DNA from: an uncultured Bacteroidales bacterium
GTDB lineage: Bacteria; Bacteroidota; Bacteroidia; Bacteroidales; Paludibacteraceae
Assembly: GCA_902782665.1 (NCBI GenBank)
Contig: CACZOA010000066.1
Span: 1-49,935, forward strand
Length of the DNA: 49,935 bases
Direction of reading: 5' to 3'
Part shown: positions 1-49,935 of the stretch, piece by piece
Position numbering within the stretch: position 1 is the first letter of the stretch
How the letters are laid out: each line of letters begins with the position of its first letter
Program-made: the position numbers and the translations under genes
The notes under the pieces: model-generated
What the model was told of the DNA's origin: nothing
The model's database searches: none
What the model saw: only the letters and a program-made list of their open reading frames with translations

Positions 1-18
1 AATCTAGTCTCTCACTTA

Positions 19-3000
19 TCATTGTTTTACGAATCTTAGGCAAGACTGCTGTGTTTCTGTCTGAAGCTTCAATAGATATACTCCATTAGAAAGTTCAGAA
101 ACAGCAATTGTACCAACCGACTTACCACGAGCTACTGTGCGTCCTGTCAAATCAACGATCTCATATGAGAATGAATCACCACAACCGCTGACATTCAACA
201 CATCTTTCACAGGATTTGGATAAACCTCACAAACTATGTCATTAACCTCATTAACTCCCGTCTCCTTATCCTTTTCGTATGATCCCATACATGTCAAATC
301 TGAACGAGTCACTCCACGCTGGTCTACAGTGATCTTCTCAGGACGTGCGAAACGAAGTGATGTGCCGTCTGACAAATTATCCTTCAACAATGCAACTGTA
401 CGAGTAGGTGCCTGCTTGTATGTCAAATCAGGTGTGAATTTATCGTCTGCCTCTGAATAACTACCTTCAAAGACTCCGTTGCTATATAGTGTTGTGGCAC
501 TTTCAAGCTTGAGGTTGTCTTTTTCAATGATAGCATCTGCATTATTATAACTGTTGCATGCCAACAAGTTATTTACAAAACTCTGCTGTTTCAACTCATA
601 TCCTGTCTTAGAAATATAGAGTTTTGCGCCTGCGAATATATTGCCTACAACAGAAGCTGTCACATTGTCTCCAAGCACAAAGTTAGATCCTTCTCTGCAT
701 GAAAGGAATGTGTTGTTGTTGACCTTGACTGTTGTTGAAGACTTTTCGTTATTGTAGTCGTATGCCTGTATATCAGAAGTGTTTTTCACAAATGTTGAAT
801 TCTCAACAACCAACTCTGAATTGTTACCATTGTAATTCACACCATTTGTGTAAGTGAATGTACAGTTGGTAATATACATGTTACGATTTGAAAATACAGC
901 CGCATTACGAAGATGCTCAAACTCACACTGGTCTACATAAAGAGAACCGATGTTATTAACCTCTAGTCCCTTGTCAGACGCATACAACTTACAATAATCT
1001 ATCGTCGCCTTATAGTCTGTTTCTTTTGGCGCATTCAACTGGATCATAGCAGGTGCAGTACCTCTTGCGAACGACAACGCTTTCAATTCGATACCGCTGA
1101 TATGCACGTCACTGGCAACATCCATCACAAGCATTGACGATACCATATTGTCTCCGAAGTGCTCCAATATATCCTCACAGTCATCCTTTATAGCGACATT
1201 ATCGTCACCCTTGACATCTCCTGTAAAGATTGTTTTGTACAAAATAGGATTAGACTTTGTTGACGAAGCGTCTCCAGTAGCCTTTGGATTGTAGCCTCCA
1301 TAGATATTAGCTCCATGTTTAGACACCCAACTAGCAGTCTTGTCGTTAGTTTCCTTTCCATCTCTATTGTATACAGCATGATAAGTACCAGCTGCCATAT
1401 AGAATGTCACGCCCTCTCTCTGAAGGTTTCCGAACACGAACGCGAAATCCTTCGCACCAATTGCATTATCCCAATTGCTTCCGTCTTCCTTACCTGTTCC
1501 CTCTTCCTTAACATAGAACTCATTTATTGATGTATCAGGAACGACGTTCAATGTATAGATGACGATGCTGTCACATCCCAAAACAGTCGTGTCATTATAA
1601 ACAATATTCTCGTAGCGACCAATAGTGTCGTATGATTTTCCATAGAACCAAGAGCCAGCCAAAATTGTGCGAGTTGTGTATGTAGTGTCAGATTCACAAC
1701 CGATCTCGTATGCTCCAAAACAAGTATTATCAAAACGAGATACACCACGCTGGTCTGCATAAATAGTATCTATACGAGGGAAACGTAGAGAAATTGTATC
1801 CAAGCTGTCCTTCAACAAAGCGACTGTGCGAGTATACGCATTTTTGTATGTCAAATTAGGAGTGAAGACACTGTCTTTCTTTGAATATTTACCGTCAAAA
1901 ACACCCTCGTACAATGGAATTGCATTCACAAGTCTTATATTGTTTTTCTCTGAGATGACATCATCTTCTATAAATTTGCCAGCTATCAAGTTATTAGTAT
2001 AAGTTTTTAGTTTCAACTCGTAGTCGGTTTTTCTGATATAGAAATCTGATCCTGTGAATATATTTCCTTCTACAAAAGCTGTGACATTATCTCCAATCAC
2101 AAAGTTTGCATCGTCCTTACATGAGATGAATGTGTTGTTGTTGACATTGACAATTGTTGAAGAATTTTTGTTATTAAAATCGAATGCCTGTATATCCGAA
2201 CGGTTTTTCACAAATGTTGAATTTTCAACGACCAACTCCGTATTGTCACCATTGTAATTCACTCCATTTGTGTATGTGAATGTAGAGTTGGTAACTTTCA
2301 TGTTACGATTCGAATATGCAGCCGCATTAAGGATATAATCAAACTCACACTGGTCTACCAAAAGATCGTTTACATTATTCACCTCTATTCCCTTATCACC
2401 AACATACAACTTACAGTAATCTATTGTAGCCTTATATGATGTTCCTTCTTTAGCACTCAACTGGATCATTGCCGGTGATGTACCTCTTGAGAACGTCATT
2501 CCCGTAAATTCAACACCACTGATATGGATATCGCCTGCGATATTCATCGAGAGCAATGACACTGTATTGTTGTTAAACTTATCAAACGTATAATCACAAT
2601 CATCATTCATCACAACCTCATCGTCTTCATTAAGATCTCCGCTAAAGATTGTTTTGTACTTAGAAGGATCAGCTTTTGTTGTTTTTGCGTTTCCAGTAGC
2701 CTTTGGATCGTAACCTCCATAGATATTGGCTCCATGTCGAGATGACCAAAATGCATATTTGTCATTTGTTTCCTCGCTATTATGGTTGTATACTGGATGA
2801 TAAGTGCCACCAGCCATATAGAATGTCACACCTTCTGTCTGAAGGGTTGCGAACACATACGCGAATTTCTTTTCTCCAATCGCATTGTCCCAGTCACTTC
2901 CGTCTTCCTTACCTGTTCCTTGTTTCTTCACATAGTACTCCTTTATTGAAGCATCAGGAACGACAAATAATCTATGGCTAACTACACTGTCACAACCACT

Positions 3001-4464
3001 TACTGTTGATGTGTGTGTCGTAAAGATTTTTTCGTACAAACCTATCTTGTCATAAACCTTACCATCAATGCTGTATTTAGAGCCAACCACAATTGTATCG
3101 GCTACTATAGTTGTGTCTACTTTGCATCCTATCTCGTACGCTCCCAAACATGTCATATACGGGCGGAATTCTCCTCTCTGATCTGCAGTGATATTATCGA
3201 TACGAGGGAAGCAAAGCGACGTGCCATCAGACAACTCTTTCTTCAACAATCCCACTGTACGAGTAGACGCATCTTTGTATGTCAAGTTAGGTGTGAAGAT
3301 ACTGTCAGCTCTTGAATATGTTCCATCAAGGATGGTTCTATATAGTTTTATAGCATTCTCAAGCTTAATGTTATCATTTTCTGAGACGACATCTGTTTCT
3401 GGCAACTCACAGGCGAACAAGTTATTAGTAAACGTCTTTAGTCTTAACTCATAACCAGTATTTGAGAAAAAGAAGTCAGATCCCGCAAATATATTACCTT
3501 CAACAAAAGCGGTCACATTATCTGCAATCACAAAGTTCGCTAGTTTCTTGCATGGAATGAATGTATTGTTATAGACATAGACATTTGTTGAAGAGCTCTC
3601 GTTATTATTATCGTATGCCTGTATATCCGAAGTATTTTTCACAAATGTTGAGTTTTTCACAACCAACTCTGTATTGTTACCATTGTAATTCACTCCATTT
3701 GTATATGTGAATGTAGAATTGGTAACTTGCATATTACGATTTGAATATACAGCCGCATTACGGATATAATCAAACTCACACTGATCTACCAATAGGTTGG
3801 CGACATTATTCATCTCTACTCCCTTATCTGCAACATACAACTTACAATGATCAATTGTCGCATTATATACTGTACCTGTTTCTGCAGACATACGGATCAT
3901 CGCTGGTGATGTGCCTCTTGAGAACGACATTCCAGTCAATTCAATACCGCTGACACGAACATCGCTTGCGATTGACATTGTTATCAATGATGACGTCGTA
4001 TTGTCATCAAAGTTTTCAAACGAATCATTACAATCATCTGAAATCACAACATCATCGTCGCCTTTAAGATCTCCGCTAAAGATTGTTTTAAACTTAGAAG
4101 GATCCGCCATTGTTGTTTTAGCGTTTCCTGTTGCCGCTGGATCGTAACCACCATAGATATTGGCACCATGTTGAGAAATCCAACATGCTGTTCTGTCAGT
4201 CAGTTCCTCGCCTTTAGTATTGTATAACGCGAGATAAGTACCACCAGCCATATAGAATGTAGCACCCTCTGTCTGGAAGTTTCCAAACACATACGCAAAA
4301 TCTTTTGCGCTAATCGCTTTGTCCCAGGAAGTTCCGTCTCCTGTACCATCTACTTTGACATAATACTCTTTTAATGTCAAATCAATTTTTGGATTTTCCG
4401 TGCTTTGGGCAAACATAAACTGTATTGCCAACAAAGACATCATCGTAGAAAATATCCGTTTCAT
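19..4464 (-). CDS. Giant secreted beta-helix-like surface protein, three tandem ~450-aa repeats, T9SS type A sorting tail
   Basis: The 1481-residue protein starts with a signal peptide (about residues 1-20, ending FAQS). It then carries three homologous modules at roughly residues 28-505, 505-980 and 980-1400. Each module opens with an EYYVK/EFYVK..GTG..W..A motif, contains TFYMA(G)GTY and NIYGGY(D/N)P, and has many asparagine-rich short strands (such as FTYTNGVNYNG) typical of right-handed parallel beta-helices. The modules end in DQRG..C.G(A/S)YE. The first two are followed by a linker with a GCDS motif. The last ~70 residues begin VYPNPVKD and match a T9SS type A sorting domain, so the protein is probably exported through the T9SS and anchored or released at the surface. 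The modules are also alike at the DNA level, so the triplication is fairly recent. Adhesin or carbohydrate-binding roles are possible, but no catalytic motif was recognised. A candidate -7 box (TACTTTTG, minus strand) lies at 4624-4631, with no well-spaced -33 box. Confidence 0.85.
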   Translation of the reverse strand: MKRIFSTMMSLLAIQFMFAQSTENPKIDLTLKEYYVKVDGTGDGTSWDKAISAKDFAYVFGNFQTEGATFYMAGGTYLALYNTKGEELTDRTACWISQHGANIYGGYDPAATGNAKTTMADPSKFKTIFSGDLKGDDDVVISDDCNDSFENFDDNTTSSLITMSIASDVRVSGIELTGMSFSRGTSPAMIRMSAETGTVYNATIDHCKLYVADKGVEMNNVANLLVDQCEFDYIRNAAVYSNRNMQVTNSTFTYTNGVNYNGNNTELVVKNSTFVKNTSDIQAYDNNNESSSTNVYVYNNTFIPCKKLANFVIADNVTAFVEGNIFAGSDFFFSNTGYELRLKTFTNNLFACELPETDVVSENDNIKLENAIKLYRTILDGTYSRADSIFTPNLTYKDASTRTVGLLKKELSDGTSLCFPRIDNITADQRGEFRPYMTCLGAYEIGCKVDTTIVADTIVVGSKYSIDGKVYDKIGLYEKIFTTHTSTVSGCDSVVSHRLFVVPDASIKEYYVKKQGTGKEDGSDWDNAIGEKKFAYVFATLQTEGVTFYMAGGTYHPVYNHNSEETNDKYAFWSSRHGANIYGGYDPKATGNAKTTKADPSKYKTIFSGDLNEDDEVVMNDDCDYTFDKFNNNTVSLLSMNIAGDIHISGVEFTGMTFSRGTSPAMIQLSAKEGTSYKATIDYCKLYVGDKGIEVNNVNDLLVDQCEFDYILNAAAYSNRNMKVTNSTFTYTNGVNYNGDNTELVVENSTFVKNRSDIQAFDFNNKNSSTIVNVNNNTFISCKDDANFVIGDNVTAFVEGNIFTGSDFYIRKTDYELKLKTYTNNLIAGKFIEDDVISEKNNIRLVNAIPLYEGVFDGKYSKKDSVFTPNLTYKNAYTRTVALLKDSLDTISLRFPRIDTIYADQRGVSRFDNTCFGAYEIGCESDTTYTTRTILAGSWFYGKSYDTIGRYENIVYNDTTVLGCDSIVIYTLNVVPDTSINEFYVKEEGTGKEDGSNWDNAIGAKDFAFVFGNLQREGVTFYMAAGTYHAVYNRDGKETNDKTASWVSKHGANIYGGYNPKATGDASSTKSNPILYKTIFTGDVKGDDNVAIKDDCEDILEHFGDNMVSSMLVMDVASDVHISGIELKALSFARGTAPAMIQLNAPKETDYKATIDYCKLYASDKGLEVNNIGSLYVDQCEFEHLRNAAVFSNRNMYITNCTFTYTNGVNYNGNNSELVVENSTFVKNTSDIQAYDYNNEKSSTTVKVNNNTFLSCREGSNFVLGDNVTASVVGNIFAGAKLYISKTGYELKQQSFVNNLLACNSYNNADAIIEKDNLKLESATTLYSNGVFEGSYSEADDKFTPDLTYKQAPTRTVALLKDNLSDGTSLRFARPEKITVDQRGVTRSDLTCMGSYEKDKETGVNEVNDIVCEVYPNPVKDVLNVSGCGDSFSYEIVDLTGRTVARGKSVGTIAVSELSNGVYLLKLQTETQQSCLRFVKQ

Positions 4465-4926
4465 TATAGTTTAAATTAATAGTTATTGTTTGCTTATAAA
4501 CAAAAGATTCAGGAAACAAAACGCATTTTTTCATTAATACACATAAGCAACTATAACATAACGCCCCAAAAGTCAACTGAACTAACACCATCTAACATAC
4601 CACGTATCAAACATTTAACATTGCAAAAGTATTTAATAAAACATTCATTCCCTGAACAAAACTTTGCAAAGTAAAGCAAAATAGTGCTACAGGGAAATGA
4701 TTTACAACATGTTTTTTATCGGTAAAGATTAAAAAATGTTAATTCTATTTACAAATGTTTCTCCAATACCAGAACTGAAGGTACGACACTTCATCGGGTT
4801 AGACGGAAACCATCTTCCATCAGCCCTCTCCCTCAGCCATTTATAATTCCCCATGTTTTTGTGAAATAAAAAAAGTTGTTTATTTTTGCATTTGTGTATC
4901 ATTAATTTGTATATTTTCTGTATATA
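4465..4926. other. Divergent intergenic region
   Basis: This 462-bp AT-rich gap separates the leftward beta-helix gene from the rightward apbE operon. It holds a candidate -7 element for the leftward gene at 4624-4631 and a well-formed promoter for apbE at 4858-4888. The short open frames in it do not look like genes, and no RNA gene was recognised. Confidence 0.6.
4858..4888 (+). promoter_or_regulatory. Bacteroidetes-type promoter of the apbE operon
   Basis: TTTG at 4858-4861 and TATTTTTG at 4881-4888 are separated by 19 bp. This matches the Bacteroidetes sigma-ABfr consensus (TTTG, 19-21 bp, TAnnTTTG). The apbE start codon is 38 bp downstream. Confidence 0.65.
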
Positions 4927-5964
4927 ATGAAAGCGTTGTCCCGCTACTGCATATTTTTCACTATTATATTATTGTTGTCGGCATGCGTGTCTACGACACA
5001 ACCGTCAGCTAAACATGTCACTGATGACTATGTCACTGATGCAGGAAGAGTGTTCGGCACTTTCTACAAAATAAAATATGCGTCGAATGGGAAAGATGTG
5101 AAGACGGAATACTTGGCCGCTCTTGCCACCGTCGACACTGCCCTATCCACATTCAACAAGCAATCAACGATCACACGCATCAATCAATCTCCCGACTCTG
5201 TGCTTTTGGAAGAGAAAGATTCTCTTTTCATCAAAGTCTACAACAAAGCTTGTGAGATTTCCACTATCACCAACGGTGCTTTCGACATCACCGTCGCTCC
5301 TCTTGTGAATGCTTACGGATTCGGATTCGCCCCCGACCGCTCCACTCCAGACAGTGTATTGGCTGAATTGAGAAACTACGTGGGATGGAAGAAGGTGAGT
5401 CTGTCTCCCGCCGGATATATAAAGAAAGATAATCCTAATATCAAACTGGATGCGTCGGCGATAGCAAAAGGATTCGGTTCCGACGAAGTTGCCCGAGTGT
5501 TACGCAAAAACGGAATCAACGATTTCATGGTGGAAGTTGGAGGCGAGGTCGTGTGCAGCGGTGTGAATGACCAAGGAAAAGTGTGGAGAATCGGCATCAA
5601 CAAACCAATCGAAGACAGCACAATGCTGACTTTCGAAACACAACGCATAGTGCAGATCGACGGAAAAGCGTTGGCAACAAGCGGCAACTATCTGCAATAC
5701 TATTATAAAAACGGAACAAAATACGCGCACACAATAGACCCATGTTCTGGCAAACCAGTCAATCACACGCTATTGAGCAGTTCGATCCTTGCCGACGACT
5801 GTATGACAGCCGACGCTTTGGCGACAGCCTGCATGGTGATCGGTGTCGACTCTGCAATGTCACTTATCAATTCCCTGCCCAATGTGGAGGGCTATTTCAT
5901 ATATGCCGGTAAAAACGGAGAGTATTTAGAGAAACACACAAACGGATTTAAATTCAAACAATGA
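4927..5964 (+). CDS. apbE: FAD:protein FMN transferase (ApbE family lipoprotein)
   Basis: ApbE enzymes attach FMN from FAD covalently to a threonine of target proteins such as Rnf/Nqr subunits on the periplasmic side. The 345-residue product has a lipoprotein signal peptide with lipobox LSAC (Cys20), so it should be membrane-anchored in the periplasm. Family features include GxxYxIKYA-like residues near the N terminus (FGTFYKIKYA), the FDITVAPLVNAYGFG block, LDASAIAKGFGSDEVA (flavin/metal site), VEVGGEV, and the C-terminal HTIDPCSGKPVNH plus DD.MTADALATACMV segments. Length is typical of the family. It is the first gene of the operon, and its stop overlaps the next start (ATGATGA). No Rnf or Nqr genes are in the window, so its target is not local. 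Confidence 0.93.
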   Translation: MKALSRYCIFFTIILLLSACVSTTQPSAKHVTDDYVTDAGRVFGTFYKIKYASNGKDVKTEYLAALATVDTALSTFNKQSTITRINQSPDSVLLEEKDSLFIKVYNKACEISTITNGAFDITVAPLVNAYGFGFAPDRSTPDSVLAELRNYVGWKKVSLSPAGYIKKDNPNIKLDASAIAKGFGSDEVARVLRKNGINDFMVEVGGEVVCSGVNDQGKVWRIGINKPIEDSTMLTFETQRIVQIDGKALATSGNYLQYYYKNGTKYAHTIDPCSGKPVNHTLLSSSILADDCMTADALATACMVIGVDSAMSLINSLPNVEGYFIYAGKNGEYLEKHTNGFKFKQ

Positions 5965-7793
5965 TGAAATTTAGACTGAGAAATATAATAACCGGAGCCC
6001 TACTGAGTGCGATATCATTCAGCTCTGCTGCTAAAGGATTCACGGGTGTGGACGACCCTGAATTCAAAAAATATATCGCAGCCGCAAAACAATATCCATC
6101 CGAGTTGGTCGGACCGAACGCATTAAAAGGCGGCGACGTGACTGTCACCTTCACCGTCAACAAGGATGGACATATATCAGACATCAAACCTTCCTGCAAA
6201 TGTAACCCGCAGCTTTTGAGAGAGGTGAGAAGCCTTTTCGAGACAATGCCTGATTTCGAGCCAATAAAGATCAAGGGTGAAGTGCAGACGGTGACTCTGA
6301 AAACAAAAGTCAACTATGCGTTGAACACCAACGAGAAGCAACGCAACGGAATGCGTCCTAAAAACTACGTCTACACAGACACTTTGATCGATGATTATCA
6401 GCGTGTGCTGAACAAAGGCAAGTGGAACTTCCTATATAAGAACGGCACCGACGTCTTCCCTTACAACTATGAGTATCTGCAACACTATCCCGACGGCACT
6501 GTACGTCTGCGTCATAATGACAAATGGGGATTGATGAACTGCAACAACGAGGAGCTTATTCCTCACGAATACGAGGAATTATACTACTACGAAGAGGGTT
6601 ATTCCCGTGTCAAAAAAGATGGCAAATGGGGCTTGATCAACAGTTTGGGAAAGACTATCGTCAATTGCCGTTACGACACGATCGGTCTGTTCGGCATGGA
6701 GACGTCGTTCAACGAAACTTTTGACGAGTCGGTAATCAAAGATGGTCCGATAATGAAAGACTTGGCATTCGCCAGACTTGGAGGCAAGTGTGGATTCATC
6801 AACAAAAGCGGAAAACATGTGATCGACTGTGTGTATGACACATTGTTGAAATTCCGTCCCGGATACGTCATCTTCATGCAGAATGGCAAAAAGGGATTGG
6901 TGAATGATCTCGGCAAGACTATCATTTCTGCCCGCTTCGACGACATGACATATTTCTTCGGTCATCTTGCTCTTGTAAAAGTGGGAGCATTCTATGGACT
7001 GGTGGATGAACTTGGTCAGTCAGTACTTCCTTGTAAATTCGACCATATCTCCCGCTTCGAAAACAGTACTGAAGCTTTGTTGGTAAAGAAAAACGGCAAA
7101 TTCGGAATATACGGCACAACCGGATATCCTATTGTGGAGTGTACATACGATTCCATTTATGCTGACAAAAGCAAAAGAAACTCTGTCATTGTTTCGAAAG
7201 GTGGAGTCAAAGAAGAAACCACTGTATATTATGAGACTTCCAACATAATCGGAGACGAGACGAAGTTGATCCACTTTGAGAAGAACTACAAACATGGGCT
7301 TCTCATGCCTGACAGTCAGACTGTATATGTCGAACCAATATACGAATATATAGATGTGTTCTACAATGGTTTGGCAATCGTCAAGAGAGATGGCAAATGG
7401 GGAATGATCAACAAACTCGGCAAAGAGGTTGTTGAACCTAAATACGACTATATCAATCCATACAGCTGTGGATTCGCACGAATCGCCAAAAATGGCAAAG
7501 TTGGATTCCTTGACAAAAACTTCAACGAATCGATATCTCCAAAATTCAACCATGCATATCCATTCAAAGATGGACTCGCATTGGTGGACAAGAGCTACTA
7601 TATAGACACATTTGGCAAAAAAGCAGAGAAATTGGTTGAGGGAGTGGTACGCTCCGGCAACTGCCATGAATTGCCAAACTATATGAAAGATGTTTTTCCT
7701 GGCTATGAGTGTATTTCTCTTTACCGTGGAGACGTCTGTGAACATATTGAAAATGAAAAGGAGAAGGAGAATCAAAAGAAAAATAAGAAATGA
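5961..7793 (+). CDS. Exported WG-repeat protein with N-terminal TonB-C-like domain
   Basis: The 610-residue protein has a signal peptide (about 1-24). Residues ~45-115 resemble the C-terminal domain of TonB-type energy transducers (VTVTFTVNKDGHISD, later P.F.P.K..GE.Q). The rest is built of WG repeats of the KWGLIN..GK.I..C.YD type, at least nine copies across residues ~150-580, a module probably used for protein interaction in the envelope. The C terminus is strongly charged and lysine-rich. There is no transmembrane anchor after the signal, so it is probably periplasmic or surface-exposed. The start overlaps the apbE stop, and its own stop overlaps the helicase start (ATGA), which suggests translational coupling. 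The biological role is unknown. Confidence 0.8.
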   Translation: MMKFRLRNIITGALLSAISFSSAAKGFTGVDDPEFKKYIAAAKQYPSELVGPNALKGGDVTVTFTVNKDGHISDIKPSCKCNPQLLREVRSLFETMPDFEPIKIKGEVQTVTLKTKVNYALNTNEKQRNGMRPKNYVYTDTLIDDYQRVLNKGKWNFLYKNGTDVFPYNYEYLQHYPDGTVRLRHNDKWGLMNCNNEELIPHEYEELYYYEEGYSRVKKDGKWGLINSLGKTIVNCRYDTIGLFGMETSFNETFDESVIKDGPIMKDLAFARLGGKCGFINKSGKHVIDCVYDTLLKFRPGYVIFMQNGKKGLVNDLGKTIISARFDDMTYFFGHLALVKVGAFYGLVDELGQSVLPCKFDHISRFENSTEALLVKKNGKFGIYGTTGYPIVECTYDSIYADKSKRNSVIVSKGGVKEETTVYYETSNIIGDETKLIHFEKNYKHGLLMPDSQTVYVEPIYEYIDVFYNGLAIVKRDGKWGMINKLGKEVVEPKYDYINPYSCGFARIAKNGKVGFLDKNFNESISPKFNHAYPFKDGLALVDKSYYIDTFGKKAEKLVEGVVRSGNCHELPNYMKDVFPGYECISLYRGDVCEHIENEKEKENQKKNKK

Positions 7794-9241
7794 GATTCGA
7801 CGAATTAGATTTTGAGCCGTCGTTGATTGACGGTATAGACGCGATGAACTTCCAGGAGATGACTCCTGTACAGGAAAAGGCGATGCCTGTGGTGATGGAA
7901 GGCAAAGATTTGATAGCATGTGCACAGACTGGCACAGGAAAGACCGCAGCATACTTGCTTCCTCTTATCAACCAATTGCTTAGAAAACCGTCTCACAACA
8001 AAGTACGCGCTATAATCATGGCTCCCACACGTGAGCTTGCACAACAGATCGACCAACAATTGGAAGGAATCTCTTATTTCGTACCGATCTCTTCCGTTGC
8101 CGTCTACGGTGGCAATGACGCATCTGCATACGAGACTCAGAAACAAGCGATGAAAAACGGTACGGACATCGTGATCGCTACTCCAGGTCGTTTGATCTCC
8201 CACATCAAGATGGAGAACGCGGATTTCTCAGGTGTGGAACATTTCATCTTGGACGAGGCTGACCGTATGCTCGACATGGGTTTCTACGATGATATCATAT
8301 CCATTGTAAAGACGTTGCCAATCAAACGTCAGACAGTGATGTTTTCAGCGACCATGCCGACAAAAATCAAAAAATTGGCAGAAACTATTCTTCACGAGCC
8401 AGAATTCGTGAATGTGGCAATTTCCAAACCAGCTGAAGGAATCACTCAGCAAGCATACATCTGCTATGAGACTCAGAAACGTATGTTGGTGCAGAAACTG
8501 TTGGCAAACAACAGCGTCGACAAGACTATCATATTCGCATCGTCGAAACAGAATGTCAAAGATGTATACAACGCACTTCTACGCATGAAAATCAAGGTCG
8601 GAGCCATGCACTCCGATTTGGATCAAGCATTCCGCGACGAAGTGATGCTCGACTATAAAAGTGGAAAAATCAATGTCATCGTGGCGACAGACATCCTTTC
8701 TCGTGGCATCGACATCGAAGGCATAGATATGGTGATCAACTATGATGTGCCTCACGACGCGGAAGATTATATCCACCGCATCGGCCGTACTGCACGTGCC
8801 AACCGCCAGGGTGTGGGTATCACATTCGTGTCGGAGAAAGACCAGGACAAATTTGGCATGATCGAACAATTTTTGGAAAAGGAGATCGACAAGATGCCAA
8901 TGCCAGAAGGTCTTGGTGAAGGTCCAGCCTACAATCCTCAGTTGAAAGGCAGAGGTGGAAGAAGAAAACCAAACGGCAACAATAGGCCAAAGGCCAACAG
9001 TCAAAAAACAAAAACTAACGGCAATGGCAACAACAGACCAAAGCCAAACGTTAACGACAGCAACAAGCCTAAAGCCGACGTTAACGGCAATGACACAAAT
9101 ATGCAAAATGCGAATGGCAACGATGGAAGCCAAAAGCCAAGAAGGTATAACAACCACCGTCGCCGATTCAACAACAACCGCAACCATAACAATCATAAGA
9201 CTCAACAAGGAGAGTCGACAAAAAATGATTCTGTAGGATAA
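7790..9241 (+). CDS. DEAD-box ATP-dependent RNA helicase (RhlE-like)
   Basis: The 483-residue protein contains the ordered motifs of the family: a Q-motif region (F..MTPVQEKAMP), AQTGTGKT (motif I, about residues 44-51), PTRELAQQ (Ia), TPGR (Ib), DEAD (II), SAT (III), ATDILSRGID (V) and HRIGRTAR (VI). The core ends near residue 375. The following ~110 residues are a low-complexity basic tail rich in Asn, Lys, Gly and Arg that probably binds RNA nonspecifically, as in RhlE and CsdA relatives. It should unwind short RNA duplexes in the cytoplasm during ribosome assembly or mRNA turnover. It is the third gene of the operon and is coupled to the WG-repeat gene by a 4-nt overlap. Confidence 0.95.
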   Translation: MRFDELDFEPSLIDGIDAMNFQEMTPVQEKAMPVVMEGKDLIACAQTGTGKTAAYLLPLINQLLRKPSHNKVRAIIMAPTRELAQQIDQQLEGISYFVPISSVAVYGGNDASAYETQKQAMKNGTDIVIATPGRLISHIKMENADFSGVEHFILDEADRMLDMGFYDDIISIVKTLPIKRQTVMFSATMPTKIKKLAETILHEPEFVNVAISKPAEGITQQAYICYETQKRMLVQKLLANNSVDKTIIFASSKQNVKDVYNALLRMKIKVGAMHSDLDQAFRDEVMLDYKSGKINVIVATDILSRGIDIEGIDMVINYDVPHDAEDYIHRIGRTARANRQGVGITFVSEKDQDKFGMIEQFLEKEIDKMPMPEGLGEGPAYNPQLKGRGGRRKPNGNNRPKANSQKTKTNGNGNNRPKPNVNDSNKPKADVNGNDTNMQNANGNDGSQKPRRYNNHRRRFNNNRNHNNHKTQQGESTKNDSVG

Positions 9242-9253
9242 CAAAAAAAGAAT

Positions 9254-9733
9254 ATGGCAAAACACAACATATTATTCGTTTGCTTGGGCAATATCTGCCG
9301 TTCAGCCGCAGCTGAAGCTGTGATGAAGAAGATTGTAGACGAGAAAGGAGCCTCAGCTGATTTCAATATCGACTCTGCCGGAATTCTGAACTACCATCAA
9401 GGTGAGCATGCCGACCCTCGTATGATCTCATTCGCGTCGCGCAGAGGCTACAACGTGACCTCCATAAGCCGACCAGTGAAAAGAGCCGATTTCGACAATT
9501 TCGACCTGGTGATCGGAATGGACAACACCAATATCGACGATCTTCACGACCGTGCGGCAACTATTGAGCACACGAAAAAGATCCACAAAATGACAGAATT
9601 CTGCAGAAGTTTCACCAACGACTATGTGCCAGACCCTTATTATGGCGGTGCAGATGGGTTCGAACTTGTGCTCGACCTTCTTGAAGACGCTTGCGAAGGT
9701 TTATACGAAACTCTAAAAGACGGGAAACTATGA
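9254..9733 (+). CDS. Low-molecular-weight protein-tyrosine phosphatase
   Basis: The 159-residue product has the signature P-loop VCLGNICRS near the N terminus: Cys10 is the nucleophile and Arg16 closes the C(X)5R loop. It also has the catalytic aspartate loop DPYYGG near residue 125. Length is normal for the family. Such enzymes dephosphorylate phosphotyrosine on proteins, in bacteria often on tyrosine kinases of polysaccharide export, but no capsule genes lie nearby. It starts 12 bp after the helicase, and its stop overlaps the next start in an ATGA (9730-9733). Confidence 0.95.
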   Translation: MAKHNILFVCLGNICRSAAAEAVMKKIVDEKGASADFNIDSAGILNYHQGEHADPRMISFASRRGYNVTSISRPVKRADFDNFDLVIGMDNTNIDDLHDRAATIEHTKKIHKMTEFCRSFTNDYVPDPYYGGADGFELVLDLLEDACEGLYETLKDGKL

Positions 9734-11538
9734 AAGACGCCCTTACATTCAAACTAAAGAATTTGGAATACGCATCAGTGGCTTTGTTCTTCATTGTCAC
9801 ATTCGCCATTTCCATTGTGTGCGAGCAAGATTTTTTGTACGTGCTCCACGATTATTCGCTATATCTTGATTCAGATCCGTTCCGCACGATCATCTTATCA
9901 TACGGTGCTGGATGTTTGAGTCTCGTATCTCGATTCATAACACAGTTTTTCATATCTCCAGTATTCGGAGCTTTTGCTGTGTCTGCGACACTGACCGCAA
10001 TTTTCGCAATACTTCTGAGAGCATTCGCTAAACAGACAAACGCGAAAAAGATCGTGTTTGCAGCAATTCCACCGCTAGCTTTGTTTGTGGCGGTCTGCAA
10101 TCTTGAATATTTGCTGTTCGATAAAGTAGACGGATCTATTGTGATGTCGCTACTGTTAGGAAGCCTCATCGCCGTCCTTCTATCTTGGTGGATGCAGGTG
10201 GAAAACAAGATATCTCTGTATCTCTCAATTATTGTAGCTGAGTTTTCATACTTCGCTATCGGAATATTCTCACCATTGGCGATGTTAATAGGTGCCGCAG
10301 CAAACGTCAAAAAAGAGAGCAAGAAAGCGATGATGCTTGCAGGAATCGGATTGGCATCATGGTTTGGATTCAATTATCTGACAGCTAATCTGCTAAACTA
10401 CGAAGTCTATTCCATCGCATTATTCGCACCTCTATATACCTCACATTCAAGCACTTTCTTCATCTACTCACTCATAGCGATGGCATTGCTTATCGTTTAT
10501 CCGTTGGTATCAGGAAGATGTGGAGAGGAGACGGAATTGTCAGCAAAAAAACTTGCGATTCCTGCGATAGCATTTGTTTTGGTTATCGTTGTAGCAAAAC
10601 TTTGTTGTCACAACGACGAGAGCTACCATAAGATTCTCCGCCTGCAACGTTTGGAGAATGAAGAGAAATGGAGTGAGATGATCACAGAAGCGAGAAACAC
10701 CACTCATCCGACATCCGACATTTACGCATACTATCTGGAAGCGTTGATTGCGAATGGAGAAAAAGTCGACCAGATGTTCAATTTCCCTGTTGATTGGGAA
10801 TTCTACAACACAGGAAACTTCTGTATGCCTCACATGGTACATTACGAAGATTTCGCATTCGCTACAGGAAACTACTGCATGTCTCTATTCCACGCAATGG
10901 AATATTACCAGTTGACAGGTGAGAACTTCCGTCGTTTGAAACGTATGATGCGTTGTGCGGTCATGATGGAAGAGCCAGAACTTACAGAGAGATATCTAAA
11001 AATTCTGGAGACGAGCAGCGTCTACTCTGACTATGCGAAAGAGTGGAGAAAATACGCTAACGACAAGCAACAATTGTTGAAAGACAGAGAGGCATACAAA
11101 AACTTTGAGTCATATTTTGAGCCAAAAGACAATTGGTTCCATGCCTATTCAGCCGCAGACTTCATAGCTGAAAGAACTGGCATTTCAAACCCTAAAATAG
11201 CAGAGGCGAGAATCCTTGCTGAACTATATGCAAAAGATATTGAAGCATTTGCGAGAGACATTCCTGTCGCAGCTCAGATATATAATGGCAATGTTCCGCC
11301 AAAATGTATTCAGGAGGCAGCATGCCTTTGTGCGATAATGGGTAACACCAAACCAGTACAGAGCATCACCGTCGACAGAACCCTTGCCATTAACGCACAG
11401 AAATTCGTCAAAGAATGCAAGAAAGCAGGAAAGAACGGAAAAGAGAAATTGAGCGGACACCAAGGTTCGTATCTATACTACTACTTTTATAAAAACGTCG
11501 ATACAAAGAATTATAAAGGAGGAGACTTAAAGAAATGA
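9730..11538 (+). CDS. Polytopic inner-membrane protein, DUF6057-like
   Basis: The first ~300 residues hold about eight to ten hydrophobic segments. The remainder, about residues 300-602, is soluble and alpha-helical with TPR-like character (EDFAFATGNYCMSLFHAMEYYQLTG, ERYLKILE). The start at 9730 is chosen because it forms the usual ATGA overlap with the phosphatase stop; an upstream in-frame ATG at 9691 would lie inside the phosphatase gene. This gives 602 residues. The layout resembles a family found in Bacteroidales that I recall as DUF6057, usually next to a TolB-like lipoprotein as here. Function is unknown. The close pairing with the next gene suggests a shared envelope task. Confidence 0.75.
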   Translation: MKDALTFKLKNLEYASVALFFIVTFAISIVCEQDFLYVLHDYSLYLDSDPFRTIILSYGAGCLSLVSRFITQFFISPVFGAFAVSATLTAIFAILLRAFAKQTNAKKIVFAAIPPLALFVAVCNLEYLLFDKVDGSIVMSLLLGSLIAVLLSWWMQVENKISLYLSIIVAEFSYFAIGIFSPLAMLIGAAANVKKESKKAMMLAGIGLASWFGFNYLTANLLNYEVYSIALFAPLYTSHSSTFFIYSLIAMALLIVYPLVSGRCGEETELSAKKLAIPAIAFVLVIVVAKLCCHNDESYHKILRLQRLENEEKWSEMITEARNTTHPTSDIYAYYLEALIANGEKVDQMFNFPVDWEFYNTGNFCMPHMVHYEDFAFATGNYCMSLFHAMEYYQLTGENFRRLKRMMRCAVMMEEPELTERYLKILETSSVYSDYAKEWRKYANDKQQLLKDREAYKNFESYFEPKDNWFHAYSAADFIAERTGISNPKIAEARILAELYAKDIEAFARDIPVAAQIYNGNVPPKCIQEAACLCAIMGNTKPVQSITVDRTLAINAQKFVKECKKAGKNGKEKLSGHQGSYLYYYFYKNVDTKNYKGGDLKK

Positions 11539-13061
11539 AAAAGACCAATATAATCATATTTTTGCTGGCGACGTTGATGTCTGCCTGCTCCGTAGACGCT
11601 CCGAAATCCTACACAAAGAGTTCGGACGCTGCTCCTATCCAGCCCGACTGCTACATAGGCACGACCATTCCTTGCAATATTCTGCCTATGAATTTCTGCG
11701 TCGACGCGAATAAAGATTTCATAGTGAAAGTGTCTGGAGGAAAGACGGAATTTTCCGTAGCTTCCGATAACGGCAACGTATGTTTTCCTATAGACAAATG
11801 GAAAGCTTTATTGTCGGAGAACGCAGGCAATGATATCACTTTTGAAGTCTACGAAAAGACAAACAACGGATATACTCTATACTCTCCGTTCACAATGACT
11901 GTGAGCAAAGATTCCATAGATGAATACGTCACATACCGTATGATTGAGCCTAGTTATCAGGCAAGTGGTGAAATGTCTGTCAACCAGTATAATCTGTCGA
12001 CAGGAGAAGAGAGCATAATCGCTTCAGACCACTACACACACTCACAGCCAGGCTACCGTACACAAAGATGTGTGAACTGTCATTTTGTGCAGCGTCACAA
12101 CTCACAAAACAGAAGTTTCTACTATCGTGGAGAGAAAGGAGGTATGATCCTTTCATACAATGGCACAGTACGCAAGATTGACACTAAGACCGGAGACATG
12201 CCATTCTCGACATCAATCACGTCATGGCACCCTACTCTTCCGTTGATCGCTTTCTCTATGGACAATTTCAAACAGTCGTTCCACTCATCTGTCACAAACA
12301 AGATCGAGACTTTTAATCTTCATGGCGATTTGGTACTTTATGACATAGAGAAAAACGAGGTAACAAACATCATCCGTACAGACGACAGATTTGAGTCATT
12401 CCCTGAATGGGCTCCTGACGGAAAGCATCTTTACTTTGTTTGCACCGACGATGATAAGAACAAACTGCCATTCGACAGTGTGAAATATGATATTTTGAGA
12501 ATCGCATTCGATGCAGACACACGCAGTTGGGGCAATATCGACACTGTATATTCAGCCACAAAACTTGACAGCAGCGCCACAATTCCAAAAATTTCTCCAG
12601 ACGGCAAATTTTTAGCGATCACACGTGCTGAATATGGAATGCAAGTGCCGACGGAGCATAGTGCAGACGTATGCCTCATCAATTTGGCAACATCTGAGTT
12701 TTTGCCACTAAAGAATGTCAACTCACCACGTTGCGACAGCTACCACAGCTGGTCTACCAACAGCCGTTGGCTACTTATAGCATCAAAACGTGAGGATGGA
12801 AGTTACGCCCGCAACTACATCACGCATATTGACGAGAACGGCAACGCGACAAAACCTTTCCGTATGCCTCGTCTCAACCCACGTCACGATGCCGATTTGC
12901 TAAAGAGTTACAACGTGCCAGAGTTTGCACAGACACCTGCTCCATTCACGACAGCCGAATATATGGAGGTCGTAGCAAAACAAGATGCAGAGAAAGCCAA
13001 ATTCGGTTCTCCGATGAAACAGAAAGTGGACGGAAAATCTGGAGCATCAAGATTGAGATAA
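11535..13061 (+). CDS. TolB-like (PD40) beta-propeller lipoprotein with a CVNCH motif
   Basis: The 508-residue protein has a lipoprotein signal (lipobox MSAC, Cys18). After an N-terminal domain (about 35-165) comes the segment YRTQRCVNCHF (Cys179-Cys182-His183), a c-type-haem-like CxxCH motif. The second half has PD40/TolB-type blades (SWHPTLPLIAFSM, FPEWAPDGKHLYFV, PKISPDGKFLAITRA, YHSWSTNSRWLLIASKR). Bacteroidetes relatives are often annotated as cytochrome c biogenesis or TolB-like proteins. That the motif binds haem is inference. It is the last gene of the operon, and its start overlaps the upstream membrane-protein stop (ATGA). Confidence 0.8.
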   Translation: MKKTNIIIFLLATLMSACSVDAPKSYTKSSDAAPIQPDCYIGTTIPCNILPMNFCVDANKDFIVKVSGGKTEFSVASDNGNVCFPIDKWKALLSENAGNDITFEVYEKTNNGYTLYSPFTMTVSKDSIDEYVTYRMIEPSYQASGEMSVNQYNLSTGEESIIASDHYTHSQPGYRTQRCVNCHFVQRHNSQNRSFYYRGEKGGMILSYNGTVRKIDTKTGDMPFSTSITSWHPTLPLIAFSMDNFKQSFHSSVTNKIETFNLHGDLVLYDIEKNEVTNIIRTDDRFESFPEWAPDGKHLYFVCTDDDKNKLPFDSVKYDILRIAFDADTRSWGNIDTVYSATKLDSSATIPKISPDGKFLAITRAEYGMQVPTEHSADVCLINLATSEFLPLKNVNSPRCDSYHSWSTNSRWLLIASKREDGSYARNYITHIDENGNATKPFRMPRLNPRHDADLLKSYNVPEFAQTPAPFTTAEYMEVVAKQDAEKAKFGSPMKQKVDGKSGASRLR

Positions 13062-13075
13062 CAACACATTTTTTT

Positions 13076-13103
13076 GTAGAGACGCCGTGCACGACGTCTC
13101 TAC
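13076..13103. repeat. GTAGAGACG palindrome, probable bidirectional terminator
   Basis: GTAGAGACG (13076-13084) and CGTCTCTAC (13095-13103) form a 9-bp stem around CCGTGCACGA, which is itself partly self-complementary. A T7 run precedes it and TTATTTTATTT follows it, so it could end transcription from both the TolB-like gene and thpR. It belongs to a dispersed family with relatives at 13288-13310, 14048-14072 and inside xseA at 24951-24975. Confidence 0.7.
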
Positions 13104-13143
13104 GTTATTTTATTTCGCAGTAGGTTTCATATTCAAGTTGGAA

Positions 13144-13215
13144 TAAAAATGAGGATTGCAAAGGGCGGAACGCCCTTGTCCCTTCATTTTTCGCGAGCAC
13201 GTAAGTGCGAGCGAC
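13144..13215. repeat. Dispersed two-hairpin intergenic element, copy 1
   Basis: AAAATGAGGATTGCAAAG leads into AAGGGCGGAACGCCCTT (first hairpin). About 20 bp later comes a second hairpin around TCGCGAGCACGTAAGTGCGAGCGA. Related copies lie at 26741-26808 and 32291-32378. Confidence 0.6.
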
Positions 13216-13230
13216 AAAAATTCAATTTCA

Positions 13231-13384
13231 CCGATAGATTTCCCCACAATTACGCATTGTGAATTATGCATTATGAATTGATTATTACACGCACGTCCGT
13301 GCGTCTCTACGAGAGGGAGGATTCCCCACCCGATGGATTATCCCCACAATTACGAATTATACATTATGAATTATGAATTGAATT
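13231..13384. repeat. Two direct copies of the CCCCACAATTACG / AATTCATAATGC repeat
   Basis: Copies at 13231-13280 and 13330-13384 share CCGAT.GATT.. CCCCACAATTACG and an alternating ATTATGAATT tail. Between them is a degenerate palindrome (13288-13310, ACGCACG TC CGTGCGT). Related copies occur at 19338-19390, 42627-42670 and 42691-42732. Confidence 0.65.
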
Positions 13385-13877
13385 AAATTTCCGAATATAT
13401 CAATTCACCATTTATTCGTTCCGATTTCATCACATATATACGTTCCACACACATAGAGACAGGGGCAACATCGATATTCGTCACCACCATAGAAGGTTTA
13501 CGGATCAATGATATATGCGGATAGAATTGCGTCGTTTTGAATCTGACACCATTTGCGACCAACCTTTCACGCAACTGAGACGCAAGGTCAGAAACCGGTG
13601 AACCATCCTTGATGCCAGCCCAAATCACAGTGCCATTCCTTGTCTGGAATTTGCCTAAAGAGCCGAGAGTGATTTGGAATGGAGAAAATGAGACTTCACT
13701 CACCGCCTTACGGATGTTTGGCAGATCAAACGTCTCACCGATAAAAGCCAGCGTAATATGGAGATTTCCGTATGGGCAAAAATTTCCCGTCACACCACGA
13801 GCCTTCAACTCTTGTTGTGCGTCAACAAGAGCAGAATTGAAATCCTCAGGGAAACGAATAGCGATGAATATTCTCAT
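13383..13877 (-). CDS. thpR: RNA 2',3'-cyclic phosphodiesterase (2H family, ThpR)
   Basis: The 164-residue product starts MRIFIAIRFPED and carries the two H-x-T/S-x motifs of the 2H phosphoesterase superfamily: HITLAFIGET in the N-terminal half and HISLIRKP in the C-terminal half. These pair in the active site. It should hydrolyse 2',3'-cyclic phosphate ends of RNA to 2'-phosphates; older annotation calls it 2'-5' RNA ligase. It is a single gene transcribed against its neighbours. A GGGCGA..TCGCCC palindrome lies just upstream at 13902-13930. Confidence 0.93.
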   Translation of the reverse strand: MRIFIAIRFPEDFNSALVDAQQELKARGVTGNFCPYGNLHITLAFIGETFDLPNIRKAVSEVSFSPFQITLGSLGKFQTRNGTVIWAGIKDGSPVSDLASQLRERLVANGVRFKTTQFYPHISLIRKPSMVVTNIDVAPVSMCVERIYVMKSERINGELIYSEI

Positions 13878-13901
13878 TAAATTATAATTTGGTTCTTAAA
13901 T

Positions 13902-13930
13902 GTAGGGGCGATCCCTTGTGGTCGCCCACA
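13902..13930. repeat. GTAGGGGCGA...TCGCCC hairpin repeat
   Basis: GGGCGA (13906-13911) and TCGCCC (13922-13927) flank TCCCTTGTGG. This is a short inverted repeat in the thpR-frr intergenic gap. From memory, similar GTAGGGGCGA elements recur between genes in other bacteria. Confidence 0.5.
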
Positions 13931-14011
13931 TTAAACAGTTTCTAAATGCAAAATGCGAGTTTACAAAATTAATGGTTCATTCCACAATCATCAATATTTC
14001 CTCTGCATAAT

Positions 14012-14041
14012 ATTGCAATATGCAAAAAAATCGTATCTTTG
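14012..14041 (+). promoter_or_regulatory. Candidate promoter of frr
   Basis: TATCTTTG at 14034-14041 is a good -7 box. The -33 box is weak: ATTG at 14012-14015 with an 18-bp spacer. A GTAGAGAC-family inverted repeat (14048-14072) follows immediately and would lie in the 5' untranslated region. Confidence 0.45.
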
Positions 14042-14047
14042 CCACAC

Positions 14048-14072
14048 GTAGAGACACACGGGCATGTGTGTC
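14048..14072. repeat. GTAGAGAC-family inverted repeat in the frr leader
   Basis: GACACAC (14053-14059) and GTGTGTC (14066-14072) pair around GGGCAT, preceded by GTAGA. It is a diverged member of the palindrome family seen at 13076 and 24951, and sits in the predicted 5' leader of frr. Confidence 0.5.
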
Positions 14073-14117
14073 CATGGAAAAGAATTAAAATTTAGGAAAT
14101 AAAAAACGTTTTTTACA

Positions 14118-14678
14118 ATGGCAGACGTAAAGTCTTTTTATAAAATGGCAGAGGACAAGATGGACGGAGCTCTTCTTCATCTTGACGATTCTTTCGCCCA
14201 CATCCGTGCCGGCAAGGCAAACGTACGAATCTTGGATCCAATCCGTGTAGACAACTATGGTGCGATGTCTCCACTTTCAGCTGTGGCATCTATCACAACA
14301 CCAGACGCCCGCACTATCGCTATCAAGCCTTGGGATAAGAAGATGATTCCGTTGATTGAAAAAGCGATCTTGGCTTCTGAGGTTGGTATCACACCAGAAA
14401 ACAACGGTGAGATGATCCGTTTGTGTATTCCACCGCTAACAGAGGAGCGTCGTAAGACTCTTGTAAAGCAGGCTAAGGCTGAGGCTGAAGACGCAAAGAT
14501 CAGCATCAGAAACGCTCGTCGTGACGCAATCGAAGGTCTTAAGAAAGAGATCAAGAACGGTTTGGCTGAAGACGTAGAGAAAGATGCAGAGGCTGAAGTT
14601 CAGAAGATCCACGACAAGTATATCAAGGATGTCGAGGCTATGTTCTCAGCAAAGGAAAAAGAAATCATGACTGTGTAA
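14118..14678 (+). CDS. frr: Ribosome recycling factor
   Basis: The 186-residue product is full length and highly typical: RAGKANVRILDPIRVDNYG, ITTPDARTIAIKPWDK, and the C-terminal helices with EERRKTLVKQAK and ISIRNARRDA. With EF-G it splits post-termination 70S ribosomes. Codon use is biased toward a few codons, as expected for a highly expressed gene. A terminator-like hairpin follows at 14724-14756, separating it from rsgA. Confidence 0.98.
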   Translation: MADVKSFYKMAEDKMDGALLHLDDSFAHIRAGKANVRILDPIRVDNYGAMSPLSAVASITTPDARTIAIKPWDKKMIPLIEKAILASEVGITPENNGEMIRLCIPPLTEERRKTLVKQAKAEAEDAKISIRNARRDAIEGLKKEIKNGLAEDVEKDAEAEVQKIHDKYIKDVEAMFSAKEKEIMTV

Positions 14679-14723
14679 TTGCTGACAGATAAAGGCATTG
14701 ATACGCAGTTATTAAACCTAATT

Positions 14724-14756
14724 TGGCGGTGGCATTGTCGCCGCCATTTTTATTTA
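14724..14756 (+). terminator. Rho-independent terminator after frr
   Basis: TGGCGG (14724-14729) pairs with CCGCCA (14741-14746), extended by wobble pairs. It is followed by a T-rich run (TTTTTATTTATTT). It sits directly before the rsgA start at 14762, so some read-through is likely. Confidence 0.65.
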
Positions 14757-14761
14757 TTTGG

Positions 14762-15694
14762 ATGAAAGGTGTAGTTTTCAGAAATACAGGCAGCAGCTAT
14801 ATTGTACGCACAGAGAGCGGCGACTTTTGGGAGTGCAAAATCAAAGGCAATTTCCGTATAAAGGGAATCAAAAGCACAAACCCGGTTGCTGTGGGCGACT
14901 TCGTTGAATTCAAGGAGCTTCCCAACTCAGAAGGCTTGATCAGCAACATCTGCGACAGAAAGAACTACATCGTACGCAAGCCGTCGAATCTGTCGAAGCA
15001 GCTTCACATCATAGCCGCAAACGTAGATCAGGCGATGCTGACTGTGACTATCGCCCATCCAGAGACATCCACCGTCTTCATAGATCGATTTCTTGCGACT
15101 TGCGAGGCATATTCAGTGCCAGCCGTGATCGTGATCAACAAATGCGACCTATATGATGAAGGGGAGACGGAATATATGAAAGCACTTGTGACTTTATACG
15201 AAAGCATCGGTTACAAATGCCATATCACATCAGCTCTTACAGGAGAAGGTGTGGAAGAGGTGAAAAATGCATTGAAAGGCAAGACGACGTTGTTCAGCGG
15301 CAACTCAGGAGTGGGCAAATCCTCTCTCATCAATGCCATTTCACCGGATTTTGCAGCAAGAACAGGTGAGATATCTTCTGTGCACGACACAGGTATGCAC
15401 ACCACAACATTCTCTGAAATGTACCAGCTTGAAGAGGACACTTTCATCATCGACACTCCAGGTGTGAAAGGATTCGGCACCATCGGATTCGACAAATATG
15501 AGGTGGGACATTTCTTTCCAGAGATCTTCAAGCACTCCGAATCATGCAAGTTTGGCAACTGCACCCACACGCACGAGCCAGGATGCGCGGTGAGAGAGGC
15601 CGTGGAGCAGCACTACATCAGCGAGAGCCGCTACACCAGCTATCTCAATATTCTTGAAGACGAGAATGAAACCAAGTATCGAGAGAAATTATAA
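14762..15694 (+). CDS. rsgA: Small ribosomal subunit biogenesis GTPase RsgA
   Basis: The product is a circularly permuted GTPase that checks late maturation of the 30S subunit. From the start at 14762 (MKGVVFRNTGSSY) it has 310 residues. It shows an N-terminal OB fold, then NKCD (G4), GNSGVGKSSLINA (G1), DTPGVKGFG (G3) and a C-terminal zinc-binding segment with C..GNCTHTHEPGC. An in-frame upstream ATG at 14723 lies within the frr terminator hairpin and adds an unrelated leader, so the later start is preferred. Confidence 0.95.
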   Translation: MKGVVFRNTGSSYIVRTESGDFWECKIKGNFRIKGIKSTNPVAVGDFVEFKELPNSEGLISNICDRKNYIVRKPSNLSKQLHIIAANVDQAMLTVTIAHPETSTVFIDRFLATCEAYSVPAVIVINKCDLYDEGETEYMKALVTLYESIGYKCHITSALTGEGVEEVKNALKGKTTLFSGNSGVGKSSLINAISPDFAARTGEISSVHDTGMHTTTFSEMYQLEEDTFIIDTPGVKGFGTIGFDKYEVGHFFPEIFKHSESCKFGNCTHTHEPGCAVREAVEQHYISESRYTSYLNILEDENETKYREKL

Positions 15695-16038
15695 AAACTG
15701 CCAAAGCATCCCAAACACGGATGCTTTTTCTTTATTTAACGTAAGTTCAATGAATTTTCGCAATAACGAACAAGCACAAAAAGAAATGCATTTTCCACTT
15801 TATGATTGAATTATCACCTCTTTTTCTCATAAAAAGGTATAGTCTTTCTCTGTTAACTTTGTGTCTCTGTGGTTTTATAAATTCGGTGTGCACGCCTACG
15901 ACTCGCACTAAGTTTTCGTCGAATTGACGTTATTTGGATTGGAAGTAATGACACAACTCTCAATTTTTAATACCTTTGTGCCATAATCAACAATAAATTG
16001 CCAAAATTTACGTTTAAACATTAAAACGTCATTTAGGT
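15695..16038. other. Intergenic region between rsgA and the sensor kinase
   Basis: It contains a terminator just after rsgA (15703-15733) and -7-like boxes TAACTTTG at 15854-15861 and TACCTTTG at 15971-15978. The second, 60 bp before the kinase, is the more likely promoter element, but neither has a well-placed TTTG -33 box. No gene is seen. Confidence 0.5.
15703..15733 (+). terminator. Rho-independent terminator after rsgA
   Basis: AAAGCATCC (15703-15711) pairs with GGATGCTTT (15719-15727) around a 7-nt loop, followed by TTTCTTTA. Confidence 0.85.
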
Positions 16039-17208
16039 ATGAAGAAATCGTTTCTAAATTATTCAGCCGTCAAATATATATTTTCATTTTTTGCAATCTT
16101 CATCTTCTTGCTGTCGATTATATTTTCAACAAATCTAGTAGGAGACATGGCAAAGGAAGAGCGCGACAAAATGGAAATCTGGGCTGACGCCACACGCCAG
16201 ATCGCAACCGCAGGAGAAAATTTCGACTTCACTTTCTGCCTGCGAGTCATCCAAGACAACAACACAATCCCTGTGGTGATTGTCGACGCGGATGGTATGC
16301 CATATCAGTACAGAAACATAGATATTCCAGACAAATACAACGGCGAGCCAGACTCGGCATTTCTGATGAGCAAAGTGGAGTCGTTTAAGACGATCAACGA
16401 ACCTATATCCATCAAGCTCGACGAGACGACATACCACAAACTATATTATGGAGACTCGCTACTTTTGCAAAAACTGTCGTATTTTCCAATCATACAATGG
16501 GGATTGATCTTCCTATTCTTCATCGCTCTGTTGCTTGTGTTGGCGAGCGTGCGTAAAGCGGAGCAAGACAGAGTGTGGGTGGGACTTTCCAAAGAGACAG
16601 CACACCAACTCGGAACCCCAATATCATCACTCATGGCATGGGTGGAGTTGTTGAAGGGAATGGATGTCGACGCGAGTGTGGCTCAAGAGATAAGCAAAGA
16701 TGTCAACCGTCTGCAGACCATCGCTAACAGATTCTCGAAGATCGGTTCAAAACCAGAATGCACTCCCGTCTGTCTTAATGATGTGATAGACAATGCATTG
16801 TCATACATGCGCGGACGTGTATCAAGAAGAGTATCCATCACATGTCACTACGAGAACAACCAGAAATACAATGCCGAATTGAACGTGCCACTGTTTGAAT
16901 GGGTGATTGAAAACCTATGCAAGAACGCCATCGACGCAATGGAAGGAACAGGAAGCATCCACGTCAACGTGAGCGAAAGCGGCTCGAGATATATTATCGA
17001 CGTGACTGATACCGGCAAAGGAATACCAAAATCAAAGTTCAAAACCGTCTTCGAACCGGGATTCACGACAAAAAGCCGTGGATGGGGACTTGGTCTTTCT
17101 CTTGCCAAACGAATCATGGAAGAATATCATCACGGAAAGATCTACGTTCTCAACTCAACACAAGGAGTAGGCACAACGTTCAGAATCGAAGTGAAGAAGG
17201 AAGAATAA
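16039..17208 (+). CDS. Membrane sensor histidine kinase, orphan
   Basis: The 389-residue protein has transmembrane segments at about 12-33 and 150-171. They flank a ~115-residue periplasmic sensor domain with no recognised fold. The cytoplasmic part lacks an obvious HAMP domain and moves directly to the H box ETAHQLGTP (His189), followed by the N box NLCKNAIDAM, the G1 box DTGKGI, and GWGLGLSL (G2). It should autophosphorylate on His189. No response regulator is adjacent, so the partner is elsewhere. The next gene, a small lipoprotein, follows after 30 bp and is probably co-transcribed. Confidence 0.92.
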   Translation: MKKSFLNYSAVKYIFSFFAIFIFLLSIIFSTNLVGDMAKEERDKMEIWADATRQIATAGENFDFTFCLRVIQDNNTIPVVIVDADGMPYQYRNIDIPDKYNGEPDSAFLMSKVESFKTINEPISIKLDETTYHKLYYGDSLLLQKLSYFPIIQWGLIFLFFIALLLVLASVRKAEQDRVWVGLSKETAHQLGTPISSLMAWVELLKGMDVDASVAQEISKDVNRLQTIANRFSKIGSKPECTPVCLNDVIDNALSYMRGRVSRRVSITCHYENNQKYNAELNVPLFEWVIENLCKNAIDAMEGTGSIHVNVSESGSRYIIDVTDTGKGIPKSKFKTVFEPGFTTKSRGWGLGLSLAKRIMEEYHHGKIYVLNSTQGVGTTFRIEVKKEE

Positions 17209-17238
17209 ACGACAACCTATTTTAGATAATTAATGGTC

Positions 17239-17709
17239 ATGAAAAAATTTCTATTTATTTTGGCGACGATGGTTGTTTCGTGCAGCGACAGACAGCCTCA
17301 AGAACAAGTTCAACCGACGGTGACAGAATCGTCGGCAGAAACAATCAGCGAGGACATTGATGCGAAAGCCATCGAAAAAATCCAAACATTCTACGGAAAC
17401 TATATTTTCGGCAGACAAGAGGCGACAGATTCCGTCATCGCACAGTATTGCACAAAAACACTGGCACAAAAGCTCCGTGACGACTACGACAACGAGTTCA
17501 GCGAAGGAGGAGGCTATGCCATCTGGGAATTCCGTAGCGGAGCACAGGATGGTGAAGACATCCAAGAGGTAGAGAAAATTGAAAATCTAGGAGAAAACAG
17601 ATATCTCGTCCACTATAATGACATGGGAAACAAGGGAACGCTCACTATTTCCACAATTGTCGAAAACAATGAGATCCTATTTGACAAATTGATCAATAAA
17701 GGAGAATAA
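17239..17709 (+). CDS. Small lipoprotein, DUF3828-like
   Basis: The 156-residue product starts with a lipoprotein signal (lipobox VVSC). The start at 17239 is used because an ATG two codons upstream only adds Met-Val. After a Gln/Thr/Ser-rich linker comes a small alpha/beta domain (FYGNYIFGR, CTKTLAQKLRDDYD, YLVHYNDMGNKGTLTI, ILFDKLINKGE) resembling DUF3828 or NTF2-like folds. It probably faces the periplasm and may act with the upstream sensor kinase. Function is unknown. Confidence 0.75.
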   Translation: MKKFLFILATMVVSCSDRQPQEQVQPTVTESSAETISEDIDAKAIEKIQTFYGNYIFGRQEATDSVIAQYCTKTLAQKLRDDYDNEFSEGGGYAIWEFRSGAQDGEDIQEVEKIENLGENRYLVHYNDMGNKGTLTISTIVENNEILFDKLINKGE

Positions 17710-17729
17710 GAAAATTTTCTTCTCAACTC

Positions 17730-17760
17730 TTTGTTGAATAACAAAAAAGATGTACTTTTG
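17730..17760 (+). promoter_or_regulatory. Bacteroidetes-type promoter of rplS
   Basis: TTTG at 17730-17733 and TACTTTTG at 17753-17760 are 19 bp apart. The leader to the start codon at 17844 is ~83 nt. The same promoter geometry and related leader sequence recur at 49010-49118. Confidence 0.75.
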
Positions 17761-17843
17761 TAACGTTTTTGCGTAACCGCTTATGATGGCAAGGAGCCTC
17801 GGTAATGTTGCGTTAAGTTAAATAAGAAAAAACAAATAAAAAA

Positions 17844-18197
17844 ATGGCAGTAGATTTGATTAAGATTGCTGAAGAGGCTTTCGCTACAAAGAAAGAGATC
17901 CCAGCATTCAAGAGTGGAGACACTATCACAGTTTCTTACCGTATCGTAGAGGGAAACAAGGAGCGTATCCAGCAGTTTAGAGGTGTTGTTATCCGTATCA
18001 GCGGACACCAGGACAAGAAGAGATTCACAGTACGTAAGATCTCTAGCGGTATAGGTGTAGAGAGAATCTTCCCTATGGAGTCACCTTTCATCGACAGCAT
18101 CCAGGTTAACAAGCTAGGTGTTGTACGTCGTGCTAAGCTTTACTACCTACGTAACCTTACAGGTAAGAAGGCAAGAATCAAAGAGAAAAGACAGTAA
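17844..18197 (+). CDS. rplS: 50S ribosomal protein L19
   Basis: The 117-residue product is a full-length bL19: [29 protein letters not shown], then a [16 protein letters not shown] block and [21 protein letters not shown]. It sits at the 30S-50S interface. Codon use is that of a highly expressed gene. It is monocistronic, with its own promoter and a strong terminator. A degenerate copy of its promoter, leader and first dozen codons seems to be present at 49010-49155. Confidence 0.98.
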
Positions 18198-18216
18198 TCA
18201 ATTTGATTTTCAGCAT

Positions 18217-18248
18217 AAAAAGCGTGTTTTCATACACGCTTTTTTTTT
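18217..18248 (+). terminator. Rho-independent terminator after rplS
   Basis: An 11-bp stem, AAAAAGCGTGT (18217-18227) with ACACGCTTTTT (18234-18244), encloses loop TTTCAT and continues into a T run. It separates rplS from the BspA-like gene, whose ATG is 29 bp beyond the T run. Confidence 0.9.
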
Positions 18249-18276
18249 GTACAAAAAATCCTATAATGAAAAAATT

Positions 18277-19186
18277 ATGGCAAGCAATCAACCTAAACAC
18301 GGCACACAATCAGACAACAAACGATTTTTCGACAAAAAATTCATTTTGACGATAGTGTTCATCGCCATAGTTTTTATCACTTTTAATTTTATTTCTACCA
18401 AACACACACAAGACAACAAATATAATATCATCAGTGAAACCGACAGGACTTGCCAGATCGACATCTCTGTGGAGCAGCCCATATTCTCGATGAATATTTT
18501 TGAGTTGGTCAAACACATTAAAAGAAATTCAAAAGAACTCATTATCCCAGAAAAAATTGACATCAACGAAAAAGAATACACTGTGGTCAAGATCACTGGC
18601 AGTACAGAAAAAAAAGTTTGAATCAGTCGTATTGCCAAACTCCTTGATAGAGATAGGAAACCATGCATTCTATGGTTGTTCAAGTCTGCAAACAATCAAT
18701 ATTCCGAATTCTGTGAAAAGCATTGCGAATGGGACATTCTCTTATTGCACTAACCTACAGACAGTCATCATTCCGGATTCTGTGAAAAGCATTGGGAATT
18801 GGGCATTCTATGGTTGCACTAACCTACAGACAGTCATCATTCCAAACTCTGTGAAAAGCATTGGAGGATGGGCATTCTACAGGTGTTCAAGTATAAAAGA
18901 AATCGACATTCCGGATTCTGTGGAAAGCATTGGGGATCAGGCATTCAAAGATTGTTTAAGCCTACAGACAGTCAACATTCCTAATTCTGTGAAAAGCATT
19001 GGGTATGGGGCATTCTATGGTTGTTCAAGTCTACAGACAGTCAACATTCCGAATTCTGTGAAAAGCATTGGAGATTGGGCATTCTACAGGTGTTCAAGCC
19101 TACAGACAGTCAACATTCCGGATTCTGTGGAAAGCATTGGGGATGGGGCATTCGAAGGGACTCCATTGGAAGAAAATAAACAATAA
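18277..19186 (+). pseudogene. BspA-like leucine-rich-repeat (LRR_5) protein, copy 1, frameshifted at an A8 tract
   Basis: Frame 1 runs from ATG 18277 to TGA 18621 (114 aa): a short cytoplasmic start MASNQPKHG, a transmembrane segment (about residues 22-42), then a linker ending KITGSTEKKV-stop. The LRR half continues in the +1 frame from about 18608 to 19186: FESVVLPNSL, then about eight 23-residue BspA-type repeats (SLQTVNIPNSVKSIGxxAFYGCS). Removing one A from the run at 18608-18615 joins both halves as ...STEKKFESVVLPNSL. Copy 2 at 49156 has the same architecture unbroken. The gene may be a pseudogene, phase-variable, rescued by slippage, or a sequencing error. BspA-like proteins are usually surface binding proteins, but here a type II signal-anchor topology is predicted. 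Confidence 0.8.
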
Positions 19187-19337
19187 AATTCGTCCATGAC
19201 AGAGTAATCCATACATGCCAAACATAAAATGGTTGTTTTCTGAACCTATGGCAGGCTTGTTAGTCTCTCAATTTTTCCGACAAAAAAAAGATACAGTGGA
19301 AAAAACAAACGTTTTCTCACACTTTAGGTGCGAAATA

Positions 19338-19390
19338 AATTCATAATTCATAATGCGTAATGCATAATTGTGGGGTAATACATCGGTTGG
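19338..19390. repeat. AATTCATAATGCGTAATGC-type repeat copy
   Basis: This is the inverse orientation of the copies at 13231-13384 (ending ATTGTGGGGTAATACATCGG), followed by a degenerate half copy at 19397-19435. It lies between the BspA-like gene and the convergent RecD-like helicase gene. Confidence 0.6.
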
Positions 19391-19430
19391 AACATTCATA
19401 ATTTCGCATTCTGCATTCCGCATTTATAAT

Positions 19431-20837
19431 TCATTCCAAATCCGCACATCTCCAATTGATCAGATAGACCTCTTTTGTTGATCGTGTCAACGATGTATAG
19501 ATCCATCTGTAGAAATTGGTGTCGAGCATCTCCGCACGAATCAAGCCCGGATCAATGAAGACTGCCGACCACTGTCCACCCTGTGCCTTATGCGCCGTGA
19601 TGGCATACGCGAATTTCACCTGCAACGCATTCAGATACTTATCCTGACGCATCATCTTACGTCTCTCTGTCTGCGTAGGGATATCCATGTAATCCTCCTC
19701 AACCGCAGAATAAAGGTCTTGCCACTCTTTCTGGCTGAGCGACGGAGAGTCGTTGTGCAGCAGATCCATCATCACCGTCGCCTCCAACTCGACATCATAA
19801 TCATTGAAATAGAGTGTCACATCCGCATACTTATGTCCGTATAGTTCAGTGATTTTGCGGACTCTCTTCACTGATGCCGTATCTCCATTTGCGATAAAAC
19901 TCATCTCTGGAATCGTCTTCGACCAATAATAATTGTTGGCGACGACCATCAGAGCGTCACCACCGCATAGTTCATCATCTCTGTCGAGCACACGTGCACG
20001 GACAGCCTGATTGAAAAGTTTCGCACGAGCATTGTAACGAGTGATGATAATCGTATCGTCTTCCCCATATTTGCTATAGCACGACGCGATAGTCTCCACC
20101 AGTTCCTGCGGATCAGCATGACAGATGTCTTTATATCCGTCAACTTCAAATTCAGGAAACTCAAAATCACACATTCCCTCATTGATTTTGTCACGCAGCA
20201 TGGTCGCATTGACCAGGATACCGCTATCCGACTGCTGACGCACAACCTCCGTCAACACACCGCCATATACAGTCAAGCCAAGTCGCTCGAGCGTGGAATT
20301 ATCGAGAGCAGGAGAATAATCAAGGAAGACGGGAGGAAGCTGGGCAGTATCGCCACACAGAAGAAGCTGGCATCCGATACCCTCGTAAACATACTCCACC
20401 AAGTCTGACAGCAGATCCGTGGAATCACCTATCTTTTGATCGCTGATCATGGAAGCCTCGTCAACCACAAAAAGAGTGTCACGGAAACGGTTAGTGGCAA
20501 TCGCATTCACCTCCATTCTGTCCATTCCAGTACCCATCTGATAAATCCACTTATGGATTGTGTAGGCAGGCATACCAGAATAGTCAGACAGCACCTTTGC
20601 AGCCCTACCTGTAGGGGCAAGAAGCACAACATTATAGTGGACAGAACGCAAAGCCTTGATAAGCGAACTGATAATCGTCGTCTTTCCCGTACCTGCATAT
20701 CCACGGAGAACAAAGGCAGACCGATCCTCACCAGCACATATAAAGAGCGACAATGCCTGAGCGCACATCGACTGAAGTTGTGTCGGTTTATGACCAATAT
20801 TGGCAATAATTAGCGATTGTAGCGATTTATAATCCAT
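19431..20837 (-). CDS. RecD-like ATP-dependent DNA helicase (AAA, UvrD C-terminal)
   Basis: From ATG 20837 the product has 468 residues. It shows GYAGTGKT (Walker A, about 46-53), VDEASMI (Walker B), LLCGDTAQLPPV, and the C-terminal AITAHKAQGGQW motif with a closing YTSLTRS segment, as in RecD2/UvrD-type SF1B helicases. A TTG seven codons upstream (20858) is possible but less likely. It lacks the long N-terminal domain of RecD2, as is normal for the short Bacteroidetes form. It should act in DNA repair or recombination. It is divergent from the next gene. Confidence 0.92.
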   Translation of the reverse strand: MDYKSLQSLIIANIGHKPTQLQSMCAQALSLFICAGEDRSAFVLRGYAGTGKTTIISSLIKALRSVHYNVVLLAPTGRAAKVLSDYSGMPAYTIHKWIYQMGTGMDRMEVNAIATNRFRDTLFVVDEASMISDQKIGDSTDLLSDLVEYVYEGIGCQLLLCGDTAQLPPVFLDYSPALDNSTLERLGLTVYGGVLTEVVRQQSDSGILVNATMLRDKINEGMCDFEFPEFEVDGYKDICHADPQELVETIASCYSKYGEDDTIIITRYNARAKLFNQAVRARVLDRDDELCGGDALMVVANNYYWSKTIPEMSFIANGDTASVKRVRKITELYGHKYADVTLYFNDYDVELEATVMMDLLHNDSPSLSQKEWQDLYSAVEEDYMDIPTQTERRKMMRQDKYLNALQVKFAYAITAHKAQGGQWSAVFIDPGLIRAEMLDTNFYRWIYTSLTRSTKEVYLINWRCADLE

Positions 20838-20935
20838 AAACTGCAAATAAAAAGACAAAATTGCAACGCAAAATTCTAAATATTTTTATTTTTGCAAAAC
20901 AATAACAAAGTAAAAACAAAAAATAGACTATAAAA

Positions 20936-21628
20936 ATGAGGTATGTAATCACATCGATGCTTGTTTTGGCATCACTTTTCTTGATTTGGTTGTGCTACGA
21001 CAGCATCAACACTCCTATTGAATTCCAAGAGCAGAGAGATTTGCGTCAGAAACCAATCATCGCTCGCTTGATTGACATCCGTAAGGCACAGATCGAGTAC
21101 AAGGATCAGAACGGACGTTATGCAGGAAGTTTTGATGAGCTAATCGATTTCGTTAAGAATGGTCAGAAGGCTCAGATTTACAAGCAAGGTGAGATCACAG
21201 ACGAGCAGTTGTCTAAGGGATTGACAGAGCAGAAGGCTCTTCATTTCATCGCAGAGAACTTGGCTGATTCAGCTGCAGCATGTGGAATTACAGATTTCGA
21301 GGCTTTCAAAGCAAACTTCAAGCGTGATACATCATACGTAAGTGTATTGTCAAGCATTTTCCCTGCTGGATTCAATCCAGATTCACTTGCATTCATTCCT
21401 TACTCAGGTGGTGCTAAATTCGAACTTGACACAGTAACTCAGGCAACAAAATCAGGTCTTCCATTGCCTTTGTTTGAGGCAAGAGCTCCATACACAGTTT
21501 ACTTGAACGGTTTGAACCACCGCGAGATTGTAAACCTTTGCGATGAGGCTAAGAAGACAGACAAGTACCCTGGTTTGAAGGTTGGAGACATCGTGACTCC
21601 AAACAACAACGCAGGAAACTGGGAGTAA
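20936..21628 (+). CDS. Conserved Bacteroidales membrane-anchored protein of unknown function
   Basis: The 230-residue protein begins with one transmembrane segment (about 5-22, LVLASLFLIWLCY). A helical region follows (RQKPIIARLIDIRKAQIEYKDQNGRYAGSFDELIDFV) that resembles the N-terminal segment of pilin-like or periplasmic helper proteins, then a soluble domain to NNNAGNWE. Codon use is that of a well-expressed gene. A TATTTTTG box lies at 20887-20894. It precedes a DUF3822 protein and rsmD, an order I recall from other Bacteroidales. Function is unknown. Confidence 0.8.
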   Translation: MRYVITSMLVLASLFLIWLCYDSINTPIEFQEQRDLRQKPIIARLIDIRKAQIEYKDQNGRYAGSFDELIDFVKNGQKAQIYKQGEITDEQLSKGLTEQKALHFIAENLADSAAACGITDFEAFKANFKRDTSYVSVLSSIFPAGFNPDSLAFIPYSGGAKFELDTVTQATKSGLPLPLFEARAPYTVYLNGLNHREIVNLCDEAKKTDKYPGLKVGDIVTPNNNAGNWE

Positions 21629-21637
21629 TAGCATAAG

Positions 21638-22480
21638 ATGCAGAGAAAAGAATATTCAATTCGCAATTTCGACGCAGCTAACAGTTATAGCAAAATATTG
21701 TCCATCCGCATCTTGCCGGATGGACTTTGTTTTGTTGTGTCTGATCAAAGCGACAACAAGTTGTTGTATATGACAAAGATCATAGACAGCAACCGTCACG
21801 GCATCGACATCTTCGCAGATGAATGCAGGTCAAACAATGTGTTAGCGGCTGAGTATCTCAAGACCAACGTCGTCTATGAGACTCAACAATTCACGCTCTT
21901 CCCTACTCCAATGATGGAAGATGTGGAGGCGAAAAAGATTGCCGAGTTGAATTTTGGCAAAGTAGACGGTGCGACGGTACTGACTGAGACATTGCCTACA
22001 AACGAGATCTCCGTCGTCTACACTATACCTCAAAAACACGAGGAGATCATCCGTCGCAACAAACCAAGTGCGGCAATTCACAGTCAGATGATGCCATTGC
22101 TTTTCAATGCCATGTTCAACAGCAAAAAATGCAAAGGCTCATACCTTCATCTTAACATCCGCACCTCTTCTGTGGACGTCATCTATATTGAAGGAGGCAA
22201 ACTGAAACTTGCCAACATCTTCCAATATCAGACCGCAGACGAGTTTCTTTTCTTTGTGCTTGGATTGATGGACAACTACCGCATCGACCAATACGATGTC
22301 AAATGTGTAGTGAGCGGAGAGGTTGACGAAAACTCCTCCGTCGTGAACCACCTTGCAAAATACATTGCGAAGATTGAGTTTTCAGCCACTCCGAAAGGAA
22401 TCGTGGAGAAATCAGCATTCTCAAGCATAAAGAACAAACATCAGTTTTTAACAATCTATCAACTTCCGATATGCGTATAG
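21638..22480 (+). CDS. DUF3822 family protein
   Basis: The 280-residue product resembles the DUF3822 family of Bacteroidetes, which has an actin/ASKHA-like appearance (SKILSIRILPDGLCFVV, KGSYLHLNIRTSSVDVIYIEGGKLKLANIF, FFVLGLMDNY). No signal peptide is present. It starts 9 bp after the upstream gene, and its last 10 bases overlap the start of rsmD, so the two are probably translationally coupled. Its function is not known; the constant linkage to rsmD is only suggestive. Confidence 0.8.
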   Translation: MQRKEYSIRNFDAANSYSKILSIRILPDGLCFVVSDQSDNKLLYMTKIIDSNRHGIDIFADECRSNNVLAAEYLKTNVVYETQQFTLFPTPMMEDVEAKKIAELNFGKVDGATVLTETLPTNEISVVYTIPQKHEEIIRRNKPSAAIHSQMMPLLFNAMFNSKKCKGSYLHLNIRTSSVDVIYIEGGKLKLANIFQYQTADEFLFFVLGLMDNYRIDQYDVKCVVSGEVDENSSVVNHLAKYIAKIEFSATPKGIVEKSAFSSIKNKHQFLTIYQLPICV

Positions 22481-23004
22481 TAAGCGGTTTCTTAAAAGGC
22501 CGACGATTGTCGCCTCCAGCAAACCTGAAGGCTCGCCCCACTACAGACATAGCCAAAGAAGGTTTGTTCAACATCCTCAACAACGAAGTGGATTTTGAAG
22601 AATTGGCCGTGCTTGACATGTTTGGTGGGACAGGAAGCATAAGTTTGGAATTCATCTCCAGAGGTTGCACCGACGTGACTCTCATTGAGATGAACCAGAT
22701 CAATTTCAATTTCATTCGAAAGACAAGAGACGAACTGAATCTCAAAGATTCGTGGGAAATAATCAAAGGTGACAGTTTCAAATTCATCGAGAAATGTGGC
22801 CGCAAGTACGACATCATATTTGCCGACCCTCCATATTCACATGAACGATTAAAGGAGATTCCACAGTTGGTGGCAGATTTAGGTCTGTTGGCAGAGGATG
22901 GAATGCTCATTTTGGAGCATCCGAAAGATTTTGATTTCAGCGACGACGATCATTTCTTCCGTCACCGCAATTACGGACACGTCAATTTCAGCTTCTTCAA
23001 ATGA
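22471..23004 (+). CDS. rsmD: 16S rRNA (guanine(966)-N2)-methyltransferase RsmD
   Basis: The 177-residue Rossmann methyltransferase begins MRIVSGFLKGRRL and has RPTTDIAKEGLFNIL, the SAM-binding FGGTGSISLE loop and the catalytic DPPY motif (FADPPYSHERL). These are the standard features of RsmD, which methylates G966 of 16S rRNA in the 30S subunit. The start overlaps DUF3822 by 10 bp, and its stop overlaps folB by 4 bp (ATGA). Confidence 0.95.
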   Translation: MRIVSGFLKGRRLSPPANLKARPTTDIAKEGLFNILNNEVDFEELAVLDMFGGTGSISLEFISRGCTDVTLIEMNQINFNFIRKTRDELNLKDSWEIIKGDSFKFIEKCGRKYDIIFADPPYSHERLKEIPQLVADLGLLAEDGMLILEHPKDFDFSDDDHFFRHRNYGHVNFSFFK

Positions 23005-23381
23005 AAACAATCCGTTTGATCCGACTCAACAACATCCGAATCCACGCATTCCACGGAGCGATCCCGACTGAAAATGTTGTAGGTGCGGACTATATCGTCA
23101 ATGTGGAAGTGAAAGCTGATTGGGGAGACGCTGCTAAAAACGACGATCTGACAAAAACGATCAACTACGCGGAGATCAACGACATAGTCAGAGAAGAGAT
23201 GCATAAACAACGCGTACTTATTGAGACAGTGGCTGAAAGCATCGTCGACAGAATACTCCAATCATTCACACAAGCGGAAGAAGCGGAAGTGTCGGTGGCG
23301 AAACTGAAACCTCCTATGACAGGAGAAATCGAATCCGCAGAAGTCATCGTAAGAAAGCGCCGAATGTGCGACACAGAGTGA
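23001..23381 (+). CDS. folB: Dihydroneopterin aldolase
   Basis: The 126-residue product fits FolB: IRLNNIRIHAFHGAIPTENVVGADYIVNVEV, TINYAEINDIVREEM, LIETVAESIVDRIL and the C-terminal KLKPPM. It converts 7,8-dihydroneopterin to 6-hydroxymethyl-dihydropterin and glycolaldehyde in folate synthesis. It is coupled to rsmD by an ATGA overlap. Confidence 0.95.
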   Translation: MKTIRLIRLNNIRIHAFHGAIPTENVVGADYIVNVEVKADWGDAAKNDDLTKTINYAEINDIVREEMHKQRVLIETVAESIVDRILQSFTQAEEAEVSVAKLKPPMTGEIESAEVIVRKRRMCDTE

Positions 23382-23444
23382 AGAGTAAATTCCTCTGTAC
23401 TTCATACAATACAAAAAAACAAAAAGCAAAACCTACATAAAGGG

Positions 23445-24284
23445 ATGATGGATCAAAAACGAATTTTGACAATACAAGATATCTCATGCGTCGGACAATG
23501 TTCTCTGACGGTGGCTCTACCTATCCTTTCGGCTATGGGAATCGAGACGGCGGTCCTTCCGTCTGCAGTCCTTTCCACACACACCGGAGGATTCAAAGGA
23601 TACACATTCCGTGATCTGACAGAAGATCTGCCAGCCATCAAAGAACATTGGAAAAAAGAAGGCATCAAATTTGGAGCCGTCTACACAGGCTATGTCACTG
23701 CAAAACAGTTGCAATACATCCTAGACATATTCAATGAGGTCACAACTGAAGACGCTAAGCTTATCGTCGATCCTGTAATGGGAGACCACGGAAAACTTTA
23801 TGCTGGTTTTGACCAGGATTTTGTGGAGAGCATGAAAAATTTCTGTGCCAAAGCTGACGTGATTCTTCCAAACATCACAGAATGTGCGTTCATGCTTGGC
23901 GAAGAGTTCCACGTAACAGGCCACACAATGGAATATGTGGAGCATGTGATCGCTGGTCTACGCAAAATCGGAGCGAAAAACATCGTGATGACAGGAGTGG
24001 AGATGAAAGAGGGAGAGCAAGGTGTGGCGATATACAACGCAGAGACCGACAAGATATCCATCTGCTCACGGCCTAGGATTCCAGGAGTATACCACGGAAC
24101 AGGAGACATTTTCTCCAGCACTTTCAGTGGAGCGTACTTCCTTGGCAAAAGTCTCGAGGAATCCGCAAGAATAGCCGTAGACTATACCGTCGCTGCCATC
24201 AAAACTACAGAAGGAGACAGTGACCATTGGTATGGCGTACGTTTTGAAAAGGCATTGCCAGAATTAATAAAGATGATTCAATAA
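23445..24284 (+). CDS. Pyridoxal/pyridoxamine kinase (PdxY-like, ribokinase superfamily)
   Basis: The 279-residue protein begins with ILTIQDISCVGQCSLTVALPILSAMG and has LPSAVLSTHTGGF, VDPVMGDHGKLY, NITECAFMLG and the C-terminal anion-hole motif HGTGDIFSSTFSGA with the catalytic aspartate. It phosphorylates pyridoxal-type B6 vitamers. ATG ATG gives two equivalent starts. The 63-bp gap after folB may still be within one transcript. Confidence 0.9.
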   Translation: MMDQKRILTIQDISCVGQCSLTVALPILSAMGIETAVLPSAVLSTHTGGFKGYTFRDLTEDLPAIKEHWKKEGIKFGAVYTGYVTAKQLQYILDIFNEVTTEDAKLIVDPVMGDHGKLYAGFDQDFVESMKNFCAKADVILPNITECAFMLGEEFHVTGHTMEYVEHVIAGLRKIGAKNIVMTGVEMKEGEQGVAIYNAETDKISICSRPRIPGVYHGTGDIFSSTFSGAYFLGKSLEESARIAVDYTVAAIKTTEGDSDHWYGVRFEKALPELIKMIQ

Positions 24285-24332
24285 TCACTCGTGAAGACGG
24301 GAGCATACTCGTCTCCACAAAGATAACCCGAC

Positions 24333-25682
24333 ATGGAGGAAGAAGTTTTCTCATTATCAGAAGTGCTGAATGCAGTAAGCCGCACCATCCAAAGAAGTTT
24401 GGCTGGGCCGTACTGGATATGTGCGGAGATAGCGGAGATCAGCTATCGTGGGCATTGCTACCTCACTTTGGCTGAAACAGATGCGTCGGGAAGGATCATC
24501 GCCAAATGTAGAGCCACGATCTGGAAAACCGTTTTCGATACACTGTCCATCAAATTTTTCCAGCAGACAGGATTACAATTGGCATCAGGAATGAGAGTGC
24601 AAGTTCTCGCATCCCCAAGTTTCCATTCCGAGTTCGGATTCAGCCTCAACATCGTAGGCATCGAGCCAAGATACACACTTGGAGAAATTGCGTTACGCAG
24701 ACAGGAAACGATCAACCGACTTGCACAGGAAGGGATAATCGAAAACAACAAAAGACTCCGTCTCTCTCCTGTTCCCCAGAAAATAGCGGTGATCAGTTCA
24801 GCCTCAGCCGCCGGTTATCAGGATTTTGTAAACCAGCTCACAAACAATCCATTAGGATATAAATTCTACACAGCCCTCTATCCAGCGTTGATGCAAGGAG
24901 AGAAATCTCCACAAAGCGTCATAGATGCATTATTGCAAATCAAAAATGACGTAGAGACGCACGGACGTGCGTCTCAAAACGGACGTGCATGTCAAGACGG
25001 GGCCATCTTCGACGTTGTCGTCATCATCCGTGGAGGAGGCAGCGAAATGGATCTGAAAGCGTTCGACGACTATGCAGTAGCCAGAGAGGTCGCTCTGTTT
25101 CCATTACCTGTATTAGCTGGAATCGGCCATACAAAAGACACAAGTGTGGTGGACATCGTAGCCCACTTGGAATTGAAGACTCCGACAGCCGTTGCAGACT
25201 TCCTTATCCACACCGTCGACGCAGCATGGAAAAATGTAGAGGATTGTTCGCAAAGACTGTTTGCGTATGCGGCAGACACGTTAAGCAACGAGAAACAGAG
25301 ATTGGCACAGATCACAGAGTTTTTGTCGGCAAAAGCAAAATCTGCGACTGACATTGAGAAACAGAAAATTGATTCCAACGCATTACGTCTACAGATTTCA
25401 GCAAAAAGAATGGCCGACGATGTCATCCGAGACCTCTCGTCGAAACAATACAACATTTCAAGAGCTGTGAAATTCACAATCTCACAAAAATTGTCCGAAT
25501 TTGATCTGTTGGAGCAAAAAATCAAAAGTATTTCGCCAGAAGAAGCTTTCAAACGAGGATATTCCTTAACTTTGAAGGACGGCAAACCGATCTCTATCTC
25601 CACTCTGAAAAACGGCGACAGAATCGAGACTGTTTGCTCTGGAGGAAGAATAACAAGTACCGTCGACGAGATTTATCATTGA
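24333..25682 (+). CDS. xseA: Exodeoxyribonuclease VII large subunit, with an in-frame repeat insertion
   Basis: The 449-residue product has the N-terminal OB fold (about residues 1-105, with YWICAEIAEISYRGHCYLTLAE), the catalytic domain (SSASAAGYQDFVNQL, VVVIIRGGGSEMDLKAFDDYAVAREVALFPLPVLAGIGHTKDTSVVD), a long coiled coil (about 305-400) and the C-terminal RGYSLTLKDGKPI segment. It degrades single-stranded DNA to oligonucleotides with XseB. Between NDV and FDVVVIIRGGG a ~16-residue stretch rich in GRA.Q is encoded by a dispersed palindromic repeat (24951-24998). This lies at a variable loop before the conserved RGGG, so the enzyme is probably still active. Confidence 0.93.
   Translation: MEEEVFSLSEVLNAVSRTIQRSLAGPYWICAEIAEISYRGHCYLTLAETDASGRIIAKCRATIWKTVFDTLSIKFFQQTGLQLASGMRVQVLASPSFHSEFGFSLNIVGIEPRYTLGEIALRRQETINRLAQEGIIENNKRLRLSPVPQKIAVISSASAAGYQDFVNQLTNNPLGYKFYTALYPALMQGEKSPQSVIDALLQIKNDVETHGRASQNGRACQDGAIFDVVVIIRGGGSEMDLKAFDDYAVAREVALFPLPVLAGIGHTKDTSVVDIVAHLELKTPTAVADFLIHTVDAAWKNVEDCSQRLFAYAADTLSNEKQRLAQITEFLSAKAKSATDIEKQKIDSNALRLQISAKRMADDVIRDLSSKQYNISRAVKFTISQKLSEFDLLEQKIKSISPEEAFKRGYSLTLKDGKPISISTLKNGDRIETVCSGGRITSTVDEIYH
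24951..24998. repeat. GTAGAGACGCAC palindrome inserted in frame in xseA
   Basis: GAGACGCACG (24954-24963) and CGTGCGTCTC (24966-24975) form a perfect 10-bp stem with a 2-nt loop, preceded by GTA. A second, diverged half copy (ACGGACGTGCATGTC) follows in direct repeat with an 18-nt period, encoding the six-residue units GRASQN and GRACQD. The reading frame stays open. Confidence 0.8.
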
Positions 25683-25724
25683 CGAAAGAGGGGAAACAGC
25701 CCCGTCAACGCAAACATAAAAGAT

Positions 25725-25925
25725 ATGAAAGAAAAACTTACATACACTGAAGCATACGAAGAATTGAATTCTATCGTGGCAGCGGCAGAAAACGATGAAA
25801 TCTCCATTGATGAGCTTCAAACGAAAGTGAAAAGAGCGTCTGAACTGATCTCTTTTTGCAGGAACTATGTGAAGACAACCAATGAGCATATCGAAAAAGT
25901 GTTTAATGAACTTAATTCGAAATAA
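25725..25925 (+). CDS. xseB: Exodeoxyribonuclease VII small subunit
   Basis: The 66-residue all-helical product (LTYTEAYEELNSIVAAAENDEISIDELQTKVKRASELISFC) is typical of XseB, which binds the coiled coil of XseA in multiple copies. It follows xseA after 42 bp, and only 8 bp separate its stop from the next ORF. Confidence 0.92.
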   Translation: MKEKLTYTEAYEELNSIVAAAENDEISIDELQTKVKRASELISFCRNYVKTTNEHIEKVFNELNSK

Positions 25926-25933
25926 GATTAGAT

Positions 25934-26716
25934 ATGAGAACAAAATATTTTTTGATAGCATTATCGTGTGTGGCTGCAGCAGCAATGGCAGAGCCACAGA
26001 ACAAAACAGACAAAAAAGGCAAAAAGCAGGGAGAATGGGGAAAATTCTACCCTAACGGCAATCCAAAGTACATCGGCAATTTCAAAGATGACGTGCCAGT
26101 GGGAGAATTCCAGCACTTCTATGAAAATGGCAGACCACAATGTGTGCAGACATACACAGACGCCACTCATAGCAAAGCCGTATTCTATGAAGCCGACGGT
26201 ACAACTATCTCATCACAAGGATCTTACGTTGGCAAAGAGAAAGACGGCAAGTGGGAGTTTTACAACAAAGGCAAGCTGACTTTGGTGGAGAACTACAAAG
26301 AGGGTAAGAAGCATGGAATGAAGAAGTCGTACAACAAAGACGGCATAATGATGGAGGAGATCCCATATGTCGACGACAAGATCCACGGCACAGCCAAATT
26401 CTATCTCGGCGACGGCAAACTGTACTACACAGTGGAGTATGTCAACGGATTGAAGGATGGCAAGTATGTGGCATACGACGGCACAGACAAGATTGTGGAG
26501 ACAGGTATGCACAAGAACGACAAACGTGAAGGCAACTGGGTGACATACGATGAGAAAGGCGAAGTCATCGAAACATTGATTTTCTCTAACGGAGTGTTGC
26601 AGAATGCAGAGGAGATAAACAAGAAGCGTGCTGAGGCGTACCAGGAGAAAGAGAGCAAGAAAGGCACAATCAAAGAACCTAATGCAGGATCAGATGCAGA
26701 GGTGAAGACTCATTGA
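25934..26716 (+). CDS. Secreted YwqK/MORN-type repeat protein
   Basis: The 260-residue protein has a signal peptide (about 1-19, ending AMAEP) and six or more MORN/YwqK-type repeats (GKKQGEWGKFYPNGNPKYIG, GKEKDGKWEFYNKGKL, EGKKHGMKKSYNKDG, NGLKDGKYVAYDG, KREGNWVTYDEKGE). The C terminus is a charged Lys/Glu tail. Databases often call such proteins YwqK-family antitoxins, but there is no toxin here and the protein is exported, so that name is misleading. It is probably co-transcribed with xseAB. Function is unknown. Confidence 0.85.
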   Translation: MRTKYFLIALSCVAAAAMAEPQNKTDKKGKKQGEWGKFYPNGNPKYIGNFKDDVPVGEFQHFYENGRPQCVQTYTDATHSKAVFYEADGTTISSQGSYVGKEKDGKWEFYNKGKLTLVENYKEGKKHGMKKSYNKDGIMMEEIPYVDDKIHGTAKFYLGDGKLYYTVEYVNGLKDGKYVAYDGTDKIVETGMHKNDKREGNWVTYDEKGEVIETLIFSNGVLQNAEEINKKRAEAYQEKESKKGTIKEPNAGSDAEVKTH

Positions 26717-26740
26717 TTGATGGTGGAGGGGTGATGGTGG

Positions 26741-26808
26741 AGGATTGTTAAGGGCAGAATGCCCTAACTCCACGCTCTCTTCTGCGAGTTCGTAAGAACG
26801 AGCAGTTA
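26741..26808. repeat. Dispersed two-hairpin element, copy 2
   Basis: AGGATTGTTAAGGGCAGAAT begins the first hairpin (AGGGCAGAATGCCCT). The second hairpin follows around TGCGAGTTCGTAAGAACGAGCA. It aligns with copy 1 at 13144-13215 in order and spacing, but the stems are changed by compensating bases. Confidence 0.6.
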
Positions 26809-26926
26809 TAAAAGGCAAGGATTATTATTGAATAATTATTAGATATATTCTATCTCTAAAAGTACGTATATTGCTTTCTATAGCGATTTCTTTATTTATT
26901 GGATAGCAAACTTATACATAAACTAA

Positions 26927-26955
26927 AAAAGACGCATTTCTGCGTCTTTTTTTTG
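26927..26955. terminator. Bidirectional rho-independent terminator
   Basis: AAAAGACGCA (26927-26936) pairs with TGCGTCTTTT (26941-26950) around TTTC. A T run follows on the plus strand, and an A run flanks the other side for minus-strand transcripts. It lies 21 bp past the purN stop and can serve both the YwqK gene and purN. Confidence 0.85.
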
Positions 26956-26975
26956 CTTATCATATTGAAAGTCAA

Positions 26976-27539
26976 TTACAATTTTGAGATCATCTCATCA
27001 ATCACCTGAGGAAAATACTTGTATTCCAACTCGTGAACCTTGTGAGCGACATCATCAGGAGAATCAGTAGGGAGAACAGGAACTTTAGCCTGGAACACCA
27101 CACTACCCTCGTCATAATGATCGTCGATTATATGGATTGTGATACCAGATTCTTTCTCTCCAGCAGCTACAACAGCCTCATGGACCTTCATTCCATACAT
27201 ACCCTTACCACCATATTTTGGAAGCAAAGATGGGTGAATATTTACAATTCTGTCAGGAAATACAGACAACATCGCATCTGGAATCTTCAACAAGAATCCT
27301 GCCAACACCACAAAATCAACCTTTTCAGAAATCAGTTTACTCAATAAAGTACCGTCTTCCAACTCACTCTTCAAAAAACTTTCACACGGAACACCCAAAC
27401 GCTTGGCTCTCTCCAAAACGAAGGCATCCTTCTTGTTGGAATATATCTTAAAAGAAATATCCTCTCTGTCCTTGAAGTAATTCACAATATTTTCAGCATT
27501 GGAACCTGATCCAGATGCTAAAATCGCTATATTTTTCAT
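26976..27539 (-). CDS. purN: Phosphoribosylglycinamide formyltransferase
   Basis: The 187-residue product begins with the ILASGSGSNAENI substrate loop and has the catalytic triad context NIHPSLLPKYGGKGMYG and HIIDDHYDEG (Asn, His and Asp of PurN). It transfers a formyl group from 10-formyl-THF to GAR in purine synthesis. It is a single gene, divergent from acpP. Confidence 0.96.
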   Translation of the reverse strand: MKNIAILASGSGSNAENIVNYFKDREDISFKIYSNKKDAFVLERAKRLGVPCESFLKSELEDGTLLSKLISEKVDFVVLAGFLLKIPDAMLSVFPDRIVNIHPSLLPKYGGKGMYGMKVHEAVVAAGEKESGITIHIIDDHYDEGSVVFQAKVPVLPTDSPDDVAHKVHELEYKYFPQVIDEMISKL

Positions 27540-27688
27540 CTATATTAAATATGTTGGGTGCAAAAATAACACTTTTTTGCATCTAAAATCAAAAAAACAT
27601 GGTGGAAAACACATAAAAGTCACTAATTTTTTATTCCTTTGCATTCGAAAAAAATAAAATTTTATTCGTTAACTAAATTTTTAAGGTT

Positions 27689-27931
27689 ATGTCAACAGCT
27701 GAAGTTGAAGAAAAAGTAAAGGCTATCATCGTTGAGAAGTTGGGTGTTGAGGAGTCAGAGGTAACTCGTGAGGCAAGCTTCACAAACGATTTGGGAGCTG
27801 ATTCTCTTGACACTGTAGAGTTGATCATGGAGTTCGAGAAAGCTTTCGGTACTGAGATCCCTGAGGACAAGGCAGAGAGCATCACTACTGTAGGTGAGGC
27901 AATCGACTTCTTGACAGCAAACGCAAAGTAA
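27689..27931 (+). CDS. acpP: Acyl carrier protein
   Basis: The 80-residue acidic protein carries the [14 protein letters not shown] motif, with the serine that receives 4'-phosphopantetheine (about residue 39). It carries growing acyl chains in fatty acid synthesis. Codon use is highly biased. It is followed 24 bp later by fabF. Confidence 0.97.
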
Positions 27932-27955
27932 GAAAAAAACATCTCTAAAAGACAA

Positions 27956-29218
27956 ATGAGTTTTAAGAGAGTTGTCGTTACGGGTCTAGGATCAGTCACA
28001 CCAATTGGCAATACTGTAGCAGAAATGTGGCAGAATTTGCTTGCTGGGGTGAGTGGTGCTGGACCCATTTCACATTTTGACCACTCAAAACATAAAGTTC
28101 ATTTTGCCTGTGAGGTGAAGAATTTCAATCCAGCCGACCACTTCGAAAAGAAAGAGATCCGCAAACTCGATCCTTCGGTGCAGTACGCGAGAATCGCTGC
28201 CCGTGAGTGTATAGCGGATTCAGGTTTGGATTTGAATTCAGTCGACAAAGACAGGATTGGCGTCCTTGTCTCTTCTGGAATCGGAGGTCTGACTACCTTT
28301 GAGGAGGAAATCGGTAATTTTTACGCCAGCGAAGATAAGGTTCCTAGATTCAACCCATACTTCGTTCCTAAAATGCTTGGAAATATAGCGGCAGGCAATA
28401 TTTCCATAGAATTTGGATTCAGAGGTCCAAACTTCGGCATTGTTTCCGCTTGTGCTTCCAGTGCACACGCTATCGGAGTAGCCTGCGATATGATCCGCCT
28501 TGGCAAAGCAAACGCAATGGTGGCTGGTGGAACTGAAGCGGCAATCACCGCTGGTTCAATGGGTGGATTCAGTGTTATGCGAGCACTTTCCACTAACAAT
28601 GATGAGTACAAAACCGCATCAAGAGCATTCAGTGGTTCACGTGACGGCTTTGTGATGGGTGAAGGCTCTGGTTGCTTGTTGCTTGAAGACCTAGAACATG
28701 CGAAAAAACGTGGAGCTAAGATCTACGCCGAAATCATCGGTTTTGGTGCATCTTCCGACGCATACCACCTTACTGCGACCCACCCTACAGGTGATGGTGC
28801 GACACTTGCAATGCAGAATGCGATAGCAGAAGCAAACATCAAACTTTCTGACGTAGATTATATAAACGCACACGGAACATCCACTCCTTTAGGCGACCTT
28901 TCTGAGATAATCGCCATTCAAAAGGTGTTTGGTGACCATGCATACAATCTAAATATCAGTTCCACAAAAACAATGACAGGACACTTGCTGGGTGCCGCTG
29001 GTGCTATGGAAGCAGTCATCTGTGTCAAAGCGATAGAAAATAATGTAGTTCCGCCGACAATCAATCATCGTGAAGATGATGTCGACCCTAAAATCGACTA
29101 TAAGATGAATTTTACGTTTAACACTCCACAAAACAGAAAAGTAGACGTGGTGTTGTCAAACTCATTCGGATTCGGTGGACAGAATGCTTGTTTAGTATTT
29201 AAGAGATATGCAGAGTAA
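27956..29218 (+). CDS. fabF: 3-oxoacyl-[acyl-carrier-protein] synthase II
   Basis: The 420-residue product has the active-site Cys (about residue 166, SACASSAHAIG) and the two catalytic His motifs NAHGTSTPLGD and KTMTGHLLGAAGAMEA. It ends SFGFGGQNACLVFKR, as typical of KAS II. It condenses malonyl-ACP with acyl-ACP. It is co-transcribed with acpP, and its last bases overlap the rnc start. Confidence 0.97.
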   Translation: MSFKRVVVTGLGSVTPIGNTVAEMWQNLLAGVSGAGPISHFDHSKHKVHFACEVKNFNPADHFEKKEIRKLDPSVQYARIAARECIADSGLDLNSVDKDRIGVLVSSGIGGLTTFEEEIGNFYASEDKVPRFNPYFVPKMLGNIAAGNISIEFGFRGPNFGIVSACASSAHAIGVACDMIRLGKANAMVAGGTEAAITAGSMGGFSVMRALSTNNDEYKTASRAFSGSRDGFVMGEGSGCLLLEDLEHAKKRGAKIYAEIIGFGASSDAYHLTATHPTGDGATLAMQNAIAEANIKLSDVDYINAHGTSTPLGDLSEIIAIQKVFGDHAYNLNISSTKTMTGHLLGAAGAMEAVICVKAIENNVVPPTINHREDDVDPKIDYKMNFTFNTPQNRKVDVVLSNSFGFGGQNACLVFKRYAE

Positions 29219-30041
29219 CATGTTGCAAAGGTTCATAAGCAAATTCCTTCCTGCAATAGAAATTGAAGATTTTCAGACAGAACCAAACACAGAATCAACT
29301 AAAAAGACAGAACAAGAAGAGGATCAGAGTCCTGAGTTTGCCGAGTTAAAAGCAATGCTTGGATTCAGTCCAACCAATATAAGCCACTACCAGTTGGCTT
29401 TGCGACACAAACTGGCTTCCCACGGTAAAGGCAACAACGAAAGGCTTGAGTTTCTGGGAGATGCCGTGCTGAGTTCTGTGGTGGCAGACTTTCTCTACAA
29501 CAACTACAAGACACGCGACGAAGGTTATCTCACAAACCTTCGATCTAAAATTGTGAAGAGAGAGACACTAAACGTCGTGGCAAAAGAAATAGGATTGGAC
29601 AAACTTGTGAATCTGCCTATCCACACCACATCCCACAACCTCAATGTATATGGCAACGCATTCGAGGCTTTGATCGGAGCCATCTATCTCGACAAGGGTT
29701 ATGAGCAGTGTAAAAAATTTGTTTACGACGTGATTTTTGCCAAATACATCAGCGTCAAGAAACTGGAAAAAGCCACAGAAAATTTCAAAAGCCAACTTCT
29801 TGAATGGTCGCAAAAAAGGAAAATCAGCGTCGATTTTGAGATCATCGACGACGTGGTTGATGCAGAAAACAACCATATCTTCAAATGTGTGGTGAAAATA
29901 GACGGCAATGTTGTGGCTAACGGTAACGGATATTCAAAAAAAGAGTCGCAACAAAAGGCAGCAAAAGCAGCCATCAATTTTGTCAAAAAACACTACGAAT
30001 GCCCCAAAAAGAGCTCGATAAACAGTCAAATAGGACAATAA
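29208..30041 (+). CDS. rnc: Ribonuclease III
   Basis: The 277-residue protein has the signature NERLEFLGDAVLSSVVADFLY (metal-binding Glu and Asp), the second acidic site NAFEALIGAIYLDKG, and a C-terminal double-stranded RNA-binding domain ending GYSKKESQQKAAKAAINF. It is longer than the E. coli enzyme because of an N-terminal extension of ~50 residues that is acidic and disordered (TEPNTESTKKTEQEEDQSPEF). The start at 29208 overlaps fabF by 11 bp; ATG 29220 is an alternative. It processes rRNA precursors and mRNAs. Confidence 0.95.
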   Translation: MQSNMLQRFISKFLPAIEIEDFQTEPNTESTKKTEQEEDQSPEFAELKAMLGFSPTNISHYQLALRHKLASHGKGNNERLEFLGDAVLSSVVADFLYNNYKTRDEGYLTNLRSKIVKRETLNVVAKEIGLDKLVNLPIHTTSHNLNVYGNAFEALIGAIYLDKGYEQCKKFVYDVIFAKYISVKKLEKATENFKSQLLEWSQKRKISVDFEIIDDVVDAENNHIFKCVVKIDGNVVANGNGYSKKESQQKAAKAAINFVKKHYECPKKSSINSQIGQ

Positions 30042-30074
30042 ACGCCCCATAGTTTCAACTTTAATTATTCAAAA

Positions 30075-30106
30075 TTTGTCTTTTAACATTTTTTAAGATA
30101 TTTTTG
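30075..30106 (+). promoter_or_regulatory. Bacteroidetes-type promoter of the acyl-CoA ligase gene
   Basis: TTTG at 30075-30078 and TATTTTTG at 30099-30106 are 20 bp apart, 23 bp before the start codon at 30129. Confidence 0.65.
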
Positions 30107-30128
30107 CCCCAAATTTAAACAAAAGGGC

Positions 30129-31934
30129 ATGAATTCATTTCATATCGGAAGACTTGCATTCGACAACGCAAAAAGATTCGGAGACAAGACCGCATTAAAA
30201 TACCGAGACGACGAGGAGGGTGTTTGGAAACCTTTAACTTGGAATCAGGTAGCAGCAAGTGTAAGGAGAGCCGCTAAAGCTTTTCTTTCTATCGGAATAA
30301 AGGAACAGGACAAAGTGGCTATCTATTCCCAGAACAGCCACGAAACTATCATAGTAGACTTAGCACTTCAGGCAATCAGAGCCGTTGCAGTACCTCTATA
30401 CGCAACATCATCATCAGAACAAGTAAAATACATCGTAGATGACGCACAATGTGCGATGATATTTGTAGGTGAGCAATACCAGTATGATCAGACAATCAAG
30501 GTGCTACACCAGACAGATGTGTTGAAAAAGGTCATTACCGTCGATCCAAAGATCAATCTTAACGGAATAGACACATCAATGGCTTTCAGCGATTTCTTAA
30601 AGTATGGCGACGGAGATGAGCAGAACGCAGAGTTGGAAAAGCGTCAGAGCGAATTGAGTCAGGACGACCTTGCCACACTCATCTACACTTCCGGAACATC
30701 AGGAGAGCCAAAGGGTGTGATGATTATGCAATACAACCTCACTCACCAGATGAGAATCCATGAGAAAGTGATGCCTTGTTGCGACGAGACAAGAACATCT
30801 ATGATGTTCCTTCCTGCCAGCCACATCTTCGAACGTGCATGGGATTATCTATGTATGTACAGAGGTGCAATGATCTTCGTCAACAAGAATCCTAAAGAGA
30901 TCCTTCAATCCATCAAGGAGACTCGTCCTAACATGATGTGCGCGGTGCCTCGTTTCTGGGAAAAGGTTTACGCAGGTGTGCACGAGACAATCGAAAAGAT
31001 GCCCGGATTGCTGAAAAAACTGATGTATCACGCAATCGCAGTCGGCAAAAAAAGAAATCTCGACTATGTAAGATACAGCAAGTCGGCCCCATTCTTCACA
31101 GAGCTTCAATACAAGATTTTCAAGAAAACTCTTTTCAATACTGTGAAGAAAAAAATCGGTTTGGAAAACTCAATGTATTTCCCATGCGCGGGCTCACAGC
31201 TTTCTGAATCAGTATGCGAGTTTTTAATGAGCCTTGGCTTTGACATGGTTGTGGGATACGGACTTACAGAAAGTACAGCTACAGTGTCTTGTTTCCAACC
31301 TGCCCACAAATACCACGATTTGAAATCTGTGGGAGAGGTGATGCCAGAGTGTGAGGTAAAAATTGGAGAAAACGACGAGATTCTTCTTAAGGGTAATCTT
31401 ATAACTCCTGGATACTACAACAAACCAGAGATCAACGCAACCGCATTCACAGACGGATGGTTCCACACTGGAGACGCAGGAAAGTTAGAAAACGGAATTC
31501 TCTATATCACAGACCGTATCAAAGATCTGTTCAAGACATCAAACGGAAAGTATATCGCACCACAGCAAATCGAGAATCTGCTTGTGACAGACAAATATAT
31601 CGATCAGGTAGCTGTAATTGGAGATCTTCGTAAATTTGTCACAGCTCTTATCGTACCTGATTATGGTGCAGTGAAAGAATATGCTGAGCAGATGAAGATA
31701 GAATACAAAGATATGGAGGATCTGTTAAGCAATCCAAAGATCACGTCGTTGATAGAAGGAAGAATCGCAAATCTACAGGAAGGTTTGGCAAAATACGAGC
31801 AGATCAAACGATTCACGCTTTTGTCTAAACCGTTCTCTTCCGACAATGGTGAGTTGACTCTTACACTAAAGTTGAAACGTAAAGTGATCAACGAGCATTA
31901 CAACAAAGAAATCGAATACATGTATTCTTATTAA
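30129..31934 (+). CDS. Long-chain fatty acid-CoA ligase (AMP-forming)
   Basis: The 601-residue adenylating enzyme has the P-loop LIYTSGTSGEPKGVM (about residues 178-192), the GYGLTESTATVSC adenine-binding motif, the TGDAGKLENGILYITDRIKDLFKTSNGKYIAP hinge region and the final lysine in LTLTLKLKRK. The family activates fatty acids with ATP and CoA for phospholipid synthesis or degradation. It has its own promoter, downstream of the acpP-fabF-rnc cluster. No beta-oxidation genes are near, so a role in recycling exogenous fatty acids is plausible. Confidence 0.93.
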   Translation: MNSFHIGRLAFDNAKRFGDKTALKYRDDEEGVWKPLTWNQVAASVRRAAKAFLSIGIKEQDKVAIYSQNSHETIIVDLALQAIRAVAVPLYATSSSEQVKYIVDDAQCAMIFVGEQYQYDQTIKVLHQTDVLKKVITVDPKINLNGIDTSMAFSDFLKYGDGDEQNAELEKRQSELSQDDLATLIYTSGTSGEPKGVMIMQYNLTHQMRIHEKVMPCCDETRTSMMFLPASHIFERAWDYLCMYRGAMIFVNKNPKEILQSIKETRPNMMCAVPRFWEKVYAGVHETIEKMPGLLKKLMYHAIAVGKKRNLDYVRYSKSAPFFTELQYKIFKKTLFNTVKKKIGLENSMYFPCAGSQLSESVCEFLMSLGFDMVVGYGLTESTATVSCFQPAHKYHDLKSVGEVMPECEVKIGENDEILLKGNLITPGYYNKPEINATAFTDGWFHTGDAGKLENGILYITDRIKDLFKTSNGKYIAPQQIENLLVTDKYIDQVAVIGDLRKFVTALIVPDYGAVKEYAEQMKIEYKDMEDLLSNPKITSLIEGRIANLQEGLAKYEQIKRFTLLSKPFSSDNGELTLTLKLKRKVINEHYNKEIEYMYSY

Positions 31935-32013
31935 TTAAGAATTAAAAGTGAAGAATTAAGAATGAAGGAGCAAAATGTGAAAATTCAAAATTCATTAACA
32001 ATTTGGCTCTTTT

Positions 32014-32079
32014 GATAAAAAATCAGCCGTTTCAAAACTTGAATTCAGCAGACAAGTCTTTGAAACGGCTATTTTTATC
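32014..32079. terminator. Long bidirectional terminator hairpin
   Basis: AGCCGTTTCAAA (32025-32036) pairs with TTTGAAACGGCT (32059-32070), extended inward by ACTTG/CAAGT and outward by GATAAAAA/TTTTTATC. The plus-strand end is followed by a T-rich run, so it should end the acyl-CoA ligase transcript. Confidence 0.8.
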
Positions 32080-32111
32080 AGATAAATCTTACCTATGTTT
32101 GGATTTTCTAT

Positions 32112-32217
32112 TACGCCGATAGGCATTTTATGTTGGATAACAAAAACATCATCAAGTCCCTCACTATGCCGTCAGGCATTACATATTGGTAGCCAAATAT
32201 ATAGACGGATTTTCACC
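32112..32217. repeat. Two imperfect 53-bp tandem units with GCCG..AGGCATT
   Basis: GCCGATAGGCATTTTATGTTGG (core at 32115) and GCCGTCAGGCATTACATATTGG (core at 32168) align with a 53-bp period. Each includes a short inverted repeat and a TTGG..A.CAAA.A motif. No function was recognised. Confidence 0.5.
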
Positions 32218-32290
32218 TTTACCTCGTTTAGAGGTTATATTTCAAACATTCATAATTTGAATGTTGATACATCATCTTATTAAAATTGGT

Positions 32291-32378
32291 GTAAAAATGA
32301 GGATTGCAAAGAACCCATATTTCTATGGTTTTTGAACCTTGTACATACCGATATCGCAAGTTCGTTAATGAGACGACA
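32291..32378. repeat. Dispersed two-hairpin element, copy 3
   Basis: AAAAATGAGGATTGCAAAG is identical to copy 1 (13147-13163). The first stem is replaced by AACCCATATTTCTATGGTT and the second is degenerate (CGCAAGTTCGTTAATG). Confidence 0.5.
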
Positions 32379-32464
32379 ACAAAAGACATTGAGTTAGTTT
32401 CAATCAGTTCCTTTAATTTTTCTACTTAATTATCTAATTATCAGTTTTTAGCACAAGTAAAGCC

Positions 32465-32547
32465 ACAAAAAAATGAGCGAATTATTTCAACTTTCTACAA
32501 AAAAATGAGCGAATTATGTGAGATTTTCACAAAAAAATGAGCGAATT
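32465..32547 (+). repeat. Three-copy 32-bp tandem repeat ACAAAAAAATGAGCGAATT
   Basis: Identical 19-20-bp cores begin at 32465, 32497 and 32529, exactly 32 bp apart, with 12 bp of divergent sequence after each. Each core contains an A7 run, an ATG and a TGA overlapping that ATG. Confidence 0.85.
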
Positions 32548-32626
32548 GGCTCAATCAATCAGTTCAAATACTCATATCCAACCTCTATTTCACCATTTTT
32601 TGAAGAATACATTTTTAATAGACTAA
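32473..32626 (+). other. Chain of three overlapping mini-ORFs (MSEL family)
   Basis: ATG 32473 encodes MSELFQLSTKK-stop (32473-32508). ATG 32505 encodes MSELCEIFTKK-stop (32505-32540). ATG 32537 encodes a 29-residue peptide starting MSELAQSISS (32537-32626). Each stop overlaps the next start as ATGA, and each junction reads A AAA AAA TGA, a potential -1 slippery site. Whether they are translated is unknown. No homologue is recognised. Confidence 0.4.
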
Positions 32627-32741
32627 GAGGAATAGGATAAAAGATAGAACTAACAAAAACGACAAAAAATTTGTAAGTAGTCCTTTCCTTCCTTAATTTT
32701 ACCAAATCAGATAATATAAAATCATAAAAATTCGCACGTCC

Positions 32742-33158
32742 ATGTTTTTATTGAGTGGATTGATAATATCATTATTATGTATAATTGTACTTCTTTGCAT
32801 CTGGCATTACAATCTGATTGAAAGTTCAGAAACAAAAGGGGACAAACAAAAGCTTTGCAAATTAGTCAAGATCGTTTTGATTTGGAATCTTGTGAGTGTC
32901 TTGCTATGTTTGATGACAGGTATTTATCATTGGATAATATATACCAACCATTATGATCGCCAAATATATAAATTCATTCTGGGCTGGTTCATGATATATT
33001 TTCCATTAGCTGTAGGAAGCTATATATGGATGATAGTGAAAGAGATATTGCAGATCAAAAATAAAAATCTGTATTTACTTTTATCCTTGATTTTAATCAC
33101 TGTAGCAGGATTTTTTCTATACTGCATAGGATTGTTATTAACTTTAGAAAAATTCTAG
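32742..33158 (+). CDS. Small membrane protein, four predicted transmembrane segments
   Basis: The 138-residue product is strongly hydrophobic, with segments at about 2-24, 43-65, 80-100 and 110-133, separated by charged loops (SSETKGDKQK, VKEILQIKNKN). It resembles generic small integral proteins and no family was recognised. Codon use is more AT-rich than the neighbours. Its last 15 bases overlap the end of the convergent btuD. No well-formed promoter was seen, and it lies 115 bp after the mini-ORF chain, which may be its leader. Confidence 0.65.
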   Translation: MFLLSGLIISLLCIIVLLCIWHYNLIESSETKGDKQKLCKLVKIVLIWNLVSVLLCLMTGIYHWIIYTNHYDRQIYKFILGWFMIYFPLAVGSYIWMIVKEILQIKNKNLYLLLSLILITVAGFFLYCIGLLLTLEKF

Positions 33159-33947
33159 TCTAGTCTTGCTTCTGAACGTCCACGTTTTTTCATCAAAGAC
33201 GACGTTTCTGCCTTCAAACAACGTGTCAATCTTATGATTGGCAACCAGATCTTCAGGTGAGCCTGTTTGAAGTCCATCCTTCGTCAACAGCCAAAGTTGG
33301 TCGGAGAGTTGCAAGGCCTGCTCAATGTCGTGAGTGGAGAGCAAAACTGTCTTATTCTGGATATGGGCGATATCGTGAAGCAATTGTGTGATCTCGATTC
33401 TGCTCGCCACATCAAGGAAAGCGGTCGGTTCATCAAGGATGACGAGGGGACATTCCTGCACCAACGATTTGGCGATCATCACCTTCTGTCTTTCTCCATC
33501 CGACAATTCAGCTATATATCTGTTTGTCTTGTCTGCCATTCCTACTGATTGGATTGCAGATTTCACAAGTGATTTGTCTTCTCTTGAGAGCCTTCCAAAG
33601 AATCCTGTATACGGTTGTCTGCCCAACGCCACAACCTCTTCCACACTCAGTCCTCCTATATTGGCACGGTCGGTCAACACGACAGCTATTATCCTGGACA
33701 ACTCCTTCTCCGAATAGGAAACCATCTGTCTGCCCAACACCTCTATCTCCCCACTTAACGGTGACTGAAGGTTGGCTATAGTGCGTAACAACGTCGACTT
33801 GCCCACTCCATTAGGTCCACACAGGCTTATCAATTCTCCACGTCGCAATGAAAAATTAAGATGCTGGTGAATCTGCAAGTGTTCTCCTTTGTTGTGATAA
33901 CCGATACAAAGTTCAGATGCGGTAATTAACGTCGACATATCCATCAA
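33144..33947 (-). CDS. btuD: Cobalamin ABC transporter ATP-binding protein BtuD-like
   Basis: The 267-residue ATPase has Walker A GPNGVGKSTL, the signature LSDGERQKV (LSDGE instead of the common LSGGQ, typical of siderophore/B12 importers), Walker B LVILDEPTAFLD and the switch STHD. It powers import through BtuC. It is the last gene of the riboswitch operon, and its start overlaps the btuC stop (33944-33947). The B12 assignment rests on the operon; the family alone also includes haem and iron-siderophore ATPases. Confidence 0.9.
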   Translation of the reverse strand: MMDMSTLITASELCIGYHNKGEHLQIHQHLNFSLRRGELISLCGPNGVGKSTLLRTIANLQSPLSGEIEVLGRQMVSYSEKELSRIIAVVLTDRANIGGLSVEEVVALGRQPYTGFFGRLSREDKSLVKSAIQSVGMADKTNRYIAELSDGERQKVMIAKSLVQECPLVILDEPTAFLDVASRIEITQLLHDIAHIQNKTVLLSTHDIEQALQLSDQLWLLTKDGLQTGSPEDLVANHKIDTLFEGRNVVFDEKTWTFRSKTRLEFF

Positions 33948-34972
33948 TTGAAATATTGTATTTTACGTTGGTTGATCAAAACGTATATAATCACAGGGGC
34001 TCCCAACAATGGGGTGATCGCATTCAACGGAAGAATCGATCCATTGTTCGGAAAGATGCAGGCAAGATTGCAAAACAATGCTATCACTGAGCCTGTCAGC
34101 ATTGTGAATGGAAGAAGCGAGGTGTGGTTGGAAGATCCGAGCAAAAGTCGAGAGATATGAGGCACTGCCAAACCGATGAATGCTATCGGGCCACAGAATG
34201 TAGTGACACATGCGGTAAGAAGTCCCACCGTCAACAATATCAAATTACGGACAAGACGAATATTGATTCCTAAATTTGTCGCATAACGTTCTCCCAAAAG
34301 AAGAGCATTAAGCGGTTTGATCAAAAGGATTGAGGCGACTAAGCCGATCAAGATCGTAGAAGAGAAAAATGGCAATTGCGACGACGATACTCCGCCAAAC
34401 GTTCCCAATCCCCAGATGACATACGAATGAACACCTTCCGCTGTGGCAAAAAAATTGAGCAAGGATATCGCTGACGACGTGAGGTAGCCTATCATTATTC
34501 CGATGATGAGCAATGTCAGACTGTTTTTCACAAATGTAGAGAAGAAGAGCAAAATAGCCATCACAAGCAACGCTCCGACGACTGCTCCGATCAGCACAGC
34601 CAAGAATCCAGAAAAGGCCAAGTTTCCAACTCCCATCGCTCCACCTAAAACCAGCATCACAACAGCCACGCCGAAACCAGACCCAGATGTGATACCAAGT
34701 ATGGATGGATCAGCCAACTGATTATTGAAATAGGTTTGGAGCATCAATCCAGACACAGCAAGAGCCGGACCGCAAAGCAAAGCTGTGACAGCTTGCGGCA
34801 TACGGGATTCAAGAATGATGTATTTCCAGCTCTCCTTTGACGCTTCACCACCACAAAGAATATTGAAAGTCTCCTCACATGGGATATCCACGGAGCCACA
34901 AAAGACATTGCAAAGGAAAAGAGCAATGAGCAGCACCGTCATAACGAGAATATATTTCAAAGTCTTTGTCAT
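33944..34972 (-). CDS. btuC: Cobalamin ABC transporter permease BtuC-like (FecCD family)
   Basis: From ATG 34972 the product has 342 residues with about ten transmembrane helices. FecCD signatures include SRMPQAVTALLCGPALAVSGLMLQTYFNNQLADPSILGI and CGPIAFIGLAVPHISRLL. A TTG seven codons upstream (34993) is an alternative start. It forms the inner-membrane channel with BtuD. The start overlaps no other gene and is 37 bp after the btuF stop. Confidence 0.9.
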   Translation of the reverse strand: MTKTLKYILVMTVLLIALFLCNVFCGSVDIPCEETFNILCGGEASKESWKYIILESRMPQAVTALLCGPALAVSGLMLQTYFNNQLADPSILGITSGSGFGVAVVMLVLGGAMGVGNLAFSGFLAVLIGAVVGALLVMAILLFFSTFVKNSLTLLIIGIMIGYLTSSAISLLNFFATAEGVHSYVIWGLGTFGGVSSSQLPFFSSTILIGLVASILLIKPLNALLLGERYATNLGINIRLVRNLILLTVGLLTACVTTFCGPIAFIGLAVPHISRLLLGSSNHTSLLPFTMLTGSVIALFCNLACIFPNNGSILPLNAITPLLGAPVIIYVLINQRKIQYFN

Positions 34973-35009
34973 CTGAATCTTTGGCAGGCACAACCCTACC
35001 CTTACTATT

Positions 35010-36140
35010 TTATTCCGCTAATTTACTGTAATACTGTAATTTTTCGATAAGATCCTCGTTTTTTTCTGAATGGACTATCAAGTAAATGTCATTCAGCAAA
35101 CGTTCCGGATGAAATGGGATCACATCGTAATAAGGCAATTTTTCTGTGTTGCATGCGAACACACGTCTGTTCTTGTACGATTTGAAACTTGAGAATCTAT
35201 CCAGATCTTTATATGTTTTGTCAGCTGTTCCACCATATAGGAACAACCATACATCAGCATCATAACCTTTGTCGAACACGGTTTCAAAAGCAAAAGCTTC
35301 AGATCCGGCATGTGTGGTTTCAGAAAAGATATATTTTGCACCTGCCGACGCGAACATCTTAGCCATATAACTTTTTCCTCCCGCGATATACCAGGAGCCG
35401 CCATTATTCAGTCCATATAGGAGAGACGGTGATGTGCCAGACTCTTGTTTTGACATCTCTTCAATCTGGTTATACTGTCGTTCCACCTGGGCAAATATTG
35501 AATCAGCCACAGATTCCTTTCCAAAGAGCATTCCGTATATACGGATCCACTCCGCACGACCAAGAGGATCCGACTCCATATAGTCGGCACATTCAAAAAT
35601 TGGGATTGCAAGTCTGTCCAGACCACCATGTCCGCCACTATTGTTGAAAGGAGAGAGAAGAATAGCGTCAGGAGAGACAGTGATGAGTTTTTCTATGTCG
35701 GCACTCATACTTGAGCCGAGATCTGTTATGCTTCCATTTTTTGTACGTTCCAAAATCACAGGATTGGTGATATATTCCAAGTCACAAATTCCAGAGATCG
35801 AGTTAATAGCCCCCAACTCATCGACAAGAGAGCAGTGGACAGTGGTGAATACAGCAGACTTTTCCAATGGGATCCGCACGACGACACCATTTGGATGATC
35901 AGATGGAATTTCCTTTGTCTTATCCACAAGCAGATAGGTCTGCAGCAGAGACGCAGTGTCCCACGGATTTCTGATCTCCAGTTTTTTGAATCCATCACAT
36001 TCCCACATTCTGACCAATTTGGCATAGTCGAAAGTTATCTCCTTTTCATCATGATTCCTTGACAAATTGTTTTGGCGACAACCTGTCAACAGCAATATCA
36101 AACTGAAAAAGAAAAGAAAACCTACGTTATTTTTCATCAT
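35010..36140 (-). CDS. btuF: Periplasmic cobalamin-binding lipoprotein BtuF-like
   Basis: The 376-residue protein starts at ATG 36140 (MMKNNVGF) with a lipoprotein signal (LLLTGC). It contains a class III periplasmic-binding fold: GVVVRIPLEKSAVFTTVHCSLVDELGA, the SADIEKLITVSPDAILLSPF domain, a central helix with DSIFAQVERQYNQIEEM, and a C-terminal lobe (GGKSYMAKMFASAGAKYIFS, ADVWLFLYG). Such proteins deliver corrinoids, siderophores or haem to BtuCD-type importers. Its place in a cobalamin-riboswitch operon makes corrinoid the best candidate. A hairpin separates it from the upstream propeller gene. Confidence 0.88.
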   Translation of the reverse strand: MMKNNVGFLFFFSLILLLTGCRQNNLSRNHDEKEITFDYAKLVRMWECDGFKKLEIRNPWDTASLLQTYLLVDKTKEIPSDHPNGVVVRIPLEKSAVFTTVHCSLVDELGAINSISGICDLEYITNPVILERTKNGSITDLGSSMSADIEKLITVSPDAILLSPFNNSGGHGGLDRLAIPIFECADYMESDPLGRAEWIRIYGMLFGKESVADSIFAQVERQYNQIEEMSKQESGTSPSLLYGLNNGGSWYIAGGKSYMAKMFASAGAKYIFSETTHAGSEAFAFETVFDKGYDADVWLFLYGGTADKTYKDLDRFSSFKSYKNRRVFACNTEKLPYYDVIPFHPERLLNDIYLIVHSEKNEDLIEKLQYYSKLAE

Positions 36141-36158
36141 CACCAATCTAATATAAAA

Positions 36159-36192
36159 GAGCCGGATATCCACGAACTGGATATCCAAGCTC
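36159..36192 (-). terminator. Intra-operon hairpin between btuG and btuF
   Basis: On the minus strand GAGCTTGGATATCC pairs with GGATATCCGGCTC around a 7-nt loop and is followed by TTTTATAT. It looks like a weak terminator or processing stem that could set lower expression of the inner-membrane components than of the two surface proteins. Confidence 0.6.
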
Positions 36193-36221
36193 AAAAATAA
36201 AAAATTACATGAAATTTCTAA

Positions 36222-37301
36222 TTAGTAAACGATCTTTCTTGGACCGACACCAGCGTTGTACTTAGTCTTGAAAGAACCTCCAGCATACTCATACACGTAA
36301 CCATTGCTCAAATAGTCGCTTGCTGTCAAGTAAGAGCCTACCAAGATGTTTCCATTCTTTGGATTAACACTTACACATGTAGGATTTGATGGCATTTCAT
36401 CTGCAGTACCACTGATGAAAGAAGTACTCTCTACCGAACCGCTAGTTGTATTGTAGCTTACATACTCAATAGTGGTAGCACCATACGGAGCATTAATAGT
36501 GTACAAAGTATTCTCAAAGCAAGTCATGTAAGTAGCCTTGCCTACAACAGACACACTGTCATTCTTGTCAATTTTCTGGACAGTAGACGGAATGTCAAAA
36601 TAGTTACCACAAGAGATCACGAACACATTACCAGATTTGTCAGAAGCCATTCTGCATGGATTTACAATCACGTCAATCTTAGATGCAACCTTGAAAGAGT
36701 CAAGGCCAATCTTTGAGACATACTTTCCATTTGCATAACCTTCATTATAGTTCAAACCGTCTGAGACAGCTACATAAAGGTTTCCATTTGCGATTGTAAG
36801 TTCCTCAGGGTTTGGACCAACTGCGATTGAGTCCACAATAGCCAATGATGTTGTGTCGATCTTTGCAACATAACCATCATAAAGAGAGACATAAACCTTA
36901 CCGTCAGAAGCCGCAAGTCCACGTGGAGTACCTGGTTTGCCATCCTGAGGCTTAATTGTCTTTACGCTAGTCAAAGAGTTTCCATCCACAACCTCAATTG
37001 TGTTTGAACCGGAAACAGCGATGTAGATTTTGCCACCATAACGAAGGATATCCTGTCCTGTATCTCCCAAATTACGACCGTTAGCTGCGGCAAACTGGAA
37101 ATAGTAGCTAGTTCCATCAGTAAAATCAATTGCTGAAACAGAAGTGTTGTTGTTGCCAAACGAACCTTCATTCAACACATAAGCGACATTACCGTTAGAC
37201 GATTTTTTCAATTCGTCGTCATCATCGTCTTCACAAGCAGTGAACGACACGACACCGAGCATTAGAAGAGCCATTGCTCTAAATGATCTCTTAAAATCCA
37301 T
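36222..37301 (-). CDS. btuG: Surface beta-propeller lipoprotein, BtuG-like cobalamin-binding candidate
   Basis: The 359-residue protein has a lipoprotein signal with Cys23 (FTAC) followed by EDDDDDE, an acidic stretch like the Bacteroidetes lipoprotein export signal for surface display. The body is a YncE/DUF5074-type seven-bladed propeller: VAYVLNEGSFGNNNTSVSAIDF, KIYIAVSGSNTIEVVD, KVYVSLYDGYVAKIDTTSLAIVDSIAVGPNPEELTIANGNLYVAVSDG. It is placed directly after the TonB-dependent receptor behind a cobalamin riboswitch. BtuG of Bacteroides is a surface propeller lipoprotein that captures B12 and passes it to BtuB. Assignment is by architecture and context, not by recognised binding residues. Confidence 0.8.
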   Translation of the reverse strand: MDFKRSFRAMALLMLGVVSFTACEDDDDDELKKSSNGNVAYVLNEGSFGNNNTSVSAIDFTDGTSYYFQFAAANGRNLGDTGQDILRYGGKIYIAVSGSNTIEVVDGNSLTSVKTIKPQDGKPGTPRGLAASDGKVYVSLYDGYVAKIDTTSLAIVDSIAVGPNPEELTIANGNLYVAVSDGLNYNEGYANGKYVSKIGLDSFKVASKIDVIVNPCRMASDKSGNVFVISCGNYFDIPSTVQKIDKNDSVSVVGKATYMTCFENTLYTINAPYGATTIEYVSYNTTSGSVESTSFISGTADEMPSNPTCVSVNPKNGNILVGSYLTASDYLSNGYVYEYAGGSFKTKYNAGVGPRKIVY

Positions 37302-37319
37302 TTGTTTTAGTATTATTAA

Positions 37320-39320
37320 TTAAAATTTAAATTCTACCGATGCTTTATACGACCGTTTTGGCATAGGATAAAACCTCACCACCTCGTATTGTTTGTCTGT
37401 CAGATTAACGACGTCTCCTCTCAACCTCATATCAAATTTCTTAAAATCCAATGTTTTATAGAGAGTGACACCATGTTCTGCATAAGCCTCCATCATATTT
37501 GGTCTGATATTTTGAGGCAGATAATATCGTTTTCCCACAGCATTGACATTGTAGGACACATTTACAATCGGATTTTCAAAAGCAACGCTGCCATTTCCCG
37601 AATGTTTCGGAGTGTATGGGATCTGATGCTCATAAATATCCGATTTCGGATCAGTCAAATCAACAGCATATTGATAAGCGTATTTTGCGGTGAAAAACAA
37701 CGACGTGCGATCAGAAGTTTTCACTTCAAGATTAGTCATAAAATCCAATCCCTTGATCTCCACATATCCCATGTTCACAATGCTCCACACAAACATCTTC
37801 GGCATAGCCACGATCTTGTCGTCGACTTTATTGAAATATCCGTCTGCCGAAATCCCAAATGATTTCAAACGTCTTTTATCCGACCCATATTGGTACGTGA
37901 CACCGACATTGAATTGTTTCGTCTTCTCCGGATCAAGAGTCCTCGCCCCAAAAGAATTGAAATACAGTTCATTGAAAGTAGGCATTCGAAAAATATCTTT
38001 GTAAGAAGCTCTGAAATAAATAGAAGAAGCAAAAGGTTTATAGGAGACGGCAATGGAAGGAGACAGGTGTTGATAATTGTCCGGTGCTTCGCCTATCTCC
38101 ACTTGGTTGAAGTAGAATGAGCCCAGCAAAGTGGCTGTTGCCATCACCTTCTTGCTCTTAAATCTTCCGCTCAACGCATCCAGCAATGTATGACGCTGCG
38201 GGAAGACACAATCATAGATATTGGAGTTGAAACTATTAAGTATATAGTCGGTGGCGTTTGCCATCGAAAAATGTTCGGTAAAATTATGTCGCACCACCGC
38301 CGTTCCATACCACTCACGCTGGAAATAGCGGTTATCCAGTTTTCCTCCAGGATACATCATAGCCTCATCATGGTAGTAGCAACCATTCCAGTTGAATTTG
38401 CCACCGATTATCAACATCGTTCTATCCCAATCAGTGCGAGATACCACCTCTGCGAACGCATTCTTATCCTTCAAAGTCTCATTGCTCACTGTATTATAAT
38501 AAACCACACCTCCAGGCAAATCCCTGTCTGATACATAATAATGGATTTTGGCTCTTACTTGAGCCTTTGGTGATAAAAAATAGCGTCCAGACAACTCACC
38601 ATGCCCACACACAGACTCACTATGCTCACGTCGCTCCTCCGTCTTCAACGTACCATTGGTAAGAGTGTAGGGATAATTACCGTCGGCACGGGAAAAATCA
38701 GCTGATGCCTTGATTTTATTATTTTTATTTTCTCCAATTTTATGATCGAAAAACAGATGCGGATTGACGAAGCCGAATGATCCACCAGTGATTTTGGCAA
38801 CCACATGATAATTCTTATCAGTATAGTCCGGATCATAACTCATGAGGTTCAACACCGAAGGCGACACAAAATGTAAAGCAGAAGCATCTATTTCACAAAT
38901 TTCTCCTATATACAACCGAATCTCATCCAGTTGATCGAGAGAAAACCTTCCCAAATCCACCTGTCCATTCTGGCAATCTGTGACAGGCATTCCGTCGTAA
39001 CATACCAAAGTATGCTTGGCTCCAAGACCTCTCACAGAAACAGTTTTAAGTCCACCGATGCCACCATAATCCTTTATTTCAGCACCAGCCATACGGTACA
39101 CAGCATCCGATACACCTTGTAACGCAAGGCGATCTGATTTTTTAAGACTGAGAGTTTGAGTTGTGTTGGTGGTAGGTAATAATTCGCGACTTTCCCCCGT
39201 CACTACCACCTCATCTATTTTCGTATCAAAGGATATGCTGTCGGAAGGGTTTCCGTAGGCGACGCATACAGAACCCAACATAAAAGGAATAAAAAATACA
39301 GATCTGAAACTAATGCACAT
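37320..39320 (-). CDS. btuB: TonB-dependent cobalamin receptor BtuB-like
   Basis: The 666-residue outer-membrane receptor has a signal peptide (to about 23, AYG), a TonB-box-like stretch (IDEVVVTGES), a plug domain (YRMAGAEIKDYGGIGGLKTVSVRGLGAKHTLVCYDGMPV) and a ~22-strand barrel ending in the aromatic-terminated VEFKF. Barrel features such as FRMPTFNELYF are typical of BtuB/FepA-like receptors. It imports corrinoids with TonB energy. It is the first gene of the operon and lies directly downstream of the riboswitch. Confidence 0.9.
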   Translation of the reverse strand: MCISFRSVFFIPFMLGSVCVAYGNPSDSISFDTKIDEVVVTGESRELLPTTNTTQTLSLKKSDRLALQGVSDAVYRMAGAEIKDYGGIGGLKTVSVRGLGAKHTLVCYDGMPVTDCQNGQVDLGRFSLDQLDEIRLYIGEICEIDASALHFVSPSVLNLMSYDPDYTDKNYHVVAKITGGSFGFVNPHLFFDHKIGENKNNKIKASADFSRADGNYPYTLTNGTLKTEERREHSESVCGHGELSGRYFLSPKAQVRAKIHYYVSDRDLPGGVVYYNTVSNETLKDKNAFAEVVSRTDWDRTMLIIGGKFNWNGCYYHDEAMMYPGGKLDNRYFQREWYGTAVVRHNFTEHFSMANATDYILNSFNSNIYDCVFPQRHTLLDALSGRFKSKKVMATATLLGSFYFNQVEIGEAPDNYQHLSPSIAVSYKPFASSIYFRASYKDIFRMPTFNELYFNSFGARTLDPEKTKQFNVGVTYQYGSDKRRLKSFGISADGYFNKVDDKIVAMPKMFVWSIVNMGYVEIKGLDFMTNLEVKTSDRTSLFFTAKYAYQYAVDLTDPKSDIYEHQIPYTPKHSGNGSVAFENPIVNVSYNVNAVGKRYYLPQNIRPNMMEAYAEHGVTLYKTLDFKKFDMRLRGDVVNLTDKQYEVVRFYPMPKRSYKASVEFKF

Positions 39321-39454
39321 CCTATTGGCTGATTATTACCATATCAAACACACCAACCACGAATGAGCAAGACACATAAAGGAAAATACCAAAACAAAAC
39401 ATGAACCGTCGTCTTGGACAATCATCCTATTGCCTCTCCTCGGAAGCGTGTAGG

Positions 39455-39612
39455 TGTATGTTGTTTTGCAGGTCTTCTGACTTCCTTCAATCGCTCGCCT
39501 TCCCATCAATCATGACAGTGGCATTTTTGTAAATGAACGATCCTCTACTAAAGGTTACAGCAGCGGGACTGTCCGGGACTCTCACCCGATTCCCTTTTAA
39601 TCCGAAACGAAA
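39455..39612 (-). ncRNA. Cobalamin (AdoCbl-type) riboswitch
   Basis: On the minus strand the leader contains GGGAATCGGGTGAGAGTCCCGGACAGTCCCGCTGCTGTAA (read in parts at about 39560-39598) and the B12 box AGTCAGAAGACCTGC (complement of 39468-39482). These are the most conserved pieces of the cobalamin aptamer. It lies 135 bp upstream of btuB. When B12 is bound, expression of the whole operon should fall. A -7-like box TATCTTTG (minus strand, 39636-39643) lies just upstream. Confidence 0.93.
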
Positions 39613-39656
39613 TACGAGTCGGAACAAAACGGATGCAAAGATACAAAAAAATACGA

Positions 39657-41246
39657 CTATCTCTTCTTTGGTCTGAACTCATTAATCAAATTCCAAAATT
39701 CTGGAAGTTTCTTATACTCTTCCATATCAAAATCGACAAGGATATCGACGATGTAGGTAGGTTGCTTTTCTAAAGACTTTCTTATATAAGGCAAGCCTTT
39801 TGAATATTCACCCAACACTCCATATGTGCAGGCTATATTAAAGTAGTCATCTGAATCTTCTGCTATTTCCGTTTCACACAACGACCTTGCCTTATCCTTT
39901 TGACCTAAAAGAGCATAAGCATATTTTGCGTGTCTTCCTGAAACAAATTCTTGGTCCTCCAGCAGTTTGTTCAAAATCAGTTCTCCATCTTTCTGTCTTC
40001 CCATTTTATACAACAATGTCGCCTTTTTTAAGTTATCGAAATTATCCTCGACAATTGCACACGACTGTTCTAAATCATCCATAGCACCTTGCAAATCACC
40101 TTTTAGTTGTTTGATATCAGATTTTTTGTTTAAAAGTGCCTTTTTACCTAAACTTTTCACACCAGAGTTAGAATTGTCTTCAATCAGTACGTCAGCAGTC
40201 GCTAATGCTTTATCGTACTCTCCCATTACCGTATAAATCCTCAATTTAGAACGCCAGCATCTCATTTTTTTAGGATCCACCGCATAGGCAGAATCACAGT
40301 ATGCCAAAGCTTTGTCGTATTCACCGGCCAACAAATAGCAGTCTGCTATATACAGACAGGCAAGATATTCGTTTGCTTCTCCAGAATGCAATGTGGAAGA
40401 ATAAATATCTATAGCCTCATAAACTTTTCCATAATTATAGTAAAGATTAGGGATTACGTTTTCACTGATAAGTTTAGAAGGTTTTTCCTCCGCCCTATTC
40501 TTGAGTTTGTTCATAACACTATCAAACGATGTAGAGTCAACCAGCTCATTTAGCAAATGGGAGGCTTCCTCAAAATACTTTGTAGGGATAGCAGACAGAA
40601 CATCATCAAATGCCTTGTCATACTCTTTCATCATCAAATATGATTTTCCACGTAAGATATACGTGTAATAACTGTTAGAAAAATTATCAAGTGTTGTTGT
40701 ATACCAATCAGCAGCCGCCTTATAGTTTTTCTTCAGATACTCATTTTGAGCCACACCTCTGTAGGCCTGATGATTTGGTTCCATTGCGATAACCTTCTTT
40801 AATTCAGCTGTCGACTTATCATACTGCTTCATTTTTCTAAACATGATTGCCCTATCCAACAATACTTCTTTATTGCTAGGATCTATGGAAATGGCGAAAT
40901 CATACTCTTTCAACGCAGCGACAGTATCATGTGACTCCAGATAGAAAGAGGCTTTTGTTCCATGATAAATCGGAAGATTAGGGTCCTTCTTACCGTATTT
41001 GATTGCCTTGTCTATATTTTTAAAAGCATTATCAAAATCATTCATCTGATAATAGAGAACCGACAACATAAAAAGAGCCTCTACATCCTTAGAGTCCTTC
41101 TTTATCGCCTTCTTCAAATTTTCCAAAGCTCCAACATAGTCTTTTTGGGCATATAATGCACGCGCGCTTCTAACTTCAACCGATGTAGCGCACACTGTGG
41201 AGATCGAGATCCAGACAGCACATAATGCTGTAATTATTTTCTTCAT
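39657..41246 (-). CDS. Secreted TPR-repeat protein
   Basis: The protein has a signal peptide (to about residue 20, VCATS) and about ten to twelve tetratricopeptide repeats of 34 residues (ARALYAQKDYVGALENLKKAIKKD, KEVLLDRAIMFRKMKQYDKSTAELKKVI, KSYLMMKEYDKAFDDVLSAI, ADCYLLAGEYDKALAYCDSAYAVDPK). The start is set at ATG 41246; a GTG two codons upstream (41252) is possible. The size is 529 residues. It probably acts as a periplasmic interaction scaffold. Partners are unknown. The gene is divergent from prfB. Confidence 0.85.
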   Translation of the reverse strand: MKKIITALCAVWISISTVCATSVEVRSARALYAQKDYVGALENLKKAIKKDSKDVEALFMLSVLYYQMNDFDNAFKNIDKAIKYGKKDPNLPIYHGTKASFYLESHDTVAALKEYDFAISIDPSNKEVLLDRAIMFRKMKQYDKSTAELKKVIAMEPNHQAYRGVAQNEYLKKNYKAAADWYTTTLDNFSNSYYTYILRGKSYLMMKEYDKAFDDVLSAIPTKYFEEASHLLNELVDSTSFDSVMNKLKNRAEEKPSKLISENVIPNLYYNYGKVYEAIDIYSSTLHSGEANEYLACLYIADCYLLAGEYDKALAYCDSAYAVDPKKMRCWRSKLRIYTVMGEYDKALATADVLIEDNSNSGVKSLGKKALLNKKSDIKQLKGDLQGAMDDLEQSCAIVEDNFDNLKKATLLYKMGRQKDGELILNKLLEDQEFVSGRHAKYAYALLGQKDKARSLCETEIAEDSDDYFNIACTYGVLGEYSKGLPYIRKSLEKQPTYIVDILVDFDMEEYKKLPEFWNLINEFRPKKR

Positions 41247-41284
41247 GTTCACAAAAGTTTAACAGTCCTTAATATTTTCAGAAA

Positions 41285-41315
41285 CAAATATACAAACAAA
41301 AAGATAAAAAACAAG
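41285..41315 (-). promoter_or_regulatory. Promoter candidate of the TPR gene
   Basis: On the minus strand, CTTG (41315-41312) and TATATTTG (41292-41285) are 19 bp apart. The -33 box differs from TTTG at one base. Confidence 0.55.
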
Positions 41316-41361
41316 TTTACAATAAATGATTCAATATAGTTCGACCTCTAACTATCAACAT

Positions 41362-41392
41362 TTTGTCATCTCGCAAATAATCATTACCTTTG
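41362..41392 (+). promoter_or_regulatory. Bacteroidetes-type promoter of prfB
   Basis: TTTG at 41362-41365 and TACCTTTG at 41385-41392 are 19 bp apart, 27 bp before the ATG at 41420. Confidence 0.7.
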
Positions 41393-41419
41393 CGGCAAAA
41401 TTTACATCCATATTATTTT

Positions 41420-42533
41420 ATGATTACAATAGACCAACTAAAAGATGTGTTGGAACGCGAGGACGCGTTGAGGAGGTATCTTTGACATAGATGCCAAGCG
41501 TGTGCAGATTGAGGAAGAAGAGATGCGTACGCATGACCCTAATTTTTGGGAAGACCAGAAGGCAGCGGAAGCCCAGATGAAGAAGGTGAAAGACCTTAAG
41601 CGTTGGGTGGAAAAATACGAAGCCGTACACAATGCGGCTCAGGAGGTTCAGTTGTCGTTCGACTTCTACAAAGAGGAGTTAGTGACAGAGGCAGACGTTG
41701 ACCAAGCCTACGAGAAAGCTATTGCATTGGTGGAAGACCTTGAGATGCAGAACATGCTTCGTGCAGAAGAGGACAAGATGAGCGCAGTGCTTAAGATTGT
41801 TGCCGGTGCAGGTGGTACAGAGGCACAAGACTGGGCAGAGATGCTATTCAGAATGTATCAGCGTTGGGCCGACCGCCAAGGATATAAATGTGAGATTTCC
41901 AACTATCAGGACGGTGATGAAGCCGGATTGAAAACAGCCACAATGAAGATTGAAGGAGACATGGCTTACGGATACCTTAAGAGTGAGAACGGTGTTCACC
42001 GTTTGGTGAGAGTGTCGCCATACAACGCTCAGGGAAAACGTATGACTTCATTCACATCTGTGTTCGTGGTTCCATTGGTAGACGACAGTATCGAGATAGA
42101 GATCAATCCAGCAGGATTGTCATGGGACACATTCCGTTCATCCGGAGCAGGTGGACAGAACGTCAACAAGGTGGAGTCTGGTGTACGTTTGCACTATAAA
42201 TTCCACAATGTTTTGACAGACCAAGACGATGAGATCGTAATTGAGAACACTGAGACACGTGACCAGCCAAAGAACAAGGAGAACGCATTGCGTCTGTTGA
42301 AGTCTCAATTGTATGATATAGAATTGGAGAAGCGTCGCCAGGAGACAGCCAAGATCGAGGCAGGAAAGAAAAAGATCGAATGGGGAAGCCAGATCCGAAG
42401 CTACGTATTCGACGACCGCCGTGTGAAAGACCACCGTACTGACTACCAGACATCCAACGTCAACGCTGTGATGGATGGAGACATCGACGGATTCATCAAA
42501 GCATATTTGATGCAGTTTGGCGGAGGACAATGA
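41420..42533 (+). CDS. prfB: Peptide chain release factor 2 with programmed +1 frameshift
   Basis: Translation begins at ATG 41420 and reads 21 codons (MITIDQLKDVLEREDALRRYL) to CTT TGA C at 41480-41486. Ribosomes must shift +1 at CTT to continue into the downstream frame (DIDAKRVQIEEEE...) up to 42533. An AGGAGG just before the site is the classic stimulatory Shine-Dalgarno element. The product has the GGQ motif (SSGAGGQNVNKVESG) and ends KAYLMQFGGGQ. The tripeptide anticodon position reads SPY (VRVSPYNAQGKR) where E. coli has SPF; from memory SPY is normal in Bacteroidetes. It recognises UGA and UAA. Because its frameshift competes with termination at UGA, it controls its own amount. Confidence 0.97.
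41471..41486 (+). promoter_or_regulatory. prfB +1 recoding site
   Basis: AGGAGG TAT CTT TGA C combines the internal Shine-Dalgarno-like element (41471-41476) with the slippery CTT and the in-frame UGA (41483-41485). Low RF2 slows termination there and favours the +1 shift. Confidence 0.95.
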
Positions 42534-42573
42534 TTCTTTGGAATTAAGAGTTAAGAATTAAGAATGAAGAATT

Positions 42574-42607
42574 GAGGGTGTATCAACATTTGTTTTGATA
42601 CACCCTC
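42574..42607 (+). terminator. Terminator after prfB
   Basis: GAGGGTGTATCAA (42574-42586) and TTGATACACCCTC (42595-42607) form a perfect 13-bp stem with an 8-nt loop, followed by a short TTTG. It is preceded by an AATTAAGAATTAAGAATGAAG simple repeat also seen at 31935. Confidence 0.8.
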
Positions 42608-42626
42608 TTTGTATCCACAAAACATC

Positions 42627-42732
42627 AATTCGTAATTCATAATGCGTAATGCATAATTATGGGGGAATTCCATCTGTGAAATTAATTGGATTTCCTCACA
42701 ATTACGAATTACGCATTTTGAATTATGAATTT
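42627..42732. repeat. Inverted pair of AATTCATAATGCGTAATGC-type repeats
   Basis: Copies at 42627-42670 and 42691-42732 are in opposite orientation with ~20 bp between their ends, so together they could form a long cruciform or RNA hairpin between prfB and the next gene. Confidence 0.6.
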
Positions 42733-42812
42733 TACCCCCTATCCATTTGATTTTCCATTCAAAAACCTAACTTTGTAAAGTTTTCATCAAAAACGCATTA
42801 ATAGGATATAAT

Positions 42813-43412
42813 ATGGTAAAGAATCTATTTGTACTTATCTTAGCAGCAATCTCAATTGTTCTCTCATCTTGCCGAGAACAGTTCGTTGACGAGATTGACT
42901 TGACGCCCATCGACAAAGAATTGTTGAAGGGAGGATGGCGTTTTGACTCTGTACGTGCTGTGATCAACACCAAAAACGGAAGCATGCAAAACACTGCCGC
43001 CAATGTGTGTCAGAACTTCATGAAGAAGACGATGGGTTGCCGCACTCTATATTTCACAGAAGACACTGCCTACTGCATCGTCGACATCGATATTGAGGAT
43101 GATATGTATTTAAGACGCAGCAAATACTCCGCAGATGGTCATATCCTCAATTTCGAAGAGACACAGGGGTTCATGGGCAGTTGGTATCTTCCTTTCTGGT
43201 ACATAAAAGACCAGACTCTTGACAATGCCACATTCTATCTTACTAAAGATGAGATAATTGTGTTGTTGGAAGAAGACGGTTCTGTGCCCCAAACTATCAT
43301 AAATAAAATTGAGAGCGGCGCTTGCTACTGCTATTTCAGCCGCTGTCGCTACCCTATTTTCGACGAGATTGACGAGGCTGAGAATAACGAATCTCCAGCT
43401 GAACAAGAATAA
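42813..43412 (+). CDS. Lipoprotein of unknown function
   Basis: The 199-residue product has a lipoprotein signal (lipobox LSSC, Cys20) and a single small domain: KELLKGGWRFDSVRAVI, CRTLYFTEDTAYCIVD, GSWYLPFWYIKDQTL, IIVLLEEDG. The pattern suggests a lipocalin-like or extracytoplasmic beta-barrel fold as in lipocalin-like Bacteroidetes lipoproteins, but this is a guess. The C terminus is acidic. HemW starts 6 bp after its stop, so they are probably co-transcribed. Confidence 0.75.
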   Translation: MVKNLFVLILAAISIVLSSCREQFVDEIDLTPIDKELLKGGWRFDSVRAVINTKNGSMQNTAANVCQNFMKKTMGCRTLYFTEDTAYCIVDIDIEDDMYLRRSKYSADGHILNFEETQGFMGSWYLPFWYIKDQTLDNATFYLTKDEIIVLLEEDGSVPQTIINKIESGACYCYFSRCRYPIFDEIDEAENNESPAEQE

Positions 43413-43418
43413 AAACAA

Positions 43419-44567
43419 GTGGCAGGCCTCTATATCCATATTCCGCTCTGCACCCAAAGATGCAGCTACTGCGATTTCTTCTCCACCACGCTTCTCAACA
43501 AACGTGTGGAGCTGATCGACGCTCTCTGCAAAGAGATGAAAATGCGAACTGATTATCTTCCCGTCGACGCGAATGTGCTTGAGACAATCTACATCGGCGG
43601 TGGCACTCCGTCTCTGCTATCGTCGTCGGAGATAAATATCCTGATCAATTGCGCGTTAGAAACGTTTCCTCACGTCGACACAGATAAAATGGAAATCACT
43701 ATGGAGGCGAATCCAAATGATTTGACAGAAGCTTATCTGAAAGAGTTGTCTGGCACAGCTATCAACCGTCTTAGCATTGGTTGTCAATCATTTAACGATA
43801 CCACACTAAAAATCATCAACCGTCGCCACAATGCGGATGAAGCAAAAACCGCAATCACAAACGCCCGCAAATTCGGATTCAACAATATCAGCGTCGACCT
43901 GATTTATGGTCTCCCGTCGCAAACGATAGACTCCTGGAAAAACGATGTGGCGACAGCGATCGCACTGAAACCCAACCATATTTCAGCTTATTGTCTTGAG
44001 CTACATAGAGGTTCGCTACTGACAAAAAAAATCTCAAAAGGAGAAATGACAGAAATGGATGAGTCGGACTGTCTCACATGTTTCAAACATTTGAGAGAAG
44101 CCACCTCTTCGTCCGGCTACGAACATTATGAGATATCCAACTTCGCACTCAAAGGATTCCGTTCACGTCACAACTCGTCATACTGGCACGACATCCCCTA
44201 TATCGGCATCGGACCCGCCGCTCACTCCTACAACGGAGAAAGCAGACAATGGAATGTGAGCCATCTGCCAAAATACCTCAAAGCCATCAGTGAAAACAGG
44301 CTTGACACAGAAATTGAGACTTTGAGTGTGACGGAAAAATATAACGACTACATTCTCACAGCATTACGCACAAGCGACGGTATTGATTTCCAATATATTG
44401 AAAACAGATTCGGAACAAGCCTTGCAGATTTTGCGAAAAATGTGGCATCGGCACAGGAAAAAGAAAACAATATAGAACTTCTCGACGGGAAATGCCGTCT
44501 CACAGAAAAAGGTATCTTCATCTCCGACACCATCTTCACAGAATTCATCGTAGTCGATGAGGAATGA
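43419..44567 (+). CDS. hemW: Radical SAM haem chaperone HemW (coproporphyrinogen oxidase-like)
   Basis: The 382-residue protein starts with GTG (43419). The radical SAM cluster is C11-x3-C15-x2-C18 (PLCTQRCSYCDFF). Further motifs are ETIYIGGGTPSLL, NRLSIGCQSFND, ISVDLIYGLPSQT and the C-terminal winged-helix region RLTEKGIFISDTIF. HemW binds haem and is proposed to insert it into respiratory proteins; it is not a true HemN despite old annotation. It follows a lipoprotein gene closely. Confidence 0.93.
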   Translation: MAGLYIHIPLCTQRCSYCDFFSTTLLNKRVELIDALCKEMKMRTDYLPVDANVLETIYIGGGTPSLLSSSEINILINCALETFPHVDTDKMEITMEANPNDLTEAYLKELSGTAINRLSIGCQSFNDTTLKIINRRHNADEAKTAITNARKFGFNNISVDLIYGLPSQTIDSWKNDVATAIALKPNHISAYCLELHRGSLLTKKISKGEMTEMDESDCLTCFKHLREATSSSGYEHYEISNFALKGFRSRHNSSYWHDIPYIGIGPAAHSYNGESRQWNVSHLPKYLKAISENRLDTEIETLSVTEKYNDYILTALRTSDGIDFQYIENRFGTSLADFAKNVASAQEKENNIELLDGKCRLTEKGIFISDTIFTEFIVVDEE

Positions 44568-44665
44568 ATGTGAAAGAGATGAGGAATCAGGGACCAAATC
44601 CACAAACAAGCCCATTAACAATTCTCTTTTAGATTTAATTTTTATAAATTGGATAGATACAATCC

Positions 44666-44696
44666 TTTTCTGTATCTGTAGAAATGACTATATTTG
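44666..44696 (+). promoter_or_regulatory. Candidate promoter of the Ig-like repeat protein
   Basis: TATATTTG at 44689-44696 is a good -7 box. The -33 box is TTTT (44666-44669) with a 19-bp spacer. Confidence 0.4.
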
Positions 44697-44775
44697 CAAC
44701 GTCACTTCAAAATTGTACATGTTACGGTCTTGACGGAACATATTAAAATTCTAATAAGAGAAAAATAATTTTTGT

Positions 44776-47115
44776 ATGAGAAACCAATACTACTCACACA
44801 AAGCAAGACATATTGTCAAGTTTAGTTCATTGTTTATCACAGCATTACTCGATTGTGCAGTTTCAATGGCTGATGAATCTTCCGACAAAACAAAGGTGGT
44901 CATTCCACTGGCAGACTCCACAACGTTTGTCTACAGCGGAAATCTTCAGACCTACTCACTTTCAGGCGACACAACACTCTATTCCATATTTGGCAACACG
45001 CATACGACTGCCGGGAAATATGAAGTGACAGTTTCGCTCAACAACCCACTCCTTTATGAATGGGAAGACGGAAGCACCGACCCCAAGACATACGATTTCA
45101 CCATCAACAAATCGCAAGTAGAGATACCATCGGCAGACACGTCTTATTTCATATACAATGGACAACAGCAGACTTACAGAATCGCAGAAAACGAAAACTA
45201 TACGGCATATGGCATCAACAAAACAAATGCCGGCAATCATGAAGTGACATTATATCTTAACGACACTATCAACTACGAATGGGCTGATTCAACTGTCGCA
45301 GACAAGATCTACAATTTCACGATCAACAGAGCCAAAGTTGATATCCCGTCAGCCGACACAACAAAATTCTCATACAACGGAGCAAAATTGGTTTACGCAA
45401 TCACACCAAACATAAATTACAAGGTCACTGGAAACGCACAAGCCAATGCCGGAAATCACATTGTGACAGTCTCTCTATCAGACGGCAACCATGAGTGGAC
45501 AGACGGCACAACAGAAGCTAAGACATTCAATTTCGAGATTTCCAAAGCTATTTTAGATCTTCCGACTGCAGTAAAAGATACTTTTTACTATGATGGCAAA
45601 GTCAAATTCCTTGAAGTTGTAGCAAACAGCAAATATACAATCGACATAACAAATGAGATGGCATCTGCCGTCGGCATTTATGAAAGAACCGTTTCTATCA
45701 ACGACACAGAAAACTATATGTGGACAGACAACACGTCTGAGCCTAAGAAAGTGACATTCGTCATCGAAGAGGGAAAAGTAAAGATTCCTGAGGTCAATGA
45801 CTTCACATACACAGGAGAGACATTCTCGCTTGTTCCTCAAAACGAAGGCTATACAGTTGAGAATGGAGAGGCTGCAAACGCAGGAGTATACAATGTCAAA
45901 CTGGTACTCAACCCTAGTTACGTATGGGAAACCGGATCAAAAGACACGATTAACCTATCCGTTAAGATCCTTCCGATCTTTGTAGACAAACCGGAGGTTA
46001 ACTCAAGCGAAGTCACATACGACAGCACTATCTACGCTATAAGAATCCCTGAAAATCCCGCATACACAATCACAGGTGTATCAATGGGACAGGAGCCTGG
46101 CACATACACAACGACAGTATCGTTGAAGCCAAATTATGCATGGAGTGATTCAACGACTGACAATCAAACTTATCAATTGAAAATCACAAGAATCAAAGTG
46201 GCAATTCCGTCGACTGACTCAACTATTTTCTACTATAACAGGAAAGAGCAAACTTATGCCATTTATGAAAACGAAAATTATACTGTGGCAGGAAACAAGC
46301 AAACTGTCATAGGAAGTCACGATGTTGTGGTGACGCTTCTAGATACAATCCATTACGAATGGACTGATGAAACAGTTAATCCAAAACATTATCAGTTCGA
46401 CATCGTAGAAAGCCAGAAATTTGATTTTGACACTGCCAATGTTGAGACTAAAATCATACCTGGAGAAGAATTGACAATAAACATCGATGTAGACGGAATT
46501 GTACAATATTACAAAATCAGCTGTGATCAGATGCCTGAACTTGCAGACTCGCTGTATGAGTTTGACAACGAGACTCAGACAATAAAGATTCCAACTTCAA
46601 GCAACACAGTTCCAGGCAAATACAAAATGAACGTGACACTTGTGTCCGGCAATCTTGACTCGACATTCACAGTCGACGTGACAATCAATCATCCAGCATC
46701 AGGAATTATCGTTTGTTGGAACGACGTGGTCGCTGTAGACAAATCGAAAGTCAACACGACAACATACCAATGGTATAAAGACGACGTGTTGATTCCAGGA
46801 GCGACAGGACAGTATTATTATGACAAAGCTGGATTATGCGGCTATTATAAATGCGAAGTAGACGGAGGTTTATCCGTCGGACCTATATATCTTGATTTTG
46901 GCAAGCCTTTGTATCTGACAGCATACGGAGAGACCGGCAAGATCATCGCAAATGTGGTAGGAAACACTACAGAAAATGTTTTGCTGATGAGTGTTGAAGG
47001 CATGGTGGTTGATTCAAGACCAGCATCAACGGAAATGACATTCACAGTCAAACCAGGAATTTATGTGCTAGTCCTTGACGGCACAGACCAAAGTGTCAAA
47101 GTGATCGTTAAATAA
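44776..47115 (+). CDS. Secreted protein with repeated MBG/Ig-like modules and a T9SS-like tail
   Basis: After a longer-than-usual signal peptide (about residues 1-32) the 779-residue protein has seven or so modules of 65-70 residues, each with the pattern (A/V)xIPSADTTxFxYNGxxxTY...NAGNHxVTVSL...YEWxDGTxxxKTYxFxI. They resemble MBG or bacterial Ig-like domains. A non-repeat region (about 560-700) with a DxYKISCDQMPE motif follows, then an Ig-like QWYKDDVLIPGATGQYY segment. The last ~70 residues resemble a degenerate type A sorting domain (VLLMSVEGMVVDSRPA, GIYVLVLDGTDQSVKVIV). Probably a surface adhesin or stalk. It is followed 34 bp later by the OmpA protein and may be co-transcribed with it. 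Confidence 0.78.
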   Translation: MRNQYYSHKARHIVKFSSLFITALLDCAVSMADESSDKTKVVIPLADSTTFVYSGNLQTYSLSGDTTLYSIFGNTHTTAGKYEVTVSLNNPLLYEWEDGSTDPKTYDFTINKSQVEIPSADTSYFIYNGQQQTYRIAENENYTAYGINKTNAGNHEVTLYLNDTINYEWADSTVADKIYNFTINRAKVDIPSADTTKFSYNGAKLVYAITPNINYKVTGNAQANAGNHIVTVSLSDGNHEWTDGTTEAKTFNFEISKAILDLPTAVKDTFYYDGKVKFLEVVANSKYTIDITNEMASAVGIYERTVSINDTENYMWTDNTSEPKKVTFVIEEGKVKIPEVNDFTYTGETFSLVPQNEGYTVENGEAANAGVYNVKLVLNPSYVWETGSKDTINLSVKILPIFVDKPEVNSSEVTYDSTIYAIRIPENPAYTITGVSMGQEPGTYTTTVSLKPNYAWSDSTTDNQTYQLKITRIKVAIPSTDSTIFYYNRKEQTYAIYENENYTVAGNKQTVIGSHDVVVTLLDTIHYEWTDETVNPKHYQFDIVESQKFDFDTANVETKIIPGEELTINIDVDGIVQYYKISCDQMPELADSLYEFDNETQTIKIPTSSNTVPGKYKMNVTLVSGNLDSTFTVDVTINHPASGIIVCWNDVVAVDKSKVNTTTYQWYKDDVLIPGATGQYYYDKAGLCGYYKCEVDGGLSVGPIYLDFGKPLYLTAYGETGKIIANVVGNTTENVLLMSVEGMVVDSRPASTEMTFTVKPGIYVLVLDGTDQSVKVIVK

Positions 47116-47149
47116 TTGGGGGTTAAATCAGGATTGAGACAAACGAAAG

Positions 47150-48904
47150 ATGAAAAATACAACAAGTATAATATTAGCATTATCCGCTGCGTTCTGCAGT
47201 TTATCGGCACAAGAGAAACAGACTGCAAAAGACACAACTGCCATGTTGAGAGACACAGCAGCGTCGATAAAGCCACAACCACAAAAAATAGACTTAACCC
47301 TTCCTCTTTGGGAGCCACAAAACAAATATCTAAGTCTTGGATTTAGCGGCGGTCTCAGCACATTGAAATACGACCCTAAAGATTGCGACCGTTCACCAAT
47401 GGCAGGAGGATCAATCAACATTGACTACAACGTCTTCTTTGGCAAGAAATGGGGACTATCTTTCGGAGTCGGAGCCTCAGTATACAATGCCAAAACGATT
47501 ATCGACACACGATTCGTGTCTTCTGAAAAAATTCCTGTGACTCTTTCCGATGGTACAACCTCAATAGAAGAGAGCGAGTTATATACTGACTTCAAAAATT
47601 GGGAAGAGAGACAGACTTGTATAGCTTTAGAATCGCCAATCGGACTCCTTTACCGCAGATACTTGGGTGGCAACACCACTCTACTTACCGGAGCTGGATT
47701 GAAATTATCATATCCGATGAAGACAAGTTACAGGGTAAAGACAGGAACCCGTCAAACGAGCGGATACATAGAGGATGCTGACTTGTATATCAATCCAGAC
47801 ATTCCTCAGCATGGTTACGCGACAAAATATGAGCGTCCAAGCGGAACCACAAGCACAAAAAATGTCTCAGCAGGAATATACCTTGATATAAACTTTGTGC
47901 ATAAGACTGCCAATGCCAATTTCTTCTATGGAGTCTATGGAAATCTCGGTCTGTCAAGCATAACCAAAAACGAAGGCAAATCATTGACAGACGCAAAAGA
48001 ATACTGCGGATTGTTGGCATCCAATTCCGTCGACGCTGCAAATCTTAATTCTATAGGAGTACGACTCGGAGTAAAAATCCCTTGTCCAAGACTCAGAGAT
48101 GATGACAACGACGGTGTGCTAGACAAAGTCGACAAATGTCTTGGAACTCCAGCCAACGTAGCGGTGGATTCATGTGGTTGTCCGCTCGACACTGACAAAG
48201 ACAGCGTCCCTGATTACCTTGACCAATGTCCGAACACACCTATGGGAGTAAAGGTAGATTCAGTAGGATGTCCGATCGACACTGATAAAGACGGAGTTCC
48301 TGACTATCTTGACAGATGTCCAAACACACCTGACACCATACAAGTAGATTCAGTAGGATGTCCTGTAGACTCTGATGGCGACGGTGTTGCTGATTACCTT
48401 GACAAGTGTCCAGACACACCTAAAGAGGCAGAGGTTGACACTTGCGGATGTCCAGTCGACACAGATGGAGACGAAGTGCCAGACTACCTCGACAAATGTC
48501 CGACAGTAAAAGGTTCAGTCAAGAATAACGGATGCCCTATAGTTTCCGCAAAAAACAAAGCGGTGCTAAAAAAAGCGGTGCACGGAATACAGTTTGAGAC
48601 AAACAACGCAGTCATCAAGTCATCGTCATATCCGATTCTCAACAAAGTGGTGACAATGATGAAAAAGAATCCGTCATACAAGCTGCACATCTCCGGACAC
48701 ACCGACAATGTCGGCAAGCCAGCACAAAACTTGAAGTTGTCGAAAGAAAGAGCCGCTGCAGTAGTGAAATATCTAACGAAAAAAGGAATCAAATCGTCAA
48801 GATTGAGAAGTGATGGATTTGGAGGAACAAAACCAGTGGCATCAAACAAGACGGAAAAAGGAAAAGCGTTAAACAGACGAGTTGACTTTGAAGTGGAATT
48901 CTAA
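47150..48904 (+). CDS. OmpA-family outer membrane protein with thrombospondin type 3 repeats
   Basis: The 584-residue protein has a signal peptide (to about 21, LSAQ), a beta-barrel-like N-terminal domain (about 55-305, ending RLGVKIPCPRL), five or so calcium-type TSP3 units of the form DTDKDSVPDYLDQCPNTP...VDSxGCP (about 310-455) and a C-terminal OmpA domain (VHGIQFETNNAVIKSSSYPIL, HISGHTDNVGKPAQNLKLSKERAAAVVKYL, GKALNRRVDFEVEF) that binds peptidoglycan. It should anchor the outer membrane to the cell wall. It is the partner gene of the preceding Ig-like secreted protein. Confidence 0.92.
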   Translation: MKNTTSIILALSAAFCSLSAQEKQTAKDTTAMLRDTAASIKPQPQKIDLTLPLWEPQNKYLSLGFSGGLSTLKYDPKDCDRSPMAGGSINIDYNVFFGKKWGLSFGVGASVYNAKTIIDTRFVSSEKIPVTLSDGTTSIEESELYTDFKNWEERQTCIALESPIGLLYRRYLGGNTTLLTGAGLKLSYPMKTSYRVKTGTRQTSGYIEDADLYINPDIPQHGYATKYERPSGTTSTKNVSAGIYLDINFVHKTANANFFYGVYGNLGLSSITKNEGKSLTDAKEYCGLLASNSVDAANLNSIGVRLGVKIPCPRLRDDDNDGVLDKVDKCLGTPANVAVDSCGCPLDTDKDSVPDYLDQCPNTPMGVKVDSVGCPIDTDKDGVPDYLDRCPNTPDTIQVDSVGCPVDSDGDGVADYLDKCPDTPKEAEVDTCGCPVDTDGDEVPDYLDKCPTVKGSVKNNGCPIVSAKNKAVLKKAVHGIQFETNNAVIKSSSYPILNKVVTMMKKNPSYKLHISGHTDNVGKPAQNLKLSKERAAAVVKYLTKKGIKSSRLRSDGFGGTKPVASNKTEKGKALNRRVDFEVEF

Positions 48905-48917
48905 TGACAAAAAATCA

Positions 48918-48959
48918 TCACCCACGGTTGCGGTATCCATACCTGCCAACCGTGGGTGA
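48918..48959 (+). terminator. Terminator-like hairpin after the OmpA gene
   Basis: TCACCCACGGTTG (48918-48930) pairs perfectly with CAACCGTGGGTGA (48947-48959); the loop holds a further GGTAT/ATACC stem. The T tract after it is weak. Confidence 0.7.
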
Positions 48960-49009
48960 ATTTCATATGTGGATAGATAAAAATATTAACATTTATTCAC
49001 CATTATCTT

Positions 49010-49040
49010 TTTGTCATACAACAGGAAAGAGATAATTTTG
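49010..49040 (+). promoter_or_regulatory. Promoter of BspA-like copy 2, similar to the rplS promoter
   Basis: TTTG (49010-49013) and TAATTTTG (49033-49040) are 19 bp apart, exactly as at rplS. The following leader aligns with the rplS leader around a shared TTTATGATG and TCGG..ATG. Confidence 0.65.
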
Positions 49041-49084
49041 TATTGTTTTTCTAGACCGTTTATGATGACTTATACACATCGGCG

Positions 49085-49216
49085 ATGACACTTCAAGAGG
49101 AATATGAAAAACAAAAATTGGCAATAGATTTGATAAAAATCGCAGAAAAAGCTTTATGGCAAACCAGCACACCGAATCAGACAAAAAAACGATTTTCAAC
49201 AAAAAATTCATTTTGA
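49085..49216 (+). other. 43-codon ORF carrying an rplS 5'-end remnant
   Basis: The ORF MTLQEEYEKQKLAIDLIKIAEKALWQT... contains LAIDLIKIAEKAL, matching [13 protein letters not shown] at the start of L19. The DNA match over 37 bp is about 78%, and several differences are synonymous in the L19 frame. The ORF then runs out of frame into the start of the BspA-like gene (ATG 49156). It is too short to be a working L19. It may be a relic, or a coupled leader. Confidence 0.55.
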
Positions 49217-49935
49217 CGATTACAACCTTCGCCATAATCCTTCTCATTGTACATCATTTTATTTCTACACTAATCCCAAAAGAGAGAACATACAGGATCA
49301 TCAGTGAAAACAATGGACCTTACATGATAGTCCCCTCAGTGGAGCCGTCTATCTTCACAATGAATATTTTTGAGTTAATCAATCACTTCTTTAATCCTCC
49401 TATAGATAAAGAAACGTTTTGTAATATAAAGAATATTTCATTGCCGGACACAATGCAAACCATTCCAAACGGTGCATTCACATATTGCTCTAATCTACAA
49501 ACTGTCAACATTCCTAATTCTGTGAAAAAAATTGGGAATGAAGCATTTTATGGTTGCTCAAATCTACAAACAATCAACATGGAAAGCATTGGAGACTGGG
49601 CATTTCAGAACTGTTCAAGTCTAAAAGAAATCAACATTCCAAATTCTGTGGAAAGCATTGGAGACTGGGCATTTCAGAACTGTTCAAGTCTAAAAGAAAT
49701 CAACATCCCGAATTCTGTGAAAAGCATTGGGTATAAAGCATTTTCTGATTGTGCAAGTCTAAAAGAAATCAACATCCCAAATTCTGTGGAAAGCATTGGG
49801 AATGGGGCATTTGAGAACTGTTCAAGTCTAAAAGAAATCAGCATTCCGAATTCTGTGAAAAGCATTGGGAATGGAACATTCCACGGTTGTTCAAGCCTGC
49901 AAACAATCAATATTCCAGATTCTGTGAAAAGCATT
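49156..49935 (+). CDS. BspA-like leucine-rich-repeat protein, copy 2 (partial, cut at window end)
   Basis: From ATG 49156 the frame stays open for 260 codons to the window edge. It begins MANQHTESDKKTIFNKKFILTI, has a transmembrane segment (about residues 16-36) and an extracytoplasmic linker, then BspA-type 23-residue repeats (SLKEINIPNSVESIGxxAFQNCS) from about residue 95. The first 100 residues align with copy 1 at 18277 but without its frameshift. One repeat is shortened (TINMESIG in place of TINIPNSVESIG), an in-frame deletion. The membrane-anchor topology differs from classical secreted BspA. Confidence 0.85.
   Translation, partial: MANQHTESDKKTIFNKKFILTITTFAIILLIVHHFISTLIPKERTYRIISENNGPYMIVPSVEPSIFTMNIFELINHFFNPPIDKETFCNIKNISLPDTMQTIPNGAFTYCSNLQTVNIPNSVKKIGNEAFYGCSNLQTINMESIGDWAFQNCSSLKEINIPNSVESIGDWAFQNCSSLKEINIPNSVKSIGYKAFSDCASLKEINIPNSVESIGNGAFENCSSLKEISIPNSVKSIGNGTFHGCSSLQTINIPDSVKSI

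Follow-up and report, generated by a model that had tools for sequence, protein, structure and literature searches.

An old copy of the rplS promoter, leader and first codons, its leader fold decayed, lies in front of a bspA-type gene in a Paludibacteraceae genus

The stretch of DNA analysed here (the window; 49,935 bases) is one whole contig of a 3.33-Mb draft genome with 114 contigs, from an uncultured bacterium of the Paludibacteraceae. We refer to this genome as G000 and compare it with a genus set of nine genomes, G000 included. Two regions of the window concern us, and their features are collected in Table 1. In the first, rplS is followed by a bspA-type gene (bspA copy 1) whose repeats run on in another frame up to 19186. 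In the second, which we call copy 2, sequence resembling the promoter, leader and first codons of rplS stands between an OmpA-like gene and another bspA-type gene (bspA copy 2) that runs off the contig. A reading of the letters without database searches, hereafter the sequence-only reading, had a bspA-like gene following in both places, and this is the arrangement we find: the second gene has its ATG at 49156, and the intact rplS and its terminator stand ahead of the gene at 18277. That terminator is not the same in relatives without bspA copy 1. At gathering level, Rfam models matched a cobalamin riboswitch alone in the window (RF00174, 100.2 bits; 39450-39644, minus strand), ahead of a minus-strand ORF at 37320-39320.

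Table 1. Features of the rplS region and of copy 2, in window coordinates.
Feature	Position	Strand	Basis
rplS promoter TTTG-N19-TACTTTTG, Bacteroidota -33/-7 type	17730..17760	+	sequence; consensus in PMC7366714
L19-type r-leader RNA of rplS	17770..17815	+	R1 model 48.6 bits; covariation
rplS (ribosomal protein L19)	17844..18197	+	PF01245 3.2e-45
rplS terminator, hairpin and T-run	18217..18248	+	sequence
bspA copy 1 head, frame broken in G000	18277..18621	+	stop 18619-18621
Copy-1 segment, missing at corresponding place in G003	18248..19337	+	alignment to 18247, again from 19338
OmpA-like gene, left neighbour of copy 2	47150..48904	+	PF00691, TSP_3
Copied rplS-type promoter TTTG-N19-TAATTTTG	49010..49040	+	alignment with rplS 5' region
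Former L19 r-leader, fold lost	49049..49095	+	R1 model 2.3 bits at most, unfiltered
Stub of rplS codons 1-12 (AIDLIKIAEKA...), fused to bspA start	49118..49155	+	28/36 identical to rplS
43-codon ORF, ATG 49085 to TGA 49216	49085..49216	+	open in G000 only, among 3 genomes with the locus
bspA copy 2, hydrophobic N-terminal head followed by LRR_5 repeats	49156..49935	+	LRR_5 2e-58

The TTTG-N19-TAnTTTTG geometry that the sequence-only reading ascribed to both promoters is present at both, with TTTG at 17730-17733, 19 bases and TACTTTTG at 17753-17760 ahead of rplS, and TTTG at 49010-49013, 19 bases and TAATTTTG at 49033-49040 in copy 2. It fits the Bacteroides promoter consensus TTTG / TAnnTTTG as given in PMC7366714. 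Beyond the promoters, 17730-17879 (rplS promoter, leader and 12 codons) aligns with 49010-49155 over about 150 bases. The promoter block of copy 2 is identical to that of the window's rplS at 24 of 35 positions, the r-leader block, which is the worst kept, at 27 of 46, and the A-rich stretch at 17 of 22, with 6 gap columns. The likeness to the first 12 L19 codons, put at about 78% and placed at 49121-49156 when the sequence was first read, lies at that position and amounts to 28 of 36 bases (78%). The rplS ATG matches a TTG at 49118, and rplS-like sequence meets bspA at a fusion point between GCTTT and ATGGC. Since both leaders are AT-rich and the promoter consensus, as given in PMC7366714, is a common one, a chance likeness of two AT-rich promoters joined to a short coding match had to be weighed. 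The alignment of 17700-17960 with 48906-49175 scores 62 (scoring 2/-3/-5/-2), whereas 2000 dinucleotide shuffles gave a mean of 19.7 and a maximum of 36 (0/2000 at or above 62), and among 726 segment scores along both strands of the window only two segments, both overlapping the finding, exceeded 29, the score of the next best segment. We therefore reject chance likeness, whose probability we regard as negligible, and on these alignments we consider the homology of the rplS 5' region and copy 2 to be beyond reasonable doubt.

From its likeness and its position, we read the rplS leader as probably an L19 autoregulatory leader. Of 30 rplS loci, 24 yielded extracted leaders, the six left out beforehand being mostly close duplicates and one lacking a readable start; 22 leaders were aligned, two identical to the window's being left out. 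The aligned leaders form a two-helix fold of 14 pairs, 8 of which have changes on both sides. In this fold 95.7% of cells are paired compared with 22.8-48.7% when the partner is slid, a comparison in which the fold is favoured because it was derived from the same alignment; four of five covariation measures lie above all 500 shuffles, and the fifth (further pair types) does not. With strict filters, the R1 model of this leader, which has the window's rplS leader (48.6 bits) among its building sequences, finds a single match per genome in 61 of 101 family genomes and has no match in the other 40. Fifty-eight of the 61 matches sit 22-37 bases ahead of L19; as for the remaining ones, an L19 start is seen in the locus for G065 and G080, and a start follows the match for G061. 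A motif check covering 30 loci recovered an L19 start in 29, the exception (G038) belonging to the 58.

According to PMC7247131, the L19 leader of Firmicutes is also found in Flavobacteria. With the corresponding Rfam family, RF03130 (L19-Flavobacteria), the rplS leaders of the family genomes have in common the core AAC-CUC-U ... A-U-GUU and a pair of stacked helices immediately upstream of rplS. One of nine rplS loci tested passes the Rfam model, namely L174 of G030 (32.2 bits, cut-off 31.5, E 0.018), whereas the window's own rplS leader falls short of it and has no RF03130 match at gathering score. Copy 2 differs further from this family in keeping the ancestry but neither the fold nor rplS. 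As a separate observation, the 3' arm of the rplS leader helix (17805-17816, ATGTTGCGTTAA) spells a tiny M-L-R-stop frame in all nine genus genomes, probably a by-product of the RNA helix.

In copy 2, the L19 r-leader fold is lost. With default filters, R1 gave no match to copy 2 in the window, L018 or L019, and when the filters were removed for 48960-49240, a search that covered the window's copy only, the best score was 2.3 bits compared with 48.6 for the rplS leader. The outer helix keeps 2 of 7 pairs in G000 and 3 of 7 in G001 and G004. Among rplS genes this block is steady (43 of 46 positions identical between G000 and G006), yet it is the most changed one in copy 2, where 27-29 of 46 positions are kept, which argues that constraint on it ended after copying. 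The loss may have been neutral decay or a favoured escape from feedback. With this fold gone, an rplS-like control of bspA, should the sequence-only reading imply one, is not supported. Feedback by L19 through the copied leader could still be argued from the ancestry of the leader, from ACCG.TTATGATG.C, which is kept, and from TCGG..ATG, kept in two of the three copies; set against the missing model match and the 2-3 of 7 outer-helix pairs in all three copies, we hold such control to be very improbable.

The stub of L19 codons has fared differently from the open reading frame around it. The 43-codon ORF that had been taken for the surviving remnant is present in the window but is not supported as such, its codon 4 being TAA in G001 and G004; a TAA also stands at the corresponding place of the rplS leader. 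Only a TTG-initiated frame, which with its stop spans 33 codons (49118-49216), stays open in each of the three copies. In codons 2-12, six of seven stub differences from rplS are A in copy 2, two of which (AAA and GCA) also occur in the rplS of G006 and may be old. We think that the A-rich stub would serve as the translation start region of bspA and that its reading frame is probably a relic. Were the stub instead to function as a leader peptide or upstream ORF, steering bspA translation by overlap (TTG 49118 to TGA 49216), the frame's being open in 3/3 copies, its overlap of 61 bases with the bspA start and the third-position location of five of the seven differences would all fit. That reading nevertheless seems to us improbable: the longer ATG-started frame is closed in two of three copies, the ATG is now TTG, silent change in rplS itself would in any case produce an excess of third-position differences, and three near-identical sequences carry little power.

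Copy 2 recurs in relatives, its leader being found at 96-98% identity in two of the eight other genus genomes, G001 and G004, where it precedes the same bspA gene as in the window; the best remaining matches in the nine genomes are all short. A relative carrying this leader without any L19 likeness was not seen among them, the L19 codons being kept in all three copies (37-38 of 38 bases identical in pairwise comparison). The promoter block is identical at 35 of 35 positions between the window and G001. Between species, the copy-2 leader is 96.5-97.4% and the bspA head 93.5-95.9% identical, and because the two are similarly conserved, selection on the leader is not demonstrated. All three copies come from draft genomes, and the contig end truncates the one in the window. 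In the open-access literature searched, we did not find a bspA gene behind an rplS 5' stub.

The OmpA-like gene is also found in relatives without copy 2. Behind it, the site is empty in G002 and G008, where shared sequence returns after about 65-80 bases, and other genes occupy it in G003 (L149) and G005 (L153), so that genes may turn over often at this site. The left neighbour of copy 2 in G004 is not the OmpA-like gene. We take the next gene at the site, which begins MVRAIFPGSFDPLTLGH, to be coaD. Copy 2 is flanked in G001, and in part in G004, by a direct repeat of 105-145 bases (L140 and L143: G001:C39 94010-94162 and 95690-95794; G004:C1 162725-162869 and 161068-161110); pieces of it, 30-43 bases long, recur elsewhere, with some match in eight of the nine genus genomes.

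Both bspA genes resemble BspA-type leucine-rich repeat proteins in their repeat region (PF13306, LRR_5), which scores 196.2 bits in copy 2 and 254.5 bits, in the second frame, in copy 1 against a curated cut-off of 27.7. They differ from such proteins in the N-terminal head, whose hydrophobic stretch is visible in the sequence of copy 2, and the product is predicted from sequence to be a repeat-rich, membrane-anchored protein. At E <= 0.001, the 82-residue head of copy 2 is found in this genus only, as six copies in 4 of 150 family genomes, of which three follow an intact rplS and three the rplS stub. Copy 1 lies behind rplS in G000, G001 and G002 and is absent there in the other six genus genomes; its frame is broken in G000 and, elsewhere in the gene, in G002, but G001 has it open. 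The copy-2 frame is unbroken in the three genomes that have it (441 aa in G001, 467 aa in G004 and to the contig end in the window). In both heads, differences are scattered over codon positions, and purifying selection on the head protein is thus not seen.

We compared copy 2 with the rplS 5' regions of the nine genus genomes and of 22 others, the latter being the best L19 matches plus G103. The best scores of the three copies (74, 82 and 83) were reached with genus members, G001 and G002 first, and regions outside the genus gave at most 49, which does not support an origin in another genus. These scores point to a copy that arose within the genus, possibly on the side of G001 and G002, which has the rplS-bspA arrangement. 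G006, the deepest member of the genus, scored 39-49 against copy 2, and G103, of another genus, came slightly above it for two of the three copies. An A-V following the start methionine, lacking in 20 rplS starts read outside the genus, was considered as a genus-specific mark and is weakened as such by G103, which starts M-A-K-D. An IQ-TREE tree of 12 leaders set copy 2 apart from rplS at one starred split and resolved no more, FastTree placed it beside the rplS of G001 and G002 at 0.906, and the tree placement of the event is not firm.

Both bspA genes look to have been exchanged horizontally with the G001/G002 side, judging by third-position differences in their heads that are far lower than in neighbouring genes. 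Between the window and G001, the copy-1 head differs at 2.0% of third positions and the copy-2 head at 4.9%, compared with 20-42% in ten neighbouring genes and 2.5% in rplS; between the window and G002, the copy-1 head differs by 1.0%, compared with 20-38% in eight comparable neighbours. Species that share the copy-1 head at 97% identity have neighbouring genes strongly diverged at third positions, and G003 and G004, the closest relatives by those genes, are without copy 1. Between the window and G004 the copy-2 head differs by 4.9%, within the neighbour range of 2.5-8.1%; as this is ordinary for that pair, exchange of copy 2 is indicated only for G001. On the left of copy 1, the switch point lies between base 240 of rplS, the last site siding with G003 and G008, and the terminator, a stretch in which the six genomes compared differ at two sites only, each in one genome. 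Homologous recombination in the 3' end of rplS is likely to have been the anchor for the copy-1 transfer. A large-scale assembly chimera at rplS is unlikely, given that both sides of copy 1 are closest to G003/G004 and that in G001 copies 1 and 2 share one 163-kb contig; a small chimera confined to the copy-1 segment is conceivable.

The reading that we favour, at a probability of roughly 0.7, is that an ancestral rplS-bspA unit was copied, trimmed and stripped of its leader RNA by decay, and then moved between species. Chimeric genes and promoter capture by partial duplication are a general process. In an ancestor within this genus, perhaps on the G001/G002 side, a bspA-type gene would have stood directly behind rplS, and the promoter, leader, rplS and bspA would have been copied to a place some 31 kb away (34 kb in G001), behind an ompA-like gene. 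Everything between codon 12 of rplS and the start of bspA would then have been lost, fusing bspA to the 5' end of rplS, with its promoter, its leader and 12 codons, after which the L19-type leader RNA in the copy would have decayed. Most likely, bspA would thereby retain a promoter that is strong and tied to growth, together with an A-rich start region, and escape L19 feedback, and the trimmed unit would later have moved between species. Homology, shared neighbours, occurrence in three species, loss of the RNA fold and a patchy distribution with little third-position divergence from G001 are observed, and from them we infer the order of these events, the activity of the copy-2 promoter and the escape from feedback; transcription of the copy-2 bspA gene from an rplS-type promoter would accordingly be strong and follow growth rate.

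The duplication proposed by the sequence-only reading, namely of rplS with its bspA followed by loss of the L19 body, is partly borne out by the common 5' ancestry, the pairing with bspA, the origin within the genus and the kept -33/-7 promoter. Its remaining part, that a whole rplS was once present and then deleted, would have to be supposed: each of the nine genus genomes has one L19 match (E <= 0.001), and none of them holds an intermediate in which a second rplS is still whole, which leaves the order of duplication and then loss likely but unproven. Direct capture, in which recombination set only the 5' end of rplS before an existing bspA gene and a second full rplS never existed, would look the same, and would also suit the missing intermediate and the likeness of the two bspA genes, which by eye begins only at the ATG. 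Under direct capture, however, it would take a coincidence for both kinds of bspA gene with this head to lie directly behind rplS sequence, and we consider it unlikely; three heads behind rplS and three behind the stub are most simply accounted for by a single ancestral rplS-bspA unit.

Under the duplication reading, the locus resembles other cases of promoter capture by partial duplication in that a gene gained the promoter and 5' end of another, and differs from them in its donor, a ribosomal-protein gene, and in that the donor's autoregulatory RNA was carried over with the promoter and has decayed. More tentatively, with the RNA dismantled and the promoter and start region kept, a feedback-free, growth-coupled cassette may have passed among presumed rumen species, and its sister copy may have moved with the near-identical 3' end of rplS serving as one recombination anchor. 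For the family, a covariation-supported form in Paludibacteraceae now adds to the L19 leaders described in Firmicutes and Flavobacteria, one that the Rfam model missed in eight of the nine loci tested. For these bacteria, an accessory gene is present in some genomes and missing in others after a ribosomal-protein gene that hardly varies, and an accessory repeat-protein gene would have acquired a ribosomal-protein promoter in a natural case where the donor's feedback RNA can be traced both intact and decayed. It would be a clear and instructive, if small, instance of a captured promoter whose accompanying regulator has decayed.
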